DNA of 36,536 nt, from assembly GCA_001563915.1 (NCBI GenBank), contig LKMP01000008.1, positions 1-36,536 of the forward strand, in the 5' to 3' direction. This document shows, one piece after another, positions 1 to 36,536 of the stretch. Position 1 is the first letter of the stretch; every line of letters begins with the position of its first letter. The notes under the pieces were generated by a model. The model was given only the letters and a program-made list of their open reading frames with translations. It did not search any database and was not told the origin of the DNA. The stretch is from Nanohaloarchaea archaeon B1-Br10_U2g21 (GTDB taxonomy: Archaea > Nanohalarchaeota > Nanosalinia > Nanosalinales > Nanosalinaceae). The translations under genes and the position numbers were made by a program.

Positions 1-176
1 GCCAAATCTTCTATATCGAGGCCGATTATGAATGGATTTTCAGGGTTTTCGGGTATGGTGTCCCAGTAAAGCTCTATTTCAGGGTTTTCTATGACTGTTT
101 CTGCGTTGAGGCCTTGTTCAAGTGTTTCTACGTCTGTTTCTTCTCCTGTTTCTAGGAGTATTTTTATGTCTTCCAT
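1..176 (-). CDS. hypothetical protein, N-terminal part only
   Basis: An open frame runs off the left edge. It reads leftwards from an ATG at 174-176 (protein begins MEDIKILLETGEETDVETLEQ) for 58 codons without a stop. It is acidic and glutamate-rich like the rest of the window, with no membrane segment or motif that I recognise. The gene is divergent from the one starting at 341, and about 160 bases of AT-rich sequence between them should hold both promoters. Coding status rests on the continuous acidic frame and the in-frame ATG. The function is unknown. Confidence 0.6.
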   Translation of the reverse strand, partial: MEDIKILLETGEETDVETLEQGLNAETVIENPEIELYWDTIPENPENPFIIGLDIEDL

Positions 177-340
177 TGTGGCGCGATGTCTCTAAGTTTG
201 GATGAGGGATGCAATAATAAAAACGGATTGTTATTAAGCAGGAGTAACATCTAATAGTGGTTGTTCTCCAAATTACTTCTACAAAGTTTCCACTGATTTA
301 AGTGTTTGCTCGTCAGTAGTAATAGAGAGGGTTTTTTCTT

Positions 341-820
341 ATGGAAAGAGAAGAAATGATGAAGTTTGAGGACGTAATTTCTGATAGAAAGAAAATTTAC
401 AGTAACTTAGAGAACTCTTACGTATTCTCTAAACAAGCCCTAGAACAAGCACCAATAACGGAAGTAGCAGATTTATGGGAAAACGCAGAAGAAAAGACAG
501 AATTTTATATCCGCCTCCTCTCAACAGAAAAAATTTCTGGAGACGTGAAAAGATACTCGGACCTAGCCGATCTCGGTTTTTTCGTGCTAGATTCATTTTA
601 TAGAAATGCTGAAAACTATCTTGAAGCCGAAGAGAGTTTCGATATATTTGCTGATAGAAAAGGAAAAGAATATGATTCTCTATCTGAAGAAATGGAGGAT
701 AGAAGAGGAGAAGACTACGACTTCACTGAATCTACAGAAGAACTTCTTGATTCTATAGAAGAACTTGACGAAGCCTACTGGAAGAACTGGGGTATTGAGA
801 TTTTGGGGGGATGGAATTGA
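341..820 (+). CDS. hypothetical acidic helical protein
   Basis: A 159-residue, strongly acidic protein with long amphipathic helical stretches, no signal peptide and no membrane segment. I do not recognise a family. A purine-rich GAGAGG lies about 10 bases before the ATG, so this gene probably has a Shine-Dalgarno type start. Its stop (818-820) lies inside the first codons of the next gene (ATG at 811), a 10-base overlap that suggests translational coupling and a shared function. Codon use looks like that of the neighbouring genes. It is probably cytoplasmic. Confidence 0.7.
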   Translation: MEREEMMKFEDVISDRKKIYSNLENSYVFSKQALEQAPITEVADLWENAEEKTEFYIRLLSTEKISGDVKRYSDLADLGFFVLDSFYRNAENYLEAEESFDIFADRKGKEYDSLSEEMEDRRGEDYDFTESTEELLDSIEELDEAYWKNWGIEILGGWN

Positions 821-1803
821 CATGGGTAGATGTTGTAAGCAGAGCTAATGAAGAACTAGACGAGATAGGACTGGATTCGTTTTCAGGAGAGGTTATAGAG
901 GCAGATAGGGGTAGAATGGATAGGCCTTTCCTTGTTAAGGATAATTCAGTCTTGGTAAGAGACATGGAGCAAGACTTTGGAATTGCTCTAAGAGATTTAG
1001 CAGCTCACGAAATGACGGCAGACATAATGTCAGACAGAGCAGGATTACCTAGTCCAGATACTCGTACCTCTGCAGACGCTACAGAATTTGTAGAGCTATA
1101 TGGGAAGCTTGATGAGGGAGAATCTTCAGCTTATGCGCCGGGAGATGAATCGCGTAAAAAAGAGAATGTTTGTCTTCTAATGAGGGAAAAAGGAGAAGAG
1201 ATGCGGAGAATACAGGCTATCGCCGATGACGCGTTCAATCAACTTGATTTTGAGTCAAGTAAGATTCTAAGAGAGTATGTTGATGATGATTTTACGGAAG
1301 ATTATTTTGACACTGTACCTGACTTCTGGGGATACTTTGTAGCCGATTTCACAGGAGCCCAGACTAGAAGAAGACATTATGAAGAACATTTAGATGATAT
1401 TGGTAGGTTAATCGAATATGAGGGTACTAATGAGAAGGGTAGAAAAAACTTTTTGGAGCTAAAAGGGAAGATGCCTGAGCTTAGAGAGATTGACATGACT
1501 CGTTTCTATGCTTATGAACTTGCTAAAAAATCTATAGAGATTGAATTCGCTAATATGGTGGATGCAGCAGATTCCGAACTCTTAGCTGCATCAATTTTTT
1601 ACAGAGATGCAGGTCATGCAGGTTTAAATCCTATTTACAATCCTGATGAATACTGTGAAGAAGTTGAAAGTATCGAATACGTTAATGAAGAAGTCTATAA
1701 GCATATTGAGCAAATGGTGTCTGATGCAGTAAGAAATAAACTAGGGGATTCGCGGGACTTAGAAGAGGCCTATAAGGAAACAGTTAGAACACATCTAAAT
1801 TAG
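811..1803 (+). CDS. hypothetical protein, coupled to the upstream gene
   Basis: A 330-residue acidic, mostly helical protein starting at ATG 811 inside the end of the previous gene, directly after a G-run (ttttgggggg) that could serve as ribosome binding site. No signal peptide or membrane segment is visible. Near residue 66 it has AAHEMTADIMSDRAG, which resembles the start of a zinc-protease helix, but the second histidine of HExxH is absent (HEMTA). I therefore do not call it a peptidase. A DAGHAGLNPIYNPDEY segment lies near residue 270. I recognise no family. The gene pair looks like a two-gene operon. Confidence 0.7.
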   Translation: MELTWVDVVSRANEELDEIGLDSFSGEVIEADRGRMDRPFLVKDNSVLVRDMEQDFGIALRDLAAHEMTADIMSDRAGLPSPDTRTSADATEFVELYGKLDEGESSAYAPGDESRKKENVCLLMREKGEEMRRIQAIADDAFNQLDFESSKILREYVDDDFTEDYFDTVPDFWGYFVADFTGAQTRRRHYEEHLDDIGRLIEYEGTNEKGRKNFLELKGKMPELREIDMTRFYAYELAKKSIEIEFANMVDAADSELLAASIFYRDAGHAGLNPIYNPDEYCEEVESIEYVNEEVYKHIEQMVSDAVRNKLGDSRDLEEAYKETVRTHLN

Positions 1804-1831
1804 ATATTTTTAGAAAGTTGAGGTTGTGGGT

Positions 1832-1963
1832 GCGGGGAGAAAATCCTTTTTTAGGCGACTTTCGTGGTTGGATGTGGAGGTTGTGTGAAAGCCGTCCTCT
1901 TACCTCCAAGTTTTTATAGGGCACATCGGCCCGGAGGTCTTCAGATTCTTAGCTTCTCCCCGC
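1832..1963. ncRNA. putative structured RNA, three-way junction, strand uncertain
   Basis: The 271-base gap between 1803 and 2075 contains pairings that nest into one fold. The outer stem is 10 perfect pairs (GCGGGGAGAA 1832-1841 with 1954-1963). Hairpin A pairs 1854-1863 with 1887-1896 (10 positions, one mismatch). Hairpin B pairs ACCTCC 1902-1907 with GGAGGT 1933-1938 and encloses GGGC/GCCC (1919-1922 with 1929-1932). A second GGAGGT copy at 1876-1881 in loop A could compete for ACCTCC. GC content is higher than in the flanks, as expected for RNA genes in AT-rich genomes. TATA-like tracts lie about 25 bases outside either end, so the strand is not decided. I see no SRP, RNase P or 5S signature. 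Confidence 0.45.
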
Positions 1964-2043
1964 GGTGGTGCGGTGTGGTGTATTGTATACTTAGTTAAAT
2001 TGTTTTTTAAATTGTATGCAAGTCTTTATCTATAATTCAACAG

Positions 2044-2050
2044 TTTAATA
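2044..2050 (+). promoter_or_regulatory. TATA box of subtilase gene
   Basis: TTTAATA is centred 28 bases before the GTG start at 2075. That spacing would put the transcription start at or next to the start codon, giving a leaderless mRNA. No Shine-Dalgarno sequence is present, which agrees. Confidence 0.5.
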
Positions 2051-2074
2051 TTCAGGCCAGTTTAATTTTTCTGT

Positions 2075-5000
2075 GTGAACTGGAAGAAGGTTGTCTGTGG
2101 AGTTCTGCTCGTTTTAATGCTTTCTGGAAGTGTGTTCGCAGAATGGAGTGATGGAGATAAATCACAAAATATTTTCGAAGGCGTAGAAACCCAAGACTCC
2201 GAAAAAGTATACATAGATCCAATTTTAGAATCTGAATTCCACACTGGTATTTCTATTCAGACCAGAGAGACAGTGAAAGTTATCGTGAACTTTGGATCTT
2301 ACGAAGAGGCTGAAGATAGAGAAGATATGCAGGCAGAAGCCTCGAAATCTCAAGAACCTATTATGAATTTAGCAGATAATAATCCGGAAATAGAGGTCAA
2401 GAATCAGTTCTGGATCGCGAATGCGGTGCTTCTTGAAATAGAAAATGATTTTCCACTAGAAAAAATTGCTCAAGTAGGGGGAGTAGAAGAAATACAGGAG
2501 AATGCTGAGGTTTCAACTCTTGAAACTAATGAATTAGGTTCGCAAAGCTCTTCAGCGTCTAAAACGTATGGTCTTAACCAAATAAATACTAGTGAAGTCT
2601 GGGAAGAGTTTGATACAAAAGGAGAGGGTGTAAAAGTAGCAGTTTTAGATACAGGTATAGATTCTGGCCATCAAGATCTCGAACTTTATACAGAGGAAGA
2701 CTCTGATCCTACATACCCGGGAGGATGGGCAGAGTTTGATAATGGAGAGGTAGATGACTCTGAACCCTACGACTGTGGAACGCACGGAACTCACGTCAGC
2801 GGCACAGTAGCAGGGGGGAATGAGTCAGGAGAGAGTATAGGTGTAGCTCCTAATACTAAATTGCTTCATGCAGGTGTCTTAATGCAAGAGGAAGATGGAG
2901 AGTGTACAGGAGACCATTCAGATATTTTGGATGGCATGGAATGGGCGGTTGAAAACAATGCGGATATTATCAGTATGAGCCTTGGGGTCGAAGGTTACTG
3001 GGGGTCTGCTATAGATGCCGTTCGTGGAGCTGAAGAGGAAGGAGTATTAGTCATTGCTGCATCAGGTAATAATGGAGAAGGAACTAGCTTTGCTCCTGCT
3101 AATGTATATGAGTCATTTGCAATAGGCGCAGCAGACAGCGAAGATGATATAGCAAGTTTTTCGAGCGGAGAAAAAGTTGAAGATTCAAACTGGCAAGGCA
3201 CTCCTCCTGAAGATTGGCCGGACCAATATATTGTGCCGGATGTAGTAGCGCCTGGTGTTGGAGTGAAAAGTTCAGTGCCAAACGATAATTATGATTATTT
3301 TGAAGGAACTAGTATGGCTGCACCTCATGTATCAGGAGCTGCAGCGCTAATACAGTCTGCAACTTCTACTTATTTGGATCCTGATGAGTTAAAAGAGTCT
3401 TTTATTGAAACAGCGAGGAAACCTAGCGACTGGAATGAAGAGGATGCTGAAGATGAAATAGACGGCCAAGACACTCGCTACGGAGAAGGTGTAATTGATG
3501 CTCACAGCGCAGTAGAGTATGCTTTCGAAAACTTTGAAAAGCCGCGGTTCGAGATAAGTGAGTTAGAAATAAATCCTGAAGAAATCATTGAAGGAGACTC
3601 TGTTAATGTTACAGGCATTGTTAATAATACAGGAAGCGAAGATAAAGCAGATTTACGTCTTGAAGTTAATCAGGCTGAAGTAGCACAAAAAGACGTAAAA
3701 ACAGTTTTTGAAGACGCTGAAGAGTTTTATTTTGAGGAACAGTTTGATGAACCAGGTTCCTATAATATTTCGGTAAACGGTACGAAATCTGGAAACCTCA
3801 ACGTTTTGAAAGCACCAGAACTTGAAATAAATGAATTCAATTTATCAGAATCAGAAATACTTGAAAATGAGTCTACTCAGGCCACTTTAAACGCAGAAAA
3901 TATTGGCGAGGCGGAAGGAGTATTTAATGTAAATCTTTCTGTAGGAGGGACGGTAGTACAGAACAGCTCTTTGGTACTAGAAGAAGGGGAAAAAGATACA
4001 GTAGAATTTGAAGAAGGGTTCGACAAATGGGGGAGTTATAATATTTCGTCAAATCAGAAATATGAAACACTTCAAGTCTTAAAACCCGGCTCTATAGAAT
4101 TTTTGAACAGTTCTGTAGGGCAAAGAGAGATTGGAAAAGGAGATCAAGCCGAATTTTTCATAGAAGCAAAAAATCCGGGAAATGTTAGCGTAGAAGACAA
4201 TTTTCACTTCAAAATAAACGATAGCTTAGAGGATCAAAAAAATGTTGAAATAGAAAACAATTCTCGTGAAGAATTCAGATTTTCTAGTAAAGAGTTAGAA
4301 GAAAAAGGCAGATATGACTTATCTGTTAATGGTTCTAAATCTCAAGTAATTGACGTTTTGAAACCTGGAGAACTGCAGAATAACGAAATCTTTTTGTCTT
4401 CAGAAGAAGTTGTAGCAGGAGAGAAGGCAAACATAACTAGCACAGTAGAAAATATTGGCGAAGTAACAGATGAGTTCGATGTAGATCTTTTGTTAGATAG
4501 GAACGGAGAAAATCTTGCAAATGAGTCAAAAAAAGTAGAAGTGGATGCAGGTGAAGAAAAAAATGTTACTTTTGAAAAAGCTATTGAAGAACCCGGAAAA
4601 TATACTGCAGAATCTTTGAAGAAGTCAAAAAACTTCACAGTACTAAAAGACGCTGATCTTGGGGTAAAGCAGGCCTCAACAAATGCAAGCAAAATATTTA
4701 CAGGCCAATACCTAGAATTAGAGGCCTTAGTAGGTAATGAAGGGGAGGTAGCAGGAAAAGACGTTTTTAACTTTACTGTGGGCAATGATTCAGTTCTGAA
4801 TAAGTCTGAAGAATTGGATCCTGGAGAAAACATGACGGTATCTCAGAAGTTACAGTTAGAAGACAAAGGTAACTTCACGGCAGCAATAAATGATACTAGT
4901 GCCGGTGAAATCGAGGTTAGTAGGCCTTTTGTTAACATTACTTCTGCTGAGGCAGATTTTTCAGATTCTGGTCTGATAGAAATTGATGCATCTTTGAATA

Positions 5001-6520
5001 ATACTGATCCTGCTTCTACTACGACGATTCTTGAGCCAATGTTTTATGATGTGGAGCAGCCAGAATATGAGTGGACTGCTGAGGAAAGTTTTAATTTGAA
5101 TCCTGAAGAAGAGAAAGATGTTTCTATAGAGTATTATTGGAACATAACAGGAGAATATGAACACTTTTTGAACTCTACAGAACTAGGAAGCTTTGAATTA
5201 GAGCCTTTAGCAGAGTTTCGGGAAATTCGGCCTGAAACAGAAACATTTGAAGAAGGGGAAGAAATAGAGTTTTCAGGCTACGTTGATATTGTAGGAAGCT
5301 TAATAGAAGAAGATACACAGGAGGTGATAGTTGAAGTTGAAGGTGAAGAAGTTTACAGCGATGAAGAGTTGTGGGCAGGCAGAAACGAGTTTGAGTTCGC
5401 TGACTCATTCGATGCAGGAGAATATAGCTGGAAAATTATTTCTAATGTTCACAATTCTACTTTTGAGTCTTCAGAACAGTTTTTTGACATTGAAGAAGTA
5501 GAAGAACAAGACTCTGATTCAGAAAACGGAGAAGTGCCTCCAGACATGTTTGATGAAGATCCAGAATTACAAACTAGCGTTGAAGAGGATGGTGCAGAAG
5601 CCTATAATATCTATGCCTCAGAAGATGAAACAGTTAAACTCAATTTCTCAGGAGGCCCAAGTATAGATTTTGTCGAAATCACTGCAGATGAAGAGTTAGA
5701 AAACTCGAACTTCAGCTTATCTTCAGCAACCACGAATACGGACTACTTGTTAGAATCAGTCTACAATCTGCAAACAGATGCAGAAGCTTCTTTTAGACTT
5801 GAGTTTGCAGCATCAAAAGACTGGGTGGAAGAACATGAATTTGAATCAAGCGAGATATCGCTCCACAACTTAGATTCCGGCGAAGACTTAGAGGCCTCAC
5901 CTATTGGGGAATCTGCAGATAAGTACTACTACGAGGCTTTTACCGAAGAATTTTCTACTCTAGGTATTGGAGTCGATAGATCCTGTCATTCTATGGACTC
6001 TATAAACGCATCTGACGGTGAAGAGTGCCAGACTTTTGATAATGTATGTGACGTTCCGGAAGACTGGGAAGAAGTCTCTACATGCGATAAAAGCGAGGAC
6101 AGAGATTCTGAATCAGATGTTCTAGAGCATTTTGAGAGATTAAAGGAGGAAGATCCTGAGAGTGAGGAGCTAGAACAGGCGAACTATAGTATTGAACAAG
6201 GAGATTTTGATCAGGCCGCAAATGTTCTTGAACAAATGGAAGAGGATAGAGATTCGGGAGTGAGTCCATTGTATGTTGTGGGAGCTGTAATTGCGTTAGG
6301 GTTTGCAAGTGTTGCCTTGTTAATGGGTCATCGTTACTATGCTAGAAAAAAACTTGTGTCAGATTTGGAGGAGTTAACAGAAGTAGTCTCAAATCTTTCC
6401 CATACAGAAAAGCATTTAAGAGCGGCGGAGAGAGTTAGAGAGGCTAATGAGGCAGCAATGCAGGGAGAATGGGATAAAGCAAGGAAGAAGACGTTCAAGG
6501 TAAAAAAACTGTTGAAGTAA
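2075..6520 (+). CDS. giant membrane-anchored subtilisin-like protease (S8) with Ig-like repeats
   Basis: A 1481-residue exported serine protease. In order: signal peptide (1-22); I9-like propeptide (about 60-150); S8 catalytic domain with Asp192 (VAVLDTGID), His237 (CGTHGTHVSG), oxyanion Asn332 (ASGNNG) and Ser413 (GTSMAAPHVSG); then at least five CARDB/APHP-like beta repeats of about 90 residues (about 495-970), each ending in a GxYNIS-like strand and a VLKxG linker; a further beta region; a segment resembling the PGF-pre-PGF domain of archaeal surface proteins (about 1175-1305); a short cysteine cluster; one transmembrane helix (about 1400-1420); and a cytoplasmic helical tail of about 60 residues. 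The start is GTG, supported by the TATA spacing. Likely a surface protease on a long stalk. The substrate is unknown; processing of self or host/prey proteins is inference. Confidence 0.92.
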   Translation: MNWKKVVCGVLLVLMLSGSVFAEWSDGDKSQNIFEGVETQDSEKVYIDPILESEFHTGISIQTRETVKVIVNFGSYEEAEDREDMQAEASKSQEPIMNLADNNPEIEVKNQFWIANAVLLEIENDFPLEKIAQVGGVEEIQENAEVSTLETNELGSQSSSASKTYGLNQINTSEVWEEFDTKGEGVKVAVLDTGIDSGHQDLELYTEEDSDPTYPGGWAEFDNGEVDDSEPYDCGTHGTHVSGTVAGGNESGESIGVAPNTKLLHAGVLMQEEDGECTGDHSDILDGMEWAVENNADIISMSLGVEGYWGSAIDAVRGAEEEGVLVIAASGNNGEGTSFAPANVYESFAIGAADSEDDIASFSSGEKVEDSNWQGTPPEDWPDQYIVPDVVAPGVGVKSSVPNDNYDYFEGTSMAAPHVSGAAALIQSATSTYLDPDELKESFIETARKPSDWNEEDAEDEIDGQDTRYGEGVIDAHSAVEYAFENFEKPRFEISELEINPEEIIEGDSVNVTGIVNNTGSEDKADLRLEVNQAEVAQKDVKTVFEDAEEFYFEEQFDEPGSYNISVNGTKSGNLNVLKAPELEINEFNLSESEILENESTQATLNAENIGEAEGVFNVNLSVGGTVVQNSSLVLEEGEKDTVEFEEGFDKWGSYNISSNQKYETLQVLKPGSIEFLNSSVGQREIGKGDQAEFFIEAKNPGNVSVEDNFHFKINDSLEDQKNVEIENNSREEFRFSSKELEEKGRYDLSVNGSKSQVIDVLKPGELQNNEIFLSSEEVVAGEKANITSTVENIGEVTDEFDVDLLLDRNGENLANESKKVEVDAGEEKNVTFEKAIEEPGKYTAESLKKSKNFTVLKDADLGVKQASTNASKIFTGQYLELEALVGNEGEVAGKDVFNFTVGNDSVLNKSEELDPGENMTVSQKLQLEDKGNFTAAINDTSAGEIEVSRPFVNITSAEADFSDSGLIEIDASLNNTDPASTTTILEPMFYDVEQPEYEWTAEESFNLNPEEEKDVSIEYYWNITGEYEHFLNSTELGSFELEPLAEFREIRPETETFEEGEEIEFSGYVDIVGSLIEEDTQEVIVEVEGEEVYSDEELWAGRNEFEFADSFDAGEYSWKIISNVHNSTFESSEQFFDIEEVEEQDSDSENGEVPPDMFDEDPELQTSVEEDGAEAYNIYASEDETVKLNFSGGPSIDFVEITADEELENSNFSLSSATTNTDYLLESVYNLQTDAEASFRLEFAASKDWVEEHEFESSEISLHNLDSGEDLEASPIGESADKYYYEAFTEEFSTLGIGVDRSCHSMDSINASDGEECQTFDNVCDVPEDWEEVSTCDKSEDRDSESDVLEHFERLKEEDPESEELEQANYSIEQGDFDQAANVLEQMEEDRDSGVSPLYVVGAVIALGFASVALLMGHRYYARKKLVSDLEELTEVVSNLSHTEKHLRAAERVREANEAAMQGEWDKARKKTFKVKKLLK

Positions 6521-6533
6521 AAAAAGTTTCTGG

Positions 6534-6600
6534 TTTAAAAAACTTCCTTTCTATACTGAGTGTACCGGTAGTCACGAAACCGTGGCGAGGTCGATAATTT
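6534..6600 (+). promoter_or_regulatory. r-protein operon promoter and hairpin leader
   Basis: TTTAAAAAAC (6534-6543) is a good archaeal TATA box, predicting a start near 6565 and a leader of about 35 bases. Inside the leader, 6571-6576 pairs with 6581-6586 (core CACG-AAAC-CGTG), and the hairpin abuts GAGGT (6587-6591), a Shine-Dalgarno sequence 9 bases before the ATG. Most neighbouring genes look leaderless, so a hairpin touching the ribosome site suggests translational control. That control is inference. Confidence 0.4.
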
Positions 6601-6951
6601 ATGGATAAGAAAGCTAACCCTACTAATCCAGTTCTGCTCGAGACAATCGAGCTACTGAAAGAACAAGACGCTGCTCTATGGAGCGACGTCGCAGAAAACC
6701 TTGGAAAAGTTAATAGACAGAGGCCTGAAGTAAACCTCTCAGATATCGAGAGAAATACTGAGGATGGAGACACTGTAGTTGTGCCTGGAAAAGTATTAGG
6801 ATCAGGTAGACTTAGTAAAGAAGTAACTGTTGCAGCATTTCAAGCATCCAACAGTGCAAAGAAACACATTAATGAAAACGGCGAATTTATGTTCATCCAA
6901 GACTTAGTAGAAGAAAATTCTGAAGCTGAAGAGGTGAAGATAGTAAAATGA
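6601..6951 (+). CDS. rpl18e: 50S ribosomal protein L18e
   Basis: A 116-residue archaeal/eukaryotic-type large-subunit protein. The VNRQRPEVNLSDIER region and the segment TVVVPGKVLGSGRLSKEVTV are typical of L18e, and the length is normal. It is the first gene of the conserved archaeal string L18e-L13-S9-RpoN. It overlaps L13 by 4 bases (ATGA), so the two are probably translationally coupled. The start is ATG with GAGGT 9 bases upstream. The protein is less acidic than the others here, as expected for an RNA-binding protein. Confidence 0.95.
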   Translation: MDKKANPTNPVLLETIELLKEQDAALWSDVAENLGKVNRQRPEVNLSDIERNTEDGDTVVVPGKVLGSGRLSKEVTVAAFQASNSAKKHINENGEFMFIQDLVEENSEAEEVKIVK

Positions 6952-7364
6952 AGGTAATTAATGCTGAAAATAAGATTCTGGGCAGACTGGCATCATACAT
7001 AGCACAGGAAGCTCGAGAAGGAGAAGAAGTAAGAGTTGTAAATTCTGAAAAAGCAGTTATTTCTGGAGACAAGGAAAAGATTTTCGCAGATTACAAACAG
7101 AAATATGAGAGAGGAAGACGAGATACAGGCCCTTACTTCCCGAAAAGAAGCGATAAGATCATGAAGAGAACAGTCAGGAACATGCTTCCATACAAGAAAT
7201 CTTCAGGACGAGAGAGTTTTGACAGAGTAAAGACCTATCTTGGGATCCCTGAAGAGTTTGAAGATCAAGTTGAAGAAGTAGATGTCAAGGAAGGGAATGA
7301 CTTGAGAGACCGGAACTATGTAAAGCTTGGCGAAGTAGCACAGTTTATAGGAGGCGACCAATAA
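6948..7364 (+). CDS. rpl13: 50S ribosomal protein L13
   Basis: A 138-residue L13. The N-terminus KVINAENKILGRLASYIAQ and the middle part with RTVRNMLPYKKSSGRE match the family's RNA-binding core. The length fits archaeal L13 (about 140-150). The ATG overlaps the L18e stop by 4 bases. The S9 gene follows after 2 bases, the order found across archaea. Confidence 0.96.
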   Translation: MKVINAENKILGRLASYIAQEAREGEEVRVVNSEKAVISGDKEKIFADYKQKYERGRRDTGPYFPKRSDKIMKRTVRNMLPYKKSSGRESFDRVKTYLGIPEEFEDQVEEVDVKEGNDLRDRNYVKLGEVAQFIGGDQ

Positions 7365-7366
7365 AA

Positions 7367-7768
7367 ATGGCAGTACACACATCTGGAAAGAGAAAAACAG
7401 CCAAGGCTCGTGCCACGGTAAAAGAAGGCGAAGGCACAATTAGAGTTAACTCTAAGCCTCTCAATATTCTAGAAGACAGTTTCAGGAGGAAAATTGAAGA
7501 GCCGCTAAGAATAGCGGGAGAAGAAGTATATTCTGGACTCCAAATCCACGTAGATACTAGAGGCGGAGGAACGAACGGCCAAGCAGAAGCAGCACGTATG
7601 GCTGTAGCCAGAGGATTAGTAGAGTTTGAAGATGATGAAGAACTCGAAAGAGAGTTTAGAGAATACGATAGAAACATGATGGTTGAAGACCCAAGACGTA
7701 CTGAGACACGAAAACCAAGCCAGTCGAGTAAAGGTGCTCGACACAAACAACAGAAATCTTACAGGTAG
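7367..7768 (+). CDS. rps9: 30S ribosomal protein S9
   Basis: A 133-residue S9. Family signatures are SGKRKTAKARATV at the N-terminus, GGGTNGQAEAARMAVARGL in the middle, and the basic C-terminal tail ending KSYR, which in S9 reaches toward the P-site tRNA. The final Arg expected at the C-terminus is present. It starts 2 bases after L13 and is followed by rpoN after 9 bases. Confidence 0.97.
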   Translation: MAVHTSGKRKTAKARATVKEGEGTIRVNSKPLNILEDSFRRKIEEPLRIAGEEVYSGLQIHVDTRGGGTNGQAEAARMAVARGLVEFEDDEELEREFREYDRNMMVEDPRRTETRKPSQSSKGARHKQQKSYR

Positions 7769-7777
7769 GTATAAAAT

Positions 7778-7975
7778 ATGCAGTTTCCTGTTAGATGCTT
7801 CAGCTGTGGAAAGGTTATTGGAGATAATTGGGATGAGTTCCAAGAGCGTGTTGAAGAAGGAGAAGATAAAGGAGAAGTACTTGATGACTTAGGAGTCAAA
7901 AAGTATTGCTGCCGTACAATCTTCTTGACTCACGTTGAATCAATTGAGGAAATAGGAGAATACGAACTAACCTAA
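7778..7975 (+). CDS. rpoN: DNA-directed RNA polymerase subunit N
   Basis: A 65-residue subunit homologous to eukaryotic Rpb10. The zinc site is complete: CFSCGK near the N-terminus (Cys7 and Cys10) and the Cys-Cys pair in YCCRTIFLTHV. The length is typical. It is the last gene of the ribosomal operon, as in many archaea. A T-rich stretch follows the stop, and the next gene converges from the other strand. Confidence 0.97.
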   Translation: MQFPVRCFSCGKVIGDNWDEFQERVEEGEDKGEVLDDLGVKKYCCRTIFLTHVESIEEIGEYELT

Positions 7976-7993
7976 TTTTTCTTTCTCTTTATA
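7974..7993 (+). terminator. T-rich terminator after rpoN
   Basis: The stop of rpoN runs straight into a pyrimidine tract dominated by T (taatttttctttctcttta). Archaeal RNA polymerase terminates on such T-runs without needing a hairpin. It sits between convergent genes. Confidence 0.4.
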
Positions 7994-9614
7994 TTGCTAA
8001 AACTAGTAGGCCGATAAGGCCTACGATTGTCACTATTATTCCTGGTAGCAGGCTTCTGAATCGTACATAACTAGTGATTTCATCTGTCTCGGCTTCCATT
8101 TTTCTTAGTCCGATATGTGTTGAAACTCCTCGGAAGAACCATCCATTCAGGTTTACTTTTTGCCCTACGAGTTCAGGTACGTTTCTCACAGCGAACAATA
8201 AGTTACCTATTACAGGTATCTTGGACTGGTACTGGATAAACATTAGGCCTGTTTCATCCTTAAACATCACGTCTTTTGAGAACTTGTAGCCAGCTTGTCC
8301 TTTACCTATTAGCTCTCCATCAAGCTTAACGTTTTTACCTCTCATAGGAGAGGCATATACGTCTCCTAAGAGTTCTAAAACAGTTTTCTGCTCTGTGTCT
8401 CCTGAGGGATAACGGTAAAGGCTCTTGAAACACATTCCTATTCCTAATGCCATTATTGCTGTTGAAGCAATAGCTAGTCCGCTAATATTTAAACCAGAGA
8501 GTGAGAGGCCTCCAAGCGCTAAAACTGTGATTATTAATGCTGCTTTAGGTAGTTCAGCGACACTGAAATCCTTTACAAAATTGCTGTAGAGTCTTTTCTT
8601 ATCTACGGGATGTTCTTTCTCGATTCTTTCGAAGTCAAACATTGGGTCTTCAGATAAGGAAGATAATGCACGGATTCTTTTTCCGGTTAGAGGGTGCGTT
8701 GACTTTAGTTCAGTTATAAACGCCCAAGGATTCTTCAAATCATATAAAAAGGCCTTAACTAGTGGTGTGAAGTCGTTCAAATTTTCAGAGTTGTGATAGG
8801 CTACCCCATCCTTTTCAGCCATCTCAAAATCAGTTAGGCCTATACTTTCAGTAGCTTTGACAAGTTCTTTGTCATCAGGTTCTGCCATTATACCATAAGC
8901 AACTTTAATCAGAGCAGAAGAAAGGTGATCAGGGTTAGTATGTTCTGCTGCAAAACTATCAGCATAGTATTCTCTCACACGTGAGAGATACAAGAGCAGA
9001 TACTGTCCTAAATAGTAGAAAACAAAGGCAATAATTGCTAGGCCTATGAAGGCCTGTGCTACTCTATCGCGAGAGTTAATTCCCTGTCTGTAAAGTCTGA
9101 CTGCCGCAATGTAAAGTAATTGTACTAAAGTGTTTGCAACAGTCATAACGATAAAATCTCGGTTCGTAATATGGCCTAATTCATGGGCATAAACTGCTGC
9201 GGATTCTTCACTATCGCAGTACTTGAAAAGCCCTTTAGATACTATTATTCGGGAGTTCCACCGACCTGAACCATACGTGAACGCGTTAGGGTTGTCATCG
9301 TGAAGTATGCCTAGTTTAGGCTTACTATAACTGTACTGCGCGGTCACTCTCTCAATAACTTCTGCAGATTCAGGGCTTATCTCTCGAAGATCTTCAAGCT
9401 CTACCCAGTCCATATCATAGAAATAAGTGTAAATGAAGTCGCTAATCTTAGGAGATACTAGCCAAATCACAAAGTTGATTAAAACTACGAAAGCTACTGC
9501 TAAAGGAAGTTCTATAATCCCTGTGAGAAGCATGGCTGAGACCACGACAGTAAACAGAAAGCTGGCTAAAAGCCCTAGAGTAAACGCCGAAGCCAACCAT
9601 AACTTGAACTTCAT
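7989..9614 (-). CDS. M48 family membrane metalloprotease (HtpX-like) with extra C-terminal domain
   Basis: A 541-residue membrane zinc protease of the HtpX/Ste24 type that probably degrades or trims damaged membrane proteins. Two N-terminal transmembrane helices (about 7-55), then the zinc motif HELGH (144-148), further helices (about 160-210), and the third zinc ligand in REYYAD (Glu215). HtpX proteins are usually near 290 residues. Here about 250 more follow: two helices (about 350-390), a soluble beta-rich segment (about 410-510) resembling small OB/NfeD-like domains, and a last helix. The start ATG at 9614 has a TATA box (9636-9646) 27 bases upstream, so it is leaderless. It converges on rpoN. 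Confidence 0.9.
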   Translation of the reverse strand: MKFKLWLASAFTLGLLASFLFTVVVSAMLLTGIIELPLAVAFVVLINFVIWLVSPKISDFIYTYFYDMDWVELEDLREISPESAEVIERVTAQYSYSKPKLGILHDDNPNAFTYGSGRWNSRIIVSKGLFKYCDSEESAAVYAHELGHITNRDFIVMTVANTLVQLLYIAAVRLYRQGINSRDRVAQAFIGLAIIAFVFYYLGQYLLLYLSRVREYYADSFAAEHTNPDHLSSALIKVAYGIMAEPDDKELVKATESIGLTDFEMAEKDGVAYHNSENLNDFTPLVKAFLYDLKNPWAFITELKSTHPLTGKRIRALSSLSEDPMFDFERIEKEHPVDKKRLYSNFVKDFSVAELPKAALIITVLALGGLSLSGLNISGLAIASTAIMALGIGMCFKSLYRYPSGDTEQKTVLELLGDVYASPMRGKNVKLDGELIGKGQAGYKFSKDVMFKDETGLMFIQYQSKIPVIGNLLFAVRNVPELVGQKVNLNGWFFRGVSTHIGLRKMEAETDEITSYVRFRSLLPGIIVTIVGLIGLLVLAI

Positions 9615-9646
9615 ATAAAGAAATTCTTGAAACCAACTTTAAATTA

Positions 9647-10030
9647 CTACTTGAGTAGTCTTACCAGACCAGGTTTTATCATTTCAAGGTTGGGAGATAG
9701 ATTAATTTCGTTTAAATCTTGAGCGTTGAACCATTGTAAGTCTGAAAATTTTTTCTCTTGAACTTCAGGTGTTCCCTTGCTAGAAGCAAGGTATCCATGC
9801 CAGAGATATAGTTCATTATTGTGCTGAAACTCTCCGCTAAAAAATGGTTTTTCAAGCGATACATCGACTCCTATTTCTTCCTTACACTCTCTTATAGCCG
9901 CATCTGTTGGCGACTCACTATCCTTTACTTTGCCTCCAGGAACCTCCCAGTGATCTTCATCAGGCCTATAAATTAGAAGAAGACTACCCTCCTCTATTAT
10001 TAGACAACCCGATAGTTCTTTGTAATCCAT
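9647..10030 (-). CDS. Nudix hydrolase
   Basis: A 127-residue cytoplasmic Nudix protein. The full Nudix box Gx5Ex7REUxEExGU is present (about 33-55: GGKVKDSE, then IRECKEEIGV). The small size and the upstream W-E-V-P-GG strand resemble MutT-type dNTP sanitising enzymes or diadenosine polyphosphate hydrolases, but the substrate cannot be read from the sequence. Its ATG overlaps the stop of the HIT gene by one base (TAATG), so the two are co-translated. Nudix and HIT enzymes both act on nucleotide phosphates, so a joint nucleotide house-cleaning role is a reasonable inference. Confidence 0.93.
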   Translation of the reverse strand: MDYKELSGCLIIEEGSLLLIYRPDEDHWEVPGGKVKDSESPTDAAIRECKEEIGVDVSLEKPFFSGEFQHNNELYLWHGYLASSKGTPEVQEKKFSDLQWFNAQDLNEINLSPNLEMIKPGLVRLLK

Positions 10031-10428
10031 TAAAAGACCTCTCTTATCTTTGAAGCTATTTCCTCTCCTTTTTCCAGTTCTTCTCTCTTGTAGTCTACTT
10101 CTATTTCATCGCCCGTATAACGAGGAGTGATATGAAAATGCAAGTGGAAAACTTCTTGTCCAGCCACTTCACCATTATTTTGCGAAATGTTTAGTCCTTC
10201 AGCATCAAAGGCAGTCTTCACTGCATCGCTCACCTCTACTAGAGCATCCCACATATAATCCATCTCTGATGCCTCATAAATATTTTCTACGTGTCCTTTT
10301 GGAATCACGAGAGTATGGCCTTTAGAAGAAGGATTTACGTCTAGAAATGCCAGCACTTTTTCATCTTCATAAACTTTGTGTGCCGGGATTTCGCCATCTA
10401 TTATCTTACAAAAAATGCAGTTGCTCAT
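10030..10428 (-). CDS. HIT family nucleotide hydrolase
   Basis: A 132-residue histidine-triad protein (Hint/HinT or Fhit-like branch). The catalytic HLHFH is at 95-99, Cys4 and Cys7 (NCIFCKI) form the usual zinc site, and DVNPSSKGHTLVIPKGH is the typical substrate-binding loop. Members hydrolyse nucleoside phosphoramidates or dinucleoside polyphosphates. It is the first gene of a two-gene operon with the Nudix gene. Start ATG at 10426-10428, with an AT-rich TATA-like tract about 22 bases upstream. Confidence 0.95.
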   Translation of the reverse strand: MSNCIFCKIIDGEIPAHKVYEDEKVLAFLDVNPSSKGHTLVIPKGHVENIYEASEMDYMWDALVEVSDAVKTAFDAEGLNISQNNGEVAGQEVFHLHFHITPRYTGDEIEVDYKREELEKGEEIASKIREVF

Positions 10429-10537
10429 GTTAATTCTTTAGGTTTTCAAATATTTGAATTATGTGCTGCCTAGAGTATAATTGGTTTAGAGGCGGATATG
10501 CAGATATTCTTTTTAACTAACATTTCGAAGATTAATT

Positions 10538-10978
10538 ATGGTTAAAGCGCAGTCTGCGATTGAGTATTTGATGACTTATGGTTGGATGCTTCTCGTAGTA
10601 GCAATCGTTGGAGGCCTAATTTTTACACTAGCGCAAGATCAAGATGTTGAAGAAGTGACTGGTTTTGATGGTCAGGCGGTAATAGTAAGCGATTTTGGCG
10701 TAAATACTGATGATCAACTGACTTTAGAAGTGCTCAATGCTAGAAGAGGGACTGCGGAAGTCCATAATGTTACAGTAGAAGGTGATAGAGGGCTAAGATT
10801 TAATGATACAGAAATGGAGTTGGGCTCTCAAGAATATAAGCAGGTTAAGGTTGATGGTTTCGCAACAAATGATACTGCGCAACAATACAGTGTGGTAATA
10901 GATTTTGACAGGGGAGACCTAACAGGACTAGAGTCTTCAGGAGGTTTTGCTGGAGGAGTCCGTATGATTAATGAGTGA
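10538..10978 (+). CDS. type IV pilin-like protein with class III signal sequence
   Basis: A 146-residue exported protein. The N-terminus MVKAQSAIEYLMTYGWMLLV fits the archaeal class III signal (cleavage before QSAIEY by a PibD/EppA-like peptidase), followed by the hydrophobic helix that packs pilin cores (about 5-30) and a beta-rich acidic head. The stretch GFDGQAVIVSDFGVNTDDQL is closely matched in the larger pilin at 25055-26356, so the two are paralogues. A TATA box (about 10508-10517) lies 25 bases before the ATG, so it is leaderless. Likely a structural or minor subunit of a surface filament used for attachment. Confidence 0.85.
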   Translation: MVKAQSAIEYLMTYGWMLLVVAIVGGLIFTLAQDQDVEEVTGFDGQAVIVSDFGVNTDDQLTLEVLNARRGTAEVHNVTVEGDRGLRFNDTEMELGSQEYKQVKVDGFATNDTAQQYSVVIDFDRGDLTGLESSGGFAGGVRMINE

Positions 10979-11017
10979 TTTAAAAGTATTAACTTCTGTT
11001 TCTATTTTACGGTTTGC

Positions 11018-11092
11018 GCGGCTATAGTGTAGTCCGGCCAATCATCTCGGCCTTTCGAGCCGAAGACCCGGGTTCAAATCCCGGTAGCCGCA
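11018..11092 (+). tRNA. tRNA-Glu (UUC)
   Basis: A complete cloverleaf: acceptor GCGGCTA pairs with TAGCCGC, anticodon stem TCGGC/GCCGA holds loop CTTTCGA with anticodon TTC, and the T-arm is CCGGG-TTCAAAT-CCCGG. Discriminator A. No CCA is encoded. No intron is visible. Confidence 0.95.
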
Positions 11093-11319
11093 ACCACGTA
11101 TACATTATTTTTCTAGTCGTTCTTCCGTTCATAGCTGTCAGAGCAGGTTATGAAATAGAAAGAAGTATTTAGACCTTGCCGCATTTCCTAGAAACAGGTT
11201 TAAATGCTTCTAAGAGTTGCATAAATAGTACGATTGTCTTATAAATCTCTGAAATTTGATGTTCGCTTATCATCGAACAGGTCTTAGTATTTTTTAAGCT
11301 CTGAATTCAATTTTACGTC
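11093..11319. other. intergenic region with hairpin and promoter
   Basis: 227 bases without a convincing gene. TGTTCG (11260-11265) pairs with CGAACA (11274-11279) around an 8-base loop. TTTTTTAA (11290-11297) is centred 26 bases before the ATG at 11320 and is the likely TATA box of the exported-protein/ABC operon, so the hairpin lies just upstream of the promoter, where a regulator could bind. Confidence 0.4.
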
Positions 11320-12405
11320 ATGAAACAAGTTCTGATTCTGCTGTTTTTTTTAACTGCTATGATTGGAGGCGGTCAGGCTTCTGAATATTCGGAATCGTTT
11401 AAAGTTCATTTAGGAGAAGAGGTTGAGCTTGAGGGATATGATTTTCGATATAACGATAGAACAGGTGAAAATGTTTTCACAGTTCTAGCTAGGTCTAATG
11501 GCAGCTTAGTTATACAGGATCAGGTAAGAGGTGATGATATATTCTCAGAAATGGGAGAGGTTAGAGAGATTGATGACGAAACTCATTATGAAATAGTTGA
11601 TATTGATGCTGACGACGAAGGCTTGTATTTAGATATGCAGGTTAATGCATCCGAACCAATATTTGATTCTGCAGATATAACTACGGATGATCCTTCAAAC
11701 GTCTTTGTGGCTCAAGGCGATGAGATGGAGATAACTCTAGACTTAGAAAACACTGGTGTTGTAGACCAATCCTTTGAATTGGATGCAGAAACCCATGAAG
11801 CAATAGATACTTTTTTTGTATTTGACGAGTTCGAAGTATCGGAAATCGAAGTTCCAAGAGGAGAGACTCAGCAGATAACTTTGGAAATAGAGCTATCTGA
11901 AGATGTGCCTACCGGTCCTCAAGAGATGAATATTACTGCTGAAGGTAACACTCAAGCCTCAGAAACGTTCAGTTTTGAAGTCAGAGGTCAGCAGTTGCAA
12001 GAACCATATTTGAATATGGATATTTCCGAGAGTTTCATTAGATTAAATCCTGGAGAAGAAGAAAATATTCCTATCGTATTCCGGAACGAGGGACAAGTTC
12101 CTGTGGAAGATATTGGTCTTGAGGCCGAATCTGACGGGCTGGATATTGATATTCCCGAGACTGAGATGACTCTCGAACAGTTTGATAGAGAGGAGTTAGT
12201 TGTACAAGTTTCAGCTCCTGAAGATATGGAGCCAGGAGACTATTTTGTGGAATTTGAGGCGGGGGCAGAGAATGTTGATGAGCAGTCTGAAGAAATGCGA
12301 GTAAATATTACTGAAGAAACAGTTCTAAGATATGTGGGGCTGGCAATAATGATTGGCAGTTTAGGGGCGTTGATAGCTGTTTACAGGAGATTTGGGAGGA
12401 GATAA
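11320..12405 (+). CDS. exported NEW3/CARDB-like domain protein, membrane-anchored
   Basis: A 361-residue protein with signal peptide (1-20), an N-terminal beta domain (about 25-125), two NEW3/CARDB-like beta-sandwich repeats (about 130-222 and 230-330; compare LDLENTGVVDQSF with IVFRNEGQVPVED), and a C-terminal helix (about 337-355) followed by RRFGRR, so it is anchored with the bulk outside. It is the first gene of an operon with an ABC ATPase and an ABC-2 permease (gap of 3 bases). Similar COG1361-type exported proteins occur beside ABC-2 exporters in archaea and may be their extracellular partner. No enzyme motif is visible. Confidence 0.82.
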   Translation: MKQVLILLFFLTAMIGGGQASEYSESFKVHLGEEVELEGYDFRYNDRTGENVFTVLARSNGSLVIQDQVRGDDIFSEMGEVREIDDETHYEIVDIDADDEGLYLDMQVNASEPIFDSADITTDDPSNVFVAQGDEMEITLDLENTGVVDQSFELDAETHEAIDTFFVFDEFEVSEIEVPRGETQQITLEIELSEDVPTGPQEMNITAEGNTQASETFSFEVRGQQLQEPYLNMDISESFIRLNPGEEENIPIVFRNEGQVPVEDIGLEAESDGLDIDIPETEMTLEQFDREELVVQVSAPEDMEPGDYFVEFEAGAENVDEQSEEMRVNITEETVLRYVGLAIMIGSLGALIAVYRRFGRR

Positions 12406-12408
12406 AAG

Positions 12409-13287
12409 GTGGTTCTTGAACTTGAGGCTGTACACAAGAGTTACGGCAATCATAGAGTTCTTAAAGGAGTAAATTTGGAGGTGTCTGAAGGCGAAATATA
12501 TGGGCTATTAGGTCCTAACGGTGCCGGTAAAACAACGCTTTTCCAGACAGTTATAGGTATGCTAAGACACGACTCAGGAACGATAAAGGTCGATGGAAAA
12601 CTAAATACGGAGGGAAAAGAAATTAAAGCCGAGATAGGTTATTTGCCTTCTGATATAAACTTCTATGAAAGCATGAACTCTATAGAAAACCTTCAATTTT
12701 TTGCTGATTTAGCAGAAACAAATCCTGATATACATAGTCTTCTGAAATTAGTAGGTTTGGAGGATGACAAACATAGGAAGGTTGGAGAGTATTCTACAGG
12801 AATGAAAAAACGGTTAGGAGTAGCTCAGGCGTTAGTAAAGGATCCTAAAATCGCTATTTTTGATGAACCGACTACAGGTCTTGATCCTGAAGGCAAGAAT
12901 AAGTTTCGACATCATGTTGAAAAAATAAATGAGGAAAAGAACATGACTATAATAATCTCGTCGCACGTGACTACGGAAATATCTTCTTTGTGCGATAGAT
13001 TCGGTATACTCTTTGAAGGCGTTATAAAGTCTTCAGGGACTAAAGAGGAGCTTTCAGGCAAAGTAGATTCGGATAATAGGAGCAGTGTGACAGTGGGTAG
13101 TCCCAGCAAGGCTGAAGAGATATTTAAGAAGAATGACATTGAGTACTCTAGGACTGGCAGAAAATTTCTGTTAGAAGCTGAGGATGAGCAAGCACTTTTA
13201 ACCAAGCTGAGCAAAGAGGCCAAAATCAAGAGCTTTGAGTCGGAAGAAGCCTCTCTTGAGGCTGCTTATCTCGAATTAACGAAGTGA
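12409..13287 (+). CDS. ABC transporter ATP-binding protein
   Basis: A 292-residue ATPase of the ABC-2/DRI exporter class (NosF- and CcmA-like). Walker A GPNGAGKTT (about 35-43), signature EYSTGMKKRLG, Walker B IAIFDEPTTGLDPEG and the H-loop histidine (SSHVTTE) are all present. The last about 75 residues are the small C-terminal domain common in this class. The start is GTG at 12409, with GGAGGAG about 10 bases upstream, inside the end of the preceding gene. It powers the permease encoded 6 bases downstream. Confidence 0.95.
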   Translation: MVLELEAVHKSYGNHRVLKGVNLEVSEGEIYGLLGPNGAGKTTLFQTVIGMLRHDSGTIKVDGKLNTEGKEIKAEIGYLPSDINFYESMNSIENLQFFADLAETNPDIHSLLKLVGLEDDKHRKVGEYSTGMKKRLGVAQALVKDPKIAIFDEPTTGLDPEGKNKFRHHVEKINEEKNMTIIISSHVTTEISSLCDRFGILFEGVIKSSGTKEELSGKVDSDNRSSVTVGSPSKAEEIFKKNDIEYSRTGRKFLLEAEDEQALLTKLSKEAKIKSFESEEASLEAAYLELTK

Positions 13288-13293
13288 TTTTAT

Positions 13294-14304
13294 ATGGGAG
13301 ATATGTGGGATATTGCTGCAAAGCAGATGAGAGACAGTTTTTCTAAGAAGAGGTTTATGCTGGTTGTAGGCCTATTTTTTGTGTTAACTCTTGGTTCAGT
13401 TTATCTGGGTATAGATGCATATCAGACGGATATGGATAATTATTTAGATCCCGGAACAATCCATGCGGATGAACCGTCTTTTATGCAGATTTATGAGCCA
13501 TTGGTTGGATTTAGTATGGCTATGGTAGCAGGAATCTTAGGTTTGATAATTAGTTATAATTCAATTTCACGGGAACGCAGAGATGGAACGATAGAGATAC
13601 TGCTTTCTTACCCTATATATAGAGATGAGATAATAAACGGCAAAATTGTTGCTAATATCTTTATTGTGGCTTTTTCACTTCTTCTAGCATTTTTAGCTAC
13701 TTCAGGCCTGGCTATGTATTTGTTAGACGCTGTTCCAACTATGGAAGAAGTTTCAAGAATTGCTTTCCTATGGATAGGGACAACTATATACATAACCTTC
13801 TTTATAGGTCTTGGAACTCTTTTATCAACTGTTTTTAGGTCTCAATGGCGATCACTAGCCACAGGAAGTCTTTTGCTCCTATTATTCATAGGGATGCCAT
13901 TTATTGCAGGCATAGCAGCAAATTATATTTATGAAATGCCAGAGCCTGAGTATCAGCCGCAGCCGATGCATAGAGAAGTTACTGAAGAAACAGAAGTAGG
14001 AGAAGTTCAACTGGAAAATCCGGAACCAGACAATAATGATCAAGAGGATACAGAGCAGAGAAGAGAAGAGATAAGAGCTAAAAGAGAAAGATTTGTCCGT
14101 ACCTCGGAGCGTCTATCTCCTGCTACTACTTACAACCAATATACAGGCAATATGCTAGGAACAAGATTCGAGTCCGGTGAAAATGTAAGACCTACCTTCG
14201 AAGAAAGTCTTTCTGCATCAATAGATGCGTTAATTTATCTTCTAAGCCATGTTGCGATGGTCTTTACAGCAGCCTATGCAGTGTTCCTTAGACAAGATCT
14301 CTAG
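13294..14304 (+). CDS. ABC-2 type transporter permease
   Basis: A 336-residue integral membrane protein with about six helices: one near 20-40, four between about 70 and 205, and a last one near 310-330. The motif SRERRDGTIEILLSYP after the second helix is typical of NosY/ABC-2 permeases. Between the last two helices lies a hydrophilic, very acidic loop (about 208-285), unusually long and probably external. It pairs with the ATPase upstream. The substrate is not visible. It ends in a CTAG shared with the stop of the convergent gene at 14301. Confidence 0.9.
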   Translation: MGDMWDIAAKQMRDSFSKKRFMLVVGLFFVLTLGSVYLGIDAYQTDMDNYLDPGTIHADEPSFMQIYEPLVGFSMAMVAGILGLIISYNSISRERRDGTIEILLSYPIYRDEIINGKIVANIFIVAFSLLLAFLATSGLAMYLLDAVPTMEEVSRIAFLWIGTTIYITFFIGLGTLLSTVFRSQWRSLATGSLLLLLFIGMPFIAGIAANYIYEMPEPEYQPQPMHREVTEETEVGEVQLENPEPDNNDQEDTEQRREEIRAKRERFVRTSERLSPATTYNQYTGNMLGTRFESGENVRPTFEESLSASIDALIYLLSHVAMVFTAAYAVFLRQDL

Positions 14305-14624
14305 TTTCTTACGAACTCTGCGCCATGATTCTGTAAATATGCCTGCCACATATATCGTAGACGTGTCCAGCACTTTTCTACTGGATCATTAACTTGGAAA
14401 AATAGGAAGTGCCAGTCATTATTGTTTAACTGTACTTTGATACAGGGGTGTACAGATCCTGTCTCAAGTTTAAGCCCGGTTATATCATTGAAATGTGCCT
14501 TGTCAAGAATTTTTTCATCAGGATACTGTTCGAGTATGTTTTCCCATTCGCCTCGTTTTTTCCGCTCAAAATGTTCTGTTGTAATGTATACGTCGCCGAG
14601 TTGGGACTTGAACTTTGAAACCAT
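14301..14624 (-). CDS. hypothetical protein
   Basis: A 107-residue soluble protein, less acidic than its neighbours and rich in Trp and His (NNNDWHFLFFQVND, RLRYMWQAYLQ). The beta-rich N-terminal part (GDVYITTEHFE, later KVQLNNNDWHFLFF) followed by a C-terminal helix resembles small PH-like folds, but I do not recognise a family. Its stop overlaps the permease stop on the other strand (CTAG). It is a separate transcription unit, 78 bases before the citryl-CoA lyase-like gene's end. Confidence 0.65.
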   Translation of the reverse strand: MVSKFKSQLGDVYITTEHFERKKRGEWENILEQYPDEKILDKAHFNDITGLKLETGSVHPCIKVQLNNNDWHFLFFQVNDPVEKCWTRLRYMWQAYLQNHGAEFVRN

Positions 14625-14702
14625 GTAAAAATATATTATAGTCCTAGAATTTAGAGGTTAATGGTTCTATATCGTTCCAAATTTTTTCCTTTAGTGTGTT
14701 TT

Positions 14703-15404
14703 CTAATCGCCTATATAGTCGCCATTAACTCTTCTAAAATCGGGTTGCTCCATTTCTTCTCTGACATGTGCTACTAATCCAGGAGTCCTAGCGATAATAA
14801 AAAACCCTTTACCAAGTTCTGGTTCAAAACTGAGATCGCTCATTATTCCTGCTATTGCGCCATCAACGTTTAACACTAGTCTAGTTTTTTCCTCTCCAAA
14901 AATTCTATGAATTTTCAGCATCTTTTCAGTGTATTTTCCTTTTAAATTCAGTTTCTCTGCAGTCTCTAGCATTTTCATACTTCTAGGATCTTCTTTTTCA
15001 TAGACTTTATGCCCTAAGCCCGGTATTTTTTCTCCAGCCTCTAACTTTTTTTCTACTATTTTCTCTGCCGAGGTCTCTGATTGGAGTAAGTCCATACATT
15101 CTTCGATTGCTCCGCCGTGTTTATCTCCTAGAGCCATTATACCTGCAGCTACTGAAGTGTTCATAGAATTTCCTCCGCTTTGTACTGTTCGAGAAGCAAC
15201 TGTTGAAGGATTTCCTATCCCATGATCGATACAGCTTGATAGAATTGTGTTAAATATCTCTGATTCTCTTTCTGTAGGCTTTTCGCCTTTCAGGATCAGA
15301 AATATTGCATCGCTAAATGGCATATCCATTACTGTCTCTAAATCTATGCCTCTAACTTTTGAGTTATCGCCGGAAGAAGATATTTCGGTTTCCCAGTTTG
15401 CCAT
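14703..15404 (-). CDS. citrate synthase-like citryl-CoA lyase (C-terminal domain of ATP-citrate lyase)
   Basis: A 233-residue protein of the citrate synthase superfamily, far shorter than true citrate synthase (about 370-430), and matching the short citryl-CoA lyase branch and the lyase domain of ATP-citrate lyase. Landmarks: SSCIDHGIGNPSTVASRTV (His of the DHG motif), MALGDKHGGAIEE, IPGLGHKVYEKEDPRS (GxGH motif) and NVDGAIAGIMSD (active-site Asp region). Expected reaction: citryl-CoA to acetyl-CoA plus oxaloacetate. It is the last gene of the operon running from 18476, 24 bases after the preceding gene. A small stand-alone citrate synthase-like enzyme is the alternative. Confidence 0.85.
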   Translation of the reverse strand: MANWETEISSSGDNSKVRGIDLETVMDMPFSDAIFLILKGEKPTERESEIFNTILSSCIDHGIGNPSTVASRTVQSGGNSMNTSVAAGIMALGDKHGGAIEECMDLLQSETSAEKIVEKKLEAGEKIPGLGHKVYEKEDPRSMKMLETAEKLNLKGKYTEKMLKIHRIFGEEKTRLVLNVDGAIAGIMSDLSFEPELGKGFFIIARTPGLVAHVREEMEQPDFRRVNGDYIGD

Positions 15405-15428
15405 GATAATAATTTTTCTAGAGAATAG

Positions 15429-15836
15429 TTAATTCTTTGGATTTTGTTTACTTTGATAATACTTTTCGGTTCTTTCCTCTAACTTAGGGAAAATATCAGA
15501 AGCTATAGAATCAGCATAGGAATCAGGAGAGCTTATATTGTTATCAACATTCAGAAATTTTCTCACAAGACCATTAAGCGAAAATTCTACGCCATAATCA
15601 ATTCTCCAGCTTGACTGTGTTGCATCTTCTTCAGAGTACGCCATCCCTGAGTAAATAGTGTACGTGATACTATCTTCGCCTACTTCTTTCACGAGCTCAC
15701 GGCTCTCGTCATTATTAGCATGGTCTATGACGGCCATAGGGTTCAGAGCGTATCGATTATTCCCCTCGACATTGACTGGTAATTCATACATCTGCCAATC
15801 ATCCGTAGATTTTGAATTCTGTTCCGTGGTACTCAC
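15429..15836 (-). CDS. hypothetical protein in the citrate lyase operon
   Basis: A 135-residue acidic soluble protein. Its start overlaps the stop of the SucD-like gene by 4 bases, and it sits between that gene and the lyase-like gene, so it is surely co-expressed with them. It is rich in Asn, Ser and Asp, with a central WRIDYGVEFSLNGLVRKFL segment. No domain recognised. It may be an assembly or regulatory factor for the split enzyme, which is inference from position only. Confidence 0.7.
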   Translation of the reverse strand: MSTTEQNSKSTDDWQMYELPVNVEGNNRYALNPMAVIDHANNDESRELVKEVGEDSITYTIYSGMAYSEEDATQSSWRIDYGVEFSLNGLVRKFLNVDNNISSPDSYADSIASDIFPKLEERTEKYYQSKQNPKN

Positions 15837-16720
15837 AGTATCTCCTCAAGCACATCACTTATTTCATGATGCACATCTACCACATGAGCTCCTGAATCTT
15901 TTAGAACCTTTTTTTTGTAGCTAGGGCTTTCTTCATTTTCTCTTATAATTGCTCCAGCATGACCATATTGTTGAGAGGGCAGAGATTCAGTAAACTCTCC
16001 TGCAATAAAGGCAACAACAGGTTTAGAGAACTCTTCCTCAATATATCTTGCGGCCTCTAACTCATATCGTCCGCCAAGCTCTCCAAACATTACGACTGCG
16101 TCAGTTTGACTATCTTTTTCAAACAATTTTAGACAGTCTTTAAAGTTCGTACTTGCTATACGATCGCCTCCAAGACCCAAAGCAGTTGAAATACCTAAAC
16201 CGGACTGCCCTAATACATGAGCAGTCTCTGTTGTCATGCCGCCGCTCTTAGACATTAAGCCAATGTGGCCTTGCTGATAAACTTTTTCAGTATCTTTGCC
16301 TCCTATAGGCCCGAGCTTTGATTTGCCTGGAGAGATTATACCAACTGACGTAGGCCCTACCACTCTAGCACCAGTGTTCTGGGCTTTCCTGTAAATTTGC
16401 CACGCATCCTTTACTGGCACGCGTTCAGTAACAATATTCAGAAGAGGTATTCCGGATTCTAAAGCTTCAAAAGCTGCATCCTTCGCCGCAAAGTGAGGCA
16501 CATATACTAAAGAAGCGTTTATATCAGGATAGTCTTCTAGAGCTTCTTCAACGGTATCATATACAGGCACACCTTCTACATTTTCACCGCCTTTTCCCGG
16601 AGTAACTCCTGCAAGTATTTCAGTTCCGTAATCAAGCATTTCAGGAACTTTTTCTGAAGCCTCTCGACCCGTTATTCCTTGCACAAGCACTTTTGTATTC
16701 TTATCTATTAGTATGCTCAT
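15833..16720 (-). CDS. SucD-like subunit, ATP-citrate lyase/citryl-CoA synthetase type
   Basis: A 295-residue CoA-binding/ligase protein. The N-terminal Rossmann CoA domain has VQGITGREASEKV. The phosphohistidine loop is QYGHAGAII (His254). Two spots separate ATP-citrate lyase from succinyl-CoA synthetase as I recall the families: SKSGGM (158-162; SucD usually SRSGTL) and LGGDR (183-187; SucD usually GGDP). This protein has the citrate lyase form at both, and GPTSVGIISPG also resembles ACLY. It would form citryl-CoA together with the subunit at 17343-18476. It overlaps both neighbours by 4 bases. Confidence 0.88.
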   Translation of the reverse strand: MSILIDKNTKVLVQGITGREASEKVPEMLDYGTEILAGVTPGKGGENVEGVPVYDTVEEALEDYPDINASLVYVPHFAAKDAAFEALESGIPLLNIVTERVPVKDAWQIYRKAQNTGARVVGPTSVGIISPGKSKLGPIGGKDTEKVYQQGHIGLMSKSGGMTTETAHVLGQSGLGISTALGLGGDRIASTNFKDCLKLFEKDSQTDAVVMFGELGGRYELEAARYIEEEFSKPVVAFIAGEFTESLPSQQYGHAGAIIRENEESPSYKKKVLKDSGAHVVDVHHEISDVLEEIL

Positions 16721-17346
16721 TTTAACACTCTTAGTACTGCTTTAACATCATTGTAGCTGACTTTTTTGATTTTAAGACCGCTATAATGAGTACCAAATAC
16801 ACAGTACTGAGTTACCCAGACAAAGCTCATCTCAGTTTTTTCAGCGGCAAGATCTCTGTCCACATTATTTCCAAAATATGCAAATCTTTCTCGCTCTTCA
16901 TCCCTTTGGCTTAGAAAAGCCTCGAATATTTCTTCATTAGGCTTCTTAACCCCGACTTCTTCCGAGACCACTAGGCCTTTGTAATCTAATTCAGCATCCG
17001 AGAACACTTTAGTATAGAATTTTTTGGCCTCAATTGAGTTGTCGCTGATAAATCCTATTGGCCCAAATTCAGAATCTATCTTTTTTAGCTCTGGAATTAT
17101 TTCTTCTTTCAAAAATTTTTCTGCCCAAATCTCATATTTTTCCTTAATTATTGAAGGATTAGCGTGAAGCCCTTCTGAATCTAGCCATCTTGCCACTTCT
17201 TCAGTCTTAAAAACATTGAAACTATTAATCGGCATTTTTACAGGAGTTTGGCCGTTTCTTTCTAGCTCTTTTGAAACAAATTCGTTTATTTTGCTGTTAT
17301 CAGGGATTAAAGTGTCTCCTATGTCAAATACAGGGATTTTATTCAT
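16717..17346 (-). CDS. HAD superfamily phosphatase-like hydrolase
   Basis: A 209-residue HAD protein. Motif I is FDIGDTL (Asp8 nucleophile, Asp11 acid/base), motif II is the serine in FISDNS, motif III is the lysine in VKKPNEEIF, and motif IV is the aspartates in FGNNVDRDL. A helical cap of about 90 residues sits between motifs I and II (type C1). Substrates are probably small phosphorylated metabolites. Striking context: it lies between the two citrate/CoA ligase subunit genes, overlapping each by 4 bases, so it is made in step with them. A metabolite-repair role or regulation of the phosphohistidine enzyme is conceivable but unproven. Confidence 0.88.
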   Translation of the reverse strand: MNKIPVFDIGDTLIPDNSKINEFVSKELERNGQTPVKMPINSFNVFKTEEVARWLDSEGLHANPSIIKEKYEIWAEKFLKEEIIPELKKIDSEFGPIGFISDNSIEAKKFYTKVFSDAELDYKGLVVSEEVGVKKPNEEIFEAFLSQRDEERERFAYFGNNVDRDLAAEKTEMSFVWVTQYCVFGTHYSGLKIKKVSYNDVKAVLRVLK

Positions 17347-18476
17347 AGACTATCCTCACTCTTTATCATGTCCATTAATTTCTTTGATGATTCTGTCATC
17401 GGTAAGTCGTTCCGATAAAGATTCATGTTTAAATCTAGTTTTTCCCGAGTTTTTTCTAATAGTTCAAATGCTTTTTCAGCGTTAGGCCCATCTCTACGAA
17501 TTACTATTGGATATTCGGGCTCCTCTTCTTCTAGTGCTTGACAAAATCCTCTCATTGTCCTGTAAATATCAGTATTATTAGCTGTTCCTCCCACATGTAG
17601 TAATCCTTTGAGATTTGGTTTTGACATTATGACTTTACTAAGCCGGTAAACTTTTTCTGTCGGAGGATTTCCACCATACTCGGTATAATTTGCAGGTTTC
17701 CCTCCATAAGCTATCAGAGAATCCATATTTGTAAGTGAGGCGCCTCCACCAGCAAGCATCATGCCTATATCGCCCTCTAGCTCAACGTATTTGCCAGCTA
17801 CACCTCTGTGATCCTCTTCATCTATTTTTTCGGCCTCTATTTCTCTTTCAGTTTTCTCCCTTTTGAAAGCAGTTCTTTTAGGATAGCTCCAATTATGGCG
17901 GAAGGATGCGTCATTATCGAGCTCCATTTTAGCGTCGACGGCTATTAAATCCTTTTTAGAATCCAAAACTAAAGGGTTCACTTCTAGCATCATTGCGTCC
18001 TCTTCAAGAAACACGTTGAAAATTAGGTGTGTGATTATACTTAACCTGTCTGAAATATCATCTGAGAGCTCTGCGCTTCTTAGCTTCTCCGTAAACTCTT
18101 TTTTGCTGCCTTTCTCTATTTTAAATTTCGTTATTTCTCTGTTTTCTACGCCTGATCCTCCATCAGCTGAAAATAAAAACACTGGTCCTCGTGTAGAGGT
18201 ATCATAGACAAAAGAAATGTAGTATTCATGTTCTATATCCACTTTTTCTTCTATAAGTACGGACTCTACTTTTCTACCGGCTAGTTTGCCGTTTTTCATA
18301 TCTTCAGCAATTCTTTCTGCTTTTTTCCGACTTTCTGCAAATTTTATTCCTCCTTTAGATTTTCGATTCTTTTCAAGTATCTGTGCTTTCACAACGAAGG
18401 ATTCGCCGTCTTTTGAAGGAGTGGGGATGTCATGTTTCTCTAAGATTTTCTTTGTCTCGTGTTCTAATAGCTCCAC
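17343..18476 (-). CDS. SucC-like ATP-grasp subunit, ATP-citrate lyase beta type
   Basis: A 377-residue protein: an ATP-grasp domain (about 1-220; VVKAQ, KGGIKFAES, EVNPLVLDSKKDLIAVDAK) and a C-terminal CoA-ligase flavodoxin-like domain. The second half matches the ATP-citrate lyase form rather than SucC: MLAGGGASLTNMDS, PANYTEYGGNPPTEKVY, VGGTANNTDIYRT and IRRDGPNAEKAFEL follow the ACLY blocks AGGGAS, ANY.EY.G.P, GG..AN.T and RRxGPN (recalled family pattern). It should phosphorylate the SucD-like partner's histidine using ATP and bind citrate. The start is GTG at 18476, 27 bases after a TATA box. It is the first of five overlapping genes. Confidence 0.88.
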   Translation of the reverse strand: MELLEHETKKILEKHDIPTPSKDGESFVVKAQILEKNRKSKGGIKFAESRKKAERIAEDMKNGKLAGRKVESVLIEEKVDIEHEYYISFVYDTSTRGPVFLFSADGGSGVENREITKFKIEKGSKKEFTEKLRSAELSDDISDRLSIITHLIFNVFLEEDAMMLEVNPLVLDSKKDLIAVDAKMELDNDASFRHNWSYPKRTAFKREKTEREIEAEKIDEEDHRGVAGKYVELEGDIGMMLAGGGASLTNMDSLIAYGGKPANYTEYGGNPPTEKVYRLSKVIMSKPNLKGLLHVGGTANNTDIYRTMRGFCQALEEEEPEYPIVIRRDGPNAEKAFELLEKTREKLDLNMNLYRNDLPMTESSKKLMDMIKSEDSL

Positions 18477-18496
18477 GTTAATAATCTAAGAGAGTG

Positions 18497-18509
18497 TTAT
18501 TAATTAAAG
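18497..18509 (-). promoter_or_regulatory. TATA box of the split citrate lyase operon
   Basis: On the minus strand CTTTAATTAATAA is centred 27 bases upstream of the GTG start at 18476, predicting a leaderless five-gene transcript down to 14703. Confidence 0.5.
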
Positions 18510-18530
18510 TTCTAAGAAATCTTGGTATAA

Positions 18531-19100
18531 TTAAGGCACTAGTGAAGGATGTTTAATATCGTATTCTGGATCGTATTCTAAATCTCCTGAGCTCGCATCA
18601 ATTACTAGACGGGTATTGTGGTCATTATTTTTTTCCCATGCGGTATCGTAATCTATGTCTTTGTCATCGAATCTTTCCTCAACTAAACCTCTTAAACCCC
18701 ATATCTTTGAAATATCTTCAATTTGATCATCTTCATCGGACCAGTATGTGGACTTACCAATGTTAGTTCCGGCGGCGAAACCATTTAATTCAGAGACATC
18801 GCTACCATAATCTTTACCCACAAGCATTAAGAAAGGATCTAGCTCGTCTTTAAGCAGTTCTTTAGGACTCTTACTTTCGATTTGCGTATGAAGCATGTAA
18901 CTCCGGTCTTCGTTGTATAATGCTACTACAAGACACTTATCGATTCCGCCAGAATCAAGCATTCCGTCTACTGCCCCCCATTGGGTCTGACCATATGACC
19001 CGTTTACTTCTTGAGTTCCGTCTTCCAGAACTCCATCTAGTCCTAGGCCCATTTCCGCTTCATATTCTGCTTCGTTTATGAGTGTGTTAGTATCTACCAT
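18531..19100 (-). CDS. hypothetical acidic protein
   Basis: A 189-residue, very acidic soluble protein with no signal or membrane segment. The central part (CLVVALYNEDRSYMLHTQIE, then LMLVGKDYGSDVSELNGFAAG) looks like a compact alpha/beta fold and faintly recalls CheD-type deamidases, but the catalytic Cys-His pair cannot be placed with confidence. A TTTAAAAAC element about 40 bases upstream suggests a short leader. It lies 54 bases upstream of the citrate lyase operon on the same strand, but that operon has its own TATA box. The function is unknown. Confidence 0.7.
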   Translation of the reverse strand: MVDTNTLINEAEYEAEMGLGLDGVLEDGTQEVNGSYGQTQWGAVDGMLDSGGIDKCLVVALYNEDRSYMLHTQIESKSPKELLKDELDPFLMLVGKDYGSDVSELNGFAAGTNIGKSTYWSDEDDQIEDISKIWGLRGLVEERFDDKDIDYDTAWEKNNDHNTRLVIDASSGDLEYDPEYDIKHPSLVP

Positions 19101-19203
19101 TTTTTCACATCTTTTGAGAAGATAGGTTAGTATTTACAGTTTTTAAAGACATACTTTTTTATCAGTTAATCTAAAAATATAGGCAAACTTATAATGTAAT
19201 ATA

Positions 19204-19722
19204 ATGGTCTATACTAGAAGAGGGGATAAGGGCAGAACTGATTTATCATCAGGAGAAAGAGTTTCAAAGTCAAGTAACAGAGTTAAGGCCTATGGGACTA
19301 TAGATGAGCTTAACTCTTTGATAGGAATATGCAGGTTTTATGCCGAAGATAAAAGTCAGGAGTTGGAGGATATACAGAATGATTTACATATACTGCAGGC
19401 TGAGTTGGCAAACCGAGAACCTGAAATAAAGATTTCCCAAGATCATACAGAAGTCCTAGAAGATCGCTGTGATACATATCAAGAAGAATGCCCTCCTTTA
19501 ACGGATTTCGTGTTGGCTGGAGGCTGCGAATCCGCATCTCACCTACATCATGCGCGCTCTGTATGTCGAAGAGCAGAAAGAGTTGCAGTAACACTTGATC
19601 AGGATGAAGAATTAAGACCTGAGATTTTGACGTACATTAATAGACTTTCTGATTTGCTTTTCCTTATGGCAAGACACGAAAATTTTCTTGAGAACGTAGA
19701 AGAGAAAAATCCTGATTATTAG
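19204..19722 (+). CDS. ATP:cob(I)alamin adenosyltransferase, PduO type
   Basis: A 172-residue enzyme that makes adenosylcobalamin from ATP and cob(I)alamin. PduO signatures are present: N-terminal YTRRGDKGRTDLSSGERVSK (ATP loop), KAYGTIDELNSLIG, the SASHLHHARSVCRRAER segment and YINRLSDLLFLMAR near the C-terminus. The length is normal. A TATA box (19171-19180) is centred 27 bases before the ATG. It converges with the small gene at 19719 (4-base overlap). No cobalamin-dependent enzyme or B12 biosynthesis gene lies in the window, so cobalamin is probably salvaged for an enzyme encoded elsewhere. Confidence 0.93.
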   Translation: MVYTRRGDKGRTDLSSGERVSKSSNRVKAYGTIDELNSLIGICRFYAEDKSQELEDIQNDLHILQAELANREPEIKISQDHTEVLEDRCDTYQEECPPLTDFVLAGGCESASHLHHARSVCRRAERVAVTLDQDEELRPEILTYINRLSDLLFLMARHENFLENVEEKNPDY

Positions 19723-19934
19723 TACGGTTCTTCGGTTTCAATCGTTTTTTCCAGGATATAAAAATCTTCTTCATCTTCAAGCTCGTTTAGCGCAGCATCA
19801 TGGTATTTTTGCGCTTCCAATAAAGAATCGAGGGTTTGATGGTATCTGAGCCATTCTTCCTTATCATCGGCTCTTGCTAAGATACATCTATATTTTTCTC
19901 CGTAAACTAATTCGTTTGAACCTATTATTATCAT
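19719..19934 (-). CDS. small hypothetical protein
   Basis: A 71-residue acidic protein: a short beta-like N-terminus (SNELVYGEKYRCILAR) followed by an amphipathic helix. CGGAG lies 7 bases before the ATG and could be a Shine-Dalgarno site. The stop overlaps that of the convergent adenosyltransferase by 4 bases. No family recognised. Coding status is supported by the acidic composition and the ribosome site. Confidence 0.55.
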   Translation of the reverse strand: MIIIGSNELVYGEKYRCILARADDKEEWLRYHQTLDSLLEAQKYHDAALNELEDEEDFYILEKTIETEEPY

Positions 19935-20033
19935 TTTAAACTCCGGGACACTGTCAAAGAAAAAACATGTTATTGAAGCTGGCCCAATAGATAGAGGGGT
20001 AGAAATTTATTTGAACATAACTCTGTCTCTTTC

Positions 20034-20507
20034 TTAAGCATTTGCTATTAGATAACCAAGGAAAAATAAAGAAATCCAGCCTATTACAGACACGACTGCA
20101 GCAAGACCTGCAACTTTTTCAAACGTTTTTACTTTTTCTGTTCTATTCTCCCACTCTGGTGCGAGTTCTTGGAATTTGGGAGTCACCCAGATATTAAGAA
20201 ATACTCCGTTAAGGAATACTATTACCACTATAAACATTTTAACTTGGAAAGATCTTTCTAGGGCCAAGTTAGGATGCATTAGAAACATTAAGAGGCCTGT
20301 AATCGAGAGTATAAGGAAACCTACCCAGATAATGAGAGAGAATATAGGAGCCATCATCGCATTGTACTTGGCATTACTTGGTTTAAGATGCATGTAACCA
20401 TTTACAGCATCAGTCATCAGTACTGCCCCAATAGCAGTTATAGCTCCGAATACGTGAAGCATATGGAGTGTAAAATGAGGATCCAATACTGGCGATAAAT
20501 CAATCAC
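20034..20507 (-). CDS. four-helix membrane protein, possible heme/copper-handling (CopD/DUF2269-like)
   Basis: A 157-residue membrane protein with four hydrophobic helices (about 12-34, 50-72, 86-108, 130-153). Histidines sit at or in the first helix (HFTLHMLHVFGAI), at the end of helix 1 (GYMHLKP) and after helix 2 (FLMHPN), a layout seen in small cytochrome b-like and CopD/DUF2269-like proteins. Its ATG overlaps the stop of the 80-residue membrane gene by 4 bases. The pair is transcribed divergently from the CuA/multicopper oxidase, so an electron-transfer or copper role is plausible but inferred. Confidence 0.75.
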   Translation of the reverse strand: MIDLSPVLDPHFTLHMLHVFGAITAIGAVLMTDAVNGYMHLKPSNAKYNAMMAPIFSLIIWVGFLILSITGLLMFLMHPNLALERSFQVKMFIVVIVFLNGVFLNIWVTPKFQELAPEWENRTEKVKTFEKVAGLAAVVSVIGWISLFFLGYLIANA

Positions 20508-20746
20508 GATTCAACCACCTCTATTTCATTAAGCAAAGTAGTGGCTATGAAATATAGGCTAGTCAAAGCGACTGTCAGAGTCAATAATATTACAAAATAA
20601 GAAAAACTTGATACTCCTAACGCCTCAGAAACACTGAATAAGGATTCGCTTTCAGGGTCATGTGAGGCTACTTTTGTAATAAGTGCCAGAAAGGCCACTA
20701 AAAGACCTGATAATTTCTCCATATATCGGATTTTACATTCCATCAT
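20504..20746 (-). CDS. small two-helix membrane protein
   Basis: An 80-residue protein with a hydrophobic N-terminal segment (about 12-27) and a second helix (about 48-70). One external-looking histidine follows helix 1 (ASHDPES). The start at 20746 is preferred over the later ATG at 20722 because the shared AT element at 20771-20781 lies 30 bases upstream. It overlaps the next membrane gene by 4 bases. No family recognised. Confidence 0.65.
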   Translation of the reverse strand: MMECKIRYMEKLSGLLVAFLALITKVASHDPESESLFSVSEALGVSSFSYFVILLTLTVALTSLYFIATTLLNEIEVVES

Positions 20747-20770
20747 TAAAAAATCCTTCTAGCGTCCTTA

Positions 20771-20781
20771 TCTTTTTATTC
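20771..20781. promoter_or_regulatory. shared bidirectional TATA element
   Basis: TCTTTTTATTC lies 27 bases before the oxidase ATG (20803) and, read on the other strand as GAATAAAAAGA, 30 bases before the membrane gene start (20746). Only 56 bases separate the two start codons, so one element may serve both and coordinate their expression. Confidence 0.45.
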
Positions 20782-20802
20782 AGCTTCACAGATCTAATAT
20801 TC

Positions 20803-22137
20803 ATGGATAGAGAGTTCATTATCCCTTCAATATTTGTAGCAGCGCTAACTTTGATGCTGTTTTCTGGCCTTACTTATCTGGGATATGAACATATTACTGA
20901 GGCCTCTGTTGAAGGCGAGCCAGATGTAGTCATTGATATGTTAGCAGACGATTGGTACTTTGAGCCCGATAAAATTACTGTTAGTGAAGGAGACCATGTT
21001 AGACTTGTAATCGAGACAGAACACTCTGAAACAGGTACTTATGATCACGGTATCCACATACCTAGTTTAGGAGTAAACGAGCCTCTTGCAGCTGGAGAGA
21101 CACATGAAGTAGAGTTTATAGCTGATGAAGCCGGAGAACATCAGTTTTACTGTAATGTATACTGCGGAGAAGGACATCATAATATGGAGGGAGAAATTAT
21201 AGTAGAAGAAAACAGTCATGAGGATCATGGCGACGGAACTGAATCTGATTACGAAGATTACGATTTACCTGTTCGAGGTTCAGAAGATGCTATTGAGGAA
21301 TTATCTTATGAAACAGATAGTGAGGGTGTGAAGGTCTTTAATCTAACAGCAGAACACGTAATGTGGGACTACGGAGAAGATCATCTTGGACAGTCTCACG
21401 TGGTCGAATCATGGGGGTATAACGGTCAGCTTCCCGGCCCTGAAATCAGAGTAACCGAAGGAGATGAAGTAAGAATTAATTTTGAAAATAAGGCTCCCAT
21501 CAATACTACAGTTCACTGGCATGGTGTAGACGTTCCAATTGAGGCAGATGGCGTGCCGGGGATAACACAGGAACCAGTAGGAGAAGACGAAACCTTCACC
21601 TACGAATTTACAGCAGAACCTTCAGGAACACGATTCTATCATACTCATGGATCCGATCATACTGATGAGGCAGAACAAATGGATATGGGGCTAGCAGGCC
21701 CTCTGATCATAGAGCCTGAAGAGTTTGAAGAACCTGATGTAGACTACACAATGGTGCTATCTGAAAGAATAGGGGAAGGAATATATCCGATTCAGGGACA
21801 GATATATCCTAACGTGCCTGCTATAGAAGTTGAAGAAGGAGACTTGGTCAGAGTAAGAATGATAAATGCAGGTTCTACAACTTTCCATCCAATGCATCTA
21901 CACGGTCATCAGTTTGACGTTATAGCAAAGGATGGTAACCCTGTGCCTGAAGAAGCAGTACAGGAACGAAATGTCAAAACAGTTCATCCAGGAGAAACTA
22001 TGGATATAGAGTTTGTAGCAGATAATCCGGGAAAATGGATGTTCCACTGCCACGAATTATCTCATGCTGGAGGAGGTATGATCGCAGAAGTAGTCTATGA
22101 TGGCTATGAGGAAGATCATTCAGCTGAGCATCACTAA
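20803..22137 (+). CDS. CuA cupredoxin domain fused to two-domain multicopper oxidase
   Basis: A 444-residue exported copper protein. N-terminal membrane anchor (about 5-27). A first cupredoxin domain (about 40-137) carries a cytochrome oxidase subunit II-like CuA site: His82/His85 region, then CNVYCGEGHHNM (Cys117, Cys121, His125, Met128). After a His/Asp-rich linker come two cupredoxin domains with all four laccase-type motifs: HWHG (238-241), HTH (280-282), HPMHLHGH (362-369) and HCHELSHAGGGM (415-426, T1 Cys416). That implies one type 1 copper and a trinuclear oxygen-reducing centre. The ATG at 20803 is preferred over upstream starts because of the TATA spacing and the immediate membrane helix. 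The electron source is unknown; the CuA domain would be the entry port. Confidence 0.92.
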   Translation: MDREFIIPSIFVAALTLMLFSGLTYLGYEHITEASVEGEPDVVIDMLADDWYFEPDKITVSEGDHVRLVIETEHSETGTYDHGIHIPSLGVNEPLAAGETHEVEFIADEAGEHQFYCNVYCGEGHHNMEGEIIVEENSHEDHGDGTESDYEDYDLPVRGSEDAIEELSYETDSEGVKVFNLTAEHVMWDYGEDHLGQSHVVESWGYNGQLPGPEIRVTEGDEVRINFENKAPINTTVHWHGVDVPIEADGVPGITQEPVGEDETFTYEFTAEPSGTRFYHTHGSDHTDEAEQMDMGLAGPLIIEPEEFEEPDVDYTMVLSERIGEGIYPIQGQIYPNVPAIEVEEGDLVRVRMINAGSTTFHPMHLHGHQFDVIAKDGNPVPEEAVQERNVKTVHPGETMDIEFVADNPGKWMFHCHELSHAGGGMIAEVVYDGYEEDHSAEHH

Positions 22138-22144
22138 TTTTTCG

Positions 22145-22891
22145 CTATAGCTTCTTGTTCCACTGGGCTGATGAAAACTTTTTTTCCGCTAATATTGATG
22201 CCTTTTCAACTTCTTCTTTCGTCAAAGTTCCTTCTTCATACTTCTTGTTCTCTGTAAATTTTTCAATTAATTTTTCTACTACTTCCTCTCGAGAATGATC
22301 AGTATGGTCGCTTATACGAGTTACTCGTTTCTCTGCTGACTCAATAGCTTTATCGCTAACTTTTTCCTTTCCTATTCTTAGTGCTTTCAGCATATTCTCA
22401 ATGTTAAGATCGTAACTTATCATGGTATGATGCAATACAGCATTGTTTTTCCGTATCTGGGCTGCACCTCCTAGCTTTCCATCTTGATGCTCTATGTCAT
22501 TAAGTGGAGCATACATGGCTTCAACTCCAAGACTGTTTAGAGCGTCTACTGCAAACTCATCTAACTCTCTATAACTTTTCTCAATATCTCTATTTACTGC
22601 TTTTTTTGGAATATAAATCGAGTAAGTTATTACGTTTCCTGGTTCTGAGAACATTGCGCCTCCACCAGTAATTCTTCTGACAACTTCGATTCCGTTTTCT
22701 TCCACATATTCATGCTCTACTTCATCTTTGTATGCCTGGAATCTGCCCATAGGGACACTAGTATTTTCACGATACCAGAATCGTAGAGTAGGTTGCATCT
22801 CGCTATTGTCCAACTTTTGTGTTAGTACTTCATCTATGGCGTGATGCATAGCTTCTGAGTAACAACCTTCATTGATTATTCTCCATTTCAT
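22145..22891 (-). CDS. lplA: lipoate-protein ligase A, catalytic subunit
   Basis: A 248-residue enzyme that activates lipoate with ATP and transfers it to E2 or H proteins. Typical motifs: VRRITGGGAMFSEPGNV (lipoyl-AMP loop, 71-87) and the catalytic lysine in QDGKLGGAAQIR (Lys139). The length fits archaeal LplA, which lacks the C-terminal accessory domain. That domain is encoded just upstream as LplB, whose stop overlaps this ATG by 4 bases, giving a bipartite enzyme as in Thermoplasma. It converges with the copper oxidase gene. Its target proteins are not in the window. Confidence 0.93.
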   Translation of the reverse strand: MKWRIINEGCYSEAMHHAIDEVLTQKLDNSEMQPTLRFWYRENTSVPMGRFQAYKDEVEHEYVEENGIEVVRRITGGGAMFSEPGNVITYSIYIPKKAVNRDIEKSYRELDEFAVDALNSLGVEAMYAPLNDIEHQDGKLGGAAQIRKNNAVLHHTMISYDLNIENMLKALRIGKEKVSDKAIESAEKRVTRISDHTDHSREEVVEKLIEKFTENKKYEEGTLTKEEVEKASILAEKKFSSAQWNKKL

Positions 22892-23169
22892 TTTGACTCA
22901 CCTATGCTCTTTTTTACAGCTTCTGCAACCGAGGCTGCAGAAAAACCTATTAAATCTGCCTCAACCTTTTTTATGGCCTCTTTAAGAGCTTCTTTTTCTG
23001 AGTCTATTTTAAGACCTGTTAACGCGTCTTCTATTTCCTTTAGGGCTTCTGGAGGCTCAATAAAGAAGTCTCCGCGAACTTTCACATTGGTGAGTTTTTC
23101 TTCGTCATAATGGGTTTCAACTTTGACTAGTTTGCCTTCTGGGACTTTCACAGAAGCCTGTCCTTTCAT
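22888..23169 (-). CDS. lplB: lipoate-protein ligase accessory subunit LplB
   Basis: A 93-residue protein matching the C-terminal domain of lipoate ligase: KVPEGKLVKVE, VRGDFFIEPPEALKEIEDAL and EADLIGFSAASVAEAVKK. In archaea this domain is a separate subunit needed for lipoate activation. I chose the ATG at 23169 over an upstream frame extension to 23241: a TATA element lies 27 bases before it, the protein then begins right at the family's first strand, and the longer version would run into the divergent hydrolase gene. Confidence 0.9.
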   Translation of the reverse strand: MKGQASVKVPEGKLVKVETHYDEEKLTNVKVRGDFFIEPPEALKEIEDALTGLKIDSEKEALKEAIKKVEADLIGFSAASVAEAVKKSIGESK

Positions 23170-23190
23170 AGGTAAGAATAAACTATTGAG

Positions 23191-23200
23191 CTTATTATAC
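23191..23200. promoter_or_regulatory. shared bidirectional TATA element (lplB/hydrolase)
   Basis: CTTATTATAC is centred 26 bases before the hydrolase ATG (23222) and 27 bases before the lplB ATG (23169). The symmetry suggests a single AT element read in both directions to give two leaderless transcripts. Confidence 0.5.
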
Positions 23201-23221
23201 ATTTTTGACAACATAATAGTT

Positions 23222-23971
23222 ATGGAATCTAGAAGCGGCATTAATTATAGGAGGACTGATGGCGAAGGAAAGCCTCTCGTATTTGTGCATGGATGGTTAG
23301 GCTCAAGAAAGTCATGGAAGCTTGTGGAAGGGCATCTTAATCTCGAGAATCCAAAAATATTTCTGGATCAGCGATGTCATGGTAGTTCTCCTTGTCGAAA
23401 GTTTTCTATTAGGGATCTTGCAGAGGATTTGAAAGAGGTAGTAGATGAGTCTTGTGATGAAGACCCAATAATTGTAGGTCACTCGATGGGAGGAATGACG
23501 GCATTACAGTATGCAGCTATGCATGATGGCTATGAGTCTCTATGTCTTTTGGGAACTTGTGCATCGACTCCGGAGCCTGAGATTGAGTCTCCTCGTTTTT
23601 TCCTTGAGAAGTTAAACGAAATGGATAGAAAAGAATGGGCCAGAATGATAACCAAGAATTATCTTGGAAATACTGGGGAGAAAGAGTTGAAGAAAGCCAC
23701 AGAACTTGAGTTAAGAGATGCGGAGAAAAAACCTATTATCTATGGTTTAGAGGCTATGATAGAGTATGATATAAGAGATCAATTATCGTCTGAAACTCAC
23801 GCCATAGTTGTCGCAGGAGAAAATGATGGAGCTATCACTTTGGAAAAATCTCGAGAGGTAGCAGAACTGTTAAACGCCGATACAGTAATTATTGATTCAG
23901 GTCATTTGATGCTGCATGAACGGCCCAAAAGAATTGCACAGATAATAGAAAAATTTGTCCAAGATTTATGA
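23222..23971 (+). CDS. alpha/beta hydrolase
   Basis: A 249-residue cytoplasmic alpha/beta-fold hydrolase. The oxyanion region is VFVHGWLGSRKSW (about 21-32), the nucleophile elbow GHSMGG (Ser88), an acidic residue follows GEND near residue 200, and the catalytic His is in DSGHLMLHERP. It is probably an esterase or thioesterase; the substrate cannot be told. The start at 23222 is supported by TATA spacing. It is framed by lipoate-ligase-family genes on both sides, sharing a promoter with lplB and overlapping the LplA paralogue's end by 6 bases. A lipoyl-amide or acyl-ester substrate is possible but speculative. Confidence 0.92.
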   Translation: MESRSGINYRRTDGEGKPLVFVHGWLGSRKSWKLVEGHLNLENPKIFLDQRCHGSSPCRKFSIRDLAEDLKEVVDESCDEDPIIVGHSMGGMTALQYAAMHDGYESLCLLGTCASTPEPEIESPRFFLEKLNEMDRKEWARMITKNYLGNTGEKELKKATELELRDAEKKPIIYGLEAMIEYDIRDQLSSETHAIVVAGENDGAITLEKSREVAELLNADTVIIDSGHLMLHERPKRIAQIIEKFVQDL

Positions 23972-24748
23972 GCTGTTTAAATCTTCTTTCATGATAGGAC
24001 AGAAACCTCTATAACGTTCTCCTCCAGAGGCTTCTATTGGGTTTTCAAGCCAATCTATTGAACTGTATTTTTCTGCGAGATTTTCAACTTGGGCATTATT
24101 TTCTTGAGAAAATTCTATATTCTGAAAGCCTGCAGAATCAAAGTTTCGTTCTAGATGTTCTACAGTTTCTTTGGTGCTTGCTCCTAAATCAGAGATTGAG
24201 GGAAGATTATCTATAACAGTTCTCTCACCAGCTCTCAGGCTAGTAATCTCATCTAAGACGTCTCCGTCCCAATCGTCACCTGAAATAAAACCAGCGTAAA
24301 GAATTCTACCATTGGCCCTTTGATTGCTAGAACCAGAAATTGGAAGATTATTGTACCTTACGCTACGATCATCTTTTCTTATACTCAGTCGATCAGAATC
24401 TAGTCCGGATTCTTCAAGAGATGCTACGATACATTCTGCTATAGATTCTTCGAAAAACTCTCCCATTCCACTTGCTGCGTTTAAAGGCACTGAAACTGCA
24501 AAATGAATGTCTTCAGGCCTACACATGAAGACTGAGCCGCCTGTTAATCTTCTGCTGTAATCAAGATTTTTAGCATCTAAAAAATCATGGTTTAATGCAT
24601 CATAAGGCTCGTTATTTCCGAGCAATACTCCAGCTTCATCGTAATTAAGGATGCTATAAAGTGTTTCTTCCTCTGGAGAATCTGTTAGATATTCCATAAA
24701 ACCAAGAGTAGTATATAGATCTTCTGAATATTCGTGGTTAGAGCCCAT
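23966..24748 (-). CDS. LplA-family paralogue lacking the catalytic lysine
   Basis: A 260-residue protein with the lipoate/biotin ligase fold. It keeps the substrate loop in altered form (SRRLTGGSVFMCRPEDIHF, 65-83) and the second motif as NNLPISGSSNQR (133-144), where the position of the essential lysine of LplA (K-[VIL]-SGSA) is Pro136. The TGGG triple glycine is reduced to TGGS. It may have lost ligase activity, may transfer a different acyl group, or may act as a regulator. A TATA box (24770-24783) lies 28 bases before the ATG. The C-terminus has a Cys in GFCPIMKEDL. Fold confidence is high, function low. Confidence 0.85.
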   Translation of the reverse strand: MGSNHEYSEDLYTTLGFMEYLTDSPEEETLYSILNYDEAGVLLGNNEPYDALNHDFLDAKNLDYSRRLTGGSVFMCRPEDIHFAVSVPLNAASGMGEFFEESIAECIVASLEESGLDSDRLSIRKDDRSVRYNNLPISGSSNQRANGRILYAGFISGDDWDGDVLDEITSLRAGERTVIDNLPSISDLGASTKETVEHLERNFDSAGFQNIEFSQENNAQVENLAEKYSSIDWLENPIEASGGERYRGFCPIMKEDLNSS

Positions 24749-24845
24749 TAAGTAACTGAGAGAGCATAAAGAGTATAAAATAGATGTTAAGGTCTAGATT
24801 CAGGGTCCGGATTAAAAAGACTACTATGTGTAAACAATTCATAAC

Positions 24846-24928
24846 GCGAGGGTAGCCAAGTGGTCAAAGGCGCAGCGTTGAGGGCGCTGTCTCGTAGGAG
24901 TTCCGGGGTTCGAATCCTCGCTCTCGCA
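24846..24928 (+). tRNA. tRNA-Leu (GAG)
   Basis: A class II tRNA: acceptor GCGAGGG with CTCTCGC (one G-U), anticodon stem CAGCG/CGCTG with loop TTGAGGG (anticodon GAG), a long variable arm and T-arm with GTTCGAAT. Discriminator A. CCA is not encoded. Confidence 0.95.
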
Positions 24929-25054
24929 CTGAGTTTTTCCTTAGGATTAACCTAGTTAAAGTAGATCTGAGCAAAAAAGCCCATAACAATGGTATAAGAG
25001 GTTCAACAGAGAAAAAGAAGGTTTTTTGAGCTTGAGTAGGCGGAGTAAGATTTT

Positions 25055-26356
25055 TTAGCATTCTTCACCCCAGTTCGGCTGTTTATCATCCTCGCCTTCA
25101 AAACCAGCTCCGCTGTCAAAATCAGAAGGTTTTTCTTCAATCTGCTCAACACACCAATCACTGATATCCTGATCAAAACTGCTTGCACCACGAAACATTC
25201 GCCACATAGACTCCACATTTGAGGTGTCCCAGTCGCTGATATCCTGATCAAAACTGCTTGCACCATCGAACATTCTCTGCATATTTGTAACACTTTCAGT
25301 TTCCCAGTCGCTGATATCCTGATCAAAATTACTGGCATCAGTAAACATTCGCCTCATAGTTGTTACTTCTGACGTGTCCCAATCCTCCATTCCCTCTCCT
25401 CTAAAATCAGTTCTTTCAAACATATCGGACATGCTATTCACGCTGCTAGTGTCCCATCCGCTTACATCGCCATCGAAACTAGATGCATCCTCAAATGCAT
25501 CGCTAAAAGAAGAAACTTCAGAAGTGTCAGGTATGTCCGAGTAGTTGTCTTCCATATTTTCCGCATCATCAAAAGCGCCATTAAAGCTTTGGTATTTTAT
25601 ATCTCCCCATTGTTCTATGGTTTTGACTTTTAGTTCGTCTCCTTCTCTTAGTCTTGGGTGGGGGTATAATCCTCTGATTCTTATTTCGTGGAGTCCTGGT
25701 TCTTTGAATTCGATTATGTGGTTGTTGGTTAGTGGGTCTATTATTTCTTCATTTCCTTCTCCGTCTAGGTTTTCCCATTCTAATTGGTATTCGAAGTTGC
25801 CGCCGCCCGTGCCTAGTTCGAATTCGTTGTCTTCTGTTTCTCCTTCTTTTGTGGAGTTTACTTGGAAAATTAGTGGTTCCATATCAAAAAATTCGGAACC
25901 TTCAATGATTTCGAAGTTTCCGGAAATTGTGCCGGTGTTTTCTAAGTTTTCTAGGTTGCCTTGATTATAGTTTAGTGTGATGTCTAAATTGTTTGCTGAG
26001 TTTCCGTCTTCTATTTGTAGGAATGTGGCTGTATTAGTGTCGGTTACGTCTAGTGTTGCTTGTTCTCCGCTTGGTTGCCATATTGCTTCTTTTTGTCCGT
26101 CTGTTACTTTTACTTTGTTCAGTTCTATTGTTTCTGCACCACCATTCCTTAGCACTAGCTGTAGTTGGTCTTCAACGTTCAAACCTACGTCATCTACTAG
26201 CACACTGTCTCCGTCGAATCCTGAAGCGCTTTGCGGGCTTTCACTCTGGGTTATAGAGAAAATGGCTCCTCCTACTACTGCTACTACGAGGAGCATCCAA
26301 CCATATGTCATTAGGTATTCGATGGCTGATTGGCCTTTGAGTCTTTCTACTTTCAC
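25055..26356 (-). CDS. pilin-like surface protein fused to BspA-like (DUF285) repeats
   Basis: A 433-residue exported protein. The N-terminus LKGQSAIEYLMTYGWMLLVV is a class III pilin signal (cleavage after Gly8). The next about 120 residues are paralogous to the pilin at 10538. A beta-rich middle part (about 165-260) leads to about six 25-residue BspA-like repeats (about 270-420) of the form MFDGASSFDQDISDWDTS, and then a Cys-containing tail. DUF285 repeats occur mainly in bacterial, protist and viral surface proteins and are linked to adhesion. Their union with an archaeal pilin stem suggests a filament-tip or surface adhesin. The start is GTG at 26356, with a TATA box at 26380-26390. Confidence 0.88.
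   Translation of the reverse strand: MKVERLKGQSAIEYLMTYGWMLLVVAVVGGAIFSITQSESPQSASGFDGDSVLVDDVGLNVEDQLQLVLRNGGAETIELNKVKVTDGQKEAIWQPSGEQATLDVTDTNTATFLQIEDGNSANNLDITLNYNQGNLENLENTGTISGNFEIIEGSEFFDMEPLIFQVNSTKEGETEDNEFELGTGGGNFEYQLEWENLDGEGNEEIIDPLTNNHIIEFKEPGLHEIRIRGLYPHPRLREGDELKVKTIEQWGDIKYQSFNGAFDDAENMEDNYSDIPDTSEVSSFSDAFEDASSFDGDVSGWDTSSVNSMSDMFERTDFRGEGMEDWDTSEVTTMRRMFTDASNFDQDISDWETESVTNMQRMFDGASSFDQDISDWDTSNVESMWRMFRGASSFDQDISDWCVEQIEEKPSDFDSGAGFEGEDDKQPNWGEEC
25161..25385 (-). repeat. 75-bp tandem coding repeats (25 residues each)
   Basis: The string ctgatatcctgatcaaaa recurs at 25161, 25236 and 25311, exactly 75 bases apart, with only small changes. More diverged units continue to about 25530. 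Near-identity in the last three units suggests recent duplication or gene conversion within the adhesin repeats. Confidence 0.9.
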
Positions 26357-26390
26357 ATCTTAACTTTGTTTAGAGTGGTTTAATATTTAG

Positions 26391-26702
26391 GCAGCGATTA
26401 ATATTTGGGGATGGTGTAACAAAGTTTCTTGGGTGAGAGGGTGAAAACTTTATTCAGTAAAGTTTTTTGAGCGATAAAGCGGATAGAGGAATTTTGCTAA
26501 ATCAGGTATGCTGACAGGGGAAATAAGGACAGGTTAGTTAGCCTGTTGATCTTATTATACCCAAAAGCAGTTTTAATTAATAATCCGTCAAATCTATGGC
26601 AGACTTCACTATCAATTTTTTCTGCTTGTATAAATCCTACTTACAAAAAAGTTCATCTAAATTTAACCTCAATTTATCGCTCTCACATTCTAATTTCTTA
26701 AT
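26391..26702. other. AT-rich intergenic region with inverted repeats
   Basis: No convincing gene in about 310 bases. A perfect 9-pair palindrome AAAACTTTA-TTCAG-TAAAGTTTT spans 26444-26466 and ends in a T-run on the plus strand. A second hairpin (ACAGG...CCTGT, 26529-26546) follows. These may be a regulator site or ends of a small RNA. A 48-codon plus-strand frame at 26596 was considered and rejected. Confidence 0.5.
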
Positions 26703-27059
26703 CTACACAAATTCTGTCGGAAGAACTTTAACTAGTAGATAGACTGCTATCAGCCAAGAGATTAAAGAAACTGTCAGCGCTCCAAGAAGACCTATATATT
26801 TGGAGGTTAAGTACATCACGGGTAGGAGTATGAAGTATCCTGCTGCTGCGTATAAGCTTGCAGGAATGGCCGCTCTTACTGCCGATAAATCTTGAGTATA
26901 ACCAATAATAAAATAACTGGTTAAAGTAATTCCTGGAAATAAAATAGCCGCTCCTGCTAGAACTGGCTTGTCTACCTGGCTTAGATAAGTTGCTGTCAGA
27001 ACGATAATGCCACCGAGTAAGAATCTTAAGCTATAGTCTAGAAGTTCAGCCTCACTCAT
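26703..27059 (-). CDS. small membrane protein, DUF3147/GlpM-like
   Basis: A 118-residue protein that is almost entirely four transmembrane helices (about 9-27, 33-52, 63-85, 88-113). The pattern RFLLGGIIVL...PVLAGAAILFPGITLTSYFI resembles the DUF3147/GlpM family of small bacterial and archaeal membrane proteins of unknown role (tentative). ATG at 27059. No operon partner: 108 bases separate it from the exported gene upstream. Confidence 0.75.
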   Translation of the reverse strand: MSEAELLDYSLRFLLGGIIVLTATYLSQVDKPVLAGAAILFPGITLTSYFIIGYTQDLSAVRAAIPASLYAAAGYFILLPVMYLTSKYIGLLGALTVSLISWLIAVYLLVKVLPTEFV

Positions 27060-27167
27060 ATCTAATGATTAGCCTAATAATTTTATTTAAGACGTCTAGG
27101 TATGTTAAGAGATGAGCAAGTAAACTCAATTTATCATGCTGATCAGGTTGTTAGTCTGAAAAGGCTT

Positions 27168-27407
27168 TTATTCGAATAGCGTAAATATGTTCTGAATCAG
27201 GGAGTATACTATCCCTGTTTCTTCTGATTCTTCTGCATCTTGTGATTCGCCCTCGTCTTCTGAACTTTGATTAGAACTTTCTGATTCTTGCTCGTCAGAT
27301 ACTTCATCTTCAGGCATTGGAGGCATTTCTTCTGCTGCTACTGGTGTAATAATAAACCCTAAAAATACAAGGCCAATTACTATTTTGTTCATTTTATTTT
27401 TATTCAT
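27168..27407 (-). CDS. small exported acidic protein
   Basis: A 79-residue protein: signal peptide (about 1-25, ending PVAAEE), then a low-complexity Glu/Ser/Asp stretch and a short hydrophobic C-terminus (VYSLIQNIFTLFE) that might touch the membrane. It begins 10 bases after the stop of the GWN-repeat gene, so it is in one operon. Its MPPMPEDE near the cleavage site echoes APPMPEIE at the end of the upstream protein, which may mean a shared binding or processing signal. Confidence 0.7.
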   Translation of the reverse strand: MNKNKMNKIVIGLVFLGFIITPVAAEEMPPMPEDEVSDEQESESSNQSSEDEGESQDAEESEETGIVYSLIQNIFTLFE

Positions 27408-27417
27408 TTTTTATCAC

Positions 27418-28380
27418 TCACTCTATTTCTGGCATTGGAGGAGCTTCAGATAGACTATCGTGTTGTACGCTGCATGACTCCTCAAAATACATGTAGTATC
27501 CTTTTTCAGGAACTTTAGTGTTGTATTCTCCTTTTAAATTCCAATCTTGCGATGAGGACTCAAAGTCCCAGATTATGCCTTCTCCGTATTGATTCGAATA
27601 TTCTCTGGGTTCACAGTCTGTCTCAAGCTCTGAGAAACTAGTTTTGTAAGGTGTTGAGACCATATTCCAGCCTTCATTGTATTCGGTTTCTTGCTGTTCT
27701 TCAGATTGTGGAAGCTCTACTTCGCAAAAACCATCTAGGTAAACCATGTGTCCTTGGTCTGAGGTTAGGTTGGAGGGGTGCTGCCAGTCATTCTGTGAAA
27801 ATGTCCATACACTTTGACCTCCAAATTCGTCTATATCACAACTTGCTTCTAAGTCAGATATACTAATATCTGAAGAAATAATATTCCATCCTGATTCCAG
27901 TTCCGAGGTGTGGTTAAAATCATCTGGTCTGTAATAGTGAGATTTTTCTATTTCTTCTTGAATAAAGAGTTCGTCACCTCTTTCGTAGTCTGATTGGGGT
28001 CGGCCTTCATCTTCTACTTGATTGGTTTCATAGACAGAAAGGGTTAAGTTATAGAATCCGTCTCCTTGATAGCCTCTAGGTCCTCTTGCGGGACCGGTTA
28101 CAACTTCTTCGCCTCCTCTTACGGAGATAATTGTTTCACTATTATACACTTCTTCTATATTTTCTCCGTCAAAATAGCTTAATTCTCTTACTACGCTGTA
28201 GTATTCTGTATCGGAGCTTTCTTTGGTGATTTGGGCTTCATATTCTACGGCTTCATTTTCCCCATCTATATCGAGGTCTATGATTCCAAAATCTACAGAA
28301 TTTGAATCTTGTGCTGAAGCTCCAAAAATAAGTGCTAGAATACTTAGAGCAATAATTAATTGCTTGCAAGACGCGCCCAT
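27418..28380 (-). CDS. exported protein with two GWN repeats
   Basis: A 320-residue secreted protein: signal peptide (about 1-24, ending GASAQDS), a beta-rich N-terminal domain, then two related repeats of about 70 residues beginning SGWNIIS and EGWNMVS, each with two cysteines and an aromatic Y-x-Y/F ending (GHMVYLDGFCEVEL, KGYYMYFEESCSVQ). GWN-type repeats occur in archaeal and bacterial surface proteins. I prefer the ATG at 28380 over the TTG 12 bases earlier because a TATA tract (28398-28412) lies 25 bases before it. The disulfides could be made with help from the VKOR homologue at 31144. Confidence 0.78.
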   Translation of the reverse strand: MGASCKQLIIALSILALIFGASAQDSNSVDFGIIDLDIDGENEAVEYEAQITKESSDTEYYSVVRELSYFDGENIEEVYNSETIISVRGGEEVVTGPARGPRGYQGDGFYNLTLSVYETNQVEDEGRPQSDYERGDELFIQEEIEKSHYYRPDDFNHTSELESGWNIISSDISISDLEASCDIDEFGGQSVWTFSQNDWQHPSNLTSDQGHMVYLDGFCEVELPQSEEQQETEYNEGWNMVSTPYKTSFSELETDCEPREYSNQYGEGIIWDFESSSQDWNLKGEYNTKVPEKGYYMYFEESCSVQHDSLSEAPPMPEIE

Positions 28381-28562
28381 ATCTAAGCTCAACTCATTTT
28401 ATTTAAATATTTTATGGGGACAGGACTCGTTTTTGAACTTTAATCGCATAAATGCGTGTTTAAATTCTGTTTTTTCAAAAATCAAGAATGGTAGGATGCA
28501 AATAGCTCATAAGGCTATGAAAAACTGGTTTTATCTTCTCTAGAATTTAGTAAGAGAGTTTT

Positions 28563-28901
28563 TTAGCGATCCTCAGAATTAATGTATCTTAAATAGAGTA
28601 TTGCTATTAAAACCGAGGCAATGTAGCCTATGACTGTTCCTGATAGAAAAATTGCTACGTTTTCGGGCAACAGAGCGGTGTTTTGACTTAACCATACAAG
28701 ACCTGAAATAAGTAAAACTGCTGATGACGCTATTAAAAGCGCTAAAAGTGATGCAAGTAGTCCTAGAGAAATTTTAATAGAAGTGTAGAGTTTTTTAGCG
28801 CTGCGTCTTTTTCTATTAAGTTCTCTAATCATTAGAGAAGTTACAGTCTCTTTTGCAGAGTCTGAAGTTTTTTCCAGCTTAGACTTTTTTTGGCTATTCA
28901 T
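28563..28901 (-). CDS. small membrane protein, possible phage holin/DUF1469-like topology
   Basis: A 112-residue protein: a basic cytoplasmic N-terminus (about 1-42, MNSQKKSKLEKTSDSAKETV), then two long hydrophobic helices (about 43-68 and 78-105) and a short tail. The basic-helix-plus-two-helices layout resembles DUF1469/holin-like membrane proteins, but the match is weak. The ATG at 28901 is chosen over the start at 28937 because a TATA box (TTTTTATATTATT, around 28922-28935) lies 28 bases before it. Single-gene unit. Confidence 0.68.
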   Translation of the reverse strand: MNSQKKSKLEKTSDSAKETVTSLMIRELNRKRRSAKKLYTSIKISLGLLASLLALLIASSAVLLISGLVWLSQNTALLPENVAIFLSGTVIGYIASVLIAILYLRYINSEDR

Positions 28902-28937
28902 GCGCCACAGTTGGCAGGATAAATAATATAAAAACAA

Positions 28938-29162
28938 GTATTGAGCAAATTTGTTCTATCTAATTAAAAATTATGGGGTTATAGAATGTTATTTTCTTTA
29001 TAGTTTGTTTTCACACATTTATTCTTTATTTAACTGAATTAATGAGAGTAATACTTTGGTTTGCGTACGCTTCAGCCAATTTCTTTTCCGAGGCTGAAAA
29101 ATTTGTGCTTTAAGACTGAAAAACTTTGCTAACTTAACTATTCATATCTAAAAATAGTTTTT
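28938..29162. other. divergent intergenic region with hairpin
   Basis: AT-rich promoter region between divergent genes. TTCAGCC (29071-29077) pairs with GGCTGAA (29092-29098) around a 14-base loop. A 23-codon frame inside (29042) is not credible as a gene. The TATA box for the subtilase at 29163 is not clear. Confidence 0.4.
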
Positions 29163-30386
29163 ATGAGAGTCATTTTTTTGCTGACAGCTATAGTAATATT
29201 ATTGGCGCCAGCCATGGCAAATATTTCGCCAGAGATTAAAGAGAAACTAGATGAGCGAGATGATGACGAAGTTATTGAAGTCTTAGTACCTTTCGACACA
29301 GAAATAAATGATTCTGAAGGTTTAACTGAATCAAATTTTTCAACATCTGGTGCAGAAATAAAGGAAGAGTATGAAAAATTTGACACATTTTTAATGAATG
29401 TTACGATATCAGAAGTTGAAAAAATTTCTGATAAAGAGTTTATAGACCGAATAGAACCAGATTATGAGATTAAAGCGTTGTTAGATCAGTCTTCTATACA
29501 AATTGGTTCAAGGATCTCGCATGAAACTGGTGTAACAGGAAAAAATGTGAGCATTGCGGTAATGGATTCAGGAATATCTGAACATGATAATCTAGAGTTA
29601 AAGGGACAGAGAGATTTCACTGGGGAAGGCATAGGCGATGAAAACGGTCATGGGACTCATGTGGCCGGAATTATAGGCTCAACACATCGAGAATATCGAG
29701 GTGTTTCTTACGAATCAGATATCTATGATGTAAAAGTCCTAAATAGTGAAGGTAAGGGAAGAGGCTCTAATATGCTTAGAGGCCTAGACTATGTTATTCG
29801 TAATGATATGGATGTTGCTGTAATGAGCTTAGGAACCACTGTGGATGAATGTGGGGGCAAGGACGTTCTCTCCAGAGCAGTGAGGGAAGCAGTAAGAAGA
29901 GGTACTACTATAACAGCTTCAGCAGGTAATTCGGGCCCACAAAATAACACTTTGACTGCTCCGGGGTGTTCTGAAAGAGTTGTAACTGTGGGGTCGATAG
30001 ACAAGTCTGATAGCATGGCTACTTACTCGAGTAGAGGCCCTACAAGTGATGGGAGAGTAAAACCTGATATTGTGGCTCCGGGATCTTCTATAATTTCTAC
30101 TGGAAAGAATAATGATTTTGTCTCAATGTCAGGCACAAGTATGGCTGCGCCACAGGCGGCAGGACAGGCGGCCCTAATACTATCTGAAAGTCCTGATAAA
30201 GATCCTGCAGAAGTAAAGAAGACGATTATTAACAGTGCTGATGATTTGGGATATCCTGAGAATGCACAAGGCGCAGGCAGAATTAATGTGCCGCACTCTT
30301 TGAATGCCACAGCAGAAGTACAGCATATTGAGGAAAGATCCAGTTTTTTGAATCGGGTATGGGCGTGGTTTACAGGATTATTCTAG
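29163..30386 (+). CDS. secreted subtilisin-like serine protease (S8)
   Basis: A 407-residue protease of halolysin-like size. Signal peptide (1-19), I9-type propeptide (about 35-105), catalytic domain with Asp135 (VMDSGIS), His163 (NGHGTHVAG), Asn256 (SAGNSGP) and Ser326 (SGTSMAAPQAAG). Two cysteines in the mature domain (Cys230, Cys269) could form a disulfide. It ends with a short aromatic tail (FLNRVWAWFTGLF) instead of the C-terminal domain of haloarchaeal halolysins. All key residues are present, so it should be active outside the cell. It ends 2 bases before the convergent SDR gene. Confidence 0.95.
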   Translation: MRVIFLLTAIVILLAPAMANISPEIKEKLDERDDDEVIEVLVPFDTEINDSEGLTESNFSTSGAEIKEEYEKFDTFLMNVTISEVEKISDKEFIDRIEPDYEIKALLDQSSIQIGSRISHETGVTGKNVSIAVMDSGISEHDNLELKGQRDFTGEGIGDENGHGTHVAGIIGSTHREYRGVSYESDIYDVKVLNSEGKGRGSNMLRGLDYVIRNDMDVAVMSLGTTVDECGGKDVLSRAVREAVRRGTTITASAGNSGPQNNTLTAPGCSERVVTVGSIDKSDSMATYSSRGPTSDGRVKPDIVAPGSSIISTGKNNDFVSMSGTSMAAPQAAGQAALILSESPDKDPAEVKKTIINSADDLGYPENAQGAGRINVPHSLNATAEVQHIEERSSFLNRVWAWFTGLF

Positions 30387-30388
30387 GT

Positions 30389-31144
30389 CTAACGCCTGTA
30401 TTTCCGGAATATATAATCTATTACGCGGCTAGGCAGAAATTTTTCTGCTTTGGAAAGAAATTTAGCTTCAGAAGTGATAGTATAGCGAGGCTTTTTGCCA
30501 TATAAAATTATTTTAGCAAGCTGCTTTCCTGCTTTTTCAGGGGATAAACCCTTCACATCTTCATTTAGTTTTTCTTCATAGAGATCTAAATACTTAGAGT
30601 TATCATATTTTGTTAAATTGGATCTACCATTCTCATTAAAGCCTGTTTTAACTCTCCCTGGCTCAACTAGAACCACATCTACATCTTTCAATTCTCTGCG
30701 CAAAGAATCAGTGAAACCTTCTACAGCATATTTGGATGCGCAATATCCGCTTAGAAAAGGCAAGCCTATTCGGCCAGCAATTGAGGAAACATTCACGATT
30801 TTTCCCTTACTTTTCCTTAGTTCTGGAAGACAGGCATGGACAACGTTTATTGTGCCTATGTAATTATGGTATATGTGTTCTTCAAAATCCTCTATTCTCA
30901 TGTCTTCAACAGAACCTTGTTTCTGTACTCCTGCGCAGTTCACAACTATATCTGTTTCAAAGTCTTCAAGTTGTTCAAAAACTTTTTGACGATTTGTGAT
31001 GTCTAGAACATGTTTTTCAACGCCTTTAAGCTGATCAAGGGCGTTAGAATCTCTATCAACTACAGAGACTTTGTTATTCTTTTTCAGCCACTTTACTGCC
31101 TTGAGGCCTATTCCATTCGCTCCTCCAATAACAAGTATTTTCAT
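30389..31144 (-). CDS. short-chain dehydrogenase/reductase
   Basis: A 251-residue SDR oxidoreductase. The cofactor motif GGANGIG is at 7-13, Asp30 at the end of strand 2 suggests NAD(H) preference, NCAG is at 69-72, catalytic Ser121 and YCASK (Tyr134, Lys138) follow, and EPGRVKTGF is the usual post-catalytic loop. The C-terminal about 60 residues resemble those of SDRs acting on hydrophobic substrates (SDR family 'DltE/YqjQ-like'), but the substrate is unknown. Its ATG overlaps the VKOR stop by one base (TAATG), so both come from one transcript. Confidence 0.93.
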   Translation of the reverse strand: MKILVIGGANGIGLKAVKWLKKNNKVSVVDRDSNALDQLKGVEKHVLDITNRQKVFEQLEDFETDIVVNCAGVQKQGSVEDMRIEDFEEHIYHNYIGTINVVHACLPELRKSKGKIVNVSSIAGRIGLPFLSGYCASKYAVEGFTDSLRRELKDVDVVLVEPGRVKTGFNENGRSNLTKYDNSKYLDLYEEKLNEDVKGLSPEKAGKQLAKIILYGKKPRYTITSEAKFLSKAEKFLPSRVIDYIFRKYRR

Positions 31145-32184
31145 TAGTGTAGAGGGCTCCAGTTAGGGATGCTGTCTTTGGCTCTAAGATCATATATTTT
31201 TTCTATTGCTAGTCCTGATAGGCTTGCCACTACTAAAAGTGCTGCATAGGTAGTTAGGAAGTAAGATGGCGGAGCTATAATTTCTACAGTCTTCAAGATG
31301 AATAGTGCGATCCAGGAGACTATTGAAATACTTGCCATAACGAATGCGGCTTTTCTGTAAACTCTATTCTGTCTGCTTTTAGGCTCTTCGCTGTTTCTAG
31401 AGAATTTTATGCCGATTATTTCCTGTGAAACTTTTAGATTGTAAACCGATCCGTTAATCAGTATAATTCCGATTATTGTTAGAAGAGTTAGGCTTTCTCC
31501 CGGGTGGAAGTGTCCTGCTAGATATAATCCTAGGCTTGTTAGAACTACTCCTCCTAGTGCGGCCCATGTCAAGTTGTTTAAAGTGTCTAATACGCTGGCT
31601 TGACGCTCTAGCATTTCAAAGTCTCTTAAGAAGTTGAGAAACAGGAAATCATAGGAAAGTGCTGTTCCTAGGCCTGCTGCAGCAACTAATACTCCTATTA
31701 TGCTTATGGCCAGTCCATATTGGGCCATTAAAGCACCTATACCTACAGCAGAAGCAGGAATTGCAAGAATCATTATCAGGGCGCATAGACTTGCAGATAC
31801 TAGACACCAAGTGCACCACATTTTCAAGGTAAATCCTTGAATAAATGTCAGATAAGCTGAAAATAACACTGCTAATGCGCTTGAAGCAATAACGCCGAGT
31901 ACAAACCAAGAAGGTAGTGTCTGCGCTGTTAATAGATAAATGGAGTAGCTTACAATTACCACGGCATAATACAATAATCCTAGTACTTCAACATCCAGAC
32001 CTAAAAATTTGGAATATTTACTTGTGATGACGTCTTCACAACTTCCGTCCATCGGACATGCCATGCCCTCTACATTAGTTTTCTTTTGGTAATGCAGGTA
32101 GGTGGATACTCCAAGTCCTGCGATTCCGATTAAAATTATCAAAGCTTGGAAAACTGGTTGCGAAAGTGTTGAAAAAAGTTCCAT
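31144..32184 (-). CDS. VKOR family thiol oxidoreductase with extra membrane domain
   Basis: A 346-residue membrane protein. The first about 145 residues form the four-helix VKOR bundle with the loop cysteine pair ACPMDGSC (Cys43 and Cys49 from the ATG used here) and the quinone-side CTWC (Cys124, Cys127). Such enzymes reoxidise a thioredoxin-like partner and drive disulfide formation outside the membrane. About 200 further residues add five or more helices with no thioredoxin domain, not a fusion I recognise. The ATG at 32184 (MELFSTLSQ) is preferred over 32202 because the TATA tract at about 32206-32218 is then 28 bases upstream. Cotranscribed with the SDR. Confidence 0.88.
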   Translation of the reverse strand: MELFSTLSQPVFQALIILIGIAGLGVSTYLHYQKKTNVEGMACPMDGSCEDVITSKYSKFLGLDVEVLGLLYYAVVIVSYSIYLLTAQTLPSWFVLGVIASSALAVLFSAYLTFIQGFTLKMWCTWCLVSASLCALIMILAIPASAVGIGALMAQYGLAISIIGVLVAAAGLGTALSYDFLFLNFLRDFEMLERQASVLDTLNNLTWAALGGVVLTSLGLYLAGHFHPGESLTLLTIIGIILINGSVYNLKVSQEIIGIKFSRNSEEPKSRQNRVYRKAAFVMASISIVSWIALFILKTVEIIAPPSYFLTTYAALLVVASLSGLAIEKIYDLRAKDSIPNWSPLH

Positions 32185-32270
32185 ATCAAGTAATAGATAC
32201 ATCTTACTTAAATAAAATTCTGGTTTGAGATGGATTGTACTTTTAATCTTCTGGATTTTAGATGTGTACT

Positions 32271-33032
32271 ATGAGTTCAGTACTGAAAATAGATTTACAT
32301 ACACATTCTGAAGGTTCTTATGATGGTAAAGAGCCTGTGGGGTTGATGGTAGAACACGTCGAAGATAAAAATATTGACTTGGACGGTTTTGTAGTCACTG
32401 ACCATGATGAGATAGAGCAGTCTTTAGAAGCGGTAAAAATGGCTGAGAAGTCAGATATAATAGTAATACCTGGTGTAGAAGTATCTACAAAAAACGGACA
32501 CTTACTTGCAATAGGAGTAGAAGAGAAGCCTGAAAAAGGCAAGGAATTCATGGAGACTGTTGAAAGTATTAGAAAGATGGGAGGTGCGGCAATAGTGCCT
32601 CATCCTTTCCAAAAAACTCGTCACGGTGTCTCAAAGAAAAAAATAAAAGATATTGATGCTGTTGAAGCCTTTAACGCATGGTTGTTTACAGGATTCCAGA
32701 ATCGCCGTGCGAAGAAGTTTGCGGAGAATCATGGGTACTCTAAAGTTGCTGGGAGCGACGCACATTCTTTAGGAATGATGGGTAGAGCCTATACGGAAAT
32801 AGAGATAGATAAGCCTCAAGAAGAAATAGTTGCTGAGGATGTAGTAGAGGCTCTGAGAAATGGAGAGACTTCGATGAGCGGCAGACGAGCACCAATGTAT
32901 CGTGCAGCATTCCATTATGTAAAGGCTTCAATTCGAAAGACAGCTTACTATTTCAGTAGGCTCCTTGAAAGAGTAAATAAGCAGATTTACAGGTATAATA
33001 GGCCTTTGAGAGAGATTTATTTACGATCTTAA
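32271..33032 (+). CDS. PHP domain metal-dependent phosphoesterase
   Basis: A 253-residue protein with the full PHP metal-binding set: DLHTHS near the N-terminus, TDHDE, PGVEVS, the VPHP histidine, and GSDAHS near residue 165. Members hydrolyse phosphoesters such as histidinol phosphate, 3',5'-bisphosphonucleotides or RNA ends; which applies is not visible. A basic helical tail of about 60 residues (RAAFHYVKASIRKTAYYFSR) follows the domain and may bind nucleic acid or membrane. The ATG at 32271 is preferred over 32262 by TATA spacing (27 bases). Confidence 0.92.
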   Translation: MSSVLKIDLHTHSEGSYDGKEPVGLMVEHVEDKNIDLDGFVVTDHDEIEQSLEAVKMAEKSDIIVIPGVEVSTKNGHLLAIGVEEKPEKGKEFMETVESIRKMGGAAIVPHPFQKTRHGVSKKKIKDIDAVEAFNAWLFTGFQNRRAKKFAENHGYSKVAGSDAHSLGMMGRAYTEIEIDKPQEEIVAEDVVEALRNGETSMSGRRAPMYRAAFHYVKASIRKTAYYFSRLLERVNKQIYRYNRPLREIYLRS

Positions 33033-33071
33033 GCCTTAAATATTTAAGACAGTTAATTGAAAGGTTTTGCT

Positions 33072-34235
33072 GTGTATCTAGCTAACTGGATGCAAAAAGT
33101 TGACCTCTCTCAAGAGATACAGGAAGTATATCTTCATAGTTTTCTTTTCAAGCTTGCAGAAGCTCTTGTAGCCATATTTATACCTTTTTATATAATTGAT
33201 AATGGTTTCTCCATATTAGCAGTTTTCGGGTTTTATACAGTTTATTATACGGCTCATTTACTTGGTTCAATTCCTTTCGGGATTCTAGCTACGAAAATAG
33301 GCTATAAACATACATCTCTGTTATCTAGCGTGTTCATACTCGCTTTTTATCTGATGATTAGGGGGGCAGATACAGAAATTCTACTATATCTCTCGGCTCT
33401 AGTCGGTGGAACAGGATTCACTATATACTGGATGGGTATGAATCCTGAAGTCGCTACTAGTAGTGATGATGACAGGACGGAAGAGGAAACAGGTTTTTTC
33501 TTCTCTATGCCTTCTTTGGCATCGATGCTGGCTCCTTTTACAGGGGGTTTGATTTTATTGTACTTCGGATTCAATACTTTATTTCTTTTAGCAGCTTTAT
33601 TGATGTTCGTATCATTTACTCCGTTTTTACTCTCTTCTGAACATAGAGAAGGAATGAATATGGATATTAGTGAGTTATTCACAAGAGATATGGCGTATGA
33701 TATACTAACATACTTTGCTGAAGGATCTCACTCGGTAGGAGAGAAAATTCTCTGGCCATTATATCTTGCAATAGTTATCACAGGGAGTGTGAATATAGGG
33801 ACAGCGGGAACACTTCTCGCTCTCGGTAGTGCAATAACAAGTATTTTCATTGGAAAGATAGTAAATCCACAAAATCGTGCTAGAGTAATAATAATAGGAG
33901 CATTCATGGCTGCAGTAACTTTAATTCTGATGGCTCAAATTACTGCTCCTGCCACAGCATTTGTAATTTCTGCACTCCACGGTATAGTATATACTGCAGT
34001 AAATCTGCCGATATATAGTGCTGCAATCAGGAGATCAGAACAGAAAGACATAATGGAGTACTTTACGGCTAGAGAAGTATCGCTAGCGATGGGGAGATTG
34101 ACAGTTATTGGTGTTGCGGCAGGATTGTACATGCTCTATCCTGAAGATTTCTTTGTAATATCATTCGCAGTTGTGGCCGCAGGTTCTCTGCTCACAGGAT
34201 ACTTCGGCGGAAAAATCAGAACTCCTGAAACCTGA
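33072..34235 (+). CDS. major facilitator superfamily transporter
   Basis: A 387-residue membrane protein with about 12 hydrophobic helices and an MFS-like layout: helices 1-6, a central loop (about 185-205, SSEHREGMNMDISELF), then helices 7-12. The loop after helix 2 (GILATKIGYKHTSLL) is a variant of the MFS G-x-L-a-D-r-x-G motif. The start is uncertain: TTG 33057, GTG 33072 and ATG 33090 are in frame. GTG 33072 lies about 30 bases after the palindromic TATA box TTAAATATTTAA (33036-33047) and is preferred. The substrate is unknown. It follows the PHP gene by 39 bases but appears to have its own promoter. Confidence 0.85.
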   Translation: MYLANWMQKVDLSQEIQEVYLHSFLFKLAEALVAIFIPFYIIDNGFSILAVFGFYTVYYTAHLLGSIPFGILATKIGYKHTSLLSSVFILAFYLMIRGADTEILLYLSALVGGTGFTIYWMGMNPEVATSSDDDRTEEETGFFFSMPSLASMLAPFTGGLILLYFGFNTLFLLAALLMFVSFTPFLLSSEHREGMNMDISELFTRDMAYDILTYFAEGSHSVGEKILWPLYLAIVITGSVNIGTAGTLLALGSAITSIFIGKIVNPQNRARVIIIGAFMAAVTLILMAQITAPATAFVISALHGIVYTAVNLPIYSAAIRRSEQKDIMEYFTAREVSLAMGRLTVIGVAAGLYMLYPEDFFVISFAVVAAGSLLTGYFGGKIRTPET

Positions 34236-34269
34236 ATTTATAAAATTACTAGGCCTTTTTGATAGATGT

Positions 34270-34344
34270 GGTGAGGGTAGGTTAGCTGGTCTATACTTCG
34301 GCCCTGTGGCGGCCGAGACGCGGGTTCGAATCCCGCCCCTCGCC
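34270..34344 (+). tRNA. tRNA-His (GUG)
   Basis: Acceptor GTGAGGG pairs with CCCTCGC, anticodon stem CGGCC/GGCCG with loop CTGTGGC (anticodon GTG), T-arm GCGGG-TTCGAAT-CCCGC. A genomically encoded G-1 (34270) faces discriminator C73 (34344), the identity pair of tRNA-His, which supports the call. Confidence 0.93.
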
Positions 34345-34353
34345 CTATAGCTA

Positions 34354-35685
34354 TTAGTTAGGAGTTATTTTCGCAGCTCCATGACCATCTCCAAATAAAT
34401 ATAGGGATTCATTATGAAACTCGATATTTCTTAGCCTATGGTTAACAGCCTCATACTCTAATTCATCCTTTATGTAAAATACTTCACTATCAATTCGATC
34501 TCCTTGTCCATCAGTAAGTATTCTATAAACTATGCTCCCTCTAAGACCGGTGACGAAATAGCTGTTATACCATTCATGATCGGGATCATCTACAAAAGTA
34601 GTTCCTGAAGGAGCTAAGGTCCATTCTTCAAAACACTGTAATGGGTCTGTGGTATTCTCAACTTCTATATCTTGATACTCATAGCCGCATTTCTCACCAG
34701 GCCAGCCGTAATTTGCACCAGACTCTATAACGTTAACCTCATCATGCCTCCAAGGACCATGCATAGATACAAAGGCCTGCCCAGTCTCAGGATGAAAATC
34801 AATGCCTTGAGGATTGCGTAAGCCATAAGAATAGACGTAACTGTCTTCAAAAGCATTATCTTCTGCAGGATTTCCATCAAGATCAATTTTTAGGACCTTG
34901 CCTCCAAGAAAATCAGGATCCTGAACTCGCTCATGCAGATCTTCATTAGAGGTTTTAGCATATTCTGAGTCGCCGGTTGTAATGTGGAGATAGTTGTCAG
35001 GGCTTATGGCCAGCCTTCCTCCTGAGTGACCTCTATTAGCTTCAATGTTGTCGATTAAAACTTTTTCATCAGTAAGCTCTTGATCTCTGAACTCGAAACG
35101 AGACACACGATTGTAAATAGGATCGTTTACTTCTTCTTCAGCATCTTCGCTTACCTCACGATCATCAGAGTAGTAGAGCAGATAGATGTAATGGTTCTCT
35201 TCAAAATCTGGATCGGCTGCAATACCCAATAACCCTGAATTCCCCAGTCGTTCAACACCGTCTAGGTTAGCTCGTTTGGTCTCTTGTTCTCCATCATGCA
35301 TAACTACATTACCCTCCATCTCGGAATAGATCACACTACCGTCTTCAAGAATTTCAGAATCCCATGCAAGATTATGCCCGATATCAAATACGTCTACATC
35401 ATAGTCTTCTGCGGTTAATTCGGACGTAATATAATTCCCATCATCTGTAAAAAGAGTCACGTCTTCAATACCTTCAGACGTTCTCTCACAGTGATCTTCA
35501 TCATATTGTCCTTCACTCTCACAGTTCTCATATTCGGTTATATTTGTCCGTATACAGGTCTCATCTTCCTCAAAACTACAATCCCATACTTCATGTTTTT
35601 CAATAGCGTCTTCAGAGTAAATTATCACTAATCCTCCTAAAATAACAACTACTGATAATAGGGCCAGAATTTTTCCAGGAACCAT
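34354..35685 (-). CDS. PQQ-dependent soluble-type sugar dehydrogenase (GSDH family), membrane-anchored
   Basis: A 443-residue exported beta-propeller. An N-terminal hydrophobic anchor (about 6-24), then a Cys-rich spacer with four Cys (about 36-68), then the aldose sugar dehydrogenase propeller: SGLLGIAADPDF, RGHSGGRLAISPD (catalytic-type His), GGKVLKIDLDGNP, YGLRNPQGIDFHP and ESGANYGWPG. Two more Cys lie in the propeller. Members oxidise aldoses with PQQ and pass electrons to the membrane or to copper proteins. No PQQ synthesis gene is in the window. The TATA box at 35705-35718 lies 26 bases before the ATG. An electron link with the CuA oxidase would be inference. Confidence 0.9.
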   Translation of the reverse strand: MVPGKILALLSVVVILGGLVIIYSEDAIEKHEVWDCSFEEDETCIRTNITEYENCESEGQYDEDHCERTSEGIEDVTLFTDDGNYITSELTAEDYDVDVFDIGHNLAWDSEILEDGSVIYSEMEGNVVMHDGEQETKRANLDGVERLGNSGLLGIAADPDFEENHYIYLLYYSDDREVSEDAEEEVNDPIYNRVSRFEFRDQELTDEKVLIDNIEANRGHSGGRLAISPDNYLHITTGDSEYAKTSNEDLHERVQDPDFLGGKVLKIDLDGNPAEDNAFEDSYVYSYGLRNPQGIDFHPETGQAFVSMHGPWRHDEVNVIESGANYGWPGEKCGYEYQDIEVENTTDPLQCFEEWTLAPSGTTFVDDPDHEWYNSYFVTGLRGSIVYRILTDGQGDRIDSEVFYIKDELEYEAVNHRLRNIEFHNESLYLFGDGHGAAKITPN

Positions 35686-35764
35686 GGAGACAAATCTACT
35701 TCAAATAGTTAAAAAGTATTCAAAGCTGTAGAGGTTAAATGTATCGAAGCTCCAAATATAGTGT

Positions 35765-36536
35765 ATGTCCGAATTCAAAGACGCACAAAAAAACCTGCTA
35801 CAGGCCTTAAAAACCATAGATGAAGACTCTTACTATGAACGATTAAAAGAACCTGAAAGATTTGTGGAAGTAAACTTCTCAGTTGAAATGGACTCTGGCG
35901 AAAAAAAGGTTTTCAAGGGATTCAGATCTCAACATTCAACGCTTAGAGGCCCCGCAAAAGGAGGTATAAGATTCGCACCTCATGTAAGTGAAGAAGAAGT
36001 TAAAGCCCTAAGTTTATGGATGACTTTGAAATGCGCAGTCGCAGATGTACCTTTTGGGGGTGCTAAAGGAGGAGTTATTGTAGATTCTAATAATCTATCA
36101 AGTTCAGAGGAAGAGCGTCTATCACGCAGATATATTGACTCAATTGCAGAAGTTATAGGTCCTAATAGAGACGTACCTGCTCCAGATATGAACACTACAA
36201 GTAAGCACATGGCCTGGATGATGGACGAGTACAGTAAAGAATCCGGAGATTTGACGCCGGGGATAATAACAGGTAAACCTGTAGAAGCCTTCGGTAGTAG
36301 AGGTCGCGCAGAGGCTACAGGTTATGGAGCAGCTTATATTGCAGAAAAGATAATACGCGATGAAGGAATTAAGAATCCAACTGCAGCAGTCCAAGGTTTC
36401 GGAAATGCAGCGGCGCCAGCAGTGAAAAAACTTGAGGATATTGGAGTTACAGTAGTTGCAGTATCTGATAGGGAAGGGGCTGCGTATGACGAGGACGGAC
36501 TAGATTACGAAGAATTATCTAATTTTGCAGAGAAAA
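35765..36536 (+). CDS. gdhA: glutamate dehydrogenase, 3' part beyond the window
   Basis: The first 257 codons of a Glu/Leu/Phe/Val dehydrogenase. The substrate domain has RGPAKGGIRFAPHVSEEEV, the catalytic lysine in GGAKGGV (after KCAVADVPF) and the DVPAPDMNT region. The Rossmann domain begins at ATGYGAAYIAE with AVQGFGNAAAPA (nucleotide loop) and SDREGAAYD. It interconverts glutamate with 2-oxoglutarate plus ammonium; an Asp (SDRE) at the end of beta 2 hints at NAD use. ATG at 35765, with an AT-rich TATA-like stretch about 30 bases upstream. The full protein should be near 420 residues. Confidence 0.96.
   Translation, partial: MSEFKDAQKNLLQALKTIDEDSYYERLKEPERFVEVNFSVEMDSGEKKVFKGFRSQHSTLRGPAKGGIRFAPHVSEEEVKALSLWMTLKCAVADVPFGGAKGGVIVDSNNLSSSEEERLSRRYIDSIAEVIGPNRDVPAPDMNTTSKHMAWMMDEYSKESGDLTPGIITGKPVEAFGSRGRAEATGYGAAYIAEKIIRDEGIKNPTAAVQGFGNAAAPAVKKLEDIGVTVVAVSDREGAAYDEDGLDYEELSNFAEK

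Follow-up and report, generated by a model that had tools for sequence, protein, structure and literature searches.

A membrane-anchored protein joining a CuA domain to a two-domain multicopper oxidase in nanohaloarchaea, spirochaetes, and a Kaiserbacteria genome

Electrons are known to enter heme-copper oxidases and N2O reductase through CuA; multicopper oxidases (MCOs) are known for drawing theirs from small substrates. A gene of the nanohaloarchaeon B1-Br10_U2g21 combines the two. It lies on a contig of 36,536 nt, here called the window, and encodes a single chain in which motifs and modeling predict an intact CuA site along with an intact type-B two-domain multicopper oxidase (2dMCO), T1 copper and trinuclear center included. 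Sequence comparisons indicate that archaea and bacteria alike have kept the two modules together. We favor, with a probability of roughly 0.58, the reading that the protein is a membrane-anchored, extracytoplasmic, homotrimeric copper oxidase in which electrons would run from a donor to CuA, on to T1 and the trinuclear center, and finally to O2. The fusion probably reduces O2 to water in cells that mostly lack a known respiratory terminal oxidase.

Domains and copper ligands of the fusion protein

The start codon chosen for the window gene, the ATG at 20803, agrees with the start of the homolog in locus L001, and the encoded protein matches the Pfam families Cu-oxidase_3 (3.7e-40), Cu-oxidase_2 (7.2e-35), and Cupredoxin_1 (4.6e-17). 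The sequence-only reading of this stretch had noticed a COX2-type CuA motif together with four laccase copper motifs in one membrane-anchored 444-residue protein. Both observations are confirmed, the former by alignment of the ligands, matches to Thermus and N2O reductase (N2OR) CuA domains, and a model of the domain, and the latter by the reading frame, the Pfam matches, and the conservation of the ligands in 20 of 20 proteins.

Table 1. Features of the fusion gene and its divergent neighbors in the window
Feature	Coordinates	Strand	Remarks
CuA-2dMCO fusion gene	20803..22137	+	444 aa
N-terminal transmembrane anchor	20815..20871	+	most hydrophobic 19-mer is residues 5-23; model helix 3-29
CuA cupredoxin domain	20914..21213	+	residues 38-137
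CuA ligand His82	21046..21048	+	invariant 20/20; context YDHGIHIP, upstream of the CuA loop
CuA loop CNVYCGEGHHNM	21151..21186	+	residues 117-128; Cys117, Cys121, His125 invariant; Met128 is Gln in spirochaetes and CPR
Linker	21214..21330	+	DLPVRG..DAI..L.Y motif, largely common to archaeal and bacterial members
MCO domain 1	21331..21717	+	T2/T3 ligands H238/H240 (21514-21522) and H280/H282 (21640-21648); edges approximate
MCO domain 2	21718..22110	+	T1 ligands H362, C416, H421, M426; edges approximate
CopD-like multi-TM protein, divergent	20034..20507	-	CopD 23.6 bits, under the Pfam cut-off of 32.1
Small protein, 80 aa	20504..20746	-	signal-like N-terminus, HD motif, C-terminal TM; L001 counterpart 7712-7921 (-)

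The first domain carries the CuA ligand set of the COX2/NosZ type, His ... C-x3-C-x3-H-x2-M, within a cupredoxin fold. With this amino acid composition, CxxxCxxxHxxM would arise by chance with a probability of ~4e-5. Exactly three cysteines are present, each on a copper-ligand position: residues 117 and 121 are CuA ligands, and residue 416, the sole cysteine of the MCO part, is the T1 ligand in domain 2. The MCO motifs are HWH (238-240), HTH (280-282), HPMHLHGH (362-369), and HCHELSHAGGGM (415-426), matching the type-B series HxH, HxH, HxxHxH, HCHx3Hx4M. Domain 2 also bears the trinuclear ligands H365, H367, H415, and H417, so that T1 and trinuclear positions fall together at 21886-21909 and 22045-22080.

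Type-B 2dMCOs are defined by having T1 ligands in domain 2 only, and they form homotrimers with the trinuclear center at the subunit interface (PMC13151041). The window protein belongs to type B because its T1 ligands are confined to domain 2. Since the trinuclear site of a 2dMCO forms between the subunits of a trimer, a single chain would not be a complete enzyme, and by analogy with the class the functional enzyme should be a trimer, carrying three CuA sites. The “complete multicopper oxidase” of the sequence-only reading thus stands as regards its four motifs, but not as a self-sufficient chain.

In an alignment of 20 homologs, the copper ligands of both modules are identical with the exception of the CuA axial position 128, where the three archaeal proteins have Met and the remaining 17 have Gln; L057, a partial spirochaete sequence, has Arg there. 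The remaining four CuA side-chain ligands show no variation among the members compared. The spirochaete and CPR proteins therefore offer a natural set of Met-to-Gln CuA sites.

The closest PDB match of the CuA domain is the CuA domain of Thermus ba3 oxidase (E 2.7e-11), followed by N2O reductase. Identity to the Thermus domain is 31%, and His82, Cys117, Cys121, His125, and Met128 all align with ligands of its CuA site. An AlphaFold2 model of the domain built from seven related sequences reached a pLDDT of 86.8, and its top Foldseek matches are Thermus CuA constructs and the N2OR CuA (TMq 0.80-0.82). Structure prediction, which the sequence-only reading had proposed as a check, thus bears out the fold of this domain, but the ligand loop within it has a pLDDT of only 58 and the full-length model is poor (pLDDT 62), too weak for judging copper geometry. 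Over its whole length the protein is best matched in fold by the Hyphomicrobium nitrite reductase HdNiR (PDB 2dv6/6tfo). Profiles for oxidase subunit II score it under their cut-offs (COX2, 17.8 against 22 bits; CoxB, 44.3 against 147.7), as does Cu_nitrite_red (52.4 of 296.3 bits); the member in L003 scores 31.9 bits with COX2.

Distribution and history of the fusion

The same architecture was found in 23 genomes: three Nanohaloarchaeota (the window's and those of L001 and L002), one Kaiserbacteria, and 19 spirochaetes. The latter are among 46 genomes of the spirochaete order of L003 (Spirochaetaceae/Spirochaetales bins), with 16 full-length genes and three at contig ends; the count fell from 20 to 19 on leaving out G070, whose match spans MCO residues only. 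The fusion was not found elsewhere among 393 Spirochaetota genomes drawn evenly, and among 380 genomes of the CPR phylum it occurs in the Kaiserbacteria genome alone. Viral contigs and plasmids yielded no such fusion, just CuA-less 2dMCOs or stand-alone CuA domains (coxB, nosZ).

The MCO parts of the fusion proteins form one clade in a phylogenetic tree (support 100/99). A second tree recovers this clade (96/93) with a CuA-less, membrane-anchored CPR 2dMCO as its sister. This sister protein (L075:734-1966, minus strand, genome G291) has Tyr in place of the first trinuclear His of HWHG (TTIYWHG). A linker motif, LPVR..DAI..LPY, occurs in most archaeal and bacterial members, which suggests one fusion event. 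The best-fitting history is a single event, after which the gene spread laterally among microbes of hypersaline sites and soda lakes, and several of the fusion records are brine or sediment isolates. The bacterial carriers are uncultured and come from soda lakes.

A chimeric assembly or misread frame was rejected as a source of the fusion because separately assembled genomes from three phyla show the same architecture. Contamination of the nanohaloarchaeal contig is unlikely, given the gene order common to the window and L001 (cobalamin adenosyltransferase, CopD-like gene, fusion, lipoate ligase). The GC3 of the fusion gene, which is in line with that of neighboring genes, and the strongly acidic composition of the protein (22% D+E, 3.6% K+R) also argue against it.

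A stand-alone, membrane-anchored CuA protein is encoded in another nanohaloarchaeal family (genome G027; L084:7573-8043, plus strand, equivalent to L010:1453-1923). It is 67% identical to the window CuA domain and clusters with the nanohaloarchaeal fusion CuA domains (92/88), and no MCO gene lies within the 16 kb examined around it. This protein could be either a remnant of the fusion or a donor protein.

Genomic neighborhoods and candidate electron routes

The spirochaete loci couple the fusion to copper-site assembly. PCuAC and SCO are assembly factors for the CuA of oxidases. For SCO, this function in oxidases is documented (PMC13344008). Fourteen of the 16 full-length spirochaete members carry a C-terminally fused SCO1/SenC domain (E 7.6e-46), with CxxxC in all 14. 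A PCuAC gene (E 2e-32) lies directly downstream in 13 of the 13 loci that have downstream sequence, mostly at less than 40 bp or overlapping, often by 3 bp. The two members without SCO (L005, L062) have no adjacent PCuAC gene either, and a family search found no SCO match anywhere in their genomes.

Ten of the 16 spirochaete loci also hold a divergent MsrQ-like, ferric-reductase-like membrane gene (PF01794; 46.6 bits for the L005 neighbor) within ~130 bp of the fusion. These neighbors carry H-x13-H and H-x12-H pairs, a two-heme pattern. The other six loci have no such neighbor, and some of their contigs end nearby. PF01794 is present in 18 of the 19 fusion genomes and in 14 of the 27 without the fusion (Fisher p 0.003, kinship ignored). 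PF01794 proteins that lack an NAD domain are MsrQ-like, hold two hemes, and are homologous to a quinone-binding subunit (PMC8238504). Judging from these arrangements, the adjacent MsrQ-like bis-heme-b membrane protein is the most likely electron donor in spirochaetes.

Other genes recur in these neighborhoods. In locus L003, a gene pair ~4 kb from the fusion (2227-3647, plus strand) encodes a DOMON-domain protein and then a second MsrQ-like bis-heme-b membrane protein; it may perhaps be a second extracytoplasmic electron route. Mrp/Mnh-type cation antiporter clusters lie near the fusion in six loci (L062, L063, L064, L065, L066, and L067). Four loci without the MsrQ-like neighbor (L068, L069, L070, and L071) have genes for MsrA-type methionine sulfoxide reductases upstream of the fusion.

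The nanohaloarchaeal setting is different in content. The CopD-like gene also adjoins the fusion in L001, its counterpart in L006 is weak (19% identity), and no CopD-like gene lies beside the fusion in L002. CopD domains aid oxidase copper loading by copper import in Bacillus (PMC13344008), and because of this precedent a fair guess is that the CopD-like neighbor would more likely supply copper than donate electrons. A donor role is not claimed for this protein, whose archaeal and CPR versions are just 19% similar. Family searches of the genome of the window protein (92% complete) gave no match to SCO, Ferric_reduct, COX1, bd, or UbiA, so that neither a donor nor a route through quinone can be seen in this organism. 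Genomes G000, G003, and G015 had no Ferric_reduct, SCO, COX1, or bd match, and G000 and G015 had none for UbiA. One speculation is that electrons for the nanohaloarchaeal fusion might come from a donor in the host haloarchaeon.

Elsewhere in the window, a three-part ATP-citrate-lyase-like set (14703-18476, minus strand) comprises a citrate-synthase-type lyase domain, a succinyl-CoA-ligase-like alpha subunit, and an ATP-grasp/citrate-binding subunit. It is unexpected in a reduced nanohaloarchaeal genome and recurs in L001 (2195-6320). A secreted-looking protein with DUF285 (BspA-like) repeats (25055-26356, minus strand; E 1.7e-46) is possibly a surface protein for host contact. A NEW3-like membrane protein, an ABC ATPase, and an ABC-2 permease stand in a row as a NosFY-like export set (11320-14304, plus strand). 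A VKOR-family membrane protein with an extra TM region (31144-32202, minus strand) is a possible source of extracytoplasmic disulfide chemistry.

Family searches of the carriers, most of which are draft genomes, found COX1 (PF00115) absent from 21 of 23 and cytochrome bd absent from all 23, with positive controls found in both cases. The genomes without COX1 are the archaeal and CPR carriers (G000, G003, G015, and G065) and 17 of the 19 spirochaete carriers. Most carriers thus do not encode the COX1 partner that a heme-copper oxidase subunit II would have in the same genome. COX1 is missing about as often in non-carriers of the spirochaete order (25 of 27), and therefore the fusion is not a specific replacement for a lost COX1. 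A point against the proposed O2-reducing role is that spirochaetes often use soluble NADH oxidases for O2.

Proposed role, alternatives, and relation to known systems

In the proposed mechanism, a donor in the membrane or outside the cytoplasm would deliver electrons singly to CuA, from which they would move to the T1 copper and then to the trinuclear center at the subunit interface, where O2 would be converted to water. In spirochaetes, quinol or a cytosolic reductase would be the source of reducing equivalents, which the MsrQ-like protein would move outward across the membrane. In largely fermentative halophiles, such an enzyme would serve to remove O2 and dispose of electrons, a respiration-like function with no proton pump in the fusion protein. 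CuA sites lie near +250 mV. Transfer from CuA to T1 would be reasonable in direction because the T1 potential measured for one type-B enzyme is higher, at 537 mV (PMC13151041). In HdNiR, the N-terminally tethered copper lies ~24 Å from the core T1, and its role in electron transfer is debated (PMC7201279). The existence of a fusion is therefore no proof of electron transfer, and it is from the combined evidence that we infer electron flow through CuA and a respiratory role.

The “one-protein terminal oxidase-like device without heme” imagined in the sequence-only reading has accordingly been revised. Its oxidase-like character gains strong indirect support from SCO, PCuAC, the MsrQ-like gene, and the absence of heme-copper and bd oxidases from most carriers. 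However, the class predicts a homotrimer, and the likely spirochaete donor carries heme.

Several other functions were weighed against this O2 reductase. The MCO core might oxidize extracellular Cu(I) for copper resistance, with the CuA-type domain acting as a copper-sensing, storage, or Cu(I)-delivery module. This would suit the plain 2dMCO relatives of the core found in copper-resistance cassettes, where DUF4396 is often fused to them or encoded beside them, as well as the CopD-like gene divergent from the fusion in the window and L001. The copper_res_A profile is likewise the best NCBIfam match of the window protein, yet far under its cut-off (144.7 of 478.95 bits; CueO, 121.5 of a curated 525). 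We consider such a function unlikely: the copper-cassette 2dMCOs occupy a separate, distant tree branch, the spirochaete loci have the CuA-assembly factors SCO and PCuAC and no efflux pumps, P-type ATPases, or DUF411, and no Met-rich CueO-like insert was seen by eye in the alignment. CopD proteins, too, can aid oxidase metallation through copper import (PMC13344008). DUF4396 membrane domains fused to 2dMCOs were observed in L027:2692-4593, L029:5260-7206, L030:4008-5900, and L032:4023-5891, within copper-resistance islands on plasmids and one IMG/VR contig.

An ordinary laccase-type phenol oxidase bearing a structural or vestigial CuA domain is improbable. Type-B 2dMCOs characterized to date do act on phenols, but the type-B T1 opens to a central tunnel and the characterized enzyme is a slow phenol oxidase (PMC13151041). 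A vestigial site would moreover decay, whereas archaea, spirochaetes, and CPR all have the CuA Cys pair and His pair without variation, and SCO and PCuAC are retained. Slightly less probable still is that the first domain binds a single copper in the manner of red or green cupredoxins such as nitrosocyanin. In its favor, the domain is matched by a nitrosocyanin model (E 9e-14), and most members have Gln in place of the axial Met, but nitrosocyanin has one copper-binding Cys, and here both bridging-position cysteines and both histidines are kept in 20 of 20 proteins. The best solved relatives of the domain are CuA domains, and CuA chaperones are attached to the fusion.

For the favored O2 reductase, a more ambitious and distinctly tentative version can be drawn. 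The enzyme could be a cupredoxin-only respiratory terminal oxidase, fed from quinol or NAD(P)H through the MsrQ-like heme-b protein to CuA and multicopper O2 reduction, that substitutes for heme-copper and bd oxidases in halo-alkaliphilic spirochaetes and was laterally transferred to nanohaloarchaea and CPR bacteria. A conserved fusion whose CuA chaperones are joined to it or encoded alongside points to the evolution of an enzyme that reduces O2 without heme at its active site and draws electrons through an inlet of the respiratory kind. How some halophiles cope with O2 while lacking known terminal oxidases would thereby gain a testable explanation, and the protein would be a fuel-cell cathode candidate with a built-in electron port.

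As the sequence-only reading had supposed, no published description of a CuA-MCO fusion was found in openly licensed full texts, which leaves room for an unseen description elsewhere, and a survey of bacterial laccases includes none (PMC3192119). Parts of the design have clear relatives. HdNiR, which works as a trimer, likewise has a cupredoxin attached N-terminally to its core of two cupredoxin domains, and the window protein shares this plan of an extra redox domain on such a core. However, HdNiR places a mononuclear T1 in the extra domain and has a T2 nitrite site, whereas the fusion protein has CuA, the full ligand set of a trinuclear O2-type site, a TM anchor, and often SCO/PCuAC. Type-B 2dMCOs such as SLAC and CjMCO are built on the same core as the fusion protein, with T1 placed in domain 2 and the trinuclear ligands at the interface, but no CuA domain or membrane anchor is described for them (PMC13151041, PMC3192119); other 2dMCOs related in the core are 2zwn, 3g5w, and 3gdc. 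The CuA domains of Thermus ba3 oxidase (2cua) and N2O reductase share the ligand set and fold. In contrast to these enzymes, the fusion has no subunit I and no CuZ, its catalytic partner is an MCO, and its axial Met is often Gln.

More distant parallels also exist. An MCO of Nitrosopumilus maritimus (PDB 9cck) has a 2dMCO core and an extra cupredoxin domain, although that domain is C-terminal and, by the entry title, a cupredoxin rather than CuA. The DUF4396-linked 2dMCOs of copper-resistance islands also tie the core to a membrane domain, but lack CuA, form a separate branch, and are surrounded by copper efflux genes. PmoD provides a CuA site outside oxidases and N2OR with associated pCuAC genes, but its CuA is built between the two subunits of a homodimer from another ligand set, and it has no oxidase domain (PMC6189053). 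Both modules are thus already known, as is the design principle, in which a donor domain is tethered to a core of two cupredoxin domains; what is new is the CuA inlet, the CuA-MCO pairing, the fused SCO, and a plausible respiratory role.
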